A model generated the notes under the pieces. It saw only the letters and a program-made list of their open reading frames with translations, did no database searches and was not told where the DNA came from. 64,000 bases of DNA from Streptomyces nigrescens (GTDB lineage: Bacteria > Actinomycetota > Actinomycetes > Streptomycetales > Streptomycetaceae), in assembly GCA_024349765.1 (NCBI GenBank), contig AP026073.1, positions 558,001 to 622,000 of the forward strand, in the 5' to 3' direction. Shown piece after piece: positions 1-64,000 of the stretch; the stretch's first letter is position 1; every line of letters starts with the position of its first letter. A program made the position numbers and the translations under genes.

Positions 1-272
1 TTGGCGTCCTGGTGCAGCGCCAGCGTCCCGGCGCTGGGCCCGGTCGCCGCGGACTTGCCGCTGTCCCCGCCCGCCTGCCCGCCGTATCCGTCGGTGCCCT
101 GTCCGGAGCCGGAGGAGCCGTAGCCGTAGGCGTTGGTGCCCTGGCCGGCGGGCTGGACGTTGTCGGTGGTGGTCGTTCCGGCGCTCTGGTTGTCGCTGCT
201 GCCGCAGGCGGCGGTGAGCGCCAGGGTGGCGACCGCGGCGGCCGCGAGTCCCGCACGACGTCGAGTGATCAT
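1..272 (-). CDS. Secreted lipoprotein, N-terminal part (runs off window)
   Basis: The first 90 codons of a lipoprotein are visible; the rest lies beyond base 1. The start ATG at 272 has a GGAG ribosome site about 6 nt upstream. The leader has three arginines (residues 4-6), an alanine-rich core and a TAAC lipobox with Cys23 as the predicted lipidated residue. It is followed by a Gly/Ser/Thr/Tyr-rich linker. The last visible residues resemble the start of the COG4315 lipoprotein family (repeats with aromatic-x-x-Asp motifs), but too little is visible to be sure. It lies 152 bp downstream of the NuoF-like gene in the same orientation, so it may be the extracytoplasmic partner of that redox pair. 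Confidence 0.75.
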   Translation of the reverse strand, partial: MITRRRAGLAAAAVATLALTAACGSSDNQSAGTTTTDNVQPAGQGTNAYGYGSSGSGQGTDGYGGQAGGDSGKSAATGPSAGTLALHQDA

Positions 273-424
273 GGTGTCTCCAATGCCGTTGGGCGAAGTC
301 GATGGGTGAGGTGGTGCGTTGCTTGCCGGTCGGTTGCCGTCGCCCGGGGATACGGCCTGCGGGGCGTCCGGCGTTCAAGCCGCGCGAAGTTTTTCTCCGT
401 CGGCCAAAAACCGTGCCCGAGCGG

Positions 425-1975
425 TCAGTTGCCGCCCTGGACGCGCAGGGCGAGGGCCGGGCAGCGGCGTACCGCGAGCTGTGCCCGGCGCCGCATCCGG
501 GCCGGCAGCGGCATGCTGGCCCGCTCCGGGTAGCCGTCCGGGCCGAGCTTGATGACGCCCGGCACGACGTCCGCGCACAGGCCGTGGCCGCGGCACAGCG
601 TCCAGTCGACCAGCAGCCGTTCCTGCGGCGGGGCGGCGGGCTTGGCCGGGGCGGGCACCGGCGCGGGCAGCGCGGCGGGCGCCGGCCGGTGCCCGGTGAC
701 CGGCAGCGCTCCGGTCACCGGGCGGCCGCACCCGAACCCCCGCGCATGGCGCTCGAACTCCTCGGGGAAGGCGGCGAGGGCCGAGGCCACGAACCGCGCG
801 GTGCCGTCCGGGTGGCTGCATGCGCCGCGCTTCTCGACCGCTCGCATGCGGCCCTGCACGGCTTCCAGGGCGGCCTCGCCGCCGCCCCGTACGGCCAGGT
901 CGAGCTGGTCGGCGAGGGCCGGCAGGCCCAGGACGCACGGACCGCACTGCCCGGCGGACTCGGCGGCCATCCACTGCGCGACCCGTACCGTCTCCCCGGC
1001 CGGACAGGTGTCGTACGGCAGCGGCAGCACCGCGCCCGCGCCCAGTACGGCGCCGCACTCGGCCAGCGAGTCCCGGGACAGCGTCACGGTGAGCGCGTCC
1101 GTGGGGGAGACGAACGTGCCGTGGTAGCCGCCGATCAGCACGCCCTGCCCCTGGTCCATCCCGCACAGCGCCAGGACCCGGGCCAGCGGCACGCCGTAGG
1201 GGACCTCCACCACCCGGTTGCCGGCGACGGTCAGCAGCAGGGTGCCCGGCTCGGTGGGCAGGCCCGCGGTCCGGTAGCCGAGGGCGCCGAGCCGGGCCGC
1301 CACGGCGAGCTGGGCGTAGGTCTCGGTGTTCGACAGCAGCGTCGGCACCCCGTTCAGCCCGCGCTCGCTGGAGCGGATCTTGCGGCCGGAGGGCAGTCCG
1401 GGGCCGCCGCCCAGCCCGTTGGTCATCGCGCTGCCCTCGCCGGTGACGAACCGCTCGGTCAGCAGGGTGACCCGTAAGGCCGGCCGCACCGGGCCCCGTT
1501 CGGCGATCGCCCGCCGCACCGAGTCCTCCACGTCCGTGCGGGTCACCCCCAGGGCGACCTCCTGGGCGCCGAGCGCGTCGGCGGCCAGCAGCGCGCCGTC
1601 CAGCACCAGATGCGGGGCGTGCAGCAGCAGCGCGGTGTCCTTGAGGCAACTGGGCTCGCCCTCGCTGCCGTTGACGACCACCGCGGCTTTGCCCTCGGCG
1701 CGCCGCATCCCGTCCAGCACCGCGGACACCTTGCGGGCGAACGGGAAGCCGGCGCCGCCGCGGCCGCGCAGGTCGATGTCCTCGGCGAGCGCGACCAGTT
1801 CCGGCGCGGTGAGCTGCGGCAGGCTGCCGTGCCGGGCCAGATGCGCCACCCGGTCCATGCGCGGCATCTCGTCGAGCCCGGCCAGCAGCCGCGGCGGGCC
1901 GAACGACGCCAGCGTCGGTACGGGCTCCGACGCGGGCAGCGCCGGCAGCAGACGGGTGGGGGCGGGGGCGGTCAT
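425..1975 (-). CDS. NuoF-like NADH-binding flavoprotein fused to a 3Cys ferredoxin domain
   Basis: This 516-aa cytoplasmic redox protein has the NuoF/HoxF layout: a glycine-rich FMN site (RGRGGAGFPF, residues 70-79), the GSEGEPSCLKD segment (103-113), and a C-terminal iron-sulfur region. In that region the usual ESCGxCxPC motif reads ESAGQCGPC (339-347), so the first Cys is Ala341; Cys344, Cys347 and Cys386 remain. A proline/alanine linker (about 430-450) leads to a small ferredoxin with C461-x5-C467 and C505-Pro, the pattern of actinobacterial [3Fe-4S] ferredoxins. It probably takes electrons from NADH and passes them to the membrane protein encoded just upstream. Start 1975 was chosen because its ATG overlaps the upstream stop (ATGA) and has AGGAG behind it. 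The electron acceptor is inferred. Confidence 0.85.
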   Translation of the reverse strand: MTAPAPTRLLPALPASEPVPTLASFGPPRLLAGLDEMPRMDRVAHLARHGSLPQLTAPELVALAEDIDLRGRGGAGFPFARKVSAVLDGMRRAEGKAAVVVNGSEGEPSCLKDTALLLHAPHLVLDGALLAADALGAQEVALGVTRTDVEDSVRRAIAERGPVRPALRVTLLTERFVTGEGSAMTNGLGGGPGLPSGRKIRSSERGLNGVPTLLSNTETYAQLAVAARLGALGYRTAGLPTEPGTLLLTVAGNRVVEVPYGVPLARVLALCGMDQGQGVLIGGYHGTFVSPTDALTVTLSRDSLAECGAVLGAGAVLPLPYDTCPAGETVRVAQWMAAESAGQCGPCVLGLPALADQLDLAVRGGGEAALEAVQGRMRAVEKRGACSHPDGTARFVASALAAFPEEFERHARGFGCGRPVTGALPVTGHRPAPAALPAPVPAPAKPAAPPQERLLVDWTLCRGHGLCADVVPGVIKLGPDGYPERASMPLPARMRRRAQLAVRRCPALALRVQGGN

Positions 1976-2730
1976 GGGAGTTCTCCTGAGTTCGTGCGGG
2001 CATCGCGCAGCCGCAGGGCCAGCCGTACGGCCACCGCGGCGAGACAGATGGCGTATCCGGCCAGCGCCCAGCCGGCCGCGGCACGGCCCGACTTCAGGCC
2101 GTGCACCAGCGCCAGCCCCCACGCCAGGTACGCGCTCATGTGCAGCGCCCGCCACCAGCGGGAGGCCGCGATGCCGGTGAAGGCACCGCGCACCGCGCCG
2201 GTCACCGCGACGGCGATGAACACGTAGGCGGCGAGCGTGCCCAGGCCGATGAGCCCCGGGCGGGCGCCGTCGGTGAAGGGCACCGCGGCGGACACCCCTG
2301 TGGTGTGGCCCTCGGCGATCTTGACCCAGATGTGCAGGCCGAGGAAGCCGAGTCCGGCGACGCCGGTGCCGCGGTGCACGGCCTGGGCGAGCAGCCGGTG
2401 GCCGGTCTGCAGCACCATGCGGTCGGTGGCCGCGAGGCCCCAGAGGACCGTCACCGACAGCGAGACCAGCGCGAGGACCCCCGCGCCGAAGTCCAGGAAG
2501 CGCATCAGGGTGTCCATCGCGCCGGAGTGCAGGGTGACGGCGATGAAGAGCAGCAGCGCGGCCGGAAGTGCCGGGCGCAGCAGGGCGGTCGGGGCGGGGC
2601 CGCCGGGCGTACGGCGGCCCGGCGGCCCGGGTTCTTTCGGGGGCCGCCGGGCGCGCATGCGGTCCGGCGAGGGCCGGGCGCGGTGTGAGGCGCGGCGGCT
2701 CTGACGGGTCTGCAAACGCGGTGCGGACAT
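1972..2730 (-). CDS. Ferric-reductase-like heme membrane protein
   Basis: The product is a 252-aa integral membrane protein. After a basic N-terminus (about 45 residues) there are roughly six hydrophobic segments. Two histidine pairs suggest bis-heme b ligation, one spaced His-x13-His (VHRGTG...LGLHIW) and one His-x12-His (LHMSAY...ALVHGL), as in ferric-reductase/cytochrome b transmembrane domains. It has no FAD or NAD domain of its own, which fits the flavoprotein gene overlapping its stop codon by 4 nt. The start ATG at 2730 has a GGGAGG site 5 nt upstream. The likely role is moving electrons across the membrane to an extracytoplasmic acceptor; the acceptor is unknown. Confidence 0.8.
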   Translation of the reverse strand: MSAPRLQTRQSRRASHRARPSPDRMRARRPPKEPGPPGRRTPGGPAPTALLRPALPAALLLFIAVTLHSGAMDTLMRFLDFGAGVLALVSLSVTVLWGLAATDRMVLQTGHRLLAQAVHRGTGVAGLGFLGLHIWVKIAEGHTTGVSAAVPFTDGARPGLIGLGTLAAYVFIAVAVTGAVRGAFTGIAASRWWRALHMSAYLAWGLALVHGLKSGRAAAGWALAGYAICLAAVAVRLALRLRDARTNSGELP

Positions 2731-3065
2731 CGGACCTCCCGGTGTCGGGGCACGGGTGCGGGACGCGAATTCCGGTGAAATTCCGTCGGCGGGGTATTTG
2801 CCCGAAGCTATTGCGGGGCTTTTGTGCGGGTGACCCCCGGTAACACTAAACATTCCGTAACCGGGTGGATACACAGGGCCGTTAAACCGGATGTGCAAAA
2901 GCATCTACGAGCGCGTTCAGGCTTTCGTAAGGTTTATCGCGCTGTGACAAATTCCTGCAGCGGCGTCGCGATCGCGCCGGGGGACTCCGGATGATGCCCA
3001 GTCAGGCGCACGGGGGCGCCCTTCCCCAGTCCAACCCCCCATCCCCGCCAGGATCGAGGTAGCTG
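2731..3065. promoter_or_regulatory. Divergent intergenic region, relatively AT-rich
   Basis: The 335 bp separate the redox operon (leftward) from the PucR-type regulator (rightward). It is less GC-rich than its surroundings. A 6-bp-arm inverted repeat CCCGGT...ACCGGG lies at 2836-2865. No promoter could be fixed with confidence, but the divergent layout suggests that the regulator controls the redox genes. Confidence 0.4.
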
Positions 3066-4121
3066 ATGTGTGATCTCCTGAACCGCATCTGGTCGCGACC
3101 CCGAGGCGAGTGGACCCGGGTAGTGAGAAATGCACTCCCGGGCCTCGCCGAGGAGGTCGTCGCGGAGTTGCAACGCGGATTTCCCGCATTGGCGGCACTT
3201 CTCGGCGATACCCCTGTAGAAGAGGCTCAATGGGCCCTGGAACAGGCGCTGCTGACAGTTCTGGGTTACCAAAAAGAGTCGGAAAGTAAACGTCCGGCCC
3301 TGACGTCGGTTGTCACGCCGATGCCGGTGGCCCGGGCCCGCCAGGACCTGTTCGAGGTGCTCGCCGGCCAACGGGAGACCCCCGAGGAGGGGCTGGGCGA
3401 CCTGGCCCGCGCGGCCGGCTGGCCGGTCCCGGACACCCTCCAGGCCGTCGTCCTCGCCACCCCCGCCGAAGCGCCGCAACTCGCCGCCGCACTGGGCCAC
3501 GCGCTCATCGGCACCGTCGACGGCTACACCTGTCTCTTCGTGCCCGACCCGGCCACCCAGACCCGGGCCCGGCTGGAGGCCGCCCTCAAGGGCCGCGCCG
3601 CCGCGGTCGGCCACGCCGTACCGGCGACCGACACCGCCTCCTCGCTGCGCTGGGCCCGCTACCTCCTCACGCTGGGCCCCGGCCGGGTCGGCCCGGAGGC
3701 CCGCCCCGCCTTCGTCGACGACCACCTCTCCGCCCTGCTCCTCCTCCAGGACGAGTCCCTCGCCGACGCCCTCACCTCCCGCTGGCTCGGCCCGCTGGAG
3801 GAACTGACCCCCCGCCAGAGCGAACGCCTGGAAGTCACCCTGCTCGCCTGGCTGGAGGGCGGCGGCGCCCCGGAGGCGGCGAAACTCCTGCATGTCCACC
3901 CGCAGACGGTCCGCTACCGCCTCCGCCAGATCGAGAAGCTCTTCGGCCCGGTCCTCCGTGACCCCCGCACCCGCTTCGAACTCGAAATGGCCCTCCGCAG
4001 CCGCCGCCTGATGGCCCACGTCCGTTCCTACCGTGCCCGCGCCGGCCGCCGCGCCCGCGCCGTCGCCTCCTCGATACGACCACTCGGCATGGCCCGGGAG
4101 GCCCGGGTCAACGGGTTGTGA
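3066..4121 (+). CDS. PucR/CdaR-type transcriptional regulator
   Basis: This is a 351-aa regulator. The C-terminus (about residues 272-320) carries the PucR helix-turn-helix (AAKLLHVHPQTVRYRLRQIE), with the HPQTVRYRL signature of the family. The middle (about 100-230) has the weakly conserved GGDEF-like domain seen in CdaR/PucR proteins. The N-terminus is helical and acidic. The start ATG at 3066 has a GAGG site. It is divergent from the heme/NuoF/lipoprotein genes, so a regulatory link to them is plausible but unproven. A strong hairpin follows the gene. Confidence 0.8.
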   Translation: MCDLLNRIWSRPRGEWTRVVRNALPGLAEEVVAELQRGFPALAALLGDTPVEEAQWALEQALLTVLGYQKESESKRPALTSVVTPMPVARARQDLFEVLAGQRETPEEGLGDLARAAGWPVPDTLQAVVLATPAEAPQLAAALGHALIGTVDGYTCLFVPDPATQTRARLEAALKGRAAAVGHAVPATDTASSLRWARYLLTLGPGRVGPEARPAFVDDHLSALLLLQDESLADALTSRWLGPLEELTPRQSERLEVTLLAWLEGGGAPEAAKLLHVHPQTVRYRLRQIEKLFGPVLRDPRTRFELEMALRSRRLMAHVRSYRARAGRRARAVASSIRPLGMAREARVNGL

Positions 4122-4190
4122 GAGCAGAGGTTTTGAGCGGAGCCGCCTGGTGCGTCCGCTGATCTGACGACGGCTGTCCGCCGTTCGCGT

Positions 4191-4223
4191 GCGGCCCCGT
4201 CCCGGTATCCGGGGCGGGGCCGC
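4191..4223. terminator. Bidirectional terminator hairpin
   Basis: A 15-bp stem (GCGGCCCCG continuing to CCCGG, one T-G wobble) with a TAT loop lies between the convergent PucR-type and TetR genes. Confidence 0.8.
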
Positions 4224-4268
4224 AGTGTTTCCCGGACCGTGCCGACCGCCCGGGAAGCGCCGCCGCTG

Positions 4269-4883
4269 TCAGTCCCGGCCCTCCCTCTCGAAGGCCCGGT
4301 CCAGTTGGTGCCGGAGGACCGTGGTGGCCGCGTCGGGGGTGCGGTGGCCCACCAGGATGCTGGTGCCGAGGCCGGCGGCGAGGGCGAGGAGGGTGATCGC
4401 TTCGGTGCGGGCGTCCAGGCCGGGTCGGGTGAGGCCGGCGGCCTGCGCCTGGCGGAGCAGGTCGGTCAGGGCGTCCTCGGCGGCGCCGGGCCGCTGGAGG
4501 AACGGCTGGGCGGCGAGGGCCGGTTCGGTCACGGACAGCACCGCGTACGAGGTGTAGACGAGGTGGAAGGTGCGGCTCTCCTCGTCGGTGGGGAGGGACG
4601 CCAGGAGCAGGGATTCCGCGGTGGCGCGCGGGCCGGCGGCGGCGCCGGCGGAGCCGGCCCGGGCGGCGACGCGTTCGCCGAAGCGGGCGGCCAGGTGCTC
4701 CAGTCCGTACAGCAGCAGCTTCTCCTTGGTCTCGAAGTAGTACTGCACCAGCCGCAGGGAGACGCCGGCCTCCGCGGCCACGTCCCGCATGCCGACGGCG
4801 TGCAGGCCGCGCCGCCCGGCGACCCGGACGAGGGCCTCGGCGATCTGGGTGCGCCGTTCTGCGTGGTCCACGCGCTTGGGCAT
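4269..4883 (-). CDS. TetR-family repressor
   Basis: This 204-aa regulator has a typical N-terminal TetR helix-turn-helix (about residues 10-58, with VAAEAGVSLRLVQYYFETKEKL). The C-terminal ligand domain is variable, with helices and an IIxLLALAAGLG-like stretch near residue 165. The start ATG at 4883 was chosen because the domain begins directly after it. It is divergent from the alpha/beta hydrolase, and the 15-bp-arm palindrome at 4946-4981 lies between the two starts. The simplest reading is a repressor of itself and of the hydrolase, with the hydrolase substrate or product as ligand. Confidence 0.9.
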   Translation of the reverse strand: MPKRVDHAERRTQIAEALVRVAGRRGLHAVGMRDVAAEAGVSLRLVQYYFETKEKLLLYGLEHLAARFGERVAARAGSAGAAAGPRATAESLLLASLPTDEESRTFHLVYTSYAVLSVTEPALAAQPFLQRPGAAEDALTDLLRQAQAAGLTRPGLDARTEAITLLALAAGLGTSILVGHRTPDAATTVLRHQLDRAFEREGRD

Positions 4884-4945
4884 GGGGCGTTGTCTCCGCT
4901 CGTGGGTTCCGTGACCGGGCGGGAAACCCGGGGATCGATTTTGAT

Positions 4946-4981
4946 GATACCGCCGTACCAACAACGTGGTACGGTCGTATC
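4946..4981. promoter_or_regulatory. Probable TetR operator
   Basis: An inverted repeat with 15-bp arms (GATACCGCCGTACCA / TGGTACGGTCGTATC, 13 of 15 positions paired) and a 6-bp spacer lies between the TetR gene and the divergent hydrolase, 30 bp before the hydrolase start. Size and position fit a TetR binding site that could block both promoters. Confidence 0.8.
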
Positions 4982-5010
4982 ACGAAAATCAGACGCCCCT
5001 GGAGGTGACC

Positions 5011-5967
5011 GTGTCCCCGTCCACGACCCGTAGCCGGGCCGATGTCGGCCGCTATGTGAACGACACCCTGCGCGACCGCTACTTCGCGGCCTGTGATGCG
5101 GTCTACGCCCTCGGCGCGCCCATCCGTGAAGAGTTCGACGTGGAGACCGGGTACGGCACCACGCACGTCTACCGGTACGGCCCGGCGGACCCCGCCGCGG
5201 CGCGGCGCACGCCCGTCGTCCTGGTGCACGGATCGGGCAGCTGCTCCGCGATGTGGTACCCGAACACCCCCGCGCTCAGCGCCGAGCGGACGGTCTACGC
5301 GATCGACACCCCGGGCGACGCCGGCCGCAGTGTGCACCGCGAACCCCTGCACCGGCCCGAGGACGCCGCGCGGTGGCTGGACGAGACGCTGGCCGCGATC
5401 GGCCTGGACCGGGTGCACCTGGTCGGATCCTCGTACGGCGGATGGCTGGTCCTGAACCAGGCGCACCGCGCGCCCGGCCGGCTCGCCTCGGTCACGCCGC
5501 TGGACCCGGGCGGCCTGGAGAAGGTGGGACTGCGCTTCTTCGTCTGGATCTTCATCAGCCTCTTCGCGACCTCCGCGCCGCGGTCGTTGCGTCCCATGCT
5601 GGCGAAGTGGCTGGAGCAGCCGGTGCTCATCGTGCCGGAACTGCGCACGATGATCCGGGCGGGCGTCCGTGCCTTCCGCATCCGCCGCCCGGCCCCGCTG
5701 CCGCTGTCCGAGGACGAACTCCGCACCATCCGCACCCCGCTGTACCTGGTGCTCGGCAAGCGGAGCCTGCTGCTGCACCCGAAGCGGCAGGTCGAGCGGG
5801 TGCCGCGGGTGATTCCCGGGGCCCGCGCCGAGATCGTCTCCGCGACCGGGCACGGGCCGCAGATCGATCACGCGGACCTGGTCAACGAGCGGATGCTGGC
5901 GTTCATGGACTCCGTGGACCGGGCGGACGACCAGCGGAACGTGCCGTCCGGCCGTGCGGGTGAATGA
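5011..5967 (+). CDS. Alpha/beta hydrolase
   Basis: This 318-aa hydrolase has the fold's landmarks: the oxyanion-hole segment VLVHGSGS (about residue 70), the nucleophile elbow GSSYGG, and a C-terminal GHGPQ with the catalytic His. A lid with hydrophobic stretches (FFVWIFISLFATS) sits between them. I take GTG at 5011 as the start because GGAGG lies 5 nt upstream; an earlier in-frame ATG at 4966 would lie inside the operator. Substrate unknown; ester or lactone hydrolysis is likely. It is presumably controlled by the divergent TetR repressor. Confidence 0.85.
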   Translation: MSPSTTRSRADVGRYVNDTLRDRYFAACDAVYALGAPIREEFDVETGYGTTHVYRYGPADPAAARRTPVVLVHGSGSCSAMWYPNTPALSAERTVYAIDTPGDAGRSVHREPLHRPEDAARWLDETLAAIGLDRVHLVGSSYGGWLVLNQAHRAPGRLASVTPLDPGGLEKVGLRFFVWIFISLFATSAPRSLRPMLAKWLEQPVLIVPELRTMIRAGVRAFRIRRPAPLPLSEDELRTIRTPLYLVLGKRSLLLHPKRQVERVPRVIPGARAEIVSATGHGPQIDHADLVNERMLAFMDSVDRADDQRNVPSGRAGE

Positions 5968-6022
5968 CCCCACGCACCGATGACCGCGGTTCCGGCCCCG
6001 AGGGCGGCCGGTCCGCGTGCGA

Positions 6023-6054
6023 GGGCCCCGGGGCGGACAGCCGCCCCGGGGCCC
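6023..6054. terminator. Bidirectional terminator hairpin
   Basis: A perfect 14-bp stem GGGCCCCGGGGCGG with loop ACAG lies between the convergent hydrolase and DUF1996 genes. Confidence 0.85.
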
Positions 6055-6069
6055 TGGCGCATCACTGGA

Positions 6070-7614
6070 TCATTGGCACTTGCGGCCGCTGTTGATGCAG
6101 GAGACCGCCTTGTTCATCAAGTCGTCCGAGAGCACGTTGATGAAGTCGCCGTGGTCGGTGACGGGTTTGTGCAGCTGCTCGGGGAAGCTGTCGACGGCGA
6201 AGCTGGCGCCCTGCGGGACGTCGTAGGTGATCCGCTCGACCAGCTGCGGGATCGCCCGGAAGTTGTTGGGGCAGTTGCCGTTCCGGTCGGAGAACGCCAC
6301 GTGGTCGCGGTGGTTGCCGCTGTCGATGTTCTGACCGTCCCAGCAGTTCTGGAACGCGAAGGTGCGGACGACCTGCGAGCCGTTGGGGCAGAGCGGGTAC
6401 TTGTCCTTGAGCTGGCGGTCCTCGAAACCGGTGCAGGACCAGGAGGCGTTGGCGTTCTTCGTGCCGTTGGTGAACGCCTTCGCGTCGCCGGTGATGATGC
6501 GCAGGAAGCGGGGCATGGCCTGGACCTGGCCGGCCTGGCTGCCGCGGTAGGTGAGGGTCACCGTGGCCGGGGTCAGCACCGAGCCGACGTTGGCGTCCTG
6601 GGCGGCTCCCGGCTTCTGCTCGGCGTTCCCGTCGAGCTTGCGCAGCACCGGCCAGTAGTAGGTGGACTGGTCGCCGTTGGTGCAGGTGGTGTCGGAGGCG
6701 GCGAGGGAGTCGTTGGTGGAGAAGGCGTCGGTGGTCTTGTTGCCGACGTAGTCGTGGGTGTGGTGGGCGCCGTTGCTGACGCCCGGCGTGACGATGACGT
6801 TGTCGGGGTTGAAGTGGCCCTCCTCGTTGCGGCCGCACTCGGTGGTGAAGGTGCCGGTCGTGGCGTTGCCGCCCTGGGGCGCGGCGAACGGCGGGTCCCC
6901 GGCGTTCGGCTGCACGGCGGTGATGTCGACGAAGTCGTCGGGGGAGGGCCCGCCGGGCCGGCCCTGCTGGTCACCGTTCTGGCCCTGCTGCTGACCGGGT
7001 TGCTGGCCCTGCTGCTGGCCGCCGTCCTGCCCCGGCTGCTGGCTCTGCTGCTGGCCGCCGTCCTGGGGCTGCGGGGGCTGCTGGCCCTGGTACCAGCCGT
7101 CCTGGGTGGACTTCGTCGAGTCGTGGCCGCCGGTGCCCGCCCCCTCGTCGGCGGGCTTCATGGTGCAGCCGCTCATCTTCCACAGGTACGACGGCCGTTT
7201 GGCGTCCCGGGCGATCGCGGTGATCATCGTGTTGATGGTCCGCTGCCGCTGCTGCTTGAGCTGGGTGAGGACGGTGCTGCCGCTGCCCTCCATCATCCGG
7301 TGGTAGGCGTCGTGCACCTGCCGGTCGAGCGTGGCCAGGCCCTTGGAGACCTGGAGCTGGGCGCTGTGCGGGACCTGGCGGAGCCGTATCCCCACGTCCG
7401 GACAGGAGATCGTGCTGGCCAGGACGGTGTGCTGGTGGCCGGCTGCCGGCTCCGAGTCGGAGCCGCCGGCCAGCGCCGTGGTCGCGACCGCTGCGAGGCC
7501 GCCGCCGCCCAGCAGGAGCGCGGCCGCGGCGACCAGCATTCTGTTCGTCAGGCGGGAGCGTTTGTGGGACTGCTGCCGCTGCTGCCGTGGGCGGTGCCCT
7601 TGCCGTTGCGTCAT
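6070..7614 (-). CDS. Secreted DUF1996-domain protein
   Basis: This is a 514-aa exported protein. Residues 1-50 form a basic, Gln-rich n-region and hydrophobic core (LVAAAALLLGGGGLAAVA). Residues 50-160 are a helical segment, and about 170-225 is a Gln/Gly/Pro-rich linker. The C-terminal half is a DUF1996 domain, recognisable from GAHHTHDYVGN, the CWDG...HRDHVAFS segment and several paired cysteines. The domain is common in secreted actinobacterial and fungal proteins, but its biochemical role is unknown. It sits 120 bp downstream of the DUF4142 gene in the same direction, suggesting co-expression at the cell surface. Confidence 0.85.
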   Translation of the reverse strand: MTQRQGHRPRQQRQQSHKRSRLTNRMLVAAAALLLGGGGLAAVATTALAGGSDSEPAAGHQHTVLASTISCPDVGIRLRQVPHSAQLQVSKGLATLDRQVHDAYHRMMEGSGSTVLTQLKQQRQRTINTMITAIARDAKRPSYLWKMSGCTMKPADEGAGTGGHDSTKSTQDGWYQGQQPPQPQDGGQQQSQQPGQDGGQQQGQQPGQQQGQNGDQQGRPGGPSPDDFVDITAVQPNAGDPPFAAPQGGNATTGTFTTECGRNEEGHFNPDNVIVTPGVSNGAHHTHDYVGNKTTDAFSTNDSLAASDTTCTNGDQSTYYWPVLRKLDGNAEQKPGAAQDANVGSVLTPATVTLTYRGSQAGQVQAMPRFLRIITGDAKAFTNGTKNANASWSCTGFEDRQLKDKYPLCPNGSQVVRTFAFQNCWDGQNIDSGNHRDHVAFSDRNGNCPNNFRAIPQLVERITYDVPQGASFAVDSFPEQLHKPVTDHGDFINVLSDDLMNKAVSCINSGRKCQ

Positions 7615-7734
7615 GAGATCACTTCGCTTCGTCCGGTGTGAGGGGTGGGGTGAATGCGCCTTGCGGGGTCAGCCGGTCGGCGTGCGCCCCGGCTGCCGTC
7701 CGCCGCGGCCGGGAACGGCCCGCCGCTGGACGGC

Positions 7735-8382
7735 TCAGCTGCTGTGCAGGGTGTTGAAGTCGACCTTGCCGGTGTTCTCCAGGACCGTGATGTGGTCCAG
7801 CACGGTGGAGTTGGCCTTGTTCGCCAGGGAGCGCACCATCGTGTTGCGGGTCTGGTCGCGGACCATCGCGATCAGCCCGAAGACCTTGCCGTGCGACCGG
7901 CGCAGCAGCTCGGCGAAGAGGCCCGGGTACTCGGCGTCCGAGGCGGAGTTCAACTGCCCGAGCCAGCCCTGCTGTTCGGCGGTGGGCTGGTTGGGCAGCG
8001 GGATGCCCAGCGCCCGCCCGGCCTCCACCGACCGCCGGTCCAGCTCGGTGTGCCCGGCCACGAGGTGGTCGCCCGCGGTACGCACCGCCGCCGTCTTGCC
8101 GCGCTCCTGGGCCTGCCGGCCCGCGGGCATCTCCCACAGCCCGGCCAGCCTGACCTTGCGCACGAAGTCCCGGTCCATGGCGGTCAGCGGGCCGTAACGG
8201 GTGTTGACCGTCCCGCCACCGTCGTCGTCGTACGAGACCGTGTTCGTCGCCGCCGACGCGCTCTCCCCGAAGAGCTGTACGGGCAGCAGCAGCGCCGCGA
8301 GCGTGGCCACCAGCGCGGCGACCACCAGTCCCGTGGCGATGGACCGCCCGGATGCTGCGGAATTGCTGAGGATCGACCGCAC
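7735..8382 (-). CDS. Secreted DUF4142-domain protein
   Basis: This 215-aa exported protein has a signal peptide or membrane anchor at residues 15-45 (GLVVAALVATLAALLLPVQL). The rest is a helical, ferritin-like DUF4142 domain (YGPLTAMDRDFVRKVRLAGLWEM at its start). The start codon is GTG at 8382 with GGGAGG 6 nt upstream. DUF4142 proteins are poorly understood and often linked to envelope stress. It lies between the acyl-CoA synthetase and the DUF1996 gene, all transcribed leftward. Confidence 0.85.
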   Translation of the reverse strand: MRSILSNSAASGRSIATGLVVAALVATLAALLLPVQLFGESASAATNTVSYDDDGGGTVNTRYGPLTAMDRDFVRKVRLAGLWEMPAGRQAQERGKTAAVRTAGDHLVAGHTELDRRSVEAGRALGIPLPNQPTAEQQGWLGQLNSASDAEYPGLFAELLRRSHGKVFGLIAMVRDQTRNTMVRSLANKANSTVLDHITVLENTGKVDFNTLHSS

Positions 8383-8617
8383 GGAGCGCCTCCCGGTTCG
8401 TCCCTACGGGAATGGACTGGAATGCCACCGGACGCTAGGCCGCGCACCGGGTCCGTGGACGCGGGTTCTCACCCCTGGACAAATTACGGCCGGGCCCGCC
8501 GCGACACTGCTACGGTGCCGCGGGCGGGCCCGGCCGGGACGGTGCGCGGGCGGGCAGGCGTGTGCCCGGCGTGCGGGCGGGGCCGTGCCCCTGGCCCACC
8601 GCCGGGGGCCGCGCCGT

Positions 8618-10696
8618 TCAGCGTGCGTACAGGCCCGCCGCCGCCCACCGGCGGCGTTCCTTGCGGGTCTCCGGCGCCTGGCGCTCGCCCTGCGCGTACA
8701 GGGCGTCGATCTCCGCCGCGTAGGCCCGTACGATCGCCGCCCGGCGCAGCTTCATCGACGGCGTCACCAGGCCGGACTGCTGGCTGAACTCGCCCGGCAG
8801 GATGCGGAAGGCGCGGATCGACTCGGCGCGGGACACCGAGGCGTTGGCGCGCGCCACGGCCCGCCGGACCTCGGCCTGCAACTGCTCCTCCGGCGACGGC
8901 CCCGAGTCCGCACCGCTGCCGCCCGTACCGCCCTCCTCCGGCTCGCCGCGCAGCTTCCGCCACTGCGCCAGTGCCTCCGGATCGAGGGTGATCAGCGCCG
9001 TCACGTACGGCCGGTTGTCGCCGACGACCACGCACTGCGAGATCAGCGGATGGGCACACAGCCGCTGCTCCAGCCCCAGCGGGGCGACGCTCTTGCCGTT
9101 GCTGGTGATGATGATGTCCTTCTTGCGGCCGGTGATGACCAGATAGCCGTCGTCGTCCAGGTGCCCGAGGTCGCCGGTCGGCAGCCAGCCGTCGTACAGC
9201 CCGCTGGCGGGAGCGGTGCCGGTGCGGGGACCGTGGCCGCCGCCGGGGCCGTGGCCGGCGCGGGGTCCGTGGCCGGTGCCGGGGGAGGGGCCGTTGCCCG
9301 CGCCGCGCCGGTGCCGGCCGCCCGGTACGGCGCCGGCACCGGCGGCCTGGGCGCCGACCCCGCCCCCGTCGTCCTCCTCGTCGTCCAGATAGCCCGCGAA
9401 CACCACCGGCCCGCGCACCCACACCTCGCCGTCCAGCGCCAGATGGATCGCGCTGCCGGGCAGCGGCAGGCCCACCGTCCCGAAGCGGACCCGGCCCGGC
9501 GGCTGGGCGGTGATCGCACCGCTGGTCTCCGTCAGGCCGTAGCCGTCGTAGACGGTGATGCCGATGCCGGCGAAGAGCAGTCCCAGCTCCCGCAGCAGCG
9601 GCGAACCGCCGGACACCGCGGTCCGCACCCGGCCGCCCAGCAGGTCCCGGATGCGGGAGTACACCAGCCGCTCGTAGAGCGCGTGCCGGGCCCGCAGGAA
9701 GGGGTCGGGGCCGCGCCCGGTGCCGCGGGCCTCCGCGGCCTGCGCCTCGGCGTAGCGCACCGCGACCGTCATCGCCGCGTCGAACGTCCGCCGTCGGCCG
9801 GCCCGTTCGGCGGCGAGCCGGGCACGGGCGCAGATCTTCTCGAAGACGTGCGGCACCGCGAACAGGAACGTCGGCCGGAACGACGCCAGGGCGGGCAGCA
9901 GCTCCTCCGAGGTCGGGTCGGGCTGATGGGCGAGCTTGACCCCGCCGCGCAGGCACGCGACCTGCACCACGAGCCCGTAGACGTGCGCGAACGGCAGGAA
10001 CGCCAGCAGCGACGGGCGTTCGCCGGGCGGGGCCAGGAGTCCGCCCCAGCCCGCGTAGAGGGTGTCGCACTCGGCGGCGAGATTGGCGTGCGTGATGACG
10101 CAGCCGCGCGGGCGCCCGGTGGTGCCCGAGGTGTGCACGATCGCCGCGGTCGAACCGGGCGTGACGGCGTGCCGCAGCCGGTGCACATCGGCCTCGGTCA
10201 GCCGGGTGCCCTCCTCCATCAGCCGCTGCACGCAGTCCAGGTCCAGCTGCCACAGCCGGCGCAGCCGGGAGCGCGCGTCGCACGCCTCCGCCACGGTCAT
10301 GGCGTGCGCCTCGTGCTCGACGACGATCGCCGTGACGTCCGCCCCGTTGAGGATGCAGCGCAGCTGCTCGGCCGACGCGGTCGGGTAGACCGGCACCAAC
10401 TCCCCGCCGATCGCCCACAGCGCATAGCTGAACAGCGTCCACTCGTAACGGGTCCGGGACATCAGCGCGACCCGCGCGCCGGGCCGGATCCCGTCCGCCA
10501 ACAGCCCCCTGGCCAGGGCCATCACCTCGTCGCGGAATTCCCGGGCGGTCACCTCCTGCCAGCCGTCCGGCGCCCGGTCGTCGCGCCGCGCCAGCTGGGC
10601 GAAGTCCGGCTGGTGTGCGGCGGTGTCGAAGACGGAGTCGGCGAGACCGCCGGTCCGCAGCGGAGCCGCCAGGGCCGGAACGCTGATGTCGCGCAC
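8618..10696 (-). CDS. Long-chain acyl-CoA synthetase (FadD-type)
   Basis: This 692-aa adenylate-forming enzyme activates a fatty acid with ATP and CoA. Family motifs are intact: the P-loop HTSGTTGRPRG, the YGLTETSG motif, the hinge-region YDGWLPTGDLG, and the C-terminal GRKKDIIITSNGKSVAP. The start is GTG at 10696 with AGGAGG close upstream. Oddly, about 55 low-complexity residues rich in Gly, His, Pro and Arg (roughly 444-500; DNA 9203-9365) are inserted between the AGYLDDEEDD segment and the YDGWLPTGD motif, near the hinge between the large and small lobes. The chain-length preference cannot be read from sequence. Confidence 0.9.
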   Translation of the reverse strand: MRDISVPALAAPLRTGGLADSVFDTAAHQPDFAQLARRDDRAPDGWQEVTAREFRDEVMALARGLLADGIRPGARVALMSRTRYEWTLFSYALWAIGGELVPVYPTASAEQLRCILNGADVTAIVVEHEAHAMTVAEACDARSRLRRLWQLDLDCVQRLMEEGTRLTEADVHRLRHAVTPGSTAAIVHTSGTTGRPRGCVITHANLAAECDTLYAGWGGLLAPPGERPSLLAFLPFAHVYGLVVQVACLRGGVKLAHQPDPTSEELLPALASFRPTFLFAVPHVFEKICARARLAAERAGRRRTFDAAMTVAVRYAEAQAAEARGTGRGPDPFLRARHALYERLVYSRIRDLLGGRVRTAVSGGSPLLRELGLLFAGIGITVYDGYGLTETSGAITAQPPGRVRFGTVGLPLPGSAIHLALDGEVWVRGPVVFAGYLDDEEDDGGGVGAQAAGAGAVPGGRHRRGAGNGPSPGTGHGPRAGHGPGGGHGPRTGTAPASGLYDGWLPTGDLGHLDDDGYLVITGRKKDIIITSNGKSVAPLGLEQRLCAHPLISQCVVVGDNRPYVTALITLDPEALAQWRKLRGEPEEGGTGGSGADSGPSPEEQLQAEVRRAVARANASVSRAESIRAFRILPGEFSQQSGLVTPSMKLRRAAIVRAYAAEIDALYAQGERQAPETRKERRRWAAAGLYAR

Positions 10697-10870
10697 AGCA
10701 CCTCCTAGGTGTTCCCCCTTGGTCCCCGGTCCCCCCCCTCCCGGTCCACCGCCGTCCCGACGGCAGGGAGGGCAAGTTACCCACAGGTGTCCCGGCTGCC
10801 CAGGTCTACGGCTACTCTTGAGCGGAAGACGACAAGTCCTGGTAAGCGGGTAGGCGGAAGGGGGCGCAGC

Positions 10871-11176
10871 ATGTACCGCCTCGTCGATGCATGGCGTCTG
10901 TACACCTCCGCGATCCTCTTCCTCCTCGCCGGCCTCCTCCTCGCCCAGACGGGCCTGACGACGGCGCTGACCGCGGCCGCGACCACCGCGGCGCTGCTGT
11001 TGCTGTGCAGCGCCTTCCTGATCGCGTCCTGCGCGCAGCCGGTGCCACCGGGGCGGATCCGTACGGCGATCCGCGACCGTGAGCGGCGTACGGCGTTCCT
11101 GCCGCAACGCGACCCCGACGCGGCCGGCCGGCCGCGCCCCCGAGCACCGGGCCGTTCCCTCCCGACGGCCGCGTAG
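10871..11176 (+). CDS. Small membrane protein, DUF6412-like
   Basis: This 101-aa protein has one or two hydrophobic helices (about residues 12-52) and a basic, Arg-rich tail. The start ATG at 10871 follows a GGGGGC purine-rich stretch. It lies 133 bp upstream of a YidC/Oxa1-family gene, a pairing I recall for DUF6412 proteins in Streptomyces; the family assignment is from memory. A role with the insertase is inferred from position only. Confidence 0.65.
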   Translation: MYRLVDAWRLYTSAILFLLAGLLLAQTGLTTALTAAATTAALLLLCSAFLIASCAQPVPPGRIRTAIRDRERRTAFLPQRDPDAAGRPRPRAPGRSLPTAA

Positions 11177-11309
11177 ACGCACGGGCACAGCCCGCATTCC
11201 TGACGGAATTCCCGTATCCCGGGCTCCCGTTCCCCTTTCTCGCGTCCACGCAGCTCGTCACGCCGCATTCCTGTCTCCCGGCACGACGAGACCCGTGGAG
11301 GGCTCACCC

Positions 11310-12332
11310 ATGTCCATGTTCGGCTTCCTCGGCGATGCGCTCGGGCGCGGCGCCGCAGTCCTCGAACCGCTCTTCGGCGGTGCGGCCGTGGCCGTCACCA
11401 TCGTCCTGTTCACCCTCGCGGTACGCGCCGCGCTGCATCCGCTCGCCCGCGCCGCGGCCCGCGGCGAGAAGGCCCGCGCGGCCCTCGCCCCGCAACTCGC
11501 GGCACTCCAGCGCAAGCACAAGAACGACCCCGAGCGGCTGCAGAAGGCGATGGCCGACCTCTACGCCAGGACCGGCGCCTCGCCGCTGGCCGGCTGCCTG
11601 CCGACGCTGCTCCAACTGCCCGTGTTCTTCGTGATGTACCACCTCTTCTCCACCGGGGGCAGCGGTCTGCTCGACCACACCCTGCTGGGCGCACCGCTCG
11701 GCGGCCGGTGGAGCGGGGCCCTGGCGGGCGGCGGCCCCTTCGGCCCGCAGGGCCTGGTCTACCTCGCGCTGTTCGTACTGGTCACGGCGGTCGCCACCTG
11801 GAACTACCGGCGCGCCCGCGCCACCCGGGCCGAGGCACCGGCGCCGGACCGCTCGCTGCCCGGCATGGCCTCGATGGCGAAGCTGATGCCGCTGCTGTCC
11901 TACGGCACGCTGATCACGGTGGCGGTGGTCCCGCTGGCCGCCGGTCTGTACATGGTGACGACCACGACCTGGACGGCCTGCGAACGGGCGCTGCTGCAGC
12001 GGAACAAGGAGGACGACGGGAGCACGCAGCAGAAGCAGCGCCAAGGTGAGGCCCCGGCCGCCGAGGCGGGGGACCCGGCCCCTGCGAAGAAGCCGGCGGA
12101 CGCACCTGTGAACGGTACGCCTCCCGTCGCCACCCCCACCCCTCGGCGCGTACCGCAGCAGCGCGCGCCCAAGAGCCGGGCGGCCCGGCAGCGGGCGGCC
12201 CGGGCGCGGGCCAACGCGCAGGCGCGAACCCGGGCCGACGCACCGACGCGACGGCCCCTGGCAGCCGACGCTCAGGCGAGGACCCGGGCCGGCTCGGGTG
12301 ACGCCGAACAGATCATTACTACCGCTCAGTAA
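11310..12332 (+). CDS. yidC: YidC/Oxa1-family membrane protein insertase
   Basis: This 340-aa protein contains the Oxa1/YidC/Alb3 core in residues 1-230: a first transmembrane helix, the charged cytoplasmic hairpin (MADLYARTGASPLAGCLPTL, the family signature), and later helices including MYHLF, LVYLALFVLV and LMPLLSYGTL. It lacks the large N-terminal periplasmic domain of Gram-negative YidC. The C-terminal 100 residues are an unstructured Ala/Arg/Lys-rich tail. The start ATG at 11310 has GGAGGG upstream. This is probably a second, accessory YidC rather than the housekeeping copy next to rpmH, since no such neighbours are seen. Confidence 0.85.
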   Translation: MSMFGFLGDALGRGAAVLEPLFGGAAVAVTIVLFTLAVRAALHPLARAAARGEKARAALAPQLAALQRKHKNDPERLQKAMADLYARTGASPLAGCLPTLLQLPVFFVMYHLFSTGGSGLLDHTLLGAPLGGRWSGALAGGGPFGPQGLVYLALFVLVTAVATWNYRRARATRAEAPAPDRSLPGMASMAKLMPLLSYGTLITVAVVPLAAGLYMVTTTTWTACERALLQRNKEDDGSTQQKQRQGEAPAAEAGDPAPAKKPADAPVNGTPPVATPTPRRVPQQRAPKSRAARQRAARARANAQARTRADAPTRRPLAADAQARTRAGSGDAEQIITTAQ

Positions 12333-12334
12333 CG

Positions 12335-12368
12335 GTCCAGTCCGTGAACGGGGTCTTGCGGACTGGAC
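12335..12368. terminator. Terminator-like hairpin after yidC
   Basis: A 10-bp perfect stem GTCCAGTCCG/CGGACTGGAC begins 2 nt after the yidC stop. Confidence 0.6.
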
Positions 12369-12470
12369 TCCGTTCTCGGAGGATCGACCAAATCGCTCGA
12401 TGGCCGTCCCCCATCGGCCGGCCCGGAAGACCCTTCCAGGGCCGACCCTTCGACCACGGGAGTTGAACCG

Positions 12471-13328
12471 ATGAAGCTGCTGCGTGTCGGAACGGTGGGG
12501 GCGGAACGCCCGGCGCTGCTCGACGAGGAAGGGGTCCTGCGGGACCTGTCGGGACTGGTGCCGGACATCGACGGAACGCTGCTCGCGGACGACGGGAAAC
12601 TCGCCCGGATCCGCGCCGCGGCGGCCGCCGGCGACCTGCCCGCGCTGGACGCCACCGGGCTGCGCACCGGTCCGCCGGTGGCCCGGATCGGCAAGATCGT
12701 GTGCATCGGGCTGAACTACCACGACCACGCCCGCGAGACCGGCGCCCCGACCCCCGAGGAGCCGATCATCTTCATGAAGGCCCCGGACACGGTCGTCGGG
12801 CCGGACGACACGGTGCTCGTGCCGCGCGGCAGCGTGAAGACCGACTGGGAGGTCGAGCTGGCGGTCGTCATCGGCCGTACCGCCCGCTACCTGGAGACCG
12901 ACGAGCAGGCGCTGGCGGCGGTGGCCGGTTACGCGGTGGCGCACGACGTCTCGGAGCGCGCCTTCCAGATCGAGCGCGGCGGCCAGTGGGACAAGGGCAA
13001 GAACTGCGAGACGTTCAACCCGCTGGGCCCGTGGCTGGTGACCGCCGACGAGATACCCGACCCGCAGGCCCTCGGCATCCGGCTGTGGGTCAACGGCGAC
13101 CTGAAGCAGGACGGCACGACCGCGGAGCAGATCTTCCCGGTGGCCGAAGTGGTCCGCTACGTCAGCCAGTTCATGACCCTGTACCCCGGCGACGTCATCA
13201 ACACCGGCACCCCGGCCGGTGTCGCGATGGGCCGGCCCGAACCCAAGCCGTACCTGAGGCCGGGCGATGTCGTCGAGCTCGAGATCGACGGACTGGGGCG
13301 TCAGCGGCAGCAGCTCAAGGCTGCCTGA
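12471..13328 (+). CDS. Fumarylacetoacetate hydrolase (FAH) family protein
   Basis: This 285-aa protein has the FAH C-terminal domain (about residues 70-283). KIVCIGLNYHDHARETG opens the domain, IIFMKAPDTVVGPDD follows, and the metal-binding Glu pair lies in DWEVELAVVIG. GDVINTGTPAGVAMG is the conserved C-terminal loop. Members are isomerases, hydrolases or decarboxylases of beta-diketo acids, e.g. 2-hydroxyhepta-2,4-diene-1,7-dioate isomerase. Substrate cannot be assigned. It is monocistronic, and its stop is followed immediately by the structured spacer at 13331-13818. Confidence 0.85.
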   Translation: MKLLRVGTVGAERPALLDEEGVLRDLSGLVPDIDGTLLADDGKLARIRAAAAAGDLPALDATGLRTGPPVARIGKIVCIGLNYHDHARETGAPTPEEPIIFMKAPDTVVGPDDTVLVPRGSVKTDWEVELAVVIGRTARYLETDEQALAAVAGYAVAHDVSERAFQIERGGQWDKGKNCETFNPLGPWLVTADEIPDPQALGIRLWVNGDLKQDGTTAEQIFPVAEVVRYVSQFMTLYPGDVINTGTPAGVAMGRPEPKPYLRPGDVVELEIDGLGRQRQQLKAA

Positions 13329-13330
13329 TT

Positions 13331-13818
13331 CCCACGTACCCGTCTGTCCCGCCGCGGGTGTTGTTCGCCGTGGCGCCTGCGGCGGGCTGGGTGGTTTGTG
13401 GGTGCGGTGACGGGCCTCCGGGGCCGGTTGTGTGGACTGCTGACGCTTTACGTCCACACAACCGGCCCCTCCGGCCCGTCCCCTCCCGTGAGAGGGGAAG
13501 AAAACGATGGTGGGGGTGCACGTAATGCCCACCCGCGCGCAGCCAAGAGACAACGCTCGCCCCCGACCAGCTCAGTAACTCCCACTCACGGGAGGGGGTG
13601 GACCGGAGGACGAAGTCTGGAGGGCCGGCACCGCACCCGACACACAAACGCCCGCCGCCAGGCGCAACGGCGAGACGACCCGCGGCGGGACAGACGGGTA
13701 CGTGCGGGGCGCCGCAAAGCGCGCAACGGCGACCAAGACCCGCGGCGAGAAAGCCAGGTACGTGGGAGGCGCCGCAAAGCGCAGCGCCCCGCGGCGGGAC
13801 GGCCAGGTACGTGGGGAG
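13331..13818. repeat. Structured convergent spacer: inverted repeat plus degenerate tandem units
   Basis: This spacer lies between the convergent FAH and Gfo/Idh/MocA genes. A perfect 27-bp inverted repeat pairs 13333-13359 with 13678-13704. Weaker inverted similarity continues inward to the CTCCGG/CTCCAG boundary. Toward the right end, three degenerate units beginning CGCGGCG and containing GGTACGTG start at 13681, 13741 and 13790. No convincing reading frame was found. The hairpin at 13420-13469 is annotated separately. Confidence 0.75.
13420..13469 (+). ncRNA. Conserved-loop hairpin element, copy 1
   Basis: A perfect 18-bp stem (GGGGCCGGTTGTGTGGAC) closes a 14-nt loop TGCTGACGCTTTAC. Two further copies with the identical loop but different, still perfectly paired stems occur at 53908-53957 and, on the other strand, at 54111-54160. 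CTCCGG precedes the stem, and a C-rich CCCCTCCCG block follows. Whether it acts as RNA (terminator, 3' stabiliser) or as a DNA palindrome is unknown. Confidence 0.7.
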
Positions 13819-14952
13819 TTAGCTCAGTGCAACGGTTCGGCCTTCTGTCGCCGAGCGCTTCGCGGCCTCCAGGACGCGGAGGGTGGCCGCGGCCTCGGTG
13901 GCGGTGACCGGGGGGTCGCCGCCTTCGCGGAGGGCGCGGGCGATCGCGGCGTAGTAGGCGGGGTAGTCGCCCGGGAGGGTGGGGACGGGGTCGCCGCCGC
14001 CCATTCGGGGGGAGGCGCCGGCACCGAGGCGGCCCCAGCAGGCCTTCGGCTCCACGCCCCACTCCACGTCCTCGTCGCCGGGGCGCCGGCCCTCGCGGAG
14101 GGCGGCCTCCTGGGGGTCGAGGCCGTGCTTGGTGTAGCCCGCCTTGCTGCCCAGCACCCGGAAGCGGGGGCCCAGCAGGGCGGCGGTGGCGCTCACCCAG
14201 AGGTGTGAGCGGACGCCGTTGGCGTGGGTGAGGGCGAGGAAGGTGTCGTCGTCGGCCTCGGCGCCGGGGCGGCGGACGTCGGACTCGGCGTAGACGGAGA
14301 CGACCGGGCCGAAGAGGGTCAGCGCCTGGTCGGCGAGGTGGCTGCCGAGGTCGTAGAGGAGACCGCCGATCTCGGCGGGGTCGCCGGACTCGCGCCAGCC
14401 GCCCTTGGGGGTCGGGCGCCAGCGCTCGAAGCGGGACTCGAAGCGCTGGACGTCGCCGAGGGCGCCCTCCTCGACGAGCTTGCGGACGGTGCGGAAGTCG
14501 TTGTCCCAGCGGCGGTTCTGGAAGACCGAGAGCAGCAGGCCGCGGTCGGCGGCGAGCGCGGCGAGCTTGTCGGCCTCCGCGGCCGTGGCGGCCAGCGGCT
14601 TGTCGACGACCACCGGCAGCCCGGCCTCCAACGCCGCGGTGGCGAGCGGCACATGGGTCTTGTTGGGCGACGCCACCACGATCAGGTCCAGCTCGGCGGC
14701 GCGGTCGAGGACCTCCTCGGCGGTGGGGACCGTCCGCACCTGCGGATGCTCGGCGCGGGCCTGCGCCTGCCGCTCCGGATTGCTGGTGGAGACGGTGTCG
14801 AGCAGCAGTCCATCGGTGGCCGCGATCAGCGGGGCGTGGAAGACGGAGCCGGCCAGGCCGTAGCCGAGCAGGCCGACCCGCAGGGGTGCGCCGGGGGAGC
14901 CGCCGTTCCGCTGCGGTGCGCCGATCGGGCTCTTCTCGCTCGTCTCACTCAT
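13819..14952 (-). CDS. Gfo/Idh/MocA-family oxidoreductase
   Basis: This 377-aa NAD(P)-dependent dehydrogenase has a Rossmann domain opening with VGLLGYGLAGSVFHAPLI (about residue 28). The catalytic-lysine motif is VVDKPLA (in place of EKP), followed by a C-terminal substrate domain with GGLLYDLGSHLADQ. Family members act on sugars, inositols and related compounds. ATG at 14952 is favoured; a GTG at 14961 would lie inside the operator. It is divergent from a ROK regulator around a perfect palindrome, suggesting sugar-responsive control. Confidence 0.88.
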   Translation of the reverse strand: MSETSEKSPIGAPQRNGGSPGAPLRVGLLGYGLAGSVFHAPLIAATDGLLLDTVSTSNPERQAQARAEHPQVRTVPTAEEVLDRAAELDLIVVASPNKTHVPLATAALEAGLPVVVDKPLAATAAEADKLAALAADRGLLLSVFQNRRWDNDFRTVRKLVEEGALGDVQRFESRFERWRPTPKGGWRESGDPAEIGGLLYDLGSHLADQALTLFGPVVSVYAESDVRRPGAEADDDTFLALTHANGVRSHLWVSATAALLGPRFRVLGSKAGYTKHGLDPQEAALREGRRPGDEDVEWGVEPKACWGRLGAGASPRMGGGDPVPTLPGDYPAYYAAIARALREGGDPPVTATEAAATLRVLEAAKRSATEGRTVALS

Positions 14953-14960
14953 GCCCACCA

Positions 14961-14983
14961 CTTAAGCAACGCTGTTGCTTAAG
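14961..14983. promoter_or_regulatory. Perfect palindrome, probable ROK operator
   Basis: CTTAAGCAAC-GCT-GTTGCTTAAG, with 10-bp perfect arms, sits between the divergent oxidoreductase and ROK genes. It is AT-rich against the background and 9 nt from the oxidoreductase start. Confidence 0.8.
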
Positions 14984-15009
14984 TGCAAGCCTTGGCGGAC
15001 AATGGGGGC

Positions 15010-16170
15010 GTGACCAGCACCGATTTCCCTTCTTTCGGCGGCGTCGCCGGTTCGGTGGGCGCCAACCTCCCCGCGCTGCGCGGGCACAACACCGCGCTGG
15101 TGCTGGGCCTGCTGCGCGCGGCCGGGGAAGCGGGGGTCAGCCGGCTGGAGCTCGCCGCGCAGACCGGGCTGACCCCGCAGGCCGTCAGCAAGATCACCGC
15201 GCGGCTGCGTACCGAGGGCCTGGCCGCCGAGGCGGGCCGCCGCGCCTCGACGGGCGGCAAACCCGCCACCGCCCTGCGGCTGGTCCCCGGCGCCCGGCAT
15301 GCCGTCGGGCTGCATCTGGACCGCGACGAGCTCACCGCCGTCCGCGTCGACCTCGCCGGCCGCGCGGTCGCCGTCCGGCACACCCCGCTCGCCCTGGCCG
15401 CCGGCGCGGAGCGGGTGCTCGGCACCGTCGAACGGGAGGTCGCGGCGCTGCTCGCCGGGGCCGCGGGGCCGCCGGTCCTGGGTGTGGGCGTGGCCTGCCC
15501 GGGCCCGCTGGACCACACGTCAGGGGTGCTGCACCGCGTCACCGGCGCCCCCGAGTGGGACGGCTTCCCGCTGCGGGACGTCCTCGCCGCGCGGTTCGGC
15601 CTGCCCGCCGTGCTCGACAAGGACACCAACGCCGCGGCGCTCGGGCTCGCGCAGGGCATGCCCGCGGGCGCGGGCTCCTTCGGCTATCTGCATCTGGGCA
15701 CCGGCCTCGGCGCCGGTCTCGTCCTGGGCGGCAGCCTCTACCGTGGCCCGCGCACCGGCGCCGGCGAATTCGGCCACCAGATCGTCCAGTTGGACGGCCC
15801 GCGCTGCGGTTGCGGGCAGCGGGGCTGCATAGAGGCGCTGTGCCTGGCGGCGGTGGCCCGCGGTGATCTCCCGGGCGCCGCGCGGGCGCTGGGCGTGGGC
15901 GCGGCCAATCTCGTCGAACTCCTCGACATCGACCGGGTCCTGCTCGGCGGGCGCACCGTCCTCGACCACCCCGAGGAATTCCTCGGCGGGGTGTCCCGGG
16001 CGCTGGCCGCCCAGGCCCGCACCCGCGGCGGCCCCGGCACCCGGACCGCGGTGTCCGTGGCGCTCGCCCCCGGCGGCGCCCGGACGGTCGCCGACGGCGC
16101 GGCGGAGCTGGTCCTCGCCCCGCTCTTCGGCGGCCGGCCGCCCGTACGACAGGCCGGGCAAGGGGACTGA
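15010..16170 (+). CDS. ROK-family transcriptional regulator
   Basis: This 386-aa protein has an N-terminal winged helix (about residues 30-85, with VSRLELAAQTGLTPQAVSKITARL) and a C-terminal ROK sugar-kinase-like domain. The zinc-binding ROK signature CGCGQRGCIE is near residue 268, and LGVGVACPGPLD marks the kinase-fold part. DKDTNAAALG contains the conserved Asp-rich segment. The start is uncertain: GTG at 15010 follows a G-rich stretch, while GTG at 14983 overlaps the palindrome. It likely binds the 14961-14983 palindrome and represses the oxidoreductase until a sugar is present. Confidence 0.88.
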   Translation: MTSTDFPSFGGVAGSVGANLPALRGHNTALVLGLLRAAGEAGVSRLELAAQTGLTPQAVSKITARLRTEGLAAEAGRRASTGGKPATALRLVPGARHAVGLHLDRDELTAVRVDLAGRAVAVRHTPLALAAGAERVLGTVEREVAALLAGAAGPPVLGVGVACPGPLDHTSGVLHRVTGAPEWDGFPLRDVLAARFGLPAVLDKDTNAAALGLAQGMPAGAGSFGYLHLGTGLGAGLVLGGSLYRGPRTGAGEFGHQIVQLDGPRCGCGQRGCIEALCLAAVARGDLPGAARALGVGAANLVELLDIDRVLLGGRTVLDHPEEFLGGVSRALAAQARTRGGPGTRTAVSVALAPGGARTVADGAAELVLAPLFGGRPPVRQAGQGD

Positions 16171-16216
16171 CGGGGACCGGCGGGCGCGGACGCCGTGTTC
16201 CCCGTGGCGCGTGCCC

Positions 16217-16582
16217 CTACGGCGTGTGGCAGACCGCCTCGATGTTGTGGCCGTCGGGATCGCGGACGAACGCCCCGTAGTACGCCTCGTGGTACTCCGG
16301 CCACACCCGCGGCGCGTGCAGCGACTCCGCGCCGGCCGCGACCGCCGCGGCGTGGAAGGCGTCGACCGCCGCCCGGTCCGGCGCGCTGAACGCCAGATGG
16401 AGTTCGCGGCCCGGGCCCTCGTCCGTGGCCGGGACGAGCCAGAGCGTGTGGCCCGTCGTGCCGAAGCAGAGGAACTCCCCGAACTCCTTCGTCCGTACGC
16501 CGCCGAGCGGGGCGAGCACCCGGTCGTAGAAGGCGGCGCTGGTCGCCACGTCCGTCACCTGGACCGCTATGTGATCGAGCAT
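16217..16582 (-). CDS. VOC-family (glyoxalase-like) protein
   Basis: This 121-aa single vicinal-oxygen-chelate domain begins MLDHIAVQVTDVATSAAFYD, typical of the family, and ends FVRDPDGHNIEAVCHTP, where the final Glu is a usual metal ligand. Substrate is unknown. It is small and monocistronic, convergent with the ROK gene and divergent from the GntR gene that opens the phosphonate cluster. Confidence 0.85.
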   Translation of the reverse strand: MLDHIAVQVTDVATSAAFYDRVLAPLGGVRTKEFGEFLCFGTTGHTLWLVPATDEGPGRELHLAFSAPDRAAVDAFHAAAVAAGAESLHAPRVWPEYHEAYYGAFVRDPDGHNIEAVCHTP

Positions 16583-16675
16583 GCGCCCAGCGTGCCACCG
16601 GCCGCGCCCGGCTGTCGCCCGGATATTCGCGGCCCGGTCCCCGGCCGGCCCGCCCCCGGGTGCGAGGATCACCGC

Positions 16676-17449
16676 GTGGAGTTCATGTACGGCCAGGATC
16701 CTGGCGCGCCCGTCCGGTCCGGCGTCCCCGAGCACGGGCGCATCCCCAAGTACTACGCGGCCAAGGTTGAGATCGCCGCGCTGCTCGCGGAGTTGGGCGA
16801 GGGCGAGGTGCTGCCCACCGAGCGCGAACTGGCGGCGCGGTTCGAGGTCTCGCGCGAGACGCTGCGGCAGGCCCTGCGCGAGCTCGTCCTGGAGGGGCGG
16901 CTGCGGCGGGCGGGGCGCGGCACGGTCGTCGCCGGACCCAAGCTGGAGCAGCCGCTCGCCCTCGCCAGCTACACGGAGGGCGTACGCGGCCAGGGCCGCC
17001 GCCCCGGCCGGCACCTGGTCGGCCTGGACCGCTTCCCCTGCCCGCCGGCGCTCGCCGCCGACCTGGGCCTCGAAGCGGGGGATCCGGTGTGGCACATGGA
17101 GCGGGTGCTGCTCGCCGACGACGAACGCGTCGGGCTGGAGAGCACCTACGTCGCCCTCGCCCGGGTCCCGGACCTGGCCGCCGACTTCGAGCCGGACTCG
17201 TCCTTCTACGCCTACCTCCACGACCGGCTCGGCATCGCCTTCGGGGACGCGGACGAGCGGCTGGAGACCGTACTGGCCACACCACGCGAGGCGTTGCTGA
17301 TCGGCACGCCGGGGGCGCTGCCGATGCTGCTGATCCACCGGCTGTCCCGCGACACCGGGGGCCGGCCGCTGGAGCGGGTGCGCTCGCTCTACCGGGGCGA
17401 CCGGTTCTCCTTCACCACCCACCTGGGGACGTCCGCCGAACGGAACTGA
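16676..17449 (+). CDS. GntR/UTRA regulator of the phosphonate cluster
   Basis: This 257-aa HutC-type regulator has a GntR winged helix at about residues 23-85 (VLPTERELAARFEVSRETLRQALREL) and a UTRA effector domain at about 100-250. The start GTG at 16676 has GAGG upstream. The next six genes run in the same direction and encode phosphonate uptake and breakdown. The UTRA domain and the GGTCTAGGCC box just downstream fit a PhnF-like repressor released by a phosphonate or a product of it. Confidence 0.88.
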   Translation: MEFMYGQDPGAPVRSGVPEHGRIPKYYAAKVEIAALLAELGEGEVLPTERELAARFEVSRETLRQALRELVLEGRLRRAGRGTVVAGPKLEQPLALASYTEGVRGQGRRPGRHLVGLDRFPCPPALAADLGLEAGDPVWHMERVLLADDERVGLESTYVALARVPDLAADFEPDSSFYAYLHDRLGIAFGDADERLETVLATPREALLIGTPGALPMLLIHRLSRDTGGRPLERVRSLYRGDRFSFTTHLGTSAERN

Positions 17450-17500
17450 GCTGCGTCAGCGCGCCCCCCCTTGGGTCGCTCTGATCACGAAATGGTAACG

Positions 17501-17510
17501 GGTCTAGGCC
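17501..17510. promoter_or_regulatory. GntR/HutC-type operator
   Basis: GGTCTAGGCC differs by one base from the palindrome GGTCTAGACC, the core of HutC-subfamily (DasR, PhnF) operators. It lies in the gap between the GntR gene and the FAD oxidoreductase, 77 bp before the latter's start, where it could control the catabolic genes. Confidence 0.65.
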
Positions 17511-17586
17511 AAGCGTGATGCCCTGTTCACCGTTCCGACGCCGGACCGCCCTTCGTGGGACATCCGCCGCCAGGACCGTCTGGGCC

Positions 17587-18708
17587 ATGCGAGTCATAGT
17601 CGTCGGAGCCGGCGTGCTGGGAACCCTGCACGCCTGGCACGCCATCGAACGGGGCCACGAGGTCCTCCACCTGGAACGGGAGGCCGAGGCCCGCGGCGCC
17701 TCGGTCCGCAACTTCGGACAGATCTGGATCAGCGGCCGGGCCGGCGGCGAGGAGCTGGCGACCGCGCTGCGCGCCCGCGAGCTGTGGGAGGGCATCGGCG
17801 CCCGCGTCCCGGCGCTCGGCTTCCGGGCCATCGGCTCGCTGACCGTCGTCAGGAACGACGCCGAGCGGGCCGTAGCCGAGGCCGCCACCCGCCGCCCGGA
17901 CGCCACCGCCCGCGGCTACCGGCTGCTGGACGCCGCGGACGCGCGGGCCCTCAACCCGGCCCTGCGCGGGGAGTTCACCGGCGCGCTGTGGTGCGAGCGG
18001 GACGCGGCCGTCGAACCCCGGGTGGCCCAGCGGGCGTTGAAGGAGGAACTGCTGGCGTCCGGCCGGTACACCTACCTCGGCGGCCGGGAGGTCCGCGAAG
18101 TGGCCGGCGAACGCGCCGTACGCGACGACCACGGCGACACCCACCACGGCGACGCGGTCGTGCTGTGCACCGGCGCCTGGCTCGGCGGACTGGTCCGCGA
18201 GCTCGCCCCCGACCTGCCGGTGCGCCGGGTGCGGCTCCAGATGATGCAGACCGACCCGCTCGGCGAGCCGCTGACCACCTCCGTCGCCGACGCCGACAGC
18301 TTCCGCTACTACCCGGCCTACCGCGGCGACGCCCTGGACGCGCTCAACGCCGGCCAGGCACAGGCCCCGACCGCCGCCGCGCACAGGATGCAGCTGCTGA
18401 TGGTCCAGCGCGCCGACGGCGGACTGACCATCGGCGACACCCACGAGTACGCGACGCCGTTCGCCTTCGACACCGTCGAGGAGCCCTACGAGCACCTCAC
18501 CGCCGTCGTCGAGGCGATCCTGGGCCGCCCGCTGCCCCGCATCCGCCACCGCTGGGCCGGGGTCTACGCCCAGTGCACCGACCCGGCCCGGGTCGTCCAC
18601 CGCCAGCAGGTCCGCGACGGCGTCTGGCTGGTCACCGGGCCCGGCGGCCGCGGCATGACCTGCTCCCCGGCGATCGCCGAGCGGACCGCCGACGACCTGG
18701 GATGGTGA
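17587..18708 (+). CDS. FAD-dependent amine oxidase of phosphonate catabolism (TIGR03364-like)
   Basis: This 373-aa DAO-fold oxidoreductase opens with the dinucleotide-binding MRVIVVGAGVLGTLHAWHA, with the glutamate that ends the beta-alpha-beta unit about 30 residues in. The C-terminal GPGGRGMTCSPAIAE is the second FAD contact. It resembles the TIGR03364 oxidoreductases found beside phosphonatases. Related enzymes oxidise 2-aminoethylphosphonate or its N-methyl form to phosphonoacetaldehyde, which would replace the usual transaminase, and none is present here. Start 17587 matches the family's N-terminus. It overlaps the next gene by 7 nt. Confidence 0.82.
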   Translation: MRVIVVGAGVLGTLHAWHAIERGHEVLHLEREAEARGASVRNFGQIWISGRAGGEELATALRARELWEGIGARVPALGFRAIGSLTVVRNDAERAVAEAATRRPDATARGYRLLDAADARALNPALRGEFTGALWCERDAAVEPRVAQRALKEELLASGRYTYLGGREVREVAGERAVRDDHGDTHHGDAVVLCTGAWLGGLVRELAPDLPVRRVRLQMMQTDPLGEPLTTSVADADSFRYYPAYRGDALDALNAGQAQAPTAAAHRMQLLMVQRADGGLTIGDTHEYATPFAFDTVEEPYEHLTAVVEAILGRPLPRIRHRWAGVYAQCTDPARVVHRQQVRDGVWLVTGPGGRGMTCSPAIAERTADDLGW

Positions 18709-19490
18709 GCCCGTTGACGCAGCACACACCCGAGAACAGCAGGCCCGGGAACGGCACACCCGGGAACGGCACAGCCGGGAACAGCACGCACGGGCACGGC
18801 AGGACCGAGCACGGCATCCAGCTGGTCGTCCTCGACATGGCCGGCACCACCGTCGCCGACGGCGGCCTGGTCGAGCGGGCCTTCGACGCCGCCGCCCGGC
18901 ACCTCGGCGTCGAGCCCGGCAGCCCCGACCACGCCGGGAAACTCGCCTACGTACGGGCCACCATGGGCGAGTCGAAGATCTCCGTCTTCCGCCACCTCTT
19001 CGGCGACGAGACCGCGGCCCGGCGCGCCAACGCCGCCTTCGAGACGGCCTACGGCGCCCTCGTCGACGACGGCCGGATCGCGCCCGTCCCCGGCGCCCGC
19101 GAGGCCATCGAGGCGCTCCGGGACGCCGGCCGCACCGTCGTGCTCACCACCGGCTTCGCCCGGGTCACCCAGGACGCCATCCTCGCCGCCCTCGGCTGGC
19201 AGGACCTCGTCCCGCTCACCCTCTGCCCGGCCGACGCCGGCGGCCGCGGCCGCCCGTACCCCGACATGGTCCTCACGGCCCTGCTGCGCACCCGCGCCAC
19301 CGACTCCGTCCACCGGATCGCGGTGGCCGGCGACACCTCGTACGACATGCTCTCCGGGCTGCGGGCCGGCGCCCCCGTCGTCGCCGGGGTCCTCACCGGC
19401 GCGCACGACCGGGCGCAGCTGGAGGCCGCCGGCGCCACCCACGTCCTCGGCTCGGTCGCCGAACTGCCCGCACTGCTGGGAGTGGTGTGA
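18702..19490 (+). CDS. Phosphonatase-like HAD hydrolase
   Basis: This 262-aa enzyme resembles phosphonoacetaldehyde hydrolase (PhnX). The HAD nucleophile motif is DMAGTTV, with Ala two residues after the Asp as in PhnX rather than the usual second Asp. A lysine in TMGESKISVF matches the Schiff-base lysine of PhnX (MGxxKI). GRPYPDM and VAGDTSYDMLSG match motif-3 regions. Residues 1-38 are a low-complexity Asn/Gly/Thr-rich extension absent from typical family members, so a later start is possible. It would convert phosphonoacetaldehyde to acetaldehyde and phosphate. Confidence 0.82.
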   Translation: MVSPLTQHTPENSRPGNGTPGNGTAGNSTHGHGRTEHGIQLVVLDMAGTTVADGGLVERAFDAAARHLGVEPGSPDHAGKLAYVRATMGESKISVFRHLFGDETAARRANAAFETAYGALVDDGRIAPVPGAREAIEALRDAGRTVVLTTGFARVTQDAILAALGWQDLVPLTLCPADAGGRGRPYPDMVLTALLRTRATDSVHRIAVAGDTSYDMLSGLRAGAPVVAGVLTGAHDRAQLEAAGATHVLGSVAELPALLGVV

Positions 19491-19491
19491 G

Positions 19492-20661
19492 ATGCCGGCC
19501 CCGACCACCCCCGCCACCCCGGCGTCCGCCCCGCCCGCCGGCCGCCGGCCGGCACCGGACCGACCCGCCTCCGGCATCCGCTTCGACCACGTCACCGTCA
19601 CCTACGGCACACACGGCGGGCAGACCGTCCTGGACTCCTTCGACCTGACCGTCGAACCGGGCGAGGTGATGGCCCTGCTCGGCCCGTCCGGCTCCGGCAA
19701 GACCACCGCCCTGCGCACGGTCGCCGGCTTCGTCCGCCCCGCCTCCGGCCGCGTCCTGATCGGCGGCCGGGAGGTCACCGGACTCCCGCCGTACAAGCGC
19801 GGCATCGGCATGGTCGTCCAGCAGTACGCGCTCTTCCCCCACATGAAGGTCGCCGAGAACGTCGCCTTCGGCCTCAAGGCACAGAAGACGCCGCGCGCCG
19901 AGATCCCCGGCCGGGTCGCCGAGGCGCTGGAGATGACCGGGATGGCCGCCTACGCCGGCCGGCACCCCCGCGAACTGTCCGGCGGGCAGCAGCAGCGGGT
20001 CGCCCTCGCCCGGGCCCTGGCCATCCGCCCCGGCGTGCTGCTCCTGGACGAACCGCTGTCCGCGCTCGACGCCCGGCTCCGCTCCGGCATGCTCGCCGAA
20101 CTCGCCCGACTGCACCGCGAGTTGCCCGACGTCACCATCCTCTACGTCACCCACGACCAGGTCGAGGCGCTCACCCTGGCCGACCGGATCGCCGTCCTGG
20201 ACCGGGCCCGGCTGCGCGACTGCGGCACCCCGCAGGAGCTCTACCGGCGGCCGCGCACCGAGTTCACCGCCTCCTTCGTGGGCACCGCGAACCTGCTGCC
20301 GGTGACCGTGCGCGGGCCCGGCGACGGGGTCGACCTCGCGGGCCGGCCGCTGACCGTGCCGGTGCCGGACGGCCTGGCCGAGGGCGCCCGCGCCACGCTC
20401 TGCGTCCGCCCGCACCTCGTCGGCCTCGGCGACGGCCCCGGCCACGGCAACACCCTGCACGGGAAGATCACCGAAGTGCAGTGGCGGGGCGCCACCCACC
20501 GCCTGTACGTGTCCGTCGACGGCCACCGCGTCATGGCCGACGTCACCGAACTCCGCACCACACCACCACTGGGCGAGCAGGTCGCACTGCACTTCGCGCC
20601 CGAGGACGCGGTGCTGATCCCGGCCGGGCTCACCGAGGACGGTGCCCGCCATGACCGGTGA
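19492..20661 (+). CDS. ABC transporter ATPase, 2-aminoethylphosphonate type
   Basis: This 389-aa cytoplasmic ATPase has Walker A GPSGSGKTT (about residue 64), a Q-loop in VVQQYALFPHM, the signature LSGGQQQRVALARAL, Walker B LLLDEPLSALDA, and an H-loop His in YVTHDQVEA. A C-terminal TOBE-like regulatory domain follows (about 260-385). The first 27 residues are a Pro/Ala-rich extension. It starts 1 nt after the phosphonatase stop and overlaps the first permease. It energises the two permeases encoded next. Confidence 0.88.
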   Translation: MPAPTTPATPASAPPAGRRPAPDRPASGIRFDHVTVTYGTHGGQTVLDSFDLTVEPGEVMALLGPSGSGKTTALRTVAGFVRPASGRVLIGGREVTGLPPYKRGIGMVVQQYALFPHMKVAENVAFGLKAQKTPRAEIPGRVAEALEMTGMAAYAGRHPRELSGGQQQRVALARALAIRPGVLLLDEPLSALDARLRSGMLAELARLHRELPDVTILYVTHDQVEALTLADRIAVLDRARLRDCGTPQELYRRPRTEFTASFVGTANLLPVTVRGPGDGVDLAGRPLTVPVPDGLAEGARATLCVRPHLVGLGDGPGHGNTLHGKITEVQWRGATHRLYVSVDGHRVMADVTELRTTPPLGEQVALHFAPEDAVLIPAGLTEDGARHDR

Positions 20662-21625
20662 GCCGTCCTTCGGAGCCCGGTCCACGGCGGCCCGGACGGG
20701 TGCGCCGGGATCCTGGCCGTACCTGTGGGCCCTCCCGCCGCTCGCAGCGCTCGGCCTGGTCTTCCTCTACCCGCTCGCCCTGGTGGCCTGGCAGTCCGTC
20801 AGCCCCGAGGACGGCGGCCACTCCCTCGCCCCGTACGCCGAGGTCTTCGCCGAGACGTCGTTCGGCACCGCGCTCACCCACACCGTGCTGATCGCGGCCG
20901 GCGCCACCGCCGGCGCCCTCCTCCTCGGGCTCGCGCTCTCCCTCGTGATCGCCTTCGTCCCGTTCCCCGGCGGCCGGGCCCTGGCCCGCTTCATCGACCT
21001 CTTCCTCGCCTTCCCCTCCTTCCTCATCACCCTCGCCCTGCTCTTCCTCTACGGCACCGTCGGCATCGCCAACGGCGTCTGGACCGACCTGACCGGCGCC
21101 TCCCACGGACCCCTGGACTTCCTGCACACCCCCTGGGGCGTCCTGCTGGCCGAGGTCACCTACTTCACCCCGTTCGTGATGCGGCCGCTGCTCGCCGCCT
21201 TCTCCCAGATGGACACCGGGCAGCTGGAGGCCGCCGCCTCCCTGGGCGCCCGGCCGTGGCGGATCGTCCGCACGGTGATCCTCCCGGAGGCGCTGCCCGC
21301 GCTCGCGGCGGGCGGCGCGCTGGTCCTCGTGCTGTGCCTCAACGAATTCGGCATCGTGCTCTTCACCGGCGCCAAGGACGTGGTCACCCTCCCCGTCCTC
21401 GTCTACAGCAAGGCCCTCCTCGACGGCGACTACACCGGCGCCTGCGTCGTCGCCGTCGTCAACATCGCCCTGTCCGTCGCGCTCTACGCCCTCTACCGGG
21501 CGGTGATGCCCCGCACCACGCGTACCACGACGGCCGGTTCGTCCGGCCGCACCGCCGGCGCCCGCAATGGCGGCCGCGCCGCTCCCCGCACAGGAGGTGT
21601 GCCGCACCGTGCTGGTGTCCAGTAA
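20651..21625 (+). CDS. ABC transporter permease 1 (phosphonate importer)
   Basis: This 324-aa inner-membrane permease has about six transmembrane helices. The cytoplasmic EAA loop, EAAASLGARPWRIVRTVILP, docks the ATPase. ATG at 20651 overlaps the ATPase stop. The C-terminal 40 residues are Thr/Gly/Arg-rich and unlike a membrane protein; they overlap the start of permease 2. In the PhnSTUV scheme this is PhnU-like. Confidence 0.85.
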   Translation: MTGEPSFGARSTAARTGAPGSWPYLWALPPLAALGLVFLYPLALVAWQSVSPEDGGHSLAPYAEVFAETSFGTALTHTVLIAAGATAGALLLGLALSLVIAFVPFPGGRALARFIDLFLAFPSFLITLALLFLYGTVGIANGVWTDLTGASHGPLDFLHTPWGVLLAEVTYFTPFVMRPLLAAFSQMDTGQLEAAASLGARPWRIVRTVILPEALPALAAGGALVLVLCLNEFGIVLFTGAKDVVTLPVLVYSKALLDGDYTGACVVAVVNIALSVALYALYRAVMPRTTRTTTAGSSGRTAGARNGGRAAPRTGGVPHRAGVQ

Positions 21626-22406
21626 GCCCGCCCGCCGGGTCCTCCACGTCCTCTTCCTCGCCCTGTTCCTGCCCCTCTTCGCACTGCCCCTGCTGGTGAT
21701 CGTCGCCGCGTCCTTCGCCACGAACTGGAGCGGCGCCCTGCCGTCCGGCGCGACCCTCGCCCACTACCGCGAGCTGGCCCGGGGCGACGCCCTCACCGCC
21801 CTGCTCACCAGCCTCGGCACCGCCCTCGCCGCGAGCCTGGCCGCGCTCACCGCCGGCACCTGGGCCGCGCTGGCCGCCCAGCGGCTCGGGCGGCGCGCCC
21901 GCCGCGTCCTCGACGGCCTCTTCCTGCTGCCGCTGGCCGTCCCCTCCGTGGTGGTGGGCCTCGCCCTGCTCGTCGCGTTCTCCCGGCCGCCGCTGCTGCT
22001 CAACGGCACCCCGCAGATCGTGATCCTCGCCCACACGGTGCTGGTCACCGCCTTCGCCCACCAGTCCGTGACCGCCGCACTGGCCCGCCTCGACCCGGCC
22101 TACGAACAGAGCGCGGCCGGCCTCGGCGCCCGCCCCGGGTACGTCCTGTGGCGGGTCAAACTCCCCCTGCTGCTGCCGTCCCTCACCGCCGCCGCCGGTC
22201 TCTGCTTCGCCCTGTCCATGGGCGAGTTGAGCGCCACGATGATGCTCTACCCACCGGACTGGCTGCCGCTCCCGGTGCAGATCTTCGCCGCCACCGACCG
22301 CGGCGCCCTCTTCTCCGGCGCCGCCCTTGCCGTGGCCCTCATGGCCACCACCCTCCTCGTCCTCCTCGCCGTCTCCCGCCTCCGCACCAGGGCCGGCTAC
22401 CGCTGA
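21609..22406 (+). CDS. ABC transporter permease 2 (phosphonate importer)
   Basis: This 265-aa permease has six predicted transmembrane segments and an EAA-type loop (YEQSAAGLGARPGYVLWRVKLP). An AGGAGG site at 21592-21597 points to GTG at 21609 or 21615 as the start, inside the tail of permease 1. In the PhnSTUV scheme it is PhnV-like. Confidence 0.83.
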   Translation: MLVSSKPARRVLHVLFLALFLPLFALPLLVIVAASFATNWSGALPSGATLAHYRELARGDALTALLTSLGTALAASLAALTAGTWAALAAQRLGRRARRVLDGLFLLPLAVPSVVVGLALLVAFSRPPLLLNGTPQIVILAHTVLVTAFAHQSVTAALARLDPAYEQSAAGLGARPGYVLWRVKLPLLLPSLTAAAGLCFALSMGELSATMMLYPPDWLPLPVQIFAATDRGALFSGAALAVALMATTLLVLLAVSRLRTRAGYR

Positions 22407-22446
22407 CCGTCCCCAAATCCCTTGCGCCACTTAGGAGTTCCCCGCC

Positions 22447-23568
22447 ATGCCCGCTGCCGCATCCCGCCCCGTGGCCCCCCGTCCGTTCGCTCCCCGTCCG
22501 TCCGCCCTCCGTCTCCCGCTCACGCCGCTCGCCGCCGGCTGCGGCGTCCTCCTCCTCGGCGCCTCGCTCACCGCCTGCGGCGGCGCCCCGGCCGACCCCG
22601 ACGCCAAGGAGATCACCGTCTACAGCGCCGACGGCCTCAAGAGCGAGCAGGGCGACGGCTTCTACGACAAGGTCTTCGCGGACTTCCGCAAGAAGACCGG
22701 CATCAAGGTCAACTACGTCGAACTCGGCTCCGGCGTCGCCGTCCAGCGCCTGGCCCGCGAACGCGCCAACACCAAGGCGGACGTCGTCGTCACCCTCCCG
22801 CCGTTCATCCAGCAGGCCGACGGCAAGGGACTGCTGGACACCTACCGCCCCAAGGGATCCGACCAGGTCGCCGCGGCCGACAAGGACCCCGCCGGCCGGT
22901 GGACCTCCGTCGTCAACAACTACTTCTGCTTCATCTACAACAAGAAGCAGCTCAAGCAGCCCCCCGCCACCTGGCAGGACCTGGCGAAGCCGGCGTTCCG
23001 GAACCGCCTCCAGTACTCCACCCCGGGCGTCGCCGGCGACGGCACCGCCGTCCTCATCAAGGCGCTGCACGACTTCGGCGGCCAGGGCCCGGCCATGAAG
23101 TTCCTCGGCACGCTCCAGGCCAACAACGTCGGCCCGTCCTCCTCCACCGGCCAGCTCGCCCCCAAGACGGACAAGGGCGAACTCCTGGTCGCCAACGGGG
23201 ACGTCCAGATGAACTACGCCAACATGAAGTCGATGCCGGACCAGGGCATCTTCTTCCCCGCGGCAAGGCCCGGCGCCCGGCCCACCACCTTCGCGCTCCC
23301 GTACGCCGCCGGCCTGGTCAAGAACGCCCCGCACACCGCCAACGCCGAGAAGTTCCTCGACTACCTGCTCTCGCCCGAGGTCCAGCAGGAGGTCTCCGCG
23401 GTCGGCGGCGGCTTCACCGCCCGCAAGGACATCAAGCCCACCGACGCCCACGCCAAGGCCCTCGCCGCCCTCATGAAGGACGTCGAGGTCTTCCAGCCCG
23501 ACTGGAAGGACATCGACAAGAACCTGGACTCGTACGTGGACGCCTGGAAGACGGCAACCGGAAGCTGA
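22447..23568 (+). CDS. Phosphonate ABC transporter substrate-binding lipoprotein
   Basis: This 373-aa extracytoplasmic solute-binding protein has a signal sequence ending in the lipobox LTACG (Cys at about residue 41). The iron/AEP-type binding fold starts ITVYSADGLKSEQGD, with VNNYFCFIYNKKQLKQ in the middle. AGGAG precedes the ATG. It is the last gene of the unit and the predicted 2-aminoethylphosphonate receptor (PhnS-like). Ligand identity is inferred from the neighbouring enzymes. Confidence 0.85.
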   Translation: MPAAASRPVAPRPFAPRPSALRLPLTPLAAGCGVLLLGASLTACGGAPADPDAKEITVYSADGLKSEQGDGFYDKVFADFRKKTGIKVNYVELGSGVAVQRLARERANTKADVVVTLPPFIQQADGKGLLDTYRPKGSDQVAAADKDPAGRWTSVVNNYFCFIYNKKQLKQPPATWQDLAKPAFRNRLQYSTPGVAGDGTAVLIKALHDFGGQGPAMKFLGTLQANNVGPSSSTGQLAPKTDKGELLVANGDVQMNYANMKSMPDQGIFFPAARPGARPTTFALPYAAGLVKNAPHTANAEKFLDYLLSPEVQQEVSAVGGGFTARKDIKPTDAHAKALAALMKDVEVFQPDWKDIDKNLDSYVDAWKTATGS

Positions 23569-23572
23569 ATCC

Positions 23573-23685
23573 GGGGCCGGGACGGGCCGGGCCGGGAGGG
23601 GGCAGGCCGGGCCGGGACGGGGCAGGCCGGGGCGGGGCGGGGTGGGCCGGATCGGGGCGGGGTGGGCCGGGGGAGCGGCCGGGGC
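23573..23685. repeat. G-rich degenerate tandem repeat
   Basis: About 110 bp of GGGACGGGCC, GGGGCAGGCC and GGGGCGGGGTGGGCC-type repeats follow the binding-protein stop. Many runs of three or more Gs suggest G-quadruplex potential on the plus strand. No gene was seen here. Confidence 0.65.
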
Positions 23686-23712
23686 CGGGCCCGCCGCGCG
23701 CCGGCGGGCCCG
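23686..23712. terminator. Bidirectional terminator hairpin
   Basis: An 11-bp perfect stem CGGGCCCGCCG/CGGCGGGCCCG with a 5-nt loop lies between the convergent phosphonate operon and HAD-IIA gene. Confidence 0.75.
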
Positions 23713-23721
23713 CGTCCCGTC

Positions 23722-24501
23722 TCAGACCAGGTCGACGAGGTCCGCGATGGAGTCCACCACGTTGGTCGGGCGGTACGGGTAGTGATCGATGTCGCTACGG
23801 CTCGTCAGGCCCGTCAGCACCAGGAAGGTCTCCATCCCGGCCTCCAGCCCCGCCAGCACATCGGTGTCCATACGGTCGCCGATCATGGCGGAGGTCTCGG
23901 AGTGGGCACCGATGGTGTTCAACGCGCTGCGCATCATCAGCGGGTTGGGCTTCCCGACGAAGTACGGCTCCTTGCCCGTCGCCTTGGTGATCAGCGCCGC
24001 CACCGATCCGGTCGCCGGCAGGGCACCCGCGGGGGACGGGCCGGTGTTGTCGGGATTCGTGGCGATGAACCGGGCACCGTCATTGATCAGCCGGATCGCC
24101 TTGGTCAGCGCCTCGAACGAATACGTCCGCGTCTCGCCCAGGATCACGAAATCCGGGTTCAGGTCCGTCATGACGTAACCGGCGTCGTGCAGCGCGGTGG
24201 TCAGCCCCGCCTCGCCGATGACGTACGCCGTACCGCCCGGGTGCTGGTTGTCCAGGAACGTGGCGGTCGCCAGAGCGGAAGTCCAGATGTTCTCGGCCGG
24301 CACTTCGAGCCCGATCCGGTTCAGCCGGGCGTGCAGATCGCGCGCGGTGTAGATGGAATTGTTGGTGAGCACCAGGAAGGGCCGGCCGGAATCGCGCAGC
24401 TTCTTGATGAAGCGATCGGCACCGGGCACGGGGACGCCTTCGTGCATCAGGACGCCGTCCATGTCGGTGAGCCAGGATTCGATGGGCTTACGCTCGGTCA
24501 T
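23722..24501 (-). CDS. HAD-IIA phosphatase (NagD-like)
   Basis: This 259-aa phosphatase has nucleophile motif WLTDMDGVL (residues 10-18), motif II VLTNNSI, a type IIA cap of about 120 residues, motif III lysine in VGKPNPLM, and GDRMDTDVLAG for metal binding. Related enzymes hydrolyse nucleotide monophosphates and small phosphate esters. It is convergent with the phosphonate cluster and shows no obvious link to it. Confidence 0.88.
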   Translation of the reverse strand: MTERKPIESWLTDMDGVLMHEGVPVPGADRFIKKLRDSGRPFLVLTNNSIYTARDLHARLNRIGLEVPAENIWTSALATATFLDNQHPGGTAYVIGEAGLTTALHDAGYVMTDLNPDFVILGETRTYSFEALTKAIRLINDGARFIATNPDNTGPSPAGALPATGSVAALITKATGKEPYFVGKPNPLMMRSALNTIGAHSETSAMIGDRMDTDVLAGLEAGMETFLVLTGLTSRSDIDHYPYRPTNVVDSIADLVDLV

Positions 24502-24981
24502 GGTCCTACCGTACGAGCAGCTCCGGCCGGTGCGCCATCACGGGGACGGGACCGGGAGAAGGCGGGGAGAGGGCGGGGAGAAGACCGGGAGGGGCCCGGT
24601 AAAGCGCCGGGAAAGCGCCGGCGGAGGGTCGGGAAGAGGCCGGTGGGCGGCTGGTGGGCAGCCGGTGGGGTGCTGTGGCTGGCCCTAGGGAGCGCTGCGG
24701 CTGGCCCCAGGAGGGCGCTGCCGCTGGCCCCAGGGGGGCGCTGTGGCTGGCCCCAGGGGGGCGGTCGAACGGATCCCGTACGGGCCGCGAACCCCCCCGG
24801 GGGCCACAACGGGGCGGGGGCGAGGGATATTCCCAGCGGCGGCCGGCTCGCCCTTCAGGAGTGGCCGGCCAGTGGGTGACCCGCCAAGAGGCGACCCGCC
24901 ACTCGAACGGCGCAGCTTCGGGCCGCACCGGATGCGGGCGGGCCCGTGGGGGCGGACCTTCAAAGGCATCGGAGGTTCACC
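24502..24981. repeat. Spacer with four 23-bp tandem repeats
   Basis: No gene is seen. Positions 24669-24760 hold four head-to-tail 23-bp units with the core GCTGGCCCCAGG. Upstream are GGGAGA/GCCGGG-type degenerate repeats (24540-24660). The array lies about 220 bp upstream of the sortase-pair genes. Confidence 0.75.
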
Positions 24982-25332
24982 ATGGGCTCACCGCAACTCG
25001 CTCTCTGCGCCGCGGTCGCGGCCGCGGCGGTGACGATGGCGCCGGCGTACGCGTCGAACCCGTACGGCGCCCGGACCGACACGGTCTCCGTCACCCGCCC
25101 GCCGGCCGTCCACGGCGGCACGCACCCCGCGCCCGCCCGGCTAGCGGCCACCGTGTCCGGGCCGGTACCGCTCCGCCCGGCCCTGCACGCCGTCCCGCGC
25201 CGCGAGCTGAGCAGCACCTCGGCCGTCGGCCTGGTGCTGGCCGGCGGCGCGATCCTGGTCATCGCGGGGCAGCTGCTGCGGCTCCGGCTGCGTCTTCGCC
25301 GCGAACGGCAGGGCGAGGCGGATGAAGGCTGA
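24982..25332 (+). CDS. Small exported membrane protein paired with a sortase-like gene
   Basis: This 116-aa protein has a signal peptide (LALCAAVAAAAVTMAPAYA) and a C-terminal transmembrane helix (about residues 80-98, VGLVLAGGAILVIAGQLL). A basic tail (LRLRLRRERQ) follows. The start ATG at 24982 has GGAGG upstream. Its stop overlaps the next start by 11 nt. I do not recognise a named domain; hydrophobic-plus-basic C-termini occur in sortase substrates, but no LPxTG-like motif is visible. Confidence 0.7.
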   Translation: MGSPQLALCAAVAAAAVTMAPAYASNPYGARTDTVSVTRPPAVHGGTHPAPARLAATVSGPVPLRPALHAVPRRELSSTSAVGLVLAGGAILVIAGQLLRLRLRLRRERQGEADEG

Positions 25333-26113
25333 GGAGGAGGAACCTCGGGCAGACGAGGGACCCCGGGCGGACGAGAGGCCCCCGACGGACGAGAGGCGCC
25401 GGACGGACGAGAGGCCCCAGGCAGACGAGGGACCCTGGGCCGCCAGCCATGGCCGTCCCGGACAGCTGCTGGCCGGAGTGGCCTGGGCGGTCCTGCTGCT
25501 GGGACTGTGGCTGTGGGGCCGCGACCTGGCCGACGGCGTGGCCGCCCCGCTCACCACGACCGGCGATGTCGCCGCCGTCGGCCGCCCGTTGGGCCGCCAG
25601 GCACCCCCGCACGCCCACGCCCCGGTCCCGGCCCCCGCCGCCGTCCGACCGAGCCGGCTGCGCATCGGCGCACTGGGGATGTCCGACGTGGCGATCCGGT
25701 GGTACGCCCGGGGGCCGCAACCGGGCGAGGCGGGCACGGTGCTGCTCAACCTGCGGGGCGGGAGTGGTGGCGGGAACTACGTGATCGGCGGCCAGGACGC
25801 CATGACCGGTGGCTGGGGCGACGTGGCCGGTGGCCGGGAGGGCCTGACCGGGGCCCGCCGTCCGTCGCTCAGCGGTCTCACGCCGGGGGAGCGAGTCGAC
25901 GTCGTGCGCTCCGACGGGAGCACGGTCCGATTCACCGTCGAGGACGTCCAGCTCCACGACCGGGCCCACTTCGACGCCCGTACGGCCCACGCCGCACACG
26001 CCGCCGGCCGCTCCGAACTCCGGCTGGCCGGAGAGGCCCCCGACGGCAGGAACGTGGTGGTGGTCTCGGCCTACCTGACGGGATATCAGTCGGCTGGCGC
26101 ACCCCGCCACTGA
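25322..26113 (+). CDS. Class-F-sortase-like protein without catalytic His/Cys
   Basis: The product is 263 aa. Residues 1-42 are acidic and repetitive (ADE/TDER units), and 48-66 form a transmembrane anchor. From about 110 the layout follows actinobacterial class F sortases: RLRIGALGMSDVAIRW, YARGPQPGEAGTVLL, GERVDVVRSDGSTVRFTVEDV, then SELRL and NVVVVSAYL. Two catalytic sites are missing. The strand that usually carries GH after the PGExG motif reads GTVLLNLRGG, and the usual TCGG after ELRL reads AGEAPDG. A glycine-rich insert of about 40 residues sits in between. The frame is intact, so this looks like a non-catalytic relative rather than a broken gene. Confidence 0.6.
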   Translation: MKAEEEEPRADEGPRADERPPTDERRRTDERPQADEGPWAASHGRPGQLLAGVAWAVLLLGLWLWGRDLADGVAAPLTTTGDVAAVGRPLGRQAPPHAHAPVPAPAAVRPSRLRIGALGMSDVAIRWYARGPQPGEAGTVLLNLRGGSGGGNYVIGGQDAMTGGWGDVAGGREGLTGARRPSLSGLTPGERVDVVRSDGSTVRFTVEDVQLHDRAHFDARTAHAAHAAGRSELRLAGEAPDGRNVVVVSAYLTGYQSAGAPRH

Positions 26114-26158
26114 CGCGCTACGCCACTGCCTACGCCGTGCCTACGCCCGGCCGCGGTA

Positions 26159-26189
26159 GGGGCCTGTGGACAGGTTGTCCACAGGCCCC
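26159..26189 (+). terminator. Terminator hairpin
   Basis: A 14-bp perfect stem GGGGCCTGTGGACA with loop GGT lies 46 bp after the sortase-like gene. Confidence 0.85.
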
Positions 26190-26409
26190 CTGCGGCGGGG
26201 TTGCGGTGTGCCACGATGGCTTCGACCGGCAGCCATTTGCCGGTCTTGTACCGGTCTCACGCCGACGTTTCCAACCGTCCCAACCGCCTCAACCACTCCG
26301 ACCATTCCACCCATTCCACCTATTCCATCCGTTCCATCTGTTCTGTCCGTCCTGCCTGATCCAACTGTTCTGTCAGTTCCCTGCGTTCCGTGCTCCGAGG
26401 GGGGAGTGG
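26190..26409. other. Leader region of cslZ with TTCCA-type repeats
   Basis: No gene is seen in these 220 bp. From about 26281 to 26395 the plus strand is pyrimidine-rich, with a degenerate repeat of roughly 9 nt (ATTCCACCC, ATTCCATCC). It may be part of the untranslated leader of the endoglucanase gene. No cellulose-type CebR palindrome was seen. Confidence 0.4.
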
Positions 26410-27447
26410 ATGTACGGCAAACTGCGGCGGTCCGCCGCGAAAGGGGTGGCGCCGCTGGCGGCGGTGATGCTGCTGCTCACGGGCTGCTCGTCGTCCGGAA
26501 GCGGCGGCGGCGACAGCGGCGGCGGCGACGCCTCCGTGCCCGGCAGACCCGGCCAGCGCCCCCGGTCCGTGACGCCGTACTGGGTCAACCCGGACAGTAC
26601 GGCCGCCCGCCAGGTATCCGCGTACGGCAAGGAAGGCAAGACCGGCGACGCCCGGCTGGTCGACCGGATCGCCAGGCAGCCGGTCGCCGAATGGATAGGT
26701 GTCGACAACCCGCAGGGCCAGGCCCGCGGCTTCACCGAAGCGGCCGACCGGGCCGGCCGTGAGGCGCTGCTGGTCCTCTACAACATCCCGCACCGCGACT
26801 GCGGCCGCTACTCCCGCGGCGGCGCCGCCGACGGCAACGCGTACCGCGCCTGGCTGGACGGCGTCGTCAAGGGCATCGGCGACCGCGCCACCACGGTCGT
26901 CCTGGAGCCGGACGCGCTGCCGCACCTCGCGGACGGATGCACCCCGGCGCAGTTCCAGGAGGAGCGCTACGCCCTGCTGACGGAGGCGGTCGGCAAGCTC
27001 AAGGCACTGCCGCACACCACGGTCTATCTGGACGCCGGCAACCCGCACTGGATCAAGGACCCGGCCCGGATGGCCGAGCCCCTCAAGCGGGCCGGTATCG
27101 ACCGCGCCGACGGCTTCGCGCTGAACGTCTCCAACTACCAGACCACGAAGGAGAACACCGCATACGGCACACGCCTCTCCGCCCTCGTCGGCGGCAAGCA
27201 CTTCGTTATCGACACCAGCCGCAACGGCAACGGCCCGGCCCCGGGCGGCGACGACCGGGAGAGCTGGTGCAACCCACCCGGCCGCGCCCTGGGCACTCCA
27301 CCCACCACCCGGACCGGCGACCCCCTGATATCCGGCTACCTCTGGATCAAGCGCCCCGGGGAGTCGGACGGCACCTGCAAGGGCGGCCCGAAGGCGGGCG
27401 ACTGGTGGCCGGCCTACGCCCTCGAACTGGCCCGCAACGCCCGCTGA
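26410..27447 (+). CDS. cslZ: Secreted GH6 endoglucanase-like lipoprotein (CslZ)
   Basis: This 345-aa glycoside hydrolase family 6 protein has a lipoprotein signal (LLLTGC, Cys at about 25), then a short Gly/Ser linker. GH6 landmarks are intact: DNPQGQARG, the catalytic-acid segment VVLEPDALPHL, DAGNPHWI, the DTSRNGNGP segment, ESWCNPPGRALG and LWIKRPGESDG. Next to cslA and glxA it corresponds to CslZ of S. coelicolor/lividans, thought to trim the beta-glucan made by CslA at hyphal tips. Here it is convergent with glxA-cslA rather than co-directional. A GGGGAGTGG site precedes the ATG. Confidence 0.85.
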   Translation: MYGKLRRSAAKGVAPLAAVMLLLTGCSSSGSGGGDSGGGDASVPGRPGQRPRSVTPYWVNPDSTAARQVSAYGKEGKTGDARLVDRIARQPVAEWIGVDNPQGQARGFTEAADRAGREALLVLYNIPHRDCGRYSRGGAADGNAYRAWLDGVVKGIGDRATTVVLEPDALPHLADGCTPAQFQEERYALLTEAVGKLKALPHTTVYLDAGNPHWIKDPARMAEPLKRAGIDRADGFALNVSNYQTTKENTAYGTRLSALVGGKHFVIDTSRNGNGPAPGGDDRESWCNPPGRALGTPPTTRTGDPLISGYLWIKRPGESDGTCKGGPKAGDWWPAYALELARNAR

Positions 27448-27504
27448 CACCGTCGCCGGGTCGAGCCGGAGACCGTGTGAACGAGGCCTGCCGGCCGGGA
27501 CCCC

Positions 27505-27720
27505 GGCTCAACTCGACTTCCCGACTCAACTCGGCTTCCCGACTCAACTCGGCTTCCCGACGTAACTCGACTCCCCGGGTCCGGCTCAACTCCTCCGGTC
27601 GGGCGCAACTCCACCCGCCCGGCTCGACTCCCTCCGATTGGGCGCAACTCCGCCCGCCCGGCTCGACTCCCTCCGATTGGGGGCTCAACTCCGCCCCCCG
27701 ACCCGGCTCAACTCCCTCCC
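27505..27720. repeat. Minisatellite between cslZ and glxA
   Basis: Four 18-bp units with core CTCAACTCGGCTTCCC (27505-27576) are followed by two 39-bp units (27601-27639 and 27640-27678) sharing the CAACTCC/CTCGACTCC theme, then partial copies up to the glxA stop. No gene was seen. Confidence 0.85.
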
Positions 27721-29669
27721 GCCGGAGGGACCTTCACCCACACCGCCTTCGACGGGGTGCCCGCCTGGTCGACCGCGTTCAGCATGTACCACCCGGGCGG
27801 CACCAGCGACGGGTCCGACGGCAGCGTCACCGTCACCCCGTCGCCGCCCTTGGTCACGCGGAAGTCCAGGGCGACCGACCGCTGTTCGACGTTGGTGACA
27901 TGGGTGAACGACCCGGGGCGGATCAGCCGCATCTTCCTGATCGCCGAGGCGTGCGGGGCACGGTAGGTGGCCGTACCGCCGAGTCGGACCGGCCGGGGAG
28001 CGCGACCGGTGTCCACCAGCCGGGGGCGCGAGGACCGGAAGAGGTACGGCGGGGTGTAGAGGTCGATCTGCTGCTGGAAGACGCCCGGCCGGGTGTTGTC
28101 CTTGTCGCCGTAGAGGGAGTCGGAGCCGAAGGTCATCACCCGGCCGTCCGGCAGCAGCAGCGCGCCGGAGTGGTAGTTGCGGCCCACCAGCGGGTCGGCC
28201 ACCGGCCGGGCGGTGTCGGCGGCCGGGTCGTACAGCTCCGCCTTGAGGACATTGGAGTCGCTGCGCCCCCGGTAGTCACCGGAGCCGTTGGTGGTGAGCA
28301 CGGTGTCGTCCGGCAGGATCACGCTGCTCGGGTAGCGGGCCTTGGCGTACAGCCGGGGCCCGTCCCGGAAGCGCGGCGCGGGGTCGTGCAGGTCGACGAT
28401 CCGGGTCCGGTCCGTGGACCGCGGGTCCTCGCCGACCCCGCCGCCGCCCAGCACCATGTACCGCTGGTCCTGGGCGGGCGGCAGCAGCACCGACATCGAC
28501 GTCTCCAGCAGGTCCGGGTCGCTCATCCCGGGCACCGGCCGGAAGGAGTTCGACCGCAGGTCCCAGATCCCCGGCGTACGGCCGACGTTGTCGGGGCCGT
28601 AGCCGGCGTTGGAGCCCGTGTAGAAGACCCGGCCCCGGTCGGTGAGGAAGAGCGCCGGGTAGGTGGGGAAGAAGCGCCGCTGCGGCAGGTAGTGCCACGT
28701 TTTCGTGGCCGGGTCGTAGATCTCCTGCTTGCCGGGGACGACCTGCCCGATCTCGTCCAGCCCGGAGACGGACAGCACCGTGCCGTCCTGGAGCGTGGTC
28801 AGCGTCGGGTACCAGCGGGCCTCGTTCATCGGGTCGACGCGGAGGTAGCGCTCGGCCACCGGGTCGAACTCGAAGGCGTCCTTGATGCCCTGGAAGTCCT
28901 TCTTGTCGAAGGAGAGCTTCTGTGCGATGCCGTAGAAGTTGCGGGCATCGGCGCCGGTCAGGCCGTGGATCCGGTAGTTGTCCTGGGCGCCGGTGGCGTA
29001 CTTCCGGCCGTCCTTGAGGGCCTCGACGTAGATCCGCGCCTCGCTGTGGGTCACGGTCACCCGGCCGGTCACCGGGTCCTTGGTCTTCTTCGCCCGCGGC
29101 ACCACCACCGGGTCTTTGGAGGCGAAGGTCTTGCCGTTCTCCCGGCCGGTGAAGCGCGTGCCCGCCGGAAACGTCCGGGGCGCGTCCGGATCCTCGTTGT
29201 AGACGATCATGAGTCCGCCGGCCTTCTTCACGTCCCCCTTCAGCTTCTCGTAGCGCTGGGTGCCACCCGCCACCAGGAGCTTGCCGTCCGGCAGTTGGGT
29301 GTGCCCGGAGCAGAAGAGGTCCTTGGGCGTCGGGATGTTGGTGAAGGTGTTCTTCACGGGGTCCCACAGGACCGTGCGGAACGACTTGGCGCGGAAGTTC
29401 GCGGCGTTGTTGCCGGAGCCGGCGACCAGCAGCACCTTGCCGGTGTGCAGCAGGGCCGCGTGGATGGTGTTGATGCGGTACGTGGCGGGGACGTCGACGA
29501 CCTCCCAGTGGCCGTTCGCCGCCTTGTACCCGGGCTGATTGATCTTGTACTGGTGGTACTCCTCCGAGGCGAAGCCGTAGAGAACCGGCCCGTTCACCCC
29601 GGCCAGCGCGAGCACCACCGCCGTCGCGATCGTCAATCGGCGCAGGCGACGGCTCGGACGGTACTTCAT
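27708..29669 (-). CDS. glxA: Copper-radical oxidase GlxA
   Basis: This 653-aa extracellular galactose-oxidase-like protein has an N-terminal membrane anchor/signal (about residues 11-33) and a seven-bladed kelch propeller. The C-terminal DUF1929 domain ends VPPGWYMLNAVD. Predicted active-site residues are Cys120 (LFCSGHTQ) crosslinked to Tyr287, with Trp286 stacking (ARWYPT). Tyr499-His500 (NYHSG) and a late His (SFTHVTN) bind copper. It acts with CslA to make or modify the extracellular beta-glucan at growing tips. Its ATG overlaps the cslA stop by 4 nt, so the two are translationally coupled. Confidence 0.93.
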   Translation of the reverse strand: MKYRPSRRLRRLTIATAVVLALAGVNGPVLYGFASEEYHQYKINQPGYKAANGHWEVVDVPATYRINTIHAALLHTGKVLLVAGSGNNAANFRAKSFRTVLWDPVKNTFTNIPTPKDLFCSGHTQLPDGKLLVAGGTQRYEKLKGDVKKAGGLMIVYNEDPDAPRTFPAGTRFTGRENGKTFASKDPVVVPRAKKTKDPVTGRVTVTHSEARIYVEALKDGRKYATGAQDNYRIHGLTGADARNFYGIAQKLSFDKKDFQGIKDAFEFDPVAERYLRVDPMNEARWYPTLTTLQDGTVLSVSGLDEIGQVVPGKQEIYDPATKTWHYLPQRRFFPTYPALFLTDRGRVFYTGSNAGYGPDNVGRTPGIWDLRSNSFRPVPGMSDPDLLETSMSVLLPPAQDQRYMVLGGGGVGEDPRSTDRTRIVDLHDPAPRFRDGPRLYAKARYPSSVILPDDTVLTTNGSGDYRGRSDSNVLKAELYDPAADTARPVADPLVGRNYHSGALLLPDGRVMTFGSDSLYGDKDNTRPGVFQQQIDLYTPPYLFRSSRPRLVDTGRAPRPVRLGGTATYRAPHASAIRKMRLIRPGSFTHVTNVEQRSVALDFRVTKGGDGVTVTLPSDPSLVPPGWYMLNAVDQAGTPSKAVWVKVPPAGGS

Positions 29670-32050
29670 GTGTGACGTCCCCCAAGAGCGGTCTGCAGGG
29701 TCTCATCGGTCTGCCGGGATTCCTCGGACTGCAGGGTCTGCGGGGTTTCCTCGGTCTGCTGGGCGAGTGCGGGGCGCGCGGCCTCGCTCCGCGCGCCGAC
29801 AGGGGATGTCGCCTCGGCCTGCCACCGCTGCCGTCTCTCCCCGCGTACGGACAGCCGCCAGGCGACGATCGGCGCGATCGCGATCAGCAGCGCCAGCACC
29901 GCCCAGACGATCATCGCCGGATGGCTGTGCCCCAGGACGAACGAGGCGCCCAGCGACCCCCCGAAGACGACCAGGAAGAACAGGTGCACCCGGAACGTCC
30001 CGAACAGCGTGTCCGGGCTCGACGAATCACCCTTCGGCGTCACCACGAACCGGCTCCTGCGGCGCAGCACCGCATCGCACAACGCCCGCGCGTAGATCGG
30101 TGCCGACAGGGCCGACATCACCATCCCGGCGACCCCGCCCGACCCCTCCGGCTCGTGCGGCGAGACGTTGTGCCGCCGGTTCCAGACGTACAGCCCGATC
30201 TGCAGCGCCGACGCGTTGCCGTACAGCATCAGCCAGACGGTCGGATCGATGTTGACGCCCGAGGCGCCCAACCCCAGGAACAGCGAACAACTCAACGCCG
30301 CAAGAAGCCAGTTCAGCGCCGACATCGGATAGAAGATGACCATCAGGGTGTAGTTGAAGAGCCGTCCCGGCGACAGGGTGAACGGCGCCTTCCAGAACTG
30401 CTTGAGGATCGTCTCGTACGTCCCGCGTGACCAGCGCAGCTGCTGGGTGAAGAAGTCCGTCCAGGCGGTGGGCCCCTCACCGACGGCGAGCACGTCCGGC
30501 GTGTAGACCGACTTCCACTTCCGGCCCGTCCGCGGATTGCGGTGGCGGTGCATCTCGAAACCGGTCGCCATGTCCTCGGTGATCGAGTCGTACAGCCCGC
30601 CGATCTGCCGCAACGCACTGATCCGTACGGCGTTGGAGGTGCCGACGAACATCGGTGCGCCGTAGCGGTTCCCGGCCCGCTGGATCAGCGCGTGGAAGAG
30701 GAACTGCTGTGATTCGGCGGCCTTGGTGACGAAGCTGTCGTAGTTCCCGTACACCTGCGGGCCGATGACGAACCCGACGTCCGGATCGCGGAAGAAGCCC
30801 AGCATCCGCTCCAGATAGTTGGGCAGCGGCACGTGGTCGGTGTCGACGGAGGCGAAGAAATCGTAGTCGTCGCCGTGCGCCTGCAGCCAGGCGTTGTAGT
30901 TGCCGTGCTTGGTTCTGGCGCGATGCGGCCCCTTGGCCTGATTCCACTCCGGGATGCCCTTACGGGTGAAGTGCCGCACCCCCAGCCGCCGGCAGACCTC
31001 CTTGACCTCGGGGTCGTCCCCCTCGTCCAGCAGCCAGACATGCACCGGACCGCGGTGCCGCACCCGGACCGCCGCCTGCAGCGTCCTCGTCACCATGGCC
31101 AGCGGTTCCTTGCCGGGCACGAAGGACGTGAGGAAGGCGACCCGGGTGCCGCTCTCGGGCACGACCGGCACGGGGTCGCGGGCGACGAGCGTGGCGTGCG
31201 CGTTGGAGAGCACGTTCATGCAGCGGAAGAACTCGATCAGCCCGATCGAAACCAGCATCACGGAGTCCAGCGCCGGCAGGAAGGCGTGCGCCGGGTAGTC
31301 ACGATGCGTCCAGTGCCCGGGCTGCAGCAGCCACGTCAGCAGCCCCAGTGAGAGCAGCGGCGCGGCCCCGAGCAGCAACGCCGCACGCACCCGGTGCGGC
31401 TCCCCGGCGAGCAGCGACCGATAACGCACCCGGTACGGGCGCCCCGGCTCGGGCAGGGTGAGCGGCCCGGCCAGCCGGCTGTAGTGCTCGTAGTCATAAC
31501 GCGGCAACGCCTCCTGCGGGCTGCGCCGTTGCTGCCGCTGTTGCCGCTGTTGCCGCTGGCGCCGTCCTTGCTGCCGTTCTTGCTGCCGTCCTCGCTGCCG
31601 TTCTTGCTGCCGCTCCGGTTGCCGCTCCGGTTGCCTGTGGTGCCTCTGTGGCGAGTGCTGCCGCCGCAGGCGGGGGCGGGCTGTGATGGGGGGCGGTGGG
31701 GGGATGGGGGGTGAGGGGTGCGGAGGCGCGTGGCGTGAAGGCACGTTGTGCGGAGGCGCGTTGTGCGAAGGCGCGTTGCGTGAAGGCACGTTGTGCGAAG
31801 GCGCGTTGCGTGAAGGTGCGTTGTGTGGCGGTACGCCCTGTGGAGGCGAGTCGTACGGCGCCGGCATCGGCGCCGGCATCGGCGTCGGACTCGGCGTCGG
31901 ACTCGGCGTCGGCCTCGGACTCGGCGTCGGCATCGGCGTCGGCGTTGGCGTCGGATCGTGGGCCGGTGGCTCGTCATCGTATGAAAGCGGATTGTCCGGG
32001 TCCGGACCGCGCGAATGCTGCGGCCGGACGTCGTCAGGCGGCGACGTCAT
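29666..32050 (-). CDS. cslA: Cellulose-synthase-like glycosyltransferase CslA
   Basis: This 794-aa membrane GT2 enzyme synthesises beta-glucan at hyphal tips. Catalytic motifs are all present: LLDEGDDPE, DTDH in ASVDTDHVPLP, TED in SITEDMATG and QxxRW in QQLRWSRG. Hydrophobic helices flank the catalytic domain on both sides. The N-terminal 200 residues are disordered: Pro/Thr/Ser/Met repeats, then 5-residue NAPSR/NVPSR-like units encoded by a 15-bp minisatellite (31735-31824), then a Gln/Arg-rich stretch. The C-terminus is also low-complexity (Glu/Thr/Gln). The start ATG at 32050 follows a GGGGGG-rich site; an upstream in-frame ATG at 32089 exists. Confidence 0.93.
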   Translation of the reverse strand: MTSPPDDVRPQHSRGPDPDNPLSYDDEPPAHDPTPTPTPMPTPSPRPTPSPTPSPTPMPAPMPAPYDSPPQGVPPHNAPSRNAPSHNVPSRNAPSHNAPPHNVPSRHAPPHPSPPIPPPPPITARPRLRRQHSPQRHHRQPERQPERQQERQRGRQQERQQGRRQRQQRQQRQQRRSPQEALPRYDYEHYSRLAGPLTLPEPGRPYRVRYRSLLAGEPHRVRAALLLGAAPLLSLGLLTWLLQPGHWTHRDYPAHAFLPALDSVMLVSIGLIEFFRCMNVLSNAHATLVARDPVPVVPESGTRVAFLTSFVPGKEPLAMVTRTLQAAVRVRHRGPVHVWLLDEGDDPEVKEVCRRLGVRHFTRKGIPEWNQAKGPHRARTKHGNYNAWLQAHGDDYDFFASVDTDHVPLPNYLERMLGFFRDPDVGFVIGPQVYGNYDSFVTKAAESQQFLFHALIQRAGNRYGAPMFVGTSNAVRISALRQIGGLYDSITEDMATGFEMHRHRNPRTGRKWKSVYTPDVLAVGEGPTAWTDFFTQQLRWSRGTYETILKQFWKAPFTLSPGRLFNYTLMVIFYPMSALNWLLAALSCSLFLGLGASGVNIDPTVWLMLYGNASALQIGLYVWNRRHNVSPHEPEGSGGVAGMVMSALSAPIYARALCDAVLRRRSRFVVTPKGDSSSPDTLFGTFRVHLFFLVVFGGSLGASFVLGHSHPAMIVWAVLALLIAIAPIVAWRLSVRGERRQRWQAEATSPVGARSEAARPALAQQTEETPQTLQSEESRQTDETLQTALGGRHT
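31735..31824 (-). repeat. 15-bp coding minisatellite in cslA
   Basis: Six tandem 15-bp units with core GCGTTGTGCGAAGG encode repeated 5-residue N-(A/V)-P-S-(R/H) blocks in the CslA N-terminal tail. The unit length keeps the reading frame, so copy number can vary without breaking the gene. Confidence 0.85.
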
Positions 32051-32443
32051 GAGTCCATCCCCCCGCACGCAGCCCACGCTGCGTGCCATATCTGCTGATG
32101 GCCCGGTTGTTCCTCGGTCCCCCTCGACCGACTCGGGCTCGTTGGTGTCGGGCCGCCGCGCCGGCGGGCGGCGGCGGCCGTTTCCGGCCGTGTGACGGGC
32201 GCCCCCGGCCGCTCTTCCGAGCAACGGGTTCCCCGGCGTCCACATCACGCCAGCCGACGTATCCCTTTGTCCCCAACTCCCTTGAACCCAGCCACTTTTC
32301 GGTCGAGTTCCCAGGTCAGGGTCCCGAACCGGATCCCTTGATCACAAGACGGTCCGAGGGGGATACGGACAAGGCTGTGCCGTGCGGGACGGTGTATGAC
32401 GGAGCGCGCTCGCCCGAGCCCGTAACCGCCCGAAAATGCCCAC
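32051..32443. promoter_or_regulatory. Upstream region of cslA
   Basis: No gene is supported in this approximately 390-bp stretch. It must hold the cslA-glxA promoter (leftward). Part is relatively AT-rich (32255-32330). No specific box could be assigned. Confidence 0.4.
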
Positions 32444-32680
32444 TTGGCGCGCCCTTTTGGCGGGGTGGCCGATACGCCCCTGCTTGGCGAGTGGCAGACC
32501 TACGCGGCCGCCCCGTTGCCCACCACGTCTCGGCCCTGCCGTGACCGTATTCTCACCGTCGCCGCCCACGTCCCGGTCCGGCCGGATCACCACACGGCGT
32601 GCGTACGACCTGGCACTCGACGGGGCGCGCACGCCGCCTTCGGAGGCACCCGCCCGAGCCGGCGCACGGGAGGAGAGCAG

Positions 32681-33385
32681 TGGCGTACGACCCGAGGACC
32701 GTGTCGTATGGAGGGAGGAGCGCGGTCCGCAAAAGGACGACTGCGGCGCGCCGGACGCAACGGGCTGTCGCGCCACGTCCCCGCTCCGACCGGGGGAGGG
32801 GAGGGGAAGGGGAGAGCCCGGTGGCCAGAGCCAGAGCAAGAGCAAGAGCAAGAGCCAGGACCGGGGCCGGGGACCGAGGCCGGGACCGGGGCCGGGACCG
32901 GGGCGAAGGCTGAGGTCAGCGGGGCGAAACCCGCTCGCGCCGCGCGCTTGGGCTCTCAGGGCAAGGTGCCCGCCGACTTCATGGCCGGCGAGGGTCGGCA
33001 CCTTCCCGGACACATCCCCGGGGCCAGGGTCGAGGTCGACGGGATCGCCGCGGCCCGCCCGCCCGCGCCCCTCCCGCTCGCCGCCGGCCGTCGGCCGCGT
33101 CTGCTGGAGCTGGGCAGCCACTGGCCGCGCGCGGTGCCGGTCGGCGTACTGCCACTGCTCGGCATGATCCTCTCGGGGCCGTCGTGGGGGGGGGGACTGC
33201 TCCTCCCGATGGACGGCGCATGGCGGGCCTGGACCGCCCTGACAGGCGCCCTCGCCCCGCTCGTCCTCTGGATGCCCCCCCGAACGCGTCACTCCCACCC
33301 TCGGAGCAGGCCCCGACGAGACAGGCCGCGCATTCCGGAGGGAGGGGCCAGGAGCGAAGATCACCCCGACCGCGTGCCCCGGTAG
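32681..33385 (+). pseudogene. Uncertain, possibly frameshifted membrane-protein gene
   Basis: A GTG at 32681 has a strong GGAGGAGAG site and starts VAYDPRTVSYGG, but this frame ends at 32913 after an Arg/Ala repeat (AGAGCA units). From about 32940 to 33290 the adjacent frame has strongly GC-biased third positions. It reads through VPADFMAGEG, then a hydrophobic stretch PVGVLPLLGMILSG, and ends at 33385. Joining the two would need a shift inside the repeat. A run of ten Gs (33186-33195) also lies in the second frame. It may be one gene with a real or sequencing frameshift, or simply non-coding. No homologue is recognised. Confidence 0.25.
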
Positions 33386-33556
33386 TCCAGCCTGCAGCCC
33401 AAGGCCCACGGCCCATGACCCAATGCCCACAAACCCGCGACCCAAGGCCCACAGCCCGCAGCCCGGCGGAAAGCCGGAGCCTCCCCCCCGCACAACCGAG
33501 GACATGACCGAGGACATGACCGAGGGCACAACCGACGACATGGATGGCTAAGCGCA
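33386..33556. repeat. Repeat-rich spacer
   Basis: CCCAAGGCCCACAG-like degenerate repeats are followed by 12-bp units (GAGGACATGACC) at 33498-33545. No gene was seen. Confidence 0.6.
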
Positions 33557-33558
33557 TG

Positions 33559-33593
33559 ACTGAGGCCCCCCGCCATTGGCGAGGGGCCTCAGT
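33559..33593 (-). terminator. Terminator of tRNA-Lys copy 1
   Basis: An 11-bp stem ACTGAGGCCCC/GGGGCCTCAGT lies 8 nt downstream of the tRNA in its direction of transcription. Confidence 0.8.
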
Positions 33594-33600
33594 CCTACAG

Positions 33601-33674
33601 TGCGCCGCCAGGGACTCGAACCCCGGACCCGCTGATTAAGAGTCAGCTGCTCTAACCAACTGAGCTAGCGGCGC
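33601..33674 (-). tRNA. tRNA-Lys (CTT), copy 1
   Basis: This 74-nt tRNA without encoded CCA has acceptor stem GCGCCGC/GCGGCGC, a D-loop with AGTTGGTTAGAGC, anticodon stem CTGACT-CTT-AATCAG and T-arm GGTTCGAGTCC. The anticodon is CTT (lysine AAG). It is identical to the copies at 40592-40665 and 57745-57818. Confidence 0.97.
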
Positions 33675-34212
33675 CTGCTGACGTGAAGAACTCTACACGA
33701 CCTCGGGCGGTGCTCCGTACCCCGGACGGCCCAGCTCACGCACCCCACGGGTGTGATCCCGGCCACTCAGGCCTGCGCGCACCCGTCCCCCAGCTCCTCC
33801 CCCTGGCCTCCATCCCCCACCACCCACCCCACCACCCTGCCCCGTTCCTCCCTCGGCGACCTCCACCACCCCCTACCGCACCAATCCCACCCACCCCACG
33901 GGTCGAAAGTCCCCTGATCTTGGGACCTTCGACTACCGAACAGCCCGAATTGCTTTGTGAAGATCGAGTTCATCCACCCCGCGGCCGTAGCGCAGCATTT
34001 GCCCCGTCAACATGCGATGAGTCCTATCGATTGAGAGGCTGCAGCCAAGAGCCGGGGCGAACGGATCGAGCACGCGAAGAGGGAGGCGGCCATGGCGTCC
34101 GTCACTCCTCCTTCGTCTCCCGCAACCCCACCCTCCACAGCAACGTCTGCCAGGACGCGCGCCCCGGACCGGGCACCCGGGACTCGCCCCTCTGTCGGAA
34201 AGGTTGATCGTC
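33675..34212. other. Spacer upstream of the SsgA-like gene
   Basis: About 540 bp without a supported gene. The left half (33790-33900) is C-rich and low-complexity. The right half (33900-34080) is less GC-biased and probably holds the SsgA-like promoter. A short open frame starting at 34092 runs into the SsgA-like gene in another frame and is not credible. Confidence 0.4.
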
Positions 34213-34632
34213 GTGGTGTCGACAGCCAAACGCACCCTCGAGATGCGGCTCCTCCTCGGACCGGACGAAGCAGTTCCGGTCGCCGGCCGGTTCAGCTACC
34301 GCAGCGACCGCCCGTACGAGGTCGAGGTGGCCTTCATCAGCCGCGGCCGCACGGTCGCCACCTGGCTGTTCGCCCGTGACCTGCTGCTGGTCGGGCTGTA
34401 CGACGAGGCCGGTGAGGGCGACGTACGGGTGTGGCCGTTCCGTCGGCCGGGCGAGCAGCGTCGGGTGCACATCGAGCTGGCCACCGACGACAGCGTCTGT
34501 GAGCTGACGGTGCGCGCCACGGAACTCACCGCCTGGCTGGAGCAGACCGCGGCGATCGTCCCACCCGGCGACGAGAGCGACTATCTCGACATGGACATGC
34601 ACCTGGCCCGGCTGCTCACGGGGAAAAGCTAG
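34213..34632 (+). CDS. SsgA-like protein (SALP), sporulation/cell-division regulator
   Basis: This 139-aa SsgA/SsgB-family protein is recognised from YRSDRPYEVEVAF, VATWLFARDLLLVGL, GDVRVWPFRRP, IELATDDSVCEL and the C-terminal FLxRT-equivalent LEQTAAIVPPGDE. Family members guide septum placement and wall remodelling in sporulating actinomycetes and occur only in such organisms. Which SALP this is cannot be told from sequence alone. A GGAAAGG site (34197-34203) favours GTG at 34213 over the TTG at 34204. It is the first of two co-directional genes. Confidence 0.88.
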   Translation: MVSTAKRTLEMRLLLGPDEAVPVAGRFSYRSDRPYEVEVAFISRGRTVATWLFARDLLLVGLYDEAGEGDVRVWPFRRPGEQRRVHIELATDDSVCELTVRATELTAWLEQTAAIVPPGDESDYLDMDMHLARLLTGKS

Positions 34633-34649
34633 GGAGGGCTGAAAGGCTG

Positions 34650-36245
34650 ATGGGGGAGACGACGATCAGGACCACGACGGCGGCAACGGGTACGGCCACG
34701 GCGGCGGCAACGGGAACGGCCACCGCGAGGGCGAGCGCTGACGCGGGGACGCCGGCAGCGGCCCGGACAGATGCCGTCGCGGGGGCGAGAGCAGCGGTGG
34801 GGACGGATGCAGCTGCTGGGACGAGGGCAGCGGCCGCGGCTGCGACGGTGCCGGCGGCGACTCCTGGTGCGGCAGAGACAGGAGCGGCTCTGAGGGCAGC
34901 TGGGACAGGGGCGACTCCTGGTGCGGCCAAGGCCGGAACGACTCGGAGCGCAATTGCTGGGACGGGAGTGACACCCGGGCGGGCCGAGGCGCCAGCGGCG
35001 ACCCCCATACCGGCAGTGCCCGCCAACTCAACCGGACGCGGCGCGGGCATATCCGCCACCGCCGCTGCCGACAACGATGCCGCTACCGCTACCGCTGCCG
35101 ACGCCACCAGCACTGACCCCCGCCCCGTACCGGCCGCACGGCGCGGTACGGAAGCGGACCCGTCGACCGGCGGCACCGGCTGCGCCGGTGGCCAGGCCCA
35201 GCAAAGCGCGGGCCACGACCCCCGCGTACACGGCTTCCTGCCCGAGCGGCCACCGGTCCGTTCCATGATCGGAACGTGGAGCCGGCTGGACGCCATGGCG
35301 CGTGCCGCCGCGACCGCACCCGACCGCGAGACCGCCGTCGCCCTCGTCGAACGCGCCCATCGCGACGAGGAGTTGTCCGCCCTGCGGCAGCGGGTATCCC
35401 GTCTCTCGCCGCGCAATGCGGAGGCCGCGGCCATGCGCATCGCCGTGATCGCGGTGGCGTGCGGCTGGTGCGGGCTGGACCCGCAGGCACCGGCCGCACG
35501 CGAGGTCGCCGACGAGGCGTTCCTCGAACTGTGGGCGGCCATCGCGCATCGCATCGACCACGACCAGTTCGTCGCCCTGCCGACCCTCGCCCTCCACAAC
35601 TGGGCCCCCGAACGCAAGCCCCGCCGCCACATCCCCATCGACCAACTGGCCCGCACCGAACAGCTCGTGCCCATCGTGCGCTGGGCCCCCGAAGGGCAAC
35701 CGCTCAGCCGCCTGGACCGGCTGATGCTCGCCGCCACCCGCCTGGAGGCCCACGGGATCTGGCTGCTGCGGCTCGCCGAGACCCTCGCGGGCCGTTCGCC
35801 CGACGACTCCTCCACGCCGACGGCCCTCCGCCGCCTGGTCCGGGTCCAGCACGCGCTGCGCGCTCAACTCCATGCCGAGGCAGCGCAACTGGCGGCCGCG
35901 CCGGCCACTCCGCAGCAGCGCGCGGTACTCGGTGCGCTCGTCGAACAGGGTGCCCTGGAGCCGCCCGTACTCCAGGCCGCCGAGGCGGTACTCGGCATCG
36001 GCAGCCGCCGTATGGGCGAGGGCCGCCGCCAACTCCTGCGCCGCCACCTCCCGGCCCAGCACCGCGCCTGGCTCAGCGCGATGGACCGGCACTGCGCACC
36101 CGTACGCACCCTCGCCCACCGAGGCGGCCCCGACGCCGCCGTCTACCGCGAGGCCCAGGAATCCCTCATCGCCCTACGCCGCACCTACACCGCCCTGGTC
36201 CACACCGCCGCCCGCCCCACCACCCCCCTCCCCACAGCCGCCTAA
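34650..36245 (+). CDS. Conserved hypothetical protein with Ala/Thr-rich N-terminus
   Basis: This 531-aa protein is not recognised. Residues 1-195 are almost entirely Ala, Thr, Gly and Asp/Glu repeats (disordered). From about 206 (MIGTWSRLDAMARA) it is a regular, mostly helical domain rich in Leu, Arg and Glu, with AVALVERAHRDEELSAL, EVADEAFLELWAAIAHRID and ERKPRRHIPIDQL, without a signal peptide or membrane helix. It starts 17 nt after the SsgA-like stop, so co-expression is likely. The true start could be the ATG at 35265, leaving only the folded part. Confidence 0.6.
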   Translation: MGETTIRTTTAATGTATAAATGTATARASADAGTPAAARTDAVAGARAAVGTDAAAGTRAAAAAATVPAATPGAAETGAALRAAGTGATPGAAKAGTTRSAIAGTGVTPGRAEAPAATPIPAVPANSTGRGAGISATAAADNDAATATAADATSTDPRPVPAARRGTEADPSTGGTGCAGGQAQQSAGHDPRVHGFLPERPPVRSMIGTWSRLDAMARAAATAPDRETAVALVERAHRDEELSALRQRVSRLSPRNAEAAAMRIAVIAVACGWCGLDPQAPAAREVADEAFLELWAAIAHRIDHDQFVALPTLALHNWAPERKPRRHIPIDQLARTEQLVPIVRWAPEGQPLSRLDRLMLAATRLEAHGIWLLRLAETLAGRSPDDSSTPTALRRLVRVQHALRAQLHAEAAQLAAAPATPQQRAVLGALVEQGALEPPVLQAAEAVLGIGSRRMGEGRRQLLRRHLPAQHRAWLSAMDRHCAPVRTLAHRGGPDAAVYREAQESLIALRRTYTALVHTAARPTTPLPTAA

Positions 36246-37353
36246 CCGCCCTTCCTCCAAGCCGCCCACCCCTCACCCCGCCCTTCCGCCCCTCGTCTCG
36301 CTCCACCTCCTTGCCCCGCCCTTCCGCCCCTCGTCCCGCCTCACCTCCTTGCCCCGCCCCTTGCCCCCACCCCCTCAACCGCCCTCCCCGTGCCCGCTAC
36401 GTCCACCCCACAACCTGCTTCCCTCATCCCGCCTGCCGCCCCCCCCGCGGCCGGACCTACCCTCCGTTCGCCTCAACCTGCCCGCCCGCCTGCTGTACGT
36501 CCCCCTCGACTTGCCCGGGCCTACCCGCGCCCCGTTCGGCGTGTCCCGCCCCTCCCGCCCGGCTTGCCCCGCCCTCCGCCCGCCTGTCGAACCTCCCTCT
36601 CGACTCGTCCCGCCGCCCCGCCGCCTCGTTCGGCGTGCCCCGCCCCGCCCGGCATGGCCCTACTCCGCCTGCCGAACCTCCGCCTCGACTTGCCTGGCCT
36701 TTGCCGCCCTGCCCCGCCCCCGCCCCCGCCCCTCCCCACCCCTCGATCTGGACATTGGCCTGGTCACCGTCGATCAGGTGACCGTTTCGAGCCAGCCGCC
36801 ACACCGACCGGACAGCCGCGTCGAGCCAGCCATCACACCGACCGGACACCCGCGTCGCCGCCGCCCCGCGCCAATCCGCCACCTGAGCTGATCCGCTGCC
36901 TGAGCTGTTCCGCCACCCGCCCCGATCCGCCACCCGCCCGATCCGCTCCCTGAGCCGATCCCCCGCGCATGCCGTCTCCAACGCCCGCGTCGAACCGCCG
37001 TCCGCATCGATCTGTATCGGCCCGGTCAGCCGCCCCGCCCTGGCTCCCGGCCCTGGTCACCGTCTCGGCCCCGGGACCGCCGCGCTTCCAGCTACTTGCC
37101 CCGAGCTGGTAACCCACATCGACGACTTGTGACCGACCTACCTTCCGATGACCCGCCCTGGCTCGGTGACTCGTCCCGGCTCGGTGACTCGCCCTGGCCC
37201 GGTGACTCGCCCTGGCTCGGTGACCCGCCCCGACCCGGTGACCCAGCCCCGAGCCGGCCACCCGTATCGACCCAGTGGCCGCCCTCCCCCCCCCGATCAC
37301 CGATCCGTCCCGATCCGAACCGATCCGGTGACCGCCGAGATCCAGTCATGCAT
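36246..37353. repeat. 1.1-kb repeat-rich non-coding spacer
   Basis: No credible gene is present on either strand. It holds a 38-bp duplication (36276-36313, 36314-36351) and CCGCCC/CCTGCC-type low complexity through 36750. CACACCGACCGGACA-type and GATCCGCCACC-type repeats lie at 36790-36960. Five 18-bp units with core GGCTCGGTGACTCG occur at 37156-37245. Open frames here are low-complexity shadows. Confidence 0.75.
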
Positions 37354-37405
37354 TGGTCTGGACATGCCCAACCCCCCTTATTAGTCTGCCGTTTGGCCTA
37401 GACCG
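37354..37405 (+). promoter_or_regulatory. Pair of chitinase/DasR-type motifs upstream of the LPMO gene
   Basis: TGGTCTGGACAT (37354-37365) and TGGCCTAGACCG (37394-37405) match the 12-bp TGGTCTAGACCA theme of DasR sites and of the direct repeats in Streptomyces chitinase promoters (9 and 10 of 12 positions). Both lie 69-120 bp before the LPMO start. Confidence 0.6.
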
Positions 37406-37473
37406 CACGGCGCTTCACTCGGCTCACTTCACTCAGCTCACGGAACTCCCCCCACGTTCTTCAGGAGCGAAGC

Positions 37474-38067
37474 ATGCGTAAAAAGATCAGTGCTGCCGTC
37501 ATCGGGCTCGGCGTCATCGGTGTCTCGTTGCTCTCGACGGGCAGCGCCTCCAGTCACGGCTACAGCGACGCGCCGCCGAGCCGGCAGGCGCTCTGCGCCA
37601 ACGGCACCGTCAAGGACTGCGGCGCGATTCAGTACGAGCCGCAGAGTGTCGAGGGGCCCAAGGGCTTCCCCGCCGCAGGTCCCGCGGACGGCAAGATCTG
37701 CTCCGGCGGTCACGACAACTTCGCCCAGCTCGACGACCCCCGTGGCGGCAAGTGGCCCGGCACCAAGCTCACTCCGGGGCAGGGCTACACCTTCACCTGG
37801 CGGCTCACCGCACGGCACGCCACCACGGACTTCGAGTACTTCATCACCAAGGACGGCTACGACCCCTCCAAGCCCCTCACCCGCGCGGACCTCGAGCCCG
37901 AGCCGTTCATGACGGTCCCCATGGGCGGCGCCCGGCCTGGGGAGACCGTCCAGCATCAGGGCACGGTCCCCACGCAGAAGTCGGGCCGCCACATCATCCT
38001 GGGGGTCTGGAACATCGCCGACACCGGCAATGCCTTCTACGCCTGCTCGGACGTCGACCTGTCGTGA
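37474..38067 (+). CDS. lpmP: AA10 lytic polysaccharide monooxygenase
   Basis: This 197-aa secreted copper enzyme cleaves crystalline chitin or cellulose oxidatively. The signal peptide (residues 1-27, ending ...TGSASS) would be cut before His28, giving the mature N-terminus HGYSDAPPSR needed for the histidine brace. The second copper His is in LTARHATTDFEYF, and the axial aromatic position is in NAFYACSDVDL. Cysteines are paired (ALCANG, KDCGA, KICSGG, YACSD). There is no carbohydrate-binding module. AGGAG precedes the ATG. By neighbourhood and size it matches LpmP, the LPMO near cslA in S. coelicolor; the symbol is tentative. Confidence 0.9.
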   Translation: MRKKISAAVIGLGVIGVSLLSTGSASSHGYSDAPPSRQALCANGTVKDCGAIQYEPQSVEGPKGFPAAGPADGKICSGGHDNFAQLDDPRGGKWPGTKLTPGQGYTFTWRLTARHATTDFEYFITKDGYDPSKPLTRADLEPEPFMTVPMGGARPGETVQHQGTVPTQKSGRHIILGVWNIADTGNAFYACSDVDLS

Positions 38068-38140
38068 ACTGCCTCTCCTTCTGAGTGGTGGCTGCCATTG
38101 CTGATCCGCTCCTCTCGCTGTGGGCGTTCCTGCCCCTGAT

Positions 38141-38166
38141 GCCTCCCCGACTTCCGTCGGGGAGGC
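38141..38166 (+). terminator. Rho-independent terminator after the LPMO gene
   Basis: An 11-bp perfect stem GCCTCCCCGAC with loop TTCC is followed by GTTAATT. Confidence 0.9.
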
Positions 38167-38198
38167 GTTAATTACGTTACGGAGGCGGGGGATTGGCG

Positions 38199-38322
38199 AC
38201 GTCGCACCACGGGTTGGTTGTGTGGGGGGTGGGGCTCGTACCACGGGTTGGTTGTGCGGGGGTGGGGACTCGTACCACGGGTTGGTTGTGTGGGAGGTGG
38301 GGTGTCGTGCCACGGGTTGAGG
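38199..38322. repeat. Tandem repeat, about 45-bp units
   Basis: Roughly three units share CGTACCACGGGTTGGTTGTG followed by a G-rich stretch, then a truncated copy. They lie between the LPMO terminator and the acyl-CoA synthetase gene. No gene was seen. Confidence 0.8.
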
Positions 38323-38380
38323 GCGGGTGGGGGCAGGCCGGTGGTTGTGGGTCGTCGCGCCGGGCGGTAGGGGTAGGAAG

Positions 38381-38395
38381 CTGACGTAGTGTCAG
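38381..38395. promoter_or_regulatory. Small palindrome upstream of the acyl-CoA synthetase gene
   Basis: CTGAC-GTAGT-GTCAG lies 15 bp before the ATG at 38411. It could be a repressor half-site pair; no matching regulator gene is adjacent. Confidence 0.4.
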
Positions 38396-38410
38396 TTACA
38401 GTGCGGCCGC

Positions 38411-40309
38411 ATGACGGTGGCCAAGGGCAAGGTCAGTGGCAGTGGCAGTGACAAGGTCAGTGGCACTGCCAGTGGCAGTGGCAGCGGAAGTGGAAAGGTC
38501 AAGGTCAAGGCCACGGGAGCGGGCAACAGTGGGGGCGATGGGGAGGGCGGGCGCGGCGCGGGGACCGTCGCCGAGCTGGTGCAGAGGCAGTGGGGGGATC
38601 GCCGGGTCGGGGCGCGGTGCGGGGAGCGGGTGCTGACGCACCACGAGCTGGCGGCGGGTGCCGCGGCGCGGGCCGCGCTGCTGGGCGAGCTGTTGCCGCG
38701 CGGGGCGGAACCGCACATCGGTGTGCTGCTCGACAACGTCCTCGAGTACCCGCTGTGGCTGAGCGCGGCGGCCCTCGCCGGAGCCGCCGTGGCCGGGATC
38801 AACCCCACGCGACGCAGCCCCGAGCTGCTGCGCGACATCCGGCACACCGACTGCGCGTTGCTGATCACCGAGCGCGCCTATGTGCCGTTGCTGGCCGGAA
38901 TGGATCTCGGCATTCCGTTCGCCGAGCGGGTTCTGATCGTCGACGACCCAGCGTATGAGGAGCTGCTGCGCCCGTACGAAGGCGTCTCGCCCATGGACGG
39001 CACCCTGCCGGTCGCGGGGCGGCGGGGCGTGGAGCCGGGAACGCGGATGCTGCTCTACTTCACCTCCGGTTCCACCGGCGCGCCCAAGGCCGCCGTCTGC
39101 ACCCAGGGCCGGCTGGCCGCCGCCGGCCGTTCGCTCGTCGACTTCCTCGGGGTGCGGCGGGACGACGTGCACTACCTCTGCATGCCGATGTTCCACGGCA
39201 ACGCCGTGATCGCCGGCTGGGCCCCCGCGCTGGCCGGCGGCGCGGGCATCGCGCTACGCCGCCGCTTCTCGGCCTCCGCGTTCCTCCCCGACGTGCGCCG
39301 CTACCGCGCCACGTACTTCACCTACGTCGGGCGCGCCGTGCAGTATCTGCTCGCCACCCCGCCCGCCCCCGACGACCGTGATCACCCGCTGCGTACCGGG
39401 TTCGGCACCGAGGCGGGCGCCGTCGACGTCGCCCGGTTCGCGGAGCGATTCGGCGTGCGCCTGATAGAGGGGTACGGCTCGTCCGAGGGCGGCGCGGCGA
39501 TCCAGCGCACCCCGGACACCCCGCCCGGCGCCATCGGCCGCCCCGCCCCCGGCGACGATCTCGCCGTTGTCGACCCGGAGACCGGTGCCGAACTGCCGCG
39601 CGCCCGGCTCGACGCGGCCGGCCGGCTGCTCAACGGGGAGGAGGCGATCGGCGAGCTGGTCAACCGGGGCCGCAGCTCCTTCGAGGGCTACTGGCGCAAC
39701 CCCGAGGCGACCGCGGACCGCATGCGCGGCGGGTCCACCGGAGGGCGGGTCGGGGCGGGCTGGTACTGGACCGGTGACCTCTTTTTCCGGGACACCGAGG
39801 GGTTCTTCCACTTCGCCGGGCGGACCGACGACCGGCTGCGTGTCGACAGCGAGAACCTGGCCGCCGCGGTGATCGAGAACATCCTCGCCCGGTACGCCCC
39901 GATTACGGGGGCCGCGGTGTACGCCGTGCCCGACCCGGTGGCCGGGGACCAGGTGATGGCGGCCCTCTCGCTACGCGACGGGGCCGGATTCGACCCGGAG
40001 GACTTCGCGGCCTTCCTCGCCGCGCAGCCCGACCTCGGGACGAAGATGGCGCCCCGGTTCGTACGGACGGTGGCGGCGCTGCCGGTCACCGCCACCAACA
40101 AGGTGCACCGGGTCGCGCTGCGCCGCGCCGGCTTCCGCTGCCCGGACCCGGTGTGGTGGAGGCCGATGGGGCGGCGGGGGAGAGGGCAGGGCGCGGTCGG
40201 GTCGGGGGACCTGGGCCACCTGGGATACCGGAGGTTTACGGCGGAGGACCGGGACGCGCTGCTGGATGTCTACCGCGAGCACGACCGGCTGGCGTTGCTG
40301 GAGCGGTGA
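38411..40309 (+). CDS. Acyl-CoA synthetase (AMP-binding)
   Basis: This 632-aa ANL-superfamily ligase carries motifs YFTSGSTGAPKA (P-loop), EGYGSSEGG, WYWTGDLFFRDTEGFFHFAGR and, near the C-terminus, VTATNKVHRVALRRAGF with the catalytic-type Lys. It resembles the FadD17-like acyl-CoA synthetases of actinobacteria more than the gene at 8618. Residues 5-50 are a Ser/Gly/Lys repeat tail encoded by GGCAGTGGCAGT-type DNA, probably disordered. The last 45 residues after PDPVWWRP are variable. Substrate (fatty, aryl or sterol side-chain acid) is unknown. Confidence 0.85.
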   Translation: MTVAKGKVSGSGSDKVSGTASGSGSGSGKVKVKATGAGNSGGDGEGGRGAGTVAELVQRQWGDRRVGARCGERVLTHHELAAGAAARAALLGELLPRGAEPHIGVLLDNVLEYPLWLSAAALAGAAVAGINPTRRSPELLRDIRHTDCALLITERAYVPLLAGMDLGIPFAERVLIVDDPAYEELLRPYEGVSPMDGTLPVAGRRGVEPGTRMLLYFTSGSTGAPKAAVCTQGRLAAAGRSLVDFLGVRRDDVHYLCMPMFHGNAVIAGWAPALAGGAGIALRRRFSASAFLPDVRRYRATYFTYVGRAVQYLLATPPAPDDRDHPLRTGFGTEAGAVDVARFAERFGVRLIEGYGSSEGGAAIQRTPDTPPGAIGRPAPGDDLAVVDPETGAELPRARLDAAGRLLNGEEAIGELVNRGRSSFEGYWRNPEATADRMRGGSTGGRVGAGWYWTGDLFFRDTEGFFHFAGRTDDRLRVDSENLAAAVIENILARYAPITGAAVYAVPDPVAGDQVMAALSLRDGAGFDPEDFAAFLAAQPDLGTKMAPRFVRTVAALPVTATNKVHRVALRRAGFRCPDPVWWRPMGRRGRGQGAVGSGDLGHLGYRRFTAEDRDALLDVYREHDRLALLER

Positions 40310-40430
40310 GCGGGCGTGCCGAGAGTGACCGCGTGTGCGGGGTTCCATCGGACACCACCCGTACGCGTGACGCGGCTCATATCGCCACGGGCCGCGCGCC
40401 TGCCTGCTGCTCTCCGTGCCCCCCTTGTCC

Positions 40431-40546
40431 GCCATCCGCCATCCGCCATCCGCCATCCGCGGCCCGGAGACATAGGCATAGGCACAGGGCGCAGGCATAG
40501 GTACAGGCACAGGCACAGGCACAGGCACAGCCACAGCCACAGGCAT
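40431..40546. repeat. Microsatellites: 7-bp and 6-bp arrays
   Basis: GCCATCC repeats four times from 40431, followed by GGCACA/GGCATA hexamers from about 40472 to 40546. They lie between the acyl-CoA synthetase stop and the tRNA terminator and are non-coding. Confidence 0.85.
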
Positions 40547-40550
40547 AACG

Positions 40551-40585
40551 AAGTGGGCGCCCCCGGAAACCGAGGGCGCCCACTT
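40551..40585 (-). terminator. Terminator of tRNA-Lys copy 2
   Basis: A 12-bp stem AAGTGGGCGCCC/GGGCGCCCACTT lies 7 nt beyond the tRNA 3' end. Confidence 0.8.
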
Positions 40586-40591
40586 CCTACG

Positions 40592-40665
40592 TGCGCCGCC
40601 AGGGACTCGAACCCCGGACCCGCTGATTAAGAGTCAGCTGCTCTAACCAACTGAGCTAGCGGCGC
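40592..40665 (-). tRNA. tRNA-Lys (CTT), copy 2
   Basis: This 74-nt tRNA has anticodon CTT and no encoded CCA. It is base-for-base identical to the copies at 33601 and 57745. Confidence 0.97.
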
Positions 40666-40800
40666 GCGCTGACAAAAGAAATACTACCTGGTCGAGAGGG
40701 GTGCTCCTGACCACCTGCCGAGAGCGCCGGCCCGCGGGGCGCCCCGGCCGACCTTCCGGCAGGAAAGCGGCCTTGCGCAATGCCCCGCCCCTTCCCTCCA

Positions 40801-40858
40801 CCCCGATCAGGGTTCCCCCGATCAGGGTTCCCCCCCCCGATCAGGGTTCCCCCAATCA
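40801..40858. repeat. GATCAGGGTTCCCCC tandem repeat at the iclR-type gene end
   Basis: Three copies of GATCAGGGTTCCCCC with variable C-run length are followed by a partial copy that includes the stop codon of the regulator gene. Confidence 0.8.
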
Positions 40859-41614
40859 GATCGCCAACGACAGCAGGACCGGCGCGGCCTTGCGGTTGAG
40901 GGTGTCGGCGGCCTGGCGGAGGCGGTGGGCGTGTTCCAGGGGCATCGACAGGGCGAGGCAGCCCACCGTCGAACCGGCCGTGATCGGTACGGCGGCGCAG
41001 ACCGTGCCGACGGCGTACTCCTGGAGGTCCAGGACGGGGACCGTGGGCGGCTGGCTGTCGAGCTTGTGGAAGAGCACCTTCTCGTTGGTGATCGTCCGGG
41101 ACGTGAGCCGGGCGGTCTTGTGGCGTGAGAGGTGGTCCTTGCGGCCGTCGTGGTCGAGCTGCGCGAGCAGGCATTTGCCGACCGCGCTGGCGTGTGCCGT
41201 ACGGCGGAACTCGGCCCACTCGTTGACCTTCGGCGCCAGCGGCCCGTCGGCGTAGTGCAGGATCTTGACCTCGCCGTCGATGTACCGGCTGATGTAGACC
41301 GCCGCACCGACCGAGTCCCGCAGCTGATCGAGGGTGCGCTGCAGCTTGTCGCGCAGCGCCTGCTCGCGGTTGCCGCCGGAGCCCAGCAGCAGGAGCGATT
41401 CGCCGACGACGTACGCGCCGTCGGCGACCTGCTCGACATAGCCCTCGCGCCGCAGCATCGACAGGAGGTGGGCCAGCTGGCCCGGGGACAGGCCGGTTTC
41501 CCGGGCGATCTGCACATCGGTCACGCCATCGGCGTGCCTGGAGATCGTTTCGAGCACGCGAAGGGCGTACTGCACCGAATGGAACGGCGCGGTCGGCTCG
41601 GGCTTCAGCGCCAC
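40856..41614 (-). CDS. IclR-family transcriptional regulator
   Basis: This 252-aa protein has an N-terminal winged helix (about residues 12-75, with VTDVQIARETGLSPGQLAHLLSMLRREGYV) and a C-terminal IclR effector domain. The latter includes GAAVYISRYIDGEVKILHY, RTAHASAVGKCLLAQL and GTVCAAVPITAGSTVGCLALS. GTG at 41614 has GGGGGA upstream. IclR proteins often control catabolic and uptake genes; the nearest candidates are the importer and enzymes at 44-52 kb, but these are not adjacent. Confidence 0.88.
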   Translation of the reverse strand: MALKPEPTAPFHSVQYALRVLETISRHADGVTDVQIARETGLSPGQLAHLLSMLRREGYVEQVADGAYVVGESLLLLGSGGNREQALRDKLQRTLDQLRDSVGAAVYISRYIDGEVKILHYADGPLAPKVNEWAEFRRTAHASAVGKCLLAQLDHDGRKDHLSRHKTARLTSRTITNEKVLFHKLDSQPPTVPVLDLQEYAVGTVCAAVPITAGSTVGCLALSMPLEHAHRLRQAADTLNRKAAPVLLSLAI

Positions 41615-42142
41615 GGTGTCCCCCTAGCAGGTTGGTACCGCTTGCGTCGTCACCGCCGTGGGCAGGCCGGACGACGTCATGGACGACCGATCCCGGACAG
41701 CGGGGCTGCTATCACGATAGCGGCCAACGGCCCTCGATGGAGGGGGTCTTGACCGAAAAGAGGTGGGCTTCAGTTTTCTGTACTGCGGCTAGAGACTCTG
41801 GCATATGCCAAGGTCACGAGGGCGAGGCCCCGGGGCAGGATTGCCCCGGTGGCACCCGGCCGCCGCCGGGGCCGGCGGGGGAGGGCCCCGGGAGGCAGGG
41901 GATAGCGATCGGATTCGGCCAACTCATGGCCGGTAGCAGGCTCGTAGCAGGCCGAAGGCGGGACGGGGCGGGCCGGCGGGGCCGTCAGCGGTGCGGCGGA
42001 GGGTGCCGCCGCGGCGTCGGGCGGGGCCGCCGGCCCGTCGCGCCGACGGGGCCGGCGAGGCGCTCAGGACGTCCTGAAAGATCTCCCTCAGGACGCCCCG
42101 AGCATCTCCCTCAGGACGCCCGAGCATCTCCGAGCATCTCTC
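41615..42142. other. Spacer with a 12-bp palindrome and a GC-rich block
   Basis: No gene is seen. The perfect palindrome TGGCATATGCCA at 41799-41810, about 185 bp upstream of the IclR-type gene, is a possible operator. Positions 41830-42060 are GC-rich without clear structure. The tandem array from 42062 onward is listed separately. Confidence 0.4.
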
Positions 42143-42165
42143 TCAGGACGTCCTGAGCATCTTCT
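42062..42165. repeat. Tandem array copying the end of the adjacent gene
   Basis: Four degenerate units of about 22-32 bp share CTCAGGACG...GAGCATCT. The first and last contain the perfect palindrome TCAGGACGTCCTGA. The rightmost unit overlaps the last codons and stop of the secreted-protein gene ending at 42143. Confidence 0.8.
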
Positions 42166-42607
42166 CGTCGCTGGTCCACTTGATCTTGTTGCCCTTCCAT
42201 GTGCTCACGTACCACAGGAAGACGTGCTTCTCGGCCATCTGGCGGTCGAAGTTGCAGACCTGCCAGCCGCCCTTGTAGTTGCCGTAACACCGGTAGCCGG
42301 GCTGGCCCTTGGAGTTGACCGTGCCGCGGACCTCGACCCGCAGGCCGTCCTTGAGGGTGTCCTTGATCCAGACCCGGTCGCCCTTGGCCCGGAAGCACGC
42401 CATGCCCGCCTGTTTCCGGCCGTTGGAGACGGTGTTGCAGTAGGGGTCGAACCTGGTCGACCGGCCCGTCGGCTTCGCCTTCTGGCTGTAGACCTTCTTC
42501 TGGGCGTGGACGTCGCTGCCGGTGGCCGAGGCGGCGCCCGGAAGGGCGCCCACCAGGGCGGTGGCGGCGAGCGCGGCCCCCGCGGCGCCCGCAATGATCC
42601 TGCGCAT
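42143..42607 (-). CDS. Small secreted Cys-containing protein
   Basis: This 154-aa exported protein has a signal peptide at residues 1-28 (basic start, alanine-rich core, ...GAASA). The mature part has four cysteines (PYCNT, MACFRA, YRCYGN, QVCNFD), suggesting two disulfides, and is rich in Lys, Trp and Tyr (GGWQVCNFD, VFLWYVSTWKG). No known domain is recognised. It is the last of three co-directional genes with another small secreted protein and a winged-helix regulator. Its final codons are part of a tandem repeat array. Confidence 0.7.
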   Translation of the reverse strand: MRRIIAGAAGAALAATALVGALPGAASATGSDVHAQKKVYSQKAKPTGRSTRFDPYCNTVSNGRKQAGMACFRAKGDRVWIKDTLKDGLRVEVRGTVNSKGQPGYRCYGNYKGGWQVCNFDRQMAEKHVFLWYVSTWKGNKIKWTSDEKMLRTS

Positions 42608-42682
42608 ACGTATCTGCCTTCGCTGGTCGTGAGGTGGTGGTCGGCGGCCGTGGTCAGCGGCCGGGTCGTGCGTCGGGGCGGC

Positions 42683-43099
42683 TCAGCCGTAGAGCGGCGT
42701 GCTCCACACGGTCTTGTGCAGGCCCCTGCCCCACGAGGCGGTGACCTTCGTGCGCCACTTCTGCACGGGCATGTCGTCCTTGACCTCGCGGGTCGACTTG
42801 TAACAGGACCTGCCGTGGCTCGCGCAATGGGCCGTCGCCATTTTCTTCTTGCCCTTGTAGAGGGTGACGGTGAACTTGGTGTAGGCGGGCTTGTAGTTGC
42901 ACTTGATCGCGCCGCTGCCGAACTTGTCGGTCTTCCGGTCGACCCGGTCGGTGTACGCGGAGACCTTGCAGCTCTTCTTCTGCACCGCGGCCCCGTGGTC
43001 AGCGGCGAGGGCGGTCCCCGACGCCATTCCCGTCGTACCGAGAATGCTCACGGCGGCGGCACTCACGAGGAGTGCGCGGGTCGCCTGGTGAACGCGCAT
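42683..43099 (-). CDS. Small secreted Cys-containing protein
   Basis: This 138-aa exported protein has a signal peptide at residues 1-33 (ALLVSAAAVSILGTTG...ALA). The mature chain is Lys-rich and has four cysteines (KSCKVSA, IKCNYKP, HCASHGRSCYK). It ends VWSTPLYG. The function is not recognised. ATG at 43099 has GGGGGA 6 nt upstream. It lies 76 bp upstream of the other secreted gene, and both probably belong to one unit. Confidence 0.75.
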   Translation of the reverse strand: MRVHQATRALLVSAAAVSILGTTGMASGTALAADHGAAVQKKSCKVSAYTDRVDRKTDKFGSGAIKCNYKPAYTKFTVTLYKGKKKMATAHCASHGRSCYKSTREVKDDMPVQKWRTKVTASWGRGLHKTVWSTPLYG

Positions 43100-43250
43100 C
43101 TGTATCCCCCTTCGGTTCTTCGTCGGCCGGGCGGGGAAGAGCCGCCGGGGGAATTCCGGTAGGGGCCCGGAATTCCCCCGGCGGCGTCCCCGCCGGTGAA
43201 TCGCCTTCAGTCTTGAACAGGCCGGCGGGGCGGCCAATGTCGGTTCGATG

Positions 43251-43766
43251 TCAGTTCGCTGACGGCTTTCGGGCCGGGGGCGCGAGCCGCAGTCCGTAGC
43301 CGCGGACCGAGGCGATGCCCACGTCGACGCCGGCCTGTTCCAGCTTCCGGCGCAGGCGGCGTACCGCGCTGTGGATCACTGTGGTGTCCACCCCGCAGGA
43401 CGCTCCCCAGACGTCCCTGACGAGTTGCGGGAACGACACCACGCCGGTGTCCTCGCGGGCGAGGCGGGCCAGCAGCCCGGTCTCCTGGGCGGTCAGTTCC
43501 AGCGGAACGCCGTGCCACAGCGCCCGTTGCTCGTCCGGCCGGATCTCCAGATGGCTGACCCGGAGCGGGGCCGGCCGCCGGACCGGGTCCGCCGGCGGAT
43601 CGCCGTCCATCAGGCGTCGGGCCTGGTCCAGGTCGCGGACGAGGAGGACCGGCAGATTGCTGTGCAGCAGTTCGTTGAGGTGCTCGACGTCGTCGACGGT
43701 GTCGGCGACGACCACCGCGTAGGCGTCCGGATGACGGACCGGCGGCTCCTGGGTGTGCGTGCTCAC
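43251..43766 (-). CDS. Winged-helix (OmpR/PhoB-type) regulator with degenerate receiver
   Basis: The product is 171 aa. The C-terminal 95 residues form a transcriptional-regulatory winged helix (LRVSHLEIRPDEQRALWHG, LELTAQETGLLARLA, VVSFPQLVRDVWG, VIHSAVRRLRRKLEQAG, VRGYGLRLA). The N-terminal 70 residues resemble a shortened receiver without the phosphorylatable Asp pattern, so activity is probably phosphorylation-independent. GTG at 43766 has GAGGAG upstream. No histidine kinase is adjacent. It likely controls the two small secreted proteins encoded downstream. Confidence 0.8.
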   Translation of the reverse strand: MSTHTQEPPVRHPDAYAVVVADTVDDVEHLNELLHSNLPVLLVRDLDQARRLMDGDPPADPVRRPAPLRVSHLEIRPDEQRALWHGVPLELTAQETGLLARLAREDTGVVSFPQLVRDVWGASCGVDTTVIHSAVRRLRRKLEQAGVDVGIASVRGYGLRLAPPARKPSAN

Positions 43767-44140
43767 ATCAGCTCCTCGGGAATGCACCAGGAGGGAAATC
43801 GGGCCGGGCGGGGCGGGTGGTGCCGGATGTTCTTCGCTGGGCGCCGACTGATGTGGCGGAAAATGAGACGTCCACGTCTCCACTGTCCTTCCCATGAAAA
43901 AGGGACCCCGTCGCAATTCCTGCGGACAGACACCTGGGACGGACCGACTCCGTTCGTCCACCCTGGTCATGAGGTGGCGTCAGGTACGTCGCGCAGGCAG
44001 TGCTGGAACGGTAGACGCTAGACGTGTTTTCGGCCATAGGGCGGGGAGTTGAGGAACTGTTGAGCTGATCGCGCCGGTCCGGGTCGGGTGATATTGCGGG
44101 ATTCGGCGGGCAAGGGTGCCGGTGTGCGGAAATGGGAAAG
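43767..44140. other. Spacer between the winged-helix regulator and the importer operon
   Basis: No gene is supported in this approximately 370-bp stretch. It should contain the promoter of the regulator gene (leftward). No distinct repeat or palindrome stood out. Confidence 0.4.
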
Positions 44141-44172
44141 GTGGTGCGCCCCGGAGAAGCGGGGCACACCAC
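44141..44172 (-). terminator. Terminator of the importer operon
   Basis: A GTGGTG-c-GCCCC / GGGGC-a-CACCAC stem with one mismatch and an 8-nt loop lies 61 bp beyond the ehuA stop. Confidence 0.7.
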
Positions 44173-44232
44173 CTGAACACGACTCCGGTCACCGGGTTTT
44201 CACAGAACCTCCCGGTGCGCTGCGCGGCGCGG

Positions 44233-45075
44233 TCACAGCACGGCGCTCAGGAATTCCCGGGTGCGTTCGTGTTCCGGCTCGCTGAAGATCTGCTCCGGCG
44301 GGCCGAATTCGATGACCCGTCCCGAGTCGAACATCATCACGCAGTCGGAGATGTCCCGGGCGAAGTTCATCTCGTGGGTGACGCACAGCATGGTGATGTC
44401 CGTGGTGTGCGCGATGTCGCGCAGCACGTCCAGGACGCCGGCGACCAGTTCCGGGTCGAGGGCCGAGGTGACCTCGTCCAGCAGCAGCACCTGCGGGCGC
44501 ATCGCCAGGGCGCGAGCGATCGCCACCCGCTGCTGCTGGCCGCCGGAGAGCTGGGTGGGGTACTTGTCGAGGTGCTCGGTCAGGCCGACGAGGTCGAGCA
44601 GTTCGCGGGCGCGCTCCTCGGCGGCGTCCTTGTCGAGGCCGAGGACGTGCACCGGTGCCTCGGTGATGTTCCGCAGCACCTTCATGTTGGGGAAGAGGTT
44701 GAACTGCTGGAAGACCATCCCGATGTTCTTGCGGACCTCGCGGATGTGCTTCTCCCCGGCGGGGACGAGCTTGCCGGCCTTCTCCTCGTGGGTCAGGAAG
44801 TGCGGGCCGACCTTGATGGTGCCCTCGTCCGGCTTCAGCAGCGTCATCAGCAGCCGCAGGATCGTGGTCTTGCCGGATCCGGACGGGCCGATGAGGGTGA
44901 CGTGCTTGCCGGAGTAGACGGTCATGTCCAGCGAGTCGAGCACGGTGTGGGTGCCGAACCGCTTGGTGACGCTGTCGAAGCGGATCAGTTCGGCGTCTCC
45001 CTGCGTCTTCGTGCGGGAAGAGCCCCCGTCCGCGGGGCTGGCCTGGTCGTTCGGCGGTGTGCGGTCAGCGGACAA
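44233..45075 (-). CDS. ehuA: ABC importer ATPase (EhuA-like, polar amino acid/ectoine type)
   Basis: This 280-aa ATPase has Walker A GPSGSGKTT, a Q-loop in MVFQQFNLFPNM, the signature LSGGQQQRVAIARAL, Walker B LLLDEVTSALDP and an H-loop His in CVTHEMNFA. The extended loop HFLTHEEKAGKLVPAGEKHI is typical of the EhuA subgroup of GlnQ-like ATPases. The start appears to be TTG at 45075 (GGAG 7 nt upstream), overlapping the ehuD stop. The first 28 residues are a poorly conserved tail. It is the last gene of ehuBCDA. Ectoine specificity is inferred from family resemblance. Confidence 0.82.
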   Translation of the reverse strand: MSADRTPPNDQASPADGGSSRTKTQGDAELIRFDSVTKRFGTHTVLDSLDMTVYSGKHVTLIGPSGSGKTTILRLLMTLLKPDEGTIKVGPHFLTHEEKAGKLVPAGEKHIREVRKNIGMVFQQFNLFPNMKVLRNITEAPVHVLGLDKDAAEERARELLDLVGLTEHLDKYPTQLSGGQQQRVAIARALAMRPQVLLLDEVTSALDPELVAGVLDVLRDIAHTTDITMLCVTHEMNFARDISDCVMMFDSGRVIEFGPPEQIFSEPEHERTREFLSAVL

Positions 45076-45718
45076 GACGACGCTCCAGGGCTCGCAGGAG
45101 GAGGGAGGTGGGGTAGGAGATGACCACGAAGAGGATGCCGACGACGGTGATCGGCTCCAGGTAGTCGAAGGTGGTCGCGCTGATGCTGTTCGCCTGGAAG
45201 AGCATGTCGGCGACGGTGATGCCGGCCAGCATCGGCGTGTCCTTGAACATCGCGATGACGTAGTTGCCGAGCGCGGGGACGACGCGGCGGAACGCCTGCG
45301 GCAGGATCACCGCGATCCAGGTGCGCCGGCGCGGCAGGTTCAGTGCGGTGGCCGCCTCCCACTGGCCGGGCGGGACGCCGTCGATGCCGGCGCGGTAGAC
45401 CTCGGAGGTGTACGTCGAGTAGTGCAGGCCCAGGCCGATCACGCCGGTGGTGAGCGGCGCGAACGTCAGGCCCCAGCTCGGCAGGACGAAGAACAGGAAG
45501 AACAGCTGCACCAGCAGCGGGGTGTTGCGGATGAACTCGACGACGATGCTGACCGGCCAGGTCACCCAGCGGCTCGGGGAGCGCAGCAGCAGCGCCCACA
45601 CCAGGCCGAGGGCGAACGAGACGAGGGAGCCGTAGATCGTCGCCTGGACGGTGATCCACAGGCCCTTGAGGAGGTCGGGCATGATGTCGCCGACGTAGCT
45701 CCATGACCAGTTGTTCAC
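45065..45718 (-). CDS. ehuD: ABC importer permease (EhuD-like)
   Basis: This 217-aa HisM/GlnP-type permease has about five transmembrane helices. The EAA-type loop WEAATALNLPRRRTWIAVILPQ and EFIRNTPLLVQLFFLFF match amino-acid importer permeases. The GTG start at 45718 overlaps the ehuC stop by 4 nt (GTGA). It probably forms the translocation pore with the EhuC-like subunit. Confidence 0.83.
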   Translation of the reverse strand: MNNWSWSYVGDIMPDLLKGLWITVQATIYGSLVSFALGLVWALLLRSPSRWVTWPVSIVVEFIRNTPLLVQLFFLFFVLPSWGLTFAPLTTGVIGLGLHYSTYTSEVYRAGIDGVPPGQWEAATALNLPRRRTWIAVILPQAFRRVVPALGNYVIAMFKDTPMLAGITVADMLFQANSISATTFDYLEPITVVGILFVVISYPTSLLLRALERRLVR

Positions 45719-46446
45719 GGCTTTCCTCCGGTGGCCAGCGCCTCGGGGCCCTGCTGTTCGACGGGCAGTTTGCGGGAGAACCAGCCCTCGCCGCGGGGCA
45801 CCGCCCGGCCGACCGAGGCCTTGGCGCGGCGTTCCAGCAGCCGCATGATCCGGGTCACCACGAACGCGACCGCGAAGTACAGGACGAGGATGATGCCGTA
45901 GACCTGGGCGCTCTGGCCGGTCGACAGCCGGGCCAGCTTGGCCTGGAAGGTGAGCTCACCGATCGACAGCAGCGAGGCCAGCGCGGTGCCCTTGAGGAGC
46001 TCGATCAGCAGGTTGTTGAACGGCGGCATCATCTCGGGCACGGCCTGCGGAAGTATCACCTTCCGCAGCCGCTGCCAGGGCGAGAAGCTCAGCGCGATGG
46101 CCGCCTCGCGCTGGGCGGGTGCCACGGCCTGGACGGCGCCGCGGACGATCTCGGAGCCGTACGCGCCGTACGACAGGCCGAGCGCCAGGGTGCCCGCCCA
46201 GATGCCGACGAGCTGCCAGCCGAGCAGGGGCAGTGCGAAGAACAGCCAGAACATCAGGACCAGCGCCGAGGTGCCGCGGAAGAATTCCACGTAGACGCCG
46301 GACAGGAAGCGCACGATCCAGAAGCGCGAGGTGCGGGCGAGGCCGATGCCGAAGGCGACGGTGGCGGCGAGGGCGGCGCTGTAGACCATCAGCTGGACGG
46401 TGATCCACAGCCCTTTCAGGAAGAGTTCCCACAGCGCAGAGGTCAC
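45715..46446 (-). CDS. ehuC: ABC importer permease (EhuC-like)
   Basis: This 243-aa permease has EFFRGTSALVLMFWLFFALPL and the EAA loop REAAIALSFSPWQRLRKVILPQ. The C-terminal 25 residues after LLERRAKAS are polar. The ATG at 46446 overlaps the ehuB stop by 4 nt. The RGTSALV variant is what I recall for EhuC proteins. Confidence 0.82.
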   Translation of the reverse strand: MTSALWELFLKGLWITVQLMVYSAALAATVAFGIGLARTSRFWIVRFLSGVYVEFFRGTSALVLMFWLFFALPLLGWQLVGIWAGTLALGLSYGAYGSEIVRGAVQAVAPAQREAAIALSFSPWQRLRKVILPQAVPEMMPPFNNLLIELLKGTALASLLSIGELTFQAKLARLSTGQSAQVYGIILVLYFAVAFVVTRIMRLLERRAKASVGRAVPRGEGWFSRKLPVEQQGPEALATGGKP

Positions 46447-47348
46447 TTCTTGCAGAGCTCCTTCGCCGTGAGGTCGGTCATGAACTCCTCGGTGAATCCG
46501 TACGGTTTGGCGATCCGCAGGAGTTCGCCGCTCTTCTTCATCTTGTGGAGTTCGCGGTTGAAGGCGTCGCGGAGCTTCGTCTCGCCGATGCGGAATCCGT
46601 AGCCGCCGCCGTCGCGCTGGAGTTTGCCGTCGACCTTCGGGGTGAAGGGCGGGGTCATCTCGACCTTGGGGTGCTGGCCGGTCTTGAGCGCCTCGATCAT
46701 GGTCAGGGCGGTGCCGGCGAAGCAGTCGATGCGGCCGGCCTCCAGCGCCTCCATTCCGGCGATCTGGTCGCCGTAGGTCTGGATGTCGCCTTTGTGGACG
46801 CCGTTGCCGACCGCGTAGTCGATCTCCGCGTAGCCGATTCCGGTGCCCATGCGCAGGCCGCGCTTGGCGACGTCCGGATAGTCCTTGATCTTGTGCGGAT
46901 TGCCCTTGGCGACGAGGAAGGAGTCCTTCGACTCGTAATCCGGGTCGGAGAACAGCACGGCCTGGCAGCGGGCCTTGTTGATGAACATGCCCGCGACGAT
47001 CACGTCGTACTGGAAGGAGTGCAGCCCGGGCACCAGGGCGCCGAATTCGACCGGCACCGGCTCGAAATGCCGGACGCCGAGCCGCTGGAAGATGGTCTTG
47101 GCGACGGCGGGGGCCTCGCCGGTCAGCTCGCCCTTGCTGTTGATGGAGGCGTAGGGCGGCTCACTGGCGATGCCCATCCGGACGGTGCCCTTGCTGCGCA
47201 GGTCGTCGAGGAGGTGTCCGCCGTCGGTCGCGCCGCTGATGTCGACCCGGGAGCAGCCCGCGGTCGCTCCGAGGGCACCGGCGCCGAGCGCTGCCACCCC
47301 CGCGAGCAGCGATCGGCGGCCGATGCCGCGTGGCAATGTGCCGGTCAT
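46443..47348 (-). CDS. ehuB: Extracytoplasmic solute-binding lipoprotein (EhuB-like)
   Basis: This 301-aa solute-binding protein of the family-3 type has a leader with a twin-arginine (GRRSLLAG) and a lipobox ending ATAGC (Cys at about 31). The binding domain starts LRSKGTVRMGIASEPPYASINSKG. ALVPGLHSFQYDVIVAGMFINKARC resembles EhuB of the ectoine/hydroxyectoine importer. ATG at 47348 lacks a clear ribosome site but gives the best leader. It opens the ehuBCDA operon and is divergent from the DUF3830 gene. Confidence 0.82.
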   Translation of the reverse strand: MTGTLPRGIGRRSLLAGVAALGAGALGATAGCSRVDISGATDGGHLLDDLRSKGTVRMGIASEPPYASINSKGELTGEAPAVAKTIFQRLGVRHFEPVPVEFGALVPGLHSFQYDVIVAGMFINKARCQAVLFSDPDYESKDSFLVAKGNPHKIKDYPDVAKRGLRMGTGIGYAEIDYAVGNGVHKGDIQTYGDQIAGMEALEAGRIDCFAGTALTMIEALKTGQHPKVEMTPPFTPKVDGKLQRDGGGYGFRIGETKLRDAFNRELHKMKKSGELLRIAKPYGFTEEFMTDLTAKELCKK

Positions 47349-47521
47349 TTTTGAGGTGTTCCATGGTGGTGGAGCCATGGGCGCGCGGCTACCCGAACAC
47401 CGGGCGGATATGCCGATCGTTTCCGGTCCTTGATGCAAGCCCGTCCGGGGCGTGTTCCGTTCATGTTCCCTGCTGGTCCGTAGTGTTCCGTACGCCGGTA
47501 TTGCCCCCCTACGATCTGAGC
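47349..47521. promoter_or_regulatory. Divergent control region of ehuB and the DUF3830 gene
   Basis: These 173 bp contain three TGTTCC motifs on the plus strand (starting at 47453, 47464 and 47483), a possible binding array for a catabolic regulator such as the IclR-type protein. Promoters were not fixed. Confidence 0.4.
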
Positions 47522-48022
47522 ATGACCGATCGCTTCATCGAAGTCTCGTTGGACAAGCGCGGCGTCAGCTGCACGGCCAAGTTGCTCGACGACCGCGCTC
47601 CGATCACCTGCGACGCCGTGTGGGACGCCCTCCCGCTCGGCGGCGACGTCTACCACGCCAAGTACGCCCGCAATGAGATCTACGCCCTCGTCGAGCCGTT
47701 CGCGCCGGAGGAGCCGCCGCTGGAGAACCCGACGATCACCCCGATCCCCGGCGACCTGTGCTACTTCACCTTCAGCGACACCCAGTTGGGCACCGCCTCC
47801 TACGGCTACGAGCGCGGGGCCAAGCACCGCGGCCGCGCCACCGTCGTCGACCTGGCGCTGTTCTACGAGCGGAACAACCTGCTGATCAACGGTGATGCGG
47901 GCTGGGTGCCGGGCATCGTGTGGGGCAGCGTCGTCGACGGCCTGGACCGGATGGCGGACGCCTGCCAGGACCTCTGGCGGGCCGGCGCCCTGGGGGAGAC
48001 CCTCTCCTTCCGGCGCGCCTGA
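47522..48022 (+). CDS. DUF3830-family protein
   Basis: This 166-aa soluble protein has the DUF3830 pattern: CDAVWDALPLGGDVYHAKYARNEIYALV, then GDLCYFTF and FYERNNLLINGDAGWVPG. The family has a cyclophilin-like fold and unknown function. It commonly sits with transport and hydrolase genes of small-molecule catabolism. It is divergent from ehuB and ends 23 bp from the convergent amidase stop, so it may use the importer's control region. Confidence 0.82.
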   Translation: MTDRFIEVSLDKRGVSCTAKLLDDRAPITCDAVWDALPLGGDVYHAKYARNEIYALVEPFAPEEPPLENPTITPIPGDLCYFTFSDTQLGTASYGYERGAKHRGRATVVDLALFYERNNLLINGDAGWVPGIVWGSVVDGLDRMADACQDLWRAGALGETLSFRRA

Positions 48023-48045
48023 GGGACCGTCGCCGGCCGGCGCTC

Positions 48046-49461
48046 CTACGGGGCCGGGGGTGCGGGGATCGCCGCGGCCCCCGCCTCGTAGAGGGCGTGC
48101 GCGGCGCGCAGCACGAGCGCGTCGGCGTGCCGCGCGCCGACCAGCTGCACGCCGATGGGCAGCCCGTCGCCGTCCACCCCGCACGGCACGGTCGCCGCGG
48201 GCTGCTGGGTCATGTTGAACGGGTAGGTGAACGGCGTCCAGCCGGTCCAGCGGGTGTGGCCGGATCCGGCGGGCACCTCGGCGCCCGCCTCGAAGGCGGT
48301 GATCGGTTCGGTCGGGGTCACCAGCAGGTCGTAGGTGTCGTGGAAGCGGCCCATCGCCTGCCCCAGCGCCATCCGCGTGTCGACCGCCGCCAGATAGTCC
48401 AGCGCGCTGTATCCGGCGCCCTGCGCGACGATCTCCGCGAGCCCCGGGTCGAGCAGCGCCCGGTCCGCCTCGTCGAGGTGCTCGACGACCCGGGCCGCCC
48501 CGCTGAACCACAGGACGTGGAAGGCCGCCACCGGGTCCGCGATGCCCGGGTCGGCCTCCTCGACGTGCGCGCCGAGCCCGGCGAGCACCTCCACGGCCGA
48601 CCGGACCGCGGCCGCCACCTCGGGGGCCACCGGCACGTCCCAGCCGAGTGACGGGCTGTAGGCCACCCGCAGTCCGGCGACCGGGCCGGTCAGCGCCGCC
48701 CGGAACGAGCCCGTGGCGGGCCCGAGCTGGGACCAGTCCCGCCAGTCCGCGCCGCCGATCACGTCCAGCATCAGCGCCGCGTCGGCCGCGTCCCGGGTCA
48801 TCGGCCCGACGTGCGCCAGCGTCCCGAAGGGGCTCGCCGGATACAGCGGCACCCGCCCGTAGGTCGCCTTCAGCGCGAAGATCCCGCAGAACGACGCGGG
48901 GATGCGCACCGATCCGCCGCCGTCGGTGCCCAGGCTCAGCGGCCCGGCGCCCAGCGCCACCGCCGCCGCGCTGCCGCCGCTGGACCCGCCCGAGGTGCGC
49001 CGCGGATCGTACGGATTGCCGGTCACCCCGTGCCGCGGTGAGTCGGTGACGCCCTTCCAGCCGAACTCCGGGGTGGTGGTCTTGCCGAGGAACACCGCAC
49101 CGGACTCGCGCAGCCGGGCCACCGACGGCGCGTCCTCCTCCCACGGCCCCTCGGCCCGCACGGTCCGCGAGCCGCGCAGCGTCGGGGTGCCCCGGGTGAG
49201 GATCAGGTCCTTGACGGTGACCGGCACCCCGTCCAGCGGCCCGGCCGGCGTCCCCCGGCGCCAGCGCTCCGCCGACTCCCCGGCCGCGGCCAGCGCCGGC
49301 TCCGCGTCGATCCGGGTGAAGCAGTTCGTGGCGGCCTGGGCGGCCTCGGCGCGTTCCAGGGTGGCCCGGGCGGCCTCGACGGGGGAGAAGGCACCGGCGG
49401 CGTAGCCGGCCGTCAGACGGGTGGCGGTGAGGTCGGCGAGGTGGGTCGGTTCGGTGGTCAT
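48046..49461 (-). CDS. Amidase (amidase-signature family)
   Basis: This 471-aa hydrolase has the Ser-cisSer-Lys triad: the Lys is in GVPVTVKDLIL, and the cis-Ser and nucleophile lie in TSGGSSGGSAAAVALG. GTDGGGSVRIPASFCGIFALK follows, as in AtzF/GatA-type amidases. A ribosome site GGAGG precedes ATG at 49461. It is 84 bp downstream of the dehydrogenase gene in the same direction. It would hydrolyse a C-N bond of the imported compound; the substrate is unknown. Confidence 0.88.
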   Translation of the reverse strand: MTTEPTHLADLTATRLTAGYAAGAFSPVEAARATLERAEAAQAATNCFTRIDAEPALAAAGESAERWRRGTPAGPLDGVPVTVKDLILTRGTPTLRGSRTVRAEGPWEEDAPSVARLRESGAVFLGKTTTPEFGWKGVTDSPRHGVTGNPYDPRRTSGGSSGGSAAAVALGAGPLSLGTDGGGSVRIPASFCGIFALKATYGRVPLYPASPFGTLAHVGPMTRDAADAALMLDVIGGADWRDWSQLGPATGSFRAALTGPVAGLRVAYSPSLGWDVPVAPEVAAAVRSAVEVLAGLGAHVEEADPGIADPVAAFHVLWFSGAARVVEHLDEADRALLDPGLAEIVAQGAGYSALDYLAAVDTRMALGQAMGRFHDTYDLLVTPTEPITAFEAGAEVPAGSGHTRWTGWTPFTYPFNMTQQPAATVPCGVDGDGLPIGVQLVGARHADALVLRAAHALYEAGAAAIPAPPAP

Positions 49462-49545
49462 CCGTCCTCCGAGCGTCGGCCGCCCCGGGCGGGACGGCGG
49501 GCGGGGGCGGGGCCGGCCGCGCCGGGCGGCGGGCGGCCCGCGCCG

Positions 49546-50511
49546 TCACTGCACCGGCACGTACCCGAGCCGTTTGTCGACCACGTTGGCGAGCGGCTCG
49601 CCGGCCGCCCAGCGGTCGAAGTTGTCCTGGAACTGCTCGGCCAGCGCGTCCCGCCAGCCCAGGGTGTCGCCGCTCATGTGGGGCGAGACGATCAGGTGCG
49701 GCACGTCCCACAGCGGGCTGTCCGCAGCCAGCGGCTCCTGCTCGAAGACGTCCAGCGCGGCCGCCGCGATCCGCCACTCGCGCAGCGCCGCGATCAGGTC
49801 CGGCTCGACGACCAGCGGCCCGCGCCCGACGTTGACGAACCGGGCCCGCGGCGGCATCAGGCCGAACGCCTCCTTGCCGAACAGGCCCCGGGTGGCGTCG
49901 GTCAGCGGCGCCGCGCAGACCACCCAATCCGCGTGCGGCAGCAGCCCGTTGAGCGCGTCACTCGCGTGCACCAGCCCGAAGTGCGGATCGTCCGGGCGCT
50001 CCCGGCGGCCGACCAGATCGACCTTGACACCCAGTGCCAGGAGGGTGGTCCCGATGGCCCGGCCGATCGGCCCGGAGCCGACCACCACGGCGCGGGTGCC
50101 GGCCAGCCGCAGCGTCTCGCGGTGCCGCCAGCGCCGCTGCCGCTGGAGCTCCCAACTTCCGTAGAAATCTTTGGCCATGGCGATCACCAGGCCGGCGACG
50201 TACTCGGCGATCGGCTGCTCGAAGACGCCCCGGGCGTTGGTCACCACCGTGTCGTCGGCGATCAGTGCCGGGCACAGCAGCTGGTCCACGCCGGCGCTCG
50301 CGGTGTGCACCCAGCGCGGTTTCGGGCCCCGCTCCGGCCACGCCTCGCGGATCGCCTCGGAGGTGAAGTCCCAGGCCAACAGCACATCGGCGGTGGGGAG
50401 TCGGCCGGCCAGGCCGGCCTCGTCGGTGAAGATCACCCGAGCCCGGCCGGTCAGCCGGTCGAGCGTGGGCGGCGGGTCGGATCCGAGGACGAGGACGGTG
50501 CTTTCGGACAT
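49546..50511 (-). CDS. D-2-hydroxyacid dehydrogenase
   Basis: This 321-aa NAD(P)-dependent enzyme has a nucleotide-binding GSGPIGRAIG segment, FVNVGRGPLV carrying the conserved Arg, FEQEPLAADSPLW with the Glu, and the catalytic His in IVSPHMSGD. The start is taken as ATG at 50511 (MSESTVLVLGSD). The palindrome GAAACCGTTTC lies just upstream at 50517-50527. It is transcribed with the amidase and divergent from two maleate-isomerase-like genes. It would interconvert a 2-keto and a 2-hydroxy acid in the same pathway. Confidence 0.85.
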   Translation of the reverse strand: MSESTVLVLGSDPPPTLDRLTGRARVIFTDEAGLAGRLPTADVLLAWDFTSEAIREAWPERGPKPRWVHTASAGVDQLLCPALIADDTVVTNARGVFEQPIAEYVAGLVIAMAKDFYGSWELQRQRRWRHRETLRLAGTRAVVVGSGPIGRAIGTTLLALGVKVDLVGRRERPDDPHFGLVHASDALNGLLPHADWVVCAAPLTDATRGLFGKEAFGLMPPRARFVNVGRGPLVVEPDLIAALREWRIAAAALDVFEQEPLAADSPLWDVPHLIVSPHMSGDTLGWRDALAEQFQDNFDRWAAGEPLANVVDKRLGYVPVQ

Positions 50512-50516
50512 GGCCA

Positions 50517-50527
50517 GAAACCGTTTC
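50517..50527. promoter_or_regulatory. GAAAC-C-GTTTC palindrome
   Basis: A perfect 5-bp-arm inverted repeat lies 6 bp upstream of the dehydrogenase start in the divergent region shared with the isomerase-like genes. It is a candidate operator. Confidence 0.35.
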
Positions 50528-50719
50528 GGAAGGTGTGCCCACTTCATTGGAACAGGGCGCCGACAGATGCCTGAGATGCGAGGATTGACCACGCTAAGAA
50601 GTCGTATCTACCGTGTCAACAACGGCTCTGTCCCGACGTCCCGGCTTGCTCCGGCTGCACTTCCGCCACGGCCACCGGCCTGGTCATTCCAGCCCTTCGT
50701 TTCTTCTAGGGGCCCTTCA

Positions 50720-51667
50720 ATGGACGTCTCTTTTCTGGGTGGCCCCCAGCCTCAGCTCGGTGTGGGCGTTGTCGCCCCTTTTGACTTCGCGCTCGACCGC
50801 GAGCTGTGGCGCTGGGTGCCCGACGACGTGTCCCTCCACCTCACCCGAACCCCCTTCGTGCCCGTCGAGGTGAGCCTCGACCTGGCCCGGCTGGTCAGCG
50901 AGCACGAAACGCTGGACGCCGCGGTCCAGGCGCTGTGCGCGGTGTCCCCGCAGGTCATCTGCTACGCCTGTACCTCCGGCAGCTTCGTCGGCGGGCTGGC
51001 GGGCGAGCGGGCGATGTGCGCCGCCATGGCACAGGCGGGGGACGTGCCCTCGCTCACCACCTCCGGCGCACTGCTGGAGGCGTTGCGGGAGATCGACGCA
51101 CGGCGGATCGCCGTGGTCACCCCGTACACGAAATCGGTCACCGACTCCCTGGAGGACTATCTTGGCGAGGGGGGCATCACGGTCACCGGCCGGGCCTACC
51201 TCGGCCTGACCCGGCACATCTGGAAGGTGCCGTACCGCGACGTGGTCGACATGGCCCGGGCGGCCGTCGTCGGGTCCGCCGACGCCCTCTTCATCAGCTG
51301 CACGAACCTGCCGACGTACGACGTCATCCCGCAGCTGGAGGCGGAGTTGCGGATGCCGGTGCTGTCCGCCAATCAGGTGACGATGTGGGCGGCGCTGCGC
51401 GCCATCGGGGCCCGGGCGGTGGGACCGTACCAGGCACTGCTCGATCCGGTGGCGCGGCGTGGACCGGCCGCGATGACCGGTTGGGAGCCGCCGGGCGGCG
51501 GGCCGCTGTCGCCGGGCGGCGGGCCGCTGTCGCCGGGTGGCGGTGGGTCGCGGGCGACCCCGGAGGCCGCGTTCGCCGGACCGCCCGCACTTCCCGACGG
51601 CGAACCGGACGGCGTCGAGCCGCCCCTTGCGCCGCCCGAGGATCCGGGCCCGCTGCCCCCGGTTTGA
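50720..51667 (+). CDS. Maleate isomerase/EutA-like protein with Gly/Pro-rich tail
   Basis: This 315-aa member of the maleate isomerase / arylmalonate decarboxylase branch of the Asp/Glu racemase superfamily has both catalytic cysteines, in YACTSGSF and ISCTNLPTYD, spaced as expected. Folded residues end at about 255. The rest is a low-complexity tail with repeated GGGPLSP units, then Pro/Glu-rich sequence. AGGGG precedes the ATG. The family includes maleate cis-trans isomerase and the ectoine-utilisation protein EutA, which fits the Ehu-type importer nearby. The exact reaction is not known. Confidence 0.83.
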   Translation: MDVSFLGGPQPQLGVGVVAPFDFALDRELWRWVPDDVSLHLTRTPFVPVEVSLDLARLVSEHETLDAAVQALCAVSPQVICYACTSGSFVGGLAGERAMCAAMAQAGDVPSLTTSGALLEALREIDARRIAVVTPYTKSVTDSLEDYLGEGGITVTGRAYLGLTRHIWKVPYRDVVDMARAAVVGSADALFISCTNLPTYDVIPQLEAELRMPVLSANQVTMWAALRAIGARAVGPYQALLDPVARRGPAAMTGWEPPGGGPLSPGGGPLSPGGGGSRATPEAAFAGPPALPDGEPDGVEPPLAPPEDPGPLPPV

Positions 51668-51813
51668 GGTCGGTCCGAACCCGGCCCGGAACCGTACCGA
51701 GGATGCTGCCGGCGCCGCCCGTGGCGCCGGCCGCGCTCCTGCCCCGGCTCACCGCCCGCCCCGACCCCGCGCACCACCCGGTACCCGCAGCCGCACACCC
51801 AAGGGAGACCCGC

Positions 51814-52545
51814 ATGGCATCGGTCGGCTTCCTCTACCCCGGCCACTCCGCGGAGGACGACTACCCCCGGCTCGAAACGCTCCTGGGCGGCGCGGTCCGC
51901 CTGCCGCTCGTGCACACCGACATCGGCGAGGACGCCCACCGGGCCGACGCGCTGCTGGAGATGGGCTCCGCGACCCGGCTGGCGGCCGGCGTCGACGAGC
52001 TGAAGGAACGCGGCGCCCAGGCCGTCGTCTGGGCCTGCACCAGCGCCAGCTTCATCTACGGCTGGGAGGGCGCCCACGAGCAGGTCCGCGAACTGTCCGC
52101 CACCGCCGGCCTGCCCGCCTCCAGTACGTCCTTCGCCTTCGCGCACGCCCTCCAGGCGCTCGGCGCCCGCCGGGTGGCGATCGCCGCGACCTACCCGGAC
52201 GACGTCGCCGAGTACTTCCGGGCGTTCTTGAAGTCCGCCGGGGCGGAGGTGGTCTCGACCCGCGGCAGCGGCATCATCACCGCCGCCGAGGTCGGCACCT
52301 GGGGCCGCGAGGAGGTCCTCGCGCTCGCCCGGGCCGGTGACCACCCCGACGCCGAGGCCGTCCTGCTCCCCGATACCGCCCTGCACACCGCCGCCCATCT
52401 GCCCGCCCTCGAAGCGGAGCTGCGCAAACCGGTGCTCACCGCCAATCAGGTGACGGCCTGGGAGGGCCTGCGCCTGCTGGACCGGCTGCTGTGCCGCCCG
52501 GCCCTGGGCACGCTGTTCGCGCGGACCGCGGGGGACACCGCCTAA
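51814..52545 (+). CDS. Maleate isomerase-like paralogue lacking the second cysteine
   Basis: This 243-aa protein belongs to the same family as the gene upstream. The first Cys is kept ([11 protein letters not shown]), but the region of the second reads [14 protein letters not shown], with no Cys. Related one-cysteine enzymes include decarboxylases and racemases, though AMDase keeps the other Cys. A changed reaction, or a partner role to the two-Cys protein, is therefore likely. GGGAGA precedes ATG at 51814; the gap to the previous gene is 146 bp. Confidence 0.82.
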
Positions 52546-52664
52546 CCAGGGTCTTCCCCTACGGGGATTCTCCGGGGCGGCCGCCGCCCGCCCCGGGAAT
52601 AAGTGGAGCACCTCTCCGGTTGTCGCCGGGGCAGACCTGGCGACACGAGGAGAGGACCCGCACC

Positions 52665-53795
52665 GTGAGCGGCGAAGACGACAAGCGGACCGGCGGCCCG
52701 ACGCAGCACGACGACGGCGACGGCATACGCGGCGTGGCCCGCGGCAGCGCGCCCGTGCCGCTGTCCGTGCTCGACCTGGTGACGGTCGGCGCCGGGCACA
52801 CCGCCGCCGGCGCCGTCCGCACCGCCGTCGACCTCGCCCGTACGGCCGAACGCCGCGGCTTCCACCGCTACTGGGTCGCCGAGCACCACTCCATGCCCGG
52901 TGTGGCCTCCTCCTCACCCGCGGTGCTGCTCGCCCACGTCGCCGCCCACACCGAACGCATCCGGCTCGGCTCCGGCGGCGTGATGCTGCCCAACCACGCC
53001 CCGCTGGTCATCGCCGAGCAGTTCGGCACCCTGGAGGCGATGGCCCCCGGCCGGATCGACCTGGGCCTGGGCCGCGCGCCGGGCACGGACGGCGCCACCG
53101 CCGCGGCCCTGCGGCGCACCGAGCGGCTGAACGAGGGCGCGGAGGACTTCCCGCAGCAGCTGGCCGAGTTGACCCGCTTCCTGGACGACACCTTCCCCGA
53201 CGGCCATCCGTACGCGCGGATCCACGCGGTGCCGGGACCGGTGCAGGCCACCTCGCCCGGCGGCGTGCAGTCCCCGCACCGCCCGCCCCTCTGGCTGCTC
53301 GGTTCCTCCGGCTTCAGCGCCCGGCTCGCCGGCTCGCTCGGCCTGCCGTTCGCCTTCGCGCACCACTTCTCCGCGGCCAACACCCTTCCCGCGCTCGACC
53401 TCTACCGCGCCTCCTTCCGTCCCTCCGAGGTTCTCGCCGAGCCGTACGCGCTGATCGGCGTCTCCGCGCTGGCCGCCGAGGACGAGCGGGAGGCCCGCCG
53501 CCAGGTCATGACCGGCGCGCTCGCGATGGTCCGGCTGCGCACCGGCCGCCCCGGCCTCGTCCCCAGCCCCGAGGAGGCCGAGGCGTACGCCTTCAACGAG
53601 CTGGAGCGCGGCTTCGTCGACAGCTGGCTGTCCAACGTCGTCCACGGCACCCCCGACGAGGTCCGCCAGGGCCTCGACGACCTCGCCAAGCGGACGGGCG
53701 CGGACGAGCTGATGATCACGTCCAACGCGCATGGCGGCGCGGCGCGGGTCCGCTCTTACGAGCTGATCGCCAATGCGTATGGCTTCGCCGGGTAG
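52665..53795 (+). CDS. LLM-class flavin-dependent monooxygenase
   Basis: This 376-aa luciferase-like TIM-barrel enzyme of the MsnO8-like group has [18 protein letters not shown] at the start, the [14 protein letters not shown] loop and the [16 protein letters not shown] segment. [13 protein letters not shown] and [14 protein letters not shown] follow. It uses reduced FMN and oxygen; the substrate is unknown. GTG at 52665 has AGGAGAGGA upstream. The stop TAG is followed directly by the long inverted-repeat spacer. Confidence 0.88.
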
Positions 53796-53907
53796 CCGTA
53801 CGTTTTCGGCTTTCCCGCCGTGGGGGCTGGGGTTCTTCCGCCTTCGGCGGGGTGGGGTTTAGGGCCGGGGGCGCCCGCTTGGTGGGTGGTGCCGGGTTCG
53901 GCCCTCC

Positions 53908-53957
53908 GGCGCCTGTTGTGTGGACTGCTGACGCTTTACGTCCACACAACAGGCGCC
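53908..53957 (+). ncRNA. Conserved-loop hairpin element, copy 2
   Basis: An 18-bp perfect stem (GGCGCCTGTTGTGTGGAC) carries the invariant 14-nt loop TGCTGACGCTTTAC. Outer stem bases differ from copy 1 (13420-13469) on both sides together, so pairing is preserved. Confidence 0.7.
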
Positions 53958-54009
53958 TCCGGGCCGCCCCCTCCCGTCCGGTGGGGCGCCCCCGCCCGGG
54001 GAGGGGTTG

Positions 54010-54054
54010 AGGGCCGGGTTCGGCCGCGCCCGAGGCGCGGCCGAACCCGGCCCT
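54010..54054. terminator. Strong central hairpin, probable terminator
   Basis: A 21-bp perfect stem with loop CGA is followed on the plus strand by TTGTCATTT. It sits at the middle of the inverted-repeat spacer and could stop transcription from both sides. Confidence 0.85.
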
Positions 54055-54110
54055 TGTCATTTCCCCCACCGGGCGGGGGCGCGGTTACCGGCCGCAGGGT
54101 GGGGGCCGTA

Positions 54111-54160
54111 GGGGGCGGGTTTCCGGACGTAAAGCGTCAGCAGTCCGGAAACCCGCCCCC
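54111..54160 (-). ncRNA. Conserved-loop hairpin element, copy 3
   Basis: On the minus strand this copy reads GGGGGCGGGTTTCCGGAC, the 14-nt loop TGCTGACGCTTTAC, then the exact complement. Stem length and loop match copies 1 and 2, while most stem bases differ by paired changes. Confidence 0.7.
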
Positions 54161-54277
54161 GGAGGACCACACCCGGCACCACCCACCAAGCGAGCGCCCC
54201 CGGCCCAACAACCCCCACGCCCGCCGAAGGCGGAAGAACCCCAGCCCCCACGGCGGGAAAGCCGAAAACGTACGGCG

Positions 54278-56128
54278 CTAAATAAAGAGCGCCGCGACCC
54301 GGTCCGGCGCTACGGGGCGAGAGTAGAGCCACCCCTGCCCCGTGTCGCAGCCGATGCGGCGAAGCCGCTCCGCCTGTTCGGCGCTTTCGACGCATTCGGC
54401 GGTGACCGTGAGCCCGAGACGGTGGGCGAGTGCCACCAGTGCCTCGACGATCATCTCGTCGGCCGGATTGGGGTGTTCCTGGGAGCGGAACCCGCGGACG
54501 AACGACCCGTCGAGCTTCAATACGGAAACCGGGAGGCGGCTGAGGTAGGCGAGGTTGGAGTAGCCGGTGCCGAAGTCGTCGATGGCGATCCGTACGCCCA
54601 TGTCGCTCAGCGCCTGGAGGGCCTGGAGCGGGCGGCCGGCGGAGCCCATGACCGCCGACTCGGTCAGTTCCAGCTGGAGCAGCCGCGGCGGGAGACCGGT
54701 CTCGGCGAGGATCCCGGCGACGTCCGCGACCAGGTCGGAGTCCCAGACCTGACGTACGGCCACATTGACGCTGACGAACAGCGGCCGGCCGTCGGGGTGC
54801 GCCAGCTGCCAGGCGCGGGCCTGGTGGCAGGCGCGTTCCAGGACCCACCGGCCCAGCTCGACGATCGCGCCGTTCTCCTCCGCCAGCGCGATGAACCGAT
54901 TCGGCGACAGCGTCCCGAACTGCGGGTGCCGCCACCGGACCAGCGCCTCCACGCCCTGCGCCCGGCCGTCCCCCAGTCCGACCAGTGGTTGGTACTCCAG
55001 GGTGAATTCGCCGCGGTCGACGGCCGGCCGAAGCGTGCTGGACAGCGCCTGGCGGGTCATCCGGTGGGCGTTGCGCTCCGGGTCGAAGAGCGTCCAGCGG
55101 GCCTTGCCGTCCTCCTTGGCCCAGTACAGCGTGGTGTCCGCGGCCTGCATCAGGCCGGTCGCGGTGGTGCCGCCGGCGGCCCGCTCCACCACGCCGATGC
55201 TGGCCGACACCGAGAGCCGCTGCCCGGCCAGGTCGAACGGGCGCTGCAGCGCGTCCAGCACGCACTGGGCCAGCTCGGCCAGCTGGTCGGTGCCGGTGGA
55301 GTCCTCCACCAGGAGGGCGAATTCGTCGCCGCCGAGCCGCGCCACCAGATGCCCGGTGCGGCCCGTGCCGCGGTCGTCGTCGGTCTCCGCGCAGCGCATC
55401 AGCCGCTGCGCCACCGCGCTGAGCAGCCGGTCGCCGACCCGGTGCCCGAGGGTGTCGTTGACGGCCTTGAAGCCGTCCAGGTCGAGGTAGCAGAGCCCGA
55501 TCCGGCCGGTGCCGGTCGCGTCGAAGGCGGCCGTTTCCAGGGCGGCGGCGAGCCGCTCGAAGAACAGCGCCCGGTTGGGCAGCCGGGTCACCGGGTCGTG
55601 CATCTGCAGGTGTCGCAGCCGGGCGAGCAGGTCGTGGCGGTCGCTGATGTCGGCCACCGACAGCAGCATCCGCTCCTCGCCGCTGAGCGGTTCCGGCGTC
55701 AGCGGCTCGACCGTCACTTCCACCCATACGGAGTGCCCCTCGGGGTGTTTGAGGCGGCGGGTGCAGCGCAGCCGGTCGCTGCGGCCGCACAGCACCTCGC
55801 GGTAGGCGGTCCACACCCGGGGGTCGGCACCCAGGTCGGTGAGGTCCGCCGCGGTCGCCGCCACCAGGTCCTCCGGGTCGGCGCCGACCAGCTCGCCGAA
55901 GGCGGGGTTGGCGGCCAGGACCAGTCCGTCGCGGTTGAGCACGGCCATCGCCAGCCGGCCCGCGTGGAAGGCGGCGCGGTAGTCGCCGAGGGAGGCGGCG
56001 GAGTCGTCGTGGCGGCCGGCCGGGGCGTGCCGGGCGTCGCCGGATTCTTTGGTGGTGCCGTTACGTTCCGTCACTGAGGGCAGCGTTGCTCCGGGCGTGC
56101 GGCCCGGGCCGTCGGGGTGTCCGCTCAC
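54278..56128 (-). CDS. PAS-GGDEF-EAL cyclic-di-GMP protein
   Basis: This is a 616-aa cytoplasmic protein. Residues 1-45 are low-complexity. A PAS/PAC sensor domain (about 45-170) is followed by a GGDEF domain with intact LGGDEFAL and by an EAL domain. The EAL domain has EALVRWRHP, the NV in SVNVAV, ELTES, the DDFGTGYSNL loop and KLDGSF, all consistent with phosphodiesterase chemistry. No RxxD inhibitory site precedes GGDEF. From memory the architecture and neighbourhood fit SCO2817, a homologue of the RmdA/Cdg set that times Streptomyces development. GTG at 56128 has GGGAG upstream. Confidence 0.88.
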   Translation of the reverse strand: MSGHPDGPGRTPGATLPSVTERNGTTKESGDARHAPAGRHDDSAASLGDYRAAFHAGRLAMAVLNRDGLVLAANPAFGELVGADPEDLVAATAADLTDLGADPRVWTAYREVLCGRSDRLRCTRRLKHPEGHSVWVEVTVEPLTPEPLSGEERMLLSVADISDRHDLLARLRHLQMHDPVTRLPNRALFFERLAAALETAAFDATGTGRIGLCYLDLDGFKAVNDTLGHRVGDRLLSAVAQRLMRCAETDDDRGTGRTGHLVARLGGDEFALLVEDSTGTDQLAELAQCVLDALQRPFDLAGQRLSVSASIGVVERAAGGTTATGLMQAADTTLYWAKEDGKARWTLFDPERNAHRMTRQALSSTLRPAVDRGEFTLEYQPLVGLGDGRAQGVEALVRWRHPQFGTLSPNRFIALAEENGAIVELGRWVLERACHQARAWQLAHPDGRPLFVSVNVAVRQVWDSDLVADVAGILAETGLPPRLLQLELTESAVMGSAGRPLQALQALSDMGVRIAIDDFGTGYSNLAYLSRLPVSVLKLDGSFVRGFRSQEHPNPADEMIVEALVALAHRLGLTVTAECVESAEQAERLRRIGCDTGQGWLYSRPVAPDRVAALFI

Positions 56129-56435
56129 TGCTCGCTCCCGCTTGGCGCTTGTCTCGTGATGGAGGGGGGATCCCGCGCTGGAAAGTGTGGCGATCATAGA
56201 GGCTGGCACGAGGGCCGATCCAGCGACGCAGCCGTGCTCCCCGGCCCACATGACGGAACTTCAGCCATTTCTGCCCGGCTCTGTTCGCGGCGATTGCCCC
56301 GTTGGTCGATTGTGACTGTCCGTTACGGGGCGGTGGAGACGCGCCGATCACTCGTCTGGGCCCCGGAAACAGGACGAATAGCATTAAATCGCCACAGGGT
56401 AGATGAGGTCCCCGAATCCGTCCCTGGAGGTCCGT

Positions 56436-57677
56436 GTGCCGCGCGCCCAGACGCCCGACGGGGGCGACCGTCGCCGCCTGCGGCGCCTGGCGGCCGTGCT
56501 CACCGCGCTGAGTGCGCTGATCGCCACGTCCATCGTCGCCGGGCCCGCCACCGCCTCCGAGGCCGCCCTCCCCTGTGCGCTGGGCCGCAGCGAGGCCCAC
56601 CACTCCGAGGGCCTGGACAGTTGGAACGGCTCCTACACCCGCCCGGACCGCCCGCTCGACGCGGTGCTGATCTACCTCTCCTTCCCGGACTCCCGGCCGG
56701 CCGCCGCCCCGCAAGCGCTGGCCCGCGACTACTTTCCCGCCACCTCCGCCTTCTTCGAGCGCGCCTCCTACGGCCGGTTCCGGCTGCGCCCGCACGTCCA
56801 CCGCCCCTGGGTGCGGATGCCGCGCTCGTCCGTCTCGTACGGCATACAGCGCGACTGGGACGCCGGACGGCGCGCGGCCTACCTGCGCGACGCGGTCGCC
56901 GCCGCCGACCCCTCGGTGGACTTCGGCCGCTATGACGTGGTCTATTTCGTCGCCGATCCGGAGGCGCCCGGCGTCGATTCGGATGCCACCAAAGTGGTCA
57001 ACCTCGATCAGCCGATGCATGCCGACGATCACGAGCTGCGCCGCTTCGTCACCGTCTTCGAGCAGAGCCCGCCGGACCGCAACGTCCTCGCACACGAGAC
57101 CGGTCACGTCTTCGACCTGCCCGATCTGTACCACCGGCCGCAGAGCGGCAAGGGTGACTGGGACACCTATGTGGGGGACTGGGACCTCATGGGCAGCCAG
57201 TTCGGACTGGCGCCCGATCCCTTCGCCTGGCACAAGTGGAAGCTCGGCTGGATCGCCGACAACCAGGTTGCCTGCGTCGATCTCGCACACCCCGGCATGT
57301 ACTCGCTCCGCACCCTGACCGCCCCCCTCGAACCCCGCGGGCAGCGCCGTCCGCGGCTGCTGGTGCTCCGCACCGGCCCCGACAGCGCGCTCGCCATCGA
57401 GGCGCGCAGCGCCCTGGGCAACGACCGCTCCCTGTGCAGCGAGGGCGTCCTCGCCTACCGCATCGACAGCGCGACCGCCTCCGGCTCGGGCCCGGTACAC
57501 GTCCTCGACGGCCACCCCACCACCTCCGCCTGCTGGGGCACCTCCGTCTACCCGCCGCTCGCGGACGCGCCCCTGGGCGTGGGGGAGAGCATGGACGACG
57601 CGAAGGACGGCGTACGGATCCAGGTGGCCGGGCGGACCGGCGACGGCGACTGGGCGGTCAAGATCGGCCGGGGGTGA
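56436..57677 (+). CDS. Secreted M6-type (immune inhibitor A-like) metalloprotease
   Basis: This 413-aa exported protein has a signal peptide at about residues 15-40 (LAAVLTALSALIATSIVA). The catalytic zinc motif is LAHETGHVFDLPDLY (HExxH with a downstream Asp as third ligand), followed by VGDWDLMGSQFGLAPDPFAWHKWKLGW with the Met-turn DLMG, as in M6 peptidases. The C-terminal 150 residues form a beta-rich domain. GTG at 56436 has GGAGG 5 nt upstream; an earlier ATG at 56403 lacks a site. It is monocistronic, divergent from the cyclic-di-GMP gene and followed by a tRNA on the other strand. Confidence 0.85.
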   Translation: MPRAQTPDGGDRRRLRRLAAVLTALSALIATSIVAGPATASEAALPCALGRSEAHHSEGLDSWNGSYTRPDRPLDAVLIYLSFPDSRPAAAPQALARDYFPATSAFFERASYGRFRLRPHVHRPWVRMPRSSVSYGIQRDWDAGRRAAYLRDAVAAADPSVDFGRYDVVYFVADPEAPGVDSDATKVVNLDQPMHADDHELRRFVTVFEQSPPDRNVLAHETGHVFDLPDLYHRPQSGKGDWDTYVGDWDLMGSQFGLAPDPFAWHKWKLGWIADNQVACVDLAHPGMYSLRTLTAPLEPRGQRRPRLLVLRTGPDSALAIEARSALGNDRSLCSEGVLAYRIDSATASGSGPVHVLDGHPTTSACWGTSVYPPLADAPLGVGESMDDAKDGVRIQVAGRTGDGDWAVKIGRG

Positions 57678-57705
57678 CGACAGGGGCGTCGTTCCGCGCC
57701 CATGA

Positions 57706-57736
57706 CGAAGGCCCCCACCTGAGGTGAGGGCCTTCG
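57706..57736 (-). terminator. Terminator of tRNA-Lys copy 3
   Basis: A 9-bp stem CGAAGGCCC/GGGCCTTCG lies 9 nt past the tRNA 3' end. It can also serve the convergent protease gene. Confidence 0.75.
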
Positions 57737-57744
57737 ACCGTCTG

Positions 57745-57818
57745 TGCGCCGCCAGGGACTCGAACCCCGGACCCGCTGATTAAGAGTCAGCTGCTCTAAC
57801 CAACTGAGCTAGCGGCGC
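57745..57818 (-). tRNA. tRNA-Lys (CTT), copy 3
   Basis: This 74-nt tRNA has anticodon CTT and no encoded CCA. It is identical to the copies at 33601 and 40592. Confidence 0.97.
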
Positions 57819-57880
57819 CTGCTGACGGGGAAAACATTAGCATCCTGATCGGGGAGGACAAAAATCGGTTTCCCGCTGCC

Positions 57881-58519
57881 CTAGGCCAGCGCCGAAACGC
57901 GGGGCTGACCTGCGGCTTCCGCTGCCTCCCCGGCCGCCGGGCGGGCCGCGCGGACACAGGCCCACAGCAGCACGTCCGGCCCCGGCAGCCAGGGCCGGCG
58001 GACGTCCGGCGCCACCAGCCACCGGGAGCCCGCGACGGAGTCGTCGTCGGCCGGAGCGGTGCGCGGACGCGGTGCGGTACGCGGGCCCGTACGGGTGGCG
58101 GGGGCGGCATGCGGGTGCAGCGGCGGGATGGTCACCGCGTCCCCGCTGCCGTGGCACAGCAGCGGCGGGACGGCCGCCGCCCACTCCTCCCAGACCAGCA
58201 GCGCCGGCAGCCGCTGGGCGGTGCCCGGCGTGGCGAACAGCAGGATCCGCCCGCGGTGCGCGGCCACCGGCCCGGAACCGGGGCCGGCGGACCAGAGCCG
58301 GTCCACCATCCGCCGCCCGAACAGCGCCGGGGCGTTGATCACGTCGAAGGCCGTCCCGCACGGCAGCACGCTCGGCGCTTCCGGCCGCAGCGCCCACAGG
58401 GCGTGCAGGTCGTCCGGGTGGGGGCTGGCCGAGGCGAGCCAGTCGGCGCCGGCGAGGGTGACGTACGACGTGGCGGGGTGGGCGGGGGTGCGGGGGAGGT
58501 CGGGCAGCCGGTCACTCAT
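57881..58519 (-). CDS. Conserved hypothetical protein
   Basis: This 212-aa cytoplasmic protein has ADWLASASPHPDDLHALWALRPEAPS and VLPCGTAFDVINAPALFGRRMVDRL, then GPVAAHRGRILLFATPGTAQRLP and HGSGDAVTIPPL. This order resembles the N-terminal part of bifunctional primase/polymerase-like proteins conserved in Streptomyces, but I see no clear catalytic motif. A Pro/Arg/Thr-rich loop lies at 135-160. ATG at 58519 has no obvious ribosome site, so the start is uncertain. Confidence 0.65.
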   Translation of the reverse strand: MSDRLPDLPRTPAHPATSYVTLAGADWLASASPHPDDLHALWALRPEAPSVLPCGTAFDVINAPALFGRRMVDRLWSAGPGSGPVAAHRGRILLFATPGTAQRLPALLVWEEWAAAVPPLLCHGSGDAVTIPPLHPHAAPATRTGPRTAPRPRTAPADDDSVAGSRWLVAPDVRRPWLPGPDVLLWACVRAARPAAGEAAEAAGQPRVSALA

Positions 58520-58734
58520 GGGAACAGGTCTACCGATACGGGCCGTACCGGCTCGGCTGATTGGTGGAAACCGGGACGGCGTGGCACGGGACCCGGTACC
58601 TTGCCCCGTCGCATATGCCAGCGGCTCATGGTTGGTGACCATGAGCCGTCGTGGGGCGTCTGTGATGGATGTGAACGAGCGGACGGGTCGGCCCGCGGAG
58701 GCCGGTCGTCGGACGGGTCGGTGCGCGGACGGGG

Positions 58735-59118
58735 TCAGTCCATGTCGCCGAGCAGCGTGCCGCCGCTCCGCATCAGGCTGCGGCCGAACTCGATCATCTT
58801 CTGGGCGTAGTCCTCGGTCCACTCGGCCTGCTCGGCGAGCACGGCCAGCGGCAGCCGATCGAACCGGCTCGGGTCGGCCAGCTGGGCGGCGGCCAGCGCC
58901 TGGAACTCCGTGGCGCGGTCGGCCGCGGCGCGGAAGGCCAGGGTCAGCTCCGTCGCGCGGCTCAACAGCTCGCGCGGGTCCTCTATCGACTCCAGGTCGA
59001 AGAAGTGCTCGGGGTCGGCAACGGCCTCGGGTGGTTCGAAGAGCAGCTGCGCGGGCTTCATGCGCCGTGGCCTCGGTGCCGTACCACGGGGGTCGGGAGC
59101 CGGTCGCGGCTCGGACAT
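58735..59118 (-). CDS. Conserved hypothetical protein, small and helical
   Basis: This 127-aa acidic protein has no signal peptide and is mostly helical after a Pro/Arg-rich start (residues 1-20). The segment FFDLESIEDPRELLSRATELTLAFRAAADRATEFQAL suggests a helical bundle. ATG at 59118 has GGAGG 7 nt upstream. It lies 132 bp downstream of the helicase gene in the same direction, but its link to the nuclease-helicase unit is uncertain. No family is recognised. Confidence 0.7.
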   Translation of the reverse strand: MSEPRPAPDPRGTAPRPRRMKPAQLLFEPPEAVADPEHFFDLESIEDPRELLSRATELTLAFRAAADRATEFQALAAAQLADPSRFDRLPLAVLAEQAEWTEDYAQKMIEFGRSLMRSGGTLLGDMD

Positions 59119-59250
59119 GTACGTACCTCCAGATCGTGTGCCGCATTCCATTGTCCCGCCTCGCGCAAGTGCGCCCTGGGGCGTGAGGTGCACGGAGGGG
59201 GCGCCGGGGGTCCGCCGGGCCCGTTCCGCCCGGCCCGAGGGCCCCCGGTC

Positions 59251-60624
59251 TCACGGCCGCCAGGCCACCCGGTGCTCCTGCAGGTGGGCGAGGACGGCGT
59301 GGTTCGCCTCCCAGCCGTCCGGGAACTTCACCGTGACGCCCAGGCTGACCGGCTCCGTCGAGGGGTGCTCGTCGAGGAGGTCCGCGACCCCGGCCCGGCA
59401 GACCACGATGCAGGCGTGGCGGTGCCGGGACGCGAGCACGCACAGCCGGCCGGTCTCCAGATGGAACGCGGTGGCGTCGGGCCGCCCGGAGAGCGGGTGC
59501 AGGACGACCGTGACGTCGAACTCGCGGCCCTGGAGGCGGTTGGCGGTGTCCACCGTGACGTCCGACACCCCGAGCTCCGCGAGGGCGGCGCGGACCGCAG
59601 CGGCCTGGTCGCGGTGGGCCGTGCCGACCGCGATCCGGGCGGCGGTCAGCGGCGTCGGCTCCGGCGCGTGCTCACCGCTCGCCGCGCCGCCGCGGTCCAG
59701 CAGCCGCCGCACCACCAGGGCCACCGCCCGCACCGCCTCCGGGTCCGTCCGCGGCGTACGGCGGGCGGGCAGCTCCAGCAGGCCCCACCCGGACTCGGCG
59801 GCCTCGTCCAGGACCCGGTCCACGCCCGAGCCGTCGCCCGGCACCCCGAACGCCAGCCGGCGCTCACCGGGCCCGGTGCCGCTGCGGAACGGCGTGTACG
59901 GGTAGAACGCGGCCGAGACCAGCGGGGCGGCCGAGGCGGGCAGCCGCCAGGAGACCGGGAGGCGGTGCTGCGGCAGGTCGGGGTTGTGCGCGAGGAGGGT
60001 GGAGACGGCGCTGGCCGACGGGTCGTACGTCAGCCCGGCCCACTGCTCGGCGCCGACCACGCTGAACGGGTCCAGCTGCCCGGGGTCGCCCACGAACAGC
60101 GCCCGCTCGAAGAGCCCGGCCACGCTCAGCAGCGCGTCCGACCGCATCTGGTACGCCTCGTCCACGATGGCGTGCCGCCACGGCTCCTCGACCTTGGTGT
60201 AGGCCCACTTCGCGGCCGTCGACACCACGACGTCCAGCCCGGCCAGATCGGCGATCTTCGCGGACGTACGGACCGCCGGCAGCTCGGCCAGCGCCGGGTC
60301 GAACGCGCCGGGCTCACTGCTGTGCAGCCGACCGACCGGCAGCTCCGGGTCCTTCTCGGCGAGCCGCAGCACGAGGTCGTCGACCTGGGCATTGGTCTGC
60401 GCGACGATCATCAACGGGCGCCCGGCGGCGGCCAGTTCGCGGGCCGCGCGGACGACCAGGGTGGACTTGCCGGCACCCGGCGGGGAGTCGACGACGACGC
60501 CGCGGCGGGTGCCGTGCAGCGTGTCGCGCAGGATCGCGTCGGTGGCCGCCGCGGCCGCCACGGAGGGATCGGCGTCCCGGGCGCCGGCGCCGGCGGTGGG
60601 GGGCGGGTCCTGAAGGGCCGTCAT
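59251..60624 (-). CDS. SF1 Upf1/Dna2-type helicase (AAA ATPase)
   Basis: This 457-aa ATPase has the superfamily-1 helicase motif set. Motif I is PPGAGKST (residues 48-55), motif Ia IVAQTNAQVDDLV, motif II VDEAY (154-158) and motif III VGDPGQLDP. Motif V is DTANRLQGREFDVTVV and motif VI VLASRHRHACIVV. It is shorter than full Dna2/Upf1 proteins because it lacks the accessory barrel and nuclease domains; the two genes directly upstream may supply these. ATG at 60624 is 55 bp after the previous stop. It likely unwinds DNA or RNA 5' to 3', by family analogy. Confidence 0.85.
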   Translation of the reverse strand: MTALQDPPPTAGAGARDADPSVAAAAATDAILRDTLHGTRRGVVVDSPPGAGKSTLVVRAARELAAAGRPLMIVAQTNAQVDDLVLRLAEKDPELPVGRLHSSEPGAFDPALAELPAVRTSAKIADLAGLDVVVSTAAKWAYTKVEEPWRHAIVDEAYQMRSDALLSVAGLFERALFVGDPGQLDPFSVVGAEQWAGLTYDPSASAVSTLLAHNPDLPQHRLPVSWRLPASAAPLVSAAFYPYTPFRSGTGPGERRLAFGVPGDGSGVDRVLDEAAESGWGLLELPARRTPRTDPEAVRAVALVVRRLLDRGGAASGEHAPEPTPLTAARIAVGTAHRDQAAAVRAALAELGVSDVTVDTANRLQGREFDVTVVLHPLSGRPDATAFHLETGRLCVLASRHRHACIVVCRAGVADLLDEHPSTEPVSLGVTVKFPDGWEANHAVLAHLQEHRVAWRP

Positions 60625-60679
60625 TCCGCGGTGATCTCCCAAGGCGTGGCGGGCAGGGCGGTCCGGGGGCGGGTGCGGG

Positions 60680-62230
60680 TCACAAGAAGTCCTCCGCGGT
60701 CACCGGGTCGGCGGTCTCGTGCGGGGCGTCCGTGGTGGCGGAGGGCGGGCCGCCGTGGGTCCACGGGGTGTCCTCCGGGTCCGGGAGCTCCGGGCCGCCG
60801 CGCGGGGCGTGTTCGAACAGCGTCCAGCAGACCGTGTCCGCGGGCTCCGGCACCGAGCCGGGCTCCGGGGTCCGGCTCCGGCCCATCCCACCGGTCAGCC
60901 GCACCACCAGCACGTCCGGTTCGCCCGGCGCGTACGCCACGAACTCGGCGGGCTGGGTGCGGCCGTCCGCCAGCGGGCGGTAGAGCTTGGCGCCGCCGGA
61001 CAGCAGGGGGCGGTCGGCGGTGCGCAGCGTCACCAGGGGGCGCGGCATCGGGCGCTTGCCCTCGGACATCGCCATCTCCACGGCGGTCACCGTGCCCGCG
61101 AACGCCTCCCCGGCCAGCCGGCGGCCCGCCATCACCAACGGGTCGTCCAGCGCCTCCTGGGCGTCCAGCTGCGCCTGCGCGGTCTCCCGGGCGGACAGCT
61201 TCTGCGCGGCGGTCACCGCGTCGTCCCGCCGGGGCTGCGGCGGCTCCCCGGCGCGCACCCGGTCGCGGTGCGCCGTGTACGACCAGCGGTCGCGCTTCCA
61301 GCGGTCGGCGACCCGGGCGCCCTCGGGGAGCGCCCGCAGCAGGTCGAGGCCGCGCCAGACGGCGTCCCAGGTCGGCCGCAACTGCCCCTCGATCAGGGCG
61401 CGCAGCTCCTCCTCGGCGCCGGTCAGCCCGGCGTCGTAACGGGCCATCGCGGGCGCGAGGAGGCGGTTGTCGAACGCCGGGTCCGTGGCCGGCCCGGCGG
61501 GCGGGCACCGCAGCTGGCCGTCGGCGTCGCGCGCCGACTCGGCGAACTCGGCGGCCTCCTGGCCGGACCTCCCCGGCGGCGGGTCGATCCAGGCGAGCAG
61601 CGCGCCCAGGTGCTGGTCCTCCAGCACGCTCTGGCCGGTCGCCCAATGGCGGGCCAGCAGCCCCGTCATGGGGAGCAGCAGACCGGCGCCGGGGACCCGC
61701 GCACGCTCGCCGAAATGCGTCAGCCAGCGGCCCAGCAGCGGGACGTGCGGCGGCGCGGGATGGGCCGCCTCCGGTTCCTGCTCGGCGGTCCGCCGGAACC
61801 GCATCGAGCGGCCCAGCAGCCGGACGTACTCCACACCGGCCGCGCTGGGGACGATCAACTGCGGGGCGTCCGCGCACAGTTCGACCTGCACCGGGACCTT
61901 CTTGCCGGTCTCGGGGTCGGTCTCCTTGCGCTCCTCCCACTCCACGGCGTCGGCGAAACCGTCCACGTACGGGAGCACGGTCTCGGCCAGTTCGGCGAGG
62001 AACGCGAACCGCAGATCGCGGTTGCGCGGCTGCGGGACGGCCAGCAGGGCGGGCTTCTCGCGGTCCGTGCCGACCAGCGCGCCCAGCGGGGCACCGGCCT
62101 CGCCCGCGGTCGTCAACGGCACGAGGACCAGCGGGCTTTCGGAGAGATGGCGGTGCCGGACCGTGCAGCGCGGGCGGGCGCGGCCGGCGGCCACCGCCTC
62201 CATCCGGGCCAGCGTCTCGATCAGCGACAT
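60680..62230 (-). CDS. Conserved hypothetical, possible accessory subunit of the nuclease-helicase
   Basis: This 516-aa protein lacks a signal peptide or recognised domain. The middle is helical (PTWDAVWRGLDLLRALPEG, LSARETAQAQLDAQEALDDPLVMAGRRL). From about 375 to 460 it looks beta-rich (AGTVTAVEMAMS, PLVTLRTADRPLL, LVVRLTGG), reminiscent of the barrel between the nuclease and helicase parts of Dna2/Upf1-like proteins; this is an impression, not a match. The acidic tail ends TAEDFL. The ATG at 62230 abuts the upstream stop, and its AGGAGG site lies inside the nuclease gene, so translation is coupled. Confidence 0.7.
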   Translation of the reverse strand: MSLIETLARMEAVAAGRARPRCTVRHRHLSESPLVLVPLTTAGEAGAPLGALVGTDREKPALLAVPQPRNRDLRFAFLAELAETVLPYVDGFADAVEWEERKETDPETGKKVPVQVELCADAPQLIVPSAAGVEYVRLLGRSMRFRRTAEQEPEAAHPAPPHVPLLGRWLTHFGERARVPGAGLLLPMTGLLARHWATGQSVLEDQHLGALLAWIDPPPGRSGQEAAEFAESARDADGQLRCPPAGPATDPAFDNRLLAPAMARYDAGLTGAEEELRALIEGQLRPTWDAVWRGLDLLRALPEGARVADRWKRDRWSYTAHRDRVRAGEPPQPRRDDAVTAAQKLSARETAQAQLDAQEALDDPLVMAGRRLAGEAFAGTVTAVEMAMSEGKRPMPRPLVTLRTADRPLLSGGAKLYRPLADGRTQPAEFVAYAPGEPDVLVVRLTGGMGRSRTPEPGSVPEPADTVCWTLFEHAPRGGPELPDPEDTPWTHGGPPSATTDAPHETADPVTAEDFL

Positions 62231-63688
62231 CTACGCCTCCTCCGCTCGCGGGTGGGGCACGGCGGGCCCTTCCGCCGTCGCCCGCGGTACGTAGGGTCCG
62301 TCCGCCGGCGTCCGCGGTACGGCGGCGGCCGCCAGTGCCTCGGCGCGCAGCGCGGCGGCCCGGCGCAGGGCGAGGACGGCCGGGTCGTCGGGGCCGGCCG
62401 GGGCATCGGGCCCGGTGGGGTCATCGGGCCCGGTCGGGGCATCGGGCCCGGTGGGGTCATCGGGCCCGGTCGGGGCGTCGGAGCCGGCCGTATCGCCCGG
62501 GCCGGCCTCCGCACGCGGGCCCTCGCACGGCGTGCCCGGAGGCCCGTCGCTGCCCGGGCCTTCGGGGCGGGCCGCCGCCAGCACCTCCTCGATGGTGCGC
62601 AGTCCGCCCAGCTCACCCCGGACGCCGCGGCCCAGCGCCTCCACCGCGCCCTCCTGGCGGGCGTGCTTGCGGCAGTGGAAGGCCAGCTCGCAGGCGGCCA
62701 GGCACTCGGGGGCGTAGGCCGCGCCGACCGCCCCCACGGCCGCGGCCAGCTCCTGTGCCGGGCGGGTCGGGGTCTTCCCGTCGTCCGCCAGCCGCAGGTC
62801 GAAGGTGGTCCCCTCCGGGAGGGCGGCGGCGATCTCCTCGACCCGGGTGAGGCGCGCCAACTGCCGTCGGGTCGTGGCCAGTTGCTTGCGGATGTCGACG
62901 GGCGCGGCCGTGGGGAGGTTGGAGAAGTCCTTCGGGCACACCAGCAGCACCCGGTCGCGGACCCGCACCGCGCGGCCCGTGTGCGCGGCGGCGTGCGCGG
63001 CGACCGGCTCCAGGGCGAGGACGTACACCGCCGCCTGGCGGGCCGCGGCGCCCACCTTGGCGGCGTCCGCCGAACCGTCGATCACCGGGAAGGACTTGAT
63101 CTCCACGACCGTCCAGCTGCCGTCCGGATGCACCACCACCGCATCCGGCTCCACATAGGCGGGCGAGCCGGCCACGTCGACCGCCAGCATCGGATGATCG
63201 AGCAGCGTCCACCCGCCGGCCGCGGTCGCCTCCCGCAGCGCCAGCGCCGTACGCGCCGCGCGGCCCTCCGGCCCCGCCGCGGACAGGTCGGGCGTGGCCA
63301 CCGCCCCGGGCCCTTCCGGCTCGGGCGGCGGGCTCCCCGGGTCGAGCCGCTCCCGCACCAGCCGCAGCAGCTCCGCGCCGCCGTCCGCCTTCACCCGGGC
63401 CTCGAAGGCGTTGCCCCGCACGAACGCGAACTGCGACTGCCCGTACCCCGTCGGCGAACCGAGGGCGCCGGCCAGCGCGCCCTTGTCGACACCCGCACCG
63501 TCCAGCAGCGCCCGGCGCCGGCAGCCGGGATTGGCGGCCAGCGCGGCGAGCGCCCGGGCGTCGAGCGACCGGGGGCGTACGCCGGGACCGCGCAACTCGC
63601 TGAGCCTCTGGCGCAGGCTCGATGACGGCAGCGCCTGCCCCACCGGAGGACCGGCCGCCACGGCTCGACTGTCGCGGAAAACGTTCAC
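62231..63688 (-). CDS. Cas4/RecB-like Fe-S PD-(D/E)XK nuclease
   Basis: This 485-aa protein has the RecB-family nuclease core: GNAFEARV (the G-x-x-x-E helix motif), EPDAVVV with metal-binding Asp182, VVEIK with Glu196 and Lys198, and QAAVY (Q218, Y222). Four cysteines are placed as in Cas4/AddB iron-sulfur nucleases: Cys56 (NPGCRRR) before the core and C329-x3-C333-x5-C339 after it. The C-terminus has TGPDDP/TGPDAP repeats and is disordered. GTG at 63688 gives the expected N-terminus; ATG at 63718 or 63757 would add residues from a 26-bp repeat array. It is the first gene of a three-gene unit with a helicase. Confidence 0.8.
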   Translation of the reverse strand: MNVFRDSRAVAAGPPVGQALPSSSLRQRLSELRGPGVRPRSLDARALAALAANPGCRRRALLDGAGVDKGALAGALGSPTGYGQSQFAFVRGNAFEARVKADGGAELLRLVRERLDPGSPPPEPEGPGAVATPDLSAAGPEGRAARTALALREATAAGGWTLLDHPMLAVDVAGSPAYVEPDAVVVHPDGSWTVVEIKSFPVIDGSADAAKVGAAARQAAVYVLALEPVAAHAAAHTGRAVRVRDRVLLVCPKDFSNLPTAAPVDIRKQLATTRRQLARLTRVEEIAAALPEGTTFDLRLADDGKTPTRPAQELAAAVGAVGAAYAPECLAACELAFHCRKHARQEGAVEALGRGVRGELGGLRTIEEVLAAARPEGPGSDGPPGTPCEGPRAEAGPGDTAGSDAPTGPDDPTGPDAPTGPDDPTGPDAPAGPDDPAVLALRRAAALRAEALAAAAVPRTPADGPYVPRATAEGPAVPHPRAEEA

Positions 63689-63703
63689 CTGCCGAAGTCT
63701 CGC

Positions 63704-63781
63704 ATCCGGCACTGACATCCAGCACAGGCATCCGGCACTGACATCCAGTGCAGACATCCAGCACAGACATTCAGACCTGGC
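63704..63781. repeat. Three 26-bp tandem repeats at the nuclease gene start
   Basis: Units start at 63704, 63730 and 63756 and share ATCCGGCACTGACATCCAG. They lie in the promoter/leader region of the nuclease gene. Confidence 0.85.
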
Positions 63782-63890
63782 ATCGGGCGTGGATCTGGCT
63801 TGGCACGGGTGGGTGGGGCGGAGGCGCGGGCCGCGGGAGGGGGGCGGGGAAGGGGGCCGGGTGCGGCGAGGGAGGGGCCGGAGGCTTCCC

Positions 63891-63929
63891 CCGCCCCCTC
63901 CCCCTCTCCCCCTTCGGGGGAGGGGGCGG
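63891..63929. terminator. GC-rich terminator-like palindrome
   Basis: A 13-bp stem CCGCCCCCTCCCC/GGGGAGGGGGCGG with a C-rich loop ending CCTTC. The rest of 63782-64000 is G/C-rich and holds no gene that I can support. Confidence 0.6.
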
Positions 63930-64000
63930 GGGGTGGGTTCGGGGGTGGGGGGAAGCGGAGGCGCAGCGCACGGCCCCGGCGGGCGAGCGCGAGGTGCCTG

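Follow-up and report, generated by a model that had tools for sequence, protein, structure and literature searches.

The hairpin that recurs three times in the analysed window, a stretch of 64,000 nucleotides (G000:C1:558001-622000, where G000 is the window's own genome), is the core of a larger imperfect palindromic DNA repeat of about 480 bp, which is present in dozens of copies at gene ends in one branch of Streptomyces. We consider it probable that these repeats form a non-coding palindromic family similar to BIME/REP elements, which was recognised as folded DNA and formerly mobile and is now mostly inherited in place and homogenised by recombination. Among the readings offered with the original prediction, a palindromic REP-like element therefore fits best, in view of the dispersed mosaic palindrome, the inverted hairpin pairs and the location at gene ends, whereas a structured RNA at mRNA 3′ ends has lost ground.

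Hairpins and palindromic elements in the window

All three predicted hairpins were recovered with perfect 18-bp stems, which differ from each other and are fully paired, and with the identical 14-nt loop TGCTGACGCTTTAC (exact at 13438-13451 and 53926-53939 on the plus strand and at 54129-54142 on the minus strand). They are among only eight perfect hairpins in the window with a stem of at least 14 bp and a loop of 3-20 nt. However, they do not represent three stand-alone copies, since the second and third are the two arms of one element. The features are as follows:

13331..13815, no strand: element A, long/short type, CCCACGTAC...GTACGTGGG (repeat alignment, end patterns)
13409..13480, plus: full hairpin of element A, with outer 8-bp helix, TCC/TCC internal loop, 18-bp helix and loop (covariation alignment and folding)
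13420..13469, plus: long hairpin of element A, perfect 18-bp stem (sequence, stem count)
13438..13451, plus: loop T-GC-TGAC-GC-TTTAC, reading GTAAA-GC-GTCA-GC-A on the other strand (exact match, loop census)
13604..13622, minus: short hairpin GAC-TTC-GTC, mirror position in the second arm of element A, G000:C1:571604-571622 (short-hairpin pattern)
13705..13815, no strand: extra terminal modules at the right end of element A, each ending TACGTGG-like (end-pattern matches, ACGT positions)
53796..54274, no strand: element B, long/long type, CCGTACGT...ACGTACGG (sequence, self-reverse-complement match)
53908..53957, plus: long hairpin, left arm of element B (sequence, stem count)
54010..54054, no strand: central perfect hairpin of element B, 21-bp stem and 3-nt loop (perfect-hairpin scan)
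54111..54160, minus: long hairpin, right arm of element B (sequence, stem count)

The partly shared flanks, CTCCGG before and CCCCTCCCG after the hairpin, are in part structure, as they contribute to the TCC/TCC internal loop and to the outer 8-bp helix beyond it (GACGGGCC/GGCCCGTC, 13409-13416 / 13473-13480). Together with 2 nt on its left and 3 nt on its right, element A makes up the whole gap between the stop codons of two convergent genes (12471-13328, plus, and 13819-14961, minus), which encode a FAA hydrolase and a Gfo/Idh/MocA oxidoreductase. This intergenic strand (490 nt) folds as one long palindrome with -191.9 kcal/mol as DNA (z -13.2), and the right end of the element carries three end-pattern matches (G000:C1:571683-571704, 571743-571764 and 571792-571813, all minus). 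Element B likewise lies between the stop codons of its neighbouring genes (52491-53795, plus, and 54278-56251, minus) and aligns with its reverse complement along its entire length at 82%. The GC-rich element does contain open reading frames, as such sequence mechanically will, but we took them not to be genes, given that the homologous flanking genes end at its boundaries.

Two further long perfect hairpins in the window, at 43141-43185 (19-bp stem, 7-nt loop) and 63888-63932 (17-bp stem, 11-nt loop), do not carry the family loop. Rfam gave no match to the hairpin at gathering score and reported only three tRNA genes in the window (33601-33674, 40592-40665 and 57745-57818, all on the minus strand), which have identical scores and are spread over 24 kb.

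Copies, distribution and gene context

The G000 assembly consists of two contigs with a total of 9.33 Mb, of which C1 comprises 8.25 Mb. Its exact 16-nt core CTGCTGACGCTTTACG occurs 64 times, 31 times forward and 33 times reverse, always on C1 and never in the reversed control, and a query of 350 bp from the window gave at least 40 full-length matches, itself included (40 scored of 141 candidates). In 61 of the 64 copies the perfect stem is exactly 18 bp, with pair 19 broken; a one-sided mismatch is found in the other three (L001, L023 and L045). Only eight distinct stems are used, and 49 copies share the same left arm. A short hairpin follows within 370 bp downstream of 46 of the 64 long hairpins and a second, inverted long one in six; the short-hairpin pattern has 53 matches in this genome. 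In general, a copy is a palindrome with the ends CCCACGTAC..GTACGTGGG or CCGTACGT..ACGTACGG and mosaic inner blocks drawn from a few alternatives, has one hairpin per arm (both long, or a long one paired with a short GAC-TTC-GTC one), and in some cases has extra terminal modules. Some copies are truncated or without a partner.

Several further observations concern individual places. Only one of the 64 copies lies within G000:C1:2618540-4316174, an interval which by interpolated synteny corresponds to about 0.5 Mb in S. endophytica, and contig C2 has none. At L009 and L041 inverted repeats are also seen in the host sequence outside the element (e.g. TTTGACG..GTCAAA), which gives the impression of an element lying within an older hairpin, but such flanks are not significantly enriched among 31 elements (95 of 500 shuffles reached the observed level). 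Moreover, a sequence of about 50 bp, GCTTCGCTTCCAA..GGCGGAGC..CGGAGC or its reverse complement, is located inside the hairpin near the loop at L005 (G000:C1 ~262,000) and, in S. endophytica, at L128 (a minus-strand copy) and L290, hence at different sites in both species. It seems to be a second small repeat which inserts into the folded loop.

A search of Streptomyces genomes for the loop with paired flanks, as proposed with the original prediction, found the generalised family in 15 of 392 sampled genomes. The exact 14-nt loop occurs in five of these 392, forming hairpins in G000 (64) and G194 (17); lone matches in G010, G051 and G316 lack a stem, lie in coding-like sequence and were discarded. 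The generalised pattern GACTGCN{2,8}GCTTTACGTC matched in 17 genomes, with stems in the loci read for 15 (G194 76 matches, G000 69, G064 50, G311 49, G175 29, G390 25, G191 24, G348 17, G294 14, G265 10, G303 2, G263 2 and G060, G137 and G086 1 each), and its reversed control gave one match each in three genomes. G035 and G049 were rejected as carriers, their stems being merely 4 and 3 bp, and the family as such was not found in 377 genomes. In G137, the element frame is matched many times (69 BLAST pieces) but the long hairpin once, and at L300 and L335 the short GGAC-TTC-GTCC type occupies both arms (G137 loci L300, L335 and L338). An order-wide search with a stricter pattern found 15 of 293 genomes, all within the genus, and none of the 20 sampled genomes outside it. 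In GTDB R220, a search which may leave out records of the window's own genome, an exact 22-mer was present in Streptomyces endophytica HNM0140, Streptomyces sp. NRRL S-337 and NRRL F-4489 (one stretch); in the last, the same loop frame caps stems of different sequence, measuring 32, 29 and 18 bp, and one further stem is broken. An origin from viruses or plasmids was rejected, as viral contigs contained no exact match of a 20-mer and only one of 72,556 plasmid records matched partially (34% of the query).

For the analysis of gene context and stems we used a sample of 237 hairpins from 17 genomes, taking the first places per genome for the other species. Gene orientations were taken from a predictor of our own, based on codon scores and trained on the window, and hairpins were counted singly, so that paired ones count twice. 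The prediction that all copies sit between convergent genes is true of the three window hairpins, but of the 208 hairpins in the sample that could be placed 119 are convergent, 80 tandem and 9 divergent; as a baseline, the 48 neighbouring gene pairs of the window comprise 9 convergent, 30 tandem and 9 divergent ones. Only two of the 237 overlap a predicted gene. Of the element ends that face a stop codon, 54 of 90 in G000 and 81 of 162 elsewhere have their first ACGT no more than 15 nt from that codon.

This enrichment at gene 3′ ends, with few divergent sites, and the position of the elements near stop codons on both sides, as if old 3′ ends had been replaced, would suit a structured RNA at mRNA 3′ ends, which might terminate transcription (perhaps from both sides), direct processing or stabilise the transcript, its loop being read by an RNA-binding protein. 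We regard such a role as unlikely, though together with the RNA energy model and the wobble lean described below, the placement at gene ends keeps it a live rival. In tandem contexts of G000 there is no strand preference, the long hairpin being sense in 14 cases and antisense in 12, and the RNA reading is weakened by this symmetry as well as by the opposite arm found at four orthologous sites (see below). Furthermore, the stem is followed by TCCGGCCCGTCCCCTCCCG or a sequence near it, and the copies inspected had no U tract 3′ of the hairpin of the kind found in Rho-independent terminators.

The enrichment between convergent genes and the spread of 64 copies over much of contig C1 (none on C2) could also point to a chromosome-organising site, at which a putative nucleoid or topology protein would act on hairpins between converging transcription units, in analogy to gyrase and IHF, which bind E. 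coli BIMEs. We consider this improbable: a stretch of 1.7 Mb between 2.62 and 4.32 Mb holds but one copy, and the absence of the family from 377 of the 392 sampled genomes of the genus argues against any general need for such a site.

Stem covariation and loop grammar

The original prediction interpreted stem changes with preserved pairing as constraint on a folded structure, and this interpretation gained support from covariation far above both shuffled and slid controls and from the recurrence of the GGAC/GTCC closing end and the loop frame. We aligned 83 distinct hairpins of the 84 listed (L067 was left out), gapping stems longer or shorter than 18 bp. Conservation of TGC, GCTTTAC, GAC and GTC in this set is partly by construction because the collecting pattern fixes these letters, while the outer stem and the tip were left free. 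There were 347 double-changed cells compared to a shuffled mean of 122, and 91.1% of cells were paired compared to 74.9%; the covariation score was 0.362 compared to 0.097 in shuffled and at most 0.063 in slid controls, where the shuffle comparison is inflated by relatedness and the slid control keeps relatedness but favours structure derived from the same sequences. Double changes affected 18 of 28 pairs, against a mean of 14.4 in shuffled alignments, 7 of 500 of which reached this number. Among distinct 18-bp arm pairs, 34 of 75 are perfectly complementary. The stem is 18 bp in 153 of the 237 sampled hairpins, and likewise in the second hairpin of L129, and in some genomes closure of the internal loop extends it to 29-38 bp, with 29 bp in L182.

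That every stem change is matched on the other side is correct for the three window stems, which are fully paired, but not genome-wide, as is evident from the three mismatched copies in G000 and from one-arm changes between orthologs (see below). Compensatory change is also weaker evidence than assumed because copies are homogenised within a genome, and hairpin-templated repair could match the arms as well.

The loop itself proved less constant than predicted: the exact sequence is shared only by the nearest relatives, and the tip varies across the family. For a loop census over 353 loci, most of them fetched by patterns that fix the loop frame and leave the tip free, we required a GGAC..GTCC closing, a perfect stem of at least 10 bp and a loop of 9-18 nt, and collapsed exact 120-nt contexts. 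Six kinds of family tip were observed, TGAC (107), TTC (97, one in a loop ending CCTAC), TGC (26), TGTC (10), TGGC (1) and TCC (1), which rules out a family-wide invariant 14-mer; non-family loops comprised one unrelated sequence found three times and four singletons. All family tips in the census and all 237 sampled hairpins of the 17 genomes follow the rule T-N(1-2)-C, which reads G-N(1-2)-A on the complementary strand and is closed by C-G. The tetraloops among them, GTCA, GACA and GCCA, have a C at position 3 and do not have the purine of RNA GNRA loops, which speaks against an RNA role. Tetraloops of the type d(cGNNAg) are a class of stable DNA loops. Likewise, d(GNA) triloops closed by C-G have been described as a stable DNA family resembling RNA GNRA loops (PMC5815330). 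The tip class d(GNA)/d(GNNA) and the C at position 3, which does not fit GNRA, therefore favour DNA as the molecule that would be folded.

Energy models were divided on the GC/GC mini-stem within the loop. With DNA parameters it was absent from the full hairpin and formed in one of eight loop oligos of 21-22 nt, whereas with RNA parameters it formed in the full hairpin on both strands. The high stability of both RNA strands, with the mini-stem, would suit an RNA role, as would stems with one or two mismatches, in which wobble-compatible changes lean to one strand (11 versus 5, 20 neither).

Inheritance, mobility and comparison with known systems

The sites are old, and most copies are now inherited in place while sequence is exchanged between them. 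Flanks of G000 and S. endophytica are mostly 92-99% identical, and a 9-kb query matches S. endophytica as a whole at 95% and NRRL S-337 in pieces, with a contig end inside the element. The flanks of element A match all of 30 other genomes at one or both sides, with the element uncovered among the matches listed. The site of element A was sought in 14 carriers and read in 12 (all but G303 and G060; the right flank is missing in G265, G263 and G086). G191, G311 and F-4489 have long hairpins there and G137 has two short ones; the hairpin is absent or a remnant in G175 and G390, and nothing is recognisable in the shown part of G348, G294 and G064. The 56-bp unaligned gap in G348 was rejected as a clean empty site, as the alignment is too poor for a junction, and the short intervals read in S. 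endophytica were mostly remnants (see below).

For 42 of the 64 copies in G000, S. endophytica has an orthologous loop in the same orientation. Of the corresponding stems 25 are identical, 12 differ in one arm only, three differ in both arms with at least one imperfect, and two show paired changes; one-arm changes are therefore common and tolerated. A mismatched T10>C variant of the left arm occurs at eight S. endophytica sites, whose G000 orthologs do not carry it. Of the remaining 22 copies, 17 with both flanks located were re-read, the other five lying outside this re-reading: four have the long hairpin in the opposite arm, three have two short hairpins, seven have short intervals (two of them inside a longer element) and three are of other kinds. 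Five of the short intervals in S. endophytica were read letter by letter and proved to be four deletion remnants and one ambiguous case, with no fresh insertion seen at these five G000 sites. Since one-arm changes exceed paired changes (12 to 2), one variant is shared by eight sites and arms are swapped at four, copies exchange sequence, and the strand is not kept. Both these arm swaps and the persistence of short/short and hairpin-less forms at the same sites count against an RNA role.

The same observations raise the possibility of a neutral palindromic repeat, in which pairing is maintained by hairpin-templated repair (template switching) and gene conversion only and the loop is unread today. 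It is consistent with the excess of one-arm changes, which keeps it a live rival, with the mismatched variant at eight sites and with chimeric arms in S. endophytica L154 and NRRL S-337 L175. We nevertheless find this account doubtful, if somewhat less so than an RNA role, as the GTAAA/A bulge, the GC/GC mini-stem and the T-N(1-2)-C tip are kept over 17 genomes despite very different stems (the letters of bulge and mini-stem being fixed by the pattern and the tip free), and as it leaves the usual 18-bp stem unexplained.

A formerly mobile DNA hairpin is favoured because of the palindromic dispersal, the loop grammar, the strand symmetry and the arm swaps. According to this model, one DNA strand, extruded or single-stranded during replication, would fold into a long stem of free sequence with GGAC/GTCC at its closing end, topped by the fixed asymmetric loop GTAAA-GC-GN(N)A-GC-A, which an enzyme or other protein may be able to read. 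Recognition of the loop would have spread copies in the past, and today most copies would be inherited in place, with recombination among copies making them alike and reshuffling them, which would explain the mosaic flanks, the stems preferred throughout a genome and the swapped hairpins. Convergent genes should generate positive rather than negative supercoiling, which disfavours extrusion. A more specific version is possible, which we advance tentatively: a DNA-hairpin family orphaned of its transposase, in which the recognised feature would be a three-dimensional DNA loop (GTAAA bulge, GC mini-stem and d(GNA)/d(GNNA) tip) on an arbitrary stem, targeting sites adjacent to stop codons, and in which long and short cassettes would be exchanged between arms and sites by an enzyme processing single-stranded DNA.

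A RAYT/Y1 transposase was rejected as the present mobiliser: Y1 (PF01797) genes are missing from 14 of the 15 carrier genomes, and the 3.36 kb around the sole one, in G194 (L219), contain neither a family hairpin nor a short hairpin nor an element end; in this respect the family departs from REPs, where such a gene is flanked by the repeats. A MITE with target-site duplication was rejected as well, since the longest flanking direct repeats averaged no more than shuffled ones (2.65 versus 2.89 nt; 31 of the 55 copies with usable ends, of 64, with boundaries uncertain by a few nt).

The family represents an unusually clean natural set, in which the loop frame and pairing are kept, stem letters are free and close sister genomes are available, and which allows selection, gene conversion and hairpin repair to be separated. 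Its loop grammar points to a reader at the DNA level. Moreover, it illustrates that strong covariation in a repeat family is by itself no proof of a functional RNA. We found no published description of it in the open-access literature; open-access papers with short strings of the loop concern other subjects, judged by title, and in PMC3733652, PMC12306157, PMC10969869 and PMC2817692, which deal with REPs and MITEs, the main text does not contain the word Streptomyces (for further background see PMC3765725).

With bidirectional intrinsic terminators the family shares GC-rich hairpins past the stop codons of convergent genes, and in E. coli most inverted repeats downstream of stop codons are terminators (PMC6060812); it differs in its conserved loop, the 480-bp repeat context, swaps of arm orientation and the lack of a U tract. 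Like MITEs and RU-like sequences, it is non-coding, dispersed and mostly intergenic, with terminal inverted repeats and no gene of its own. In contrast to these, it showed no target-site duplication and yielded no parent IS in a transposase search that covered Y1 genes; it also contains internal hairpins with a conserved loop and ends near stop codons. CGTC-tagged REPs are also palindromic, form mostly inverted dimers and have been described as devoid of a dedicated transposase (PMC3733652), but they have 8-9-bp stems, 4-5-nt loops and a CGTC tag at the foot, and the five phyla named for them do not include actinomycetes. The foot of our hairpin is CTCC/TCCG (GGAG on the other strand), without GTAG or CGTC in the copies shown, and GGAG is at most a candidate for a variant tag. 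BIMEs, REP doublets and REPINs are short palindromes in inverted pairs with a linker, mostly extragenic, mosaic, lineage-specific and present in tens of copies, and dimers whose units differ in their loops have been described in Enterobacteriaceae (PMC3733652, PMC2817692); our palindromic unit likewise occurs in inverted pairs (long/long or long/short), mostly extragenic. Its 13-14-nt loop fits the REP range of 2-20 nt tabulated in PMC3733652, and its stem, usually 18 and up to 38 bp, exceeds the range of 5-13 bp given there. Compared with BIMEs and REPs, the family keeps a 13-14-nt loop frame on a free stem within an enclosing palindrome of about 480 bp.

BIMEs/REPs, CGTC-tagged REPs and MITEs are the nearest known families, REPs and MITEs each differing from ours in at least one tested defining feature. 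At IS200/IS605 ends, integron attC sites and the promoter hairpins of the N4 virion RNA polymerase, a protein reads a hairpin with fixed unpaired features and a freer stem. With such folded-DNA recognition sites the family would have in common fixed unpaired hairpin features on a freer stem and stable DNA loops of the GNA type.
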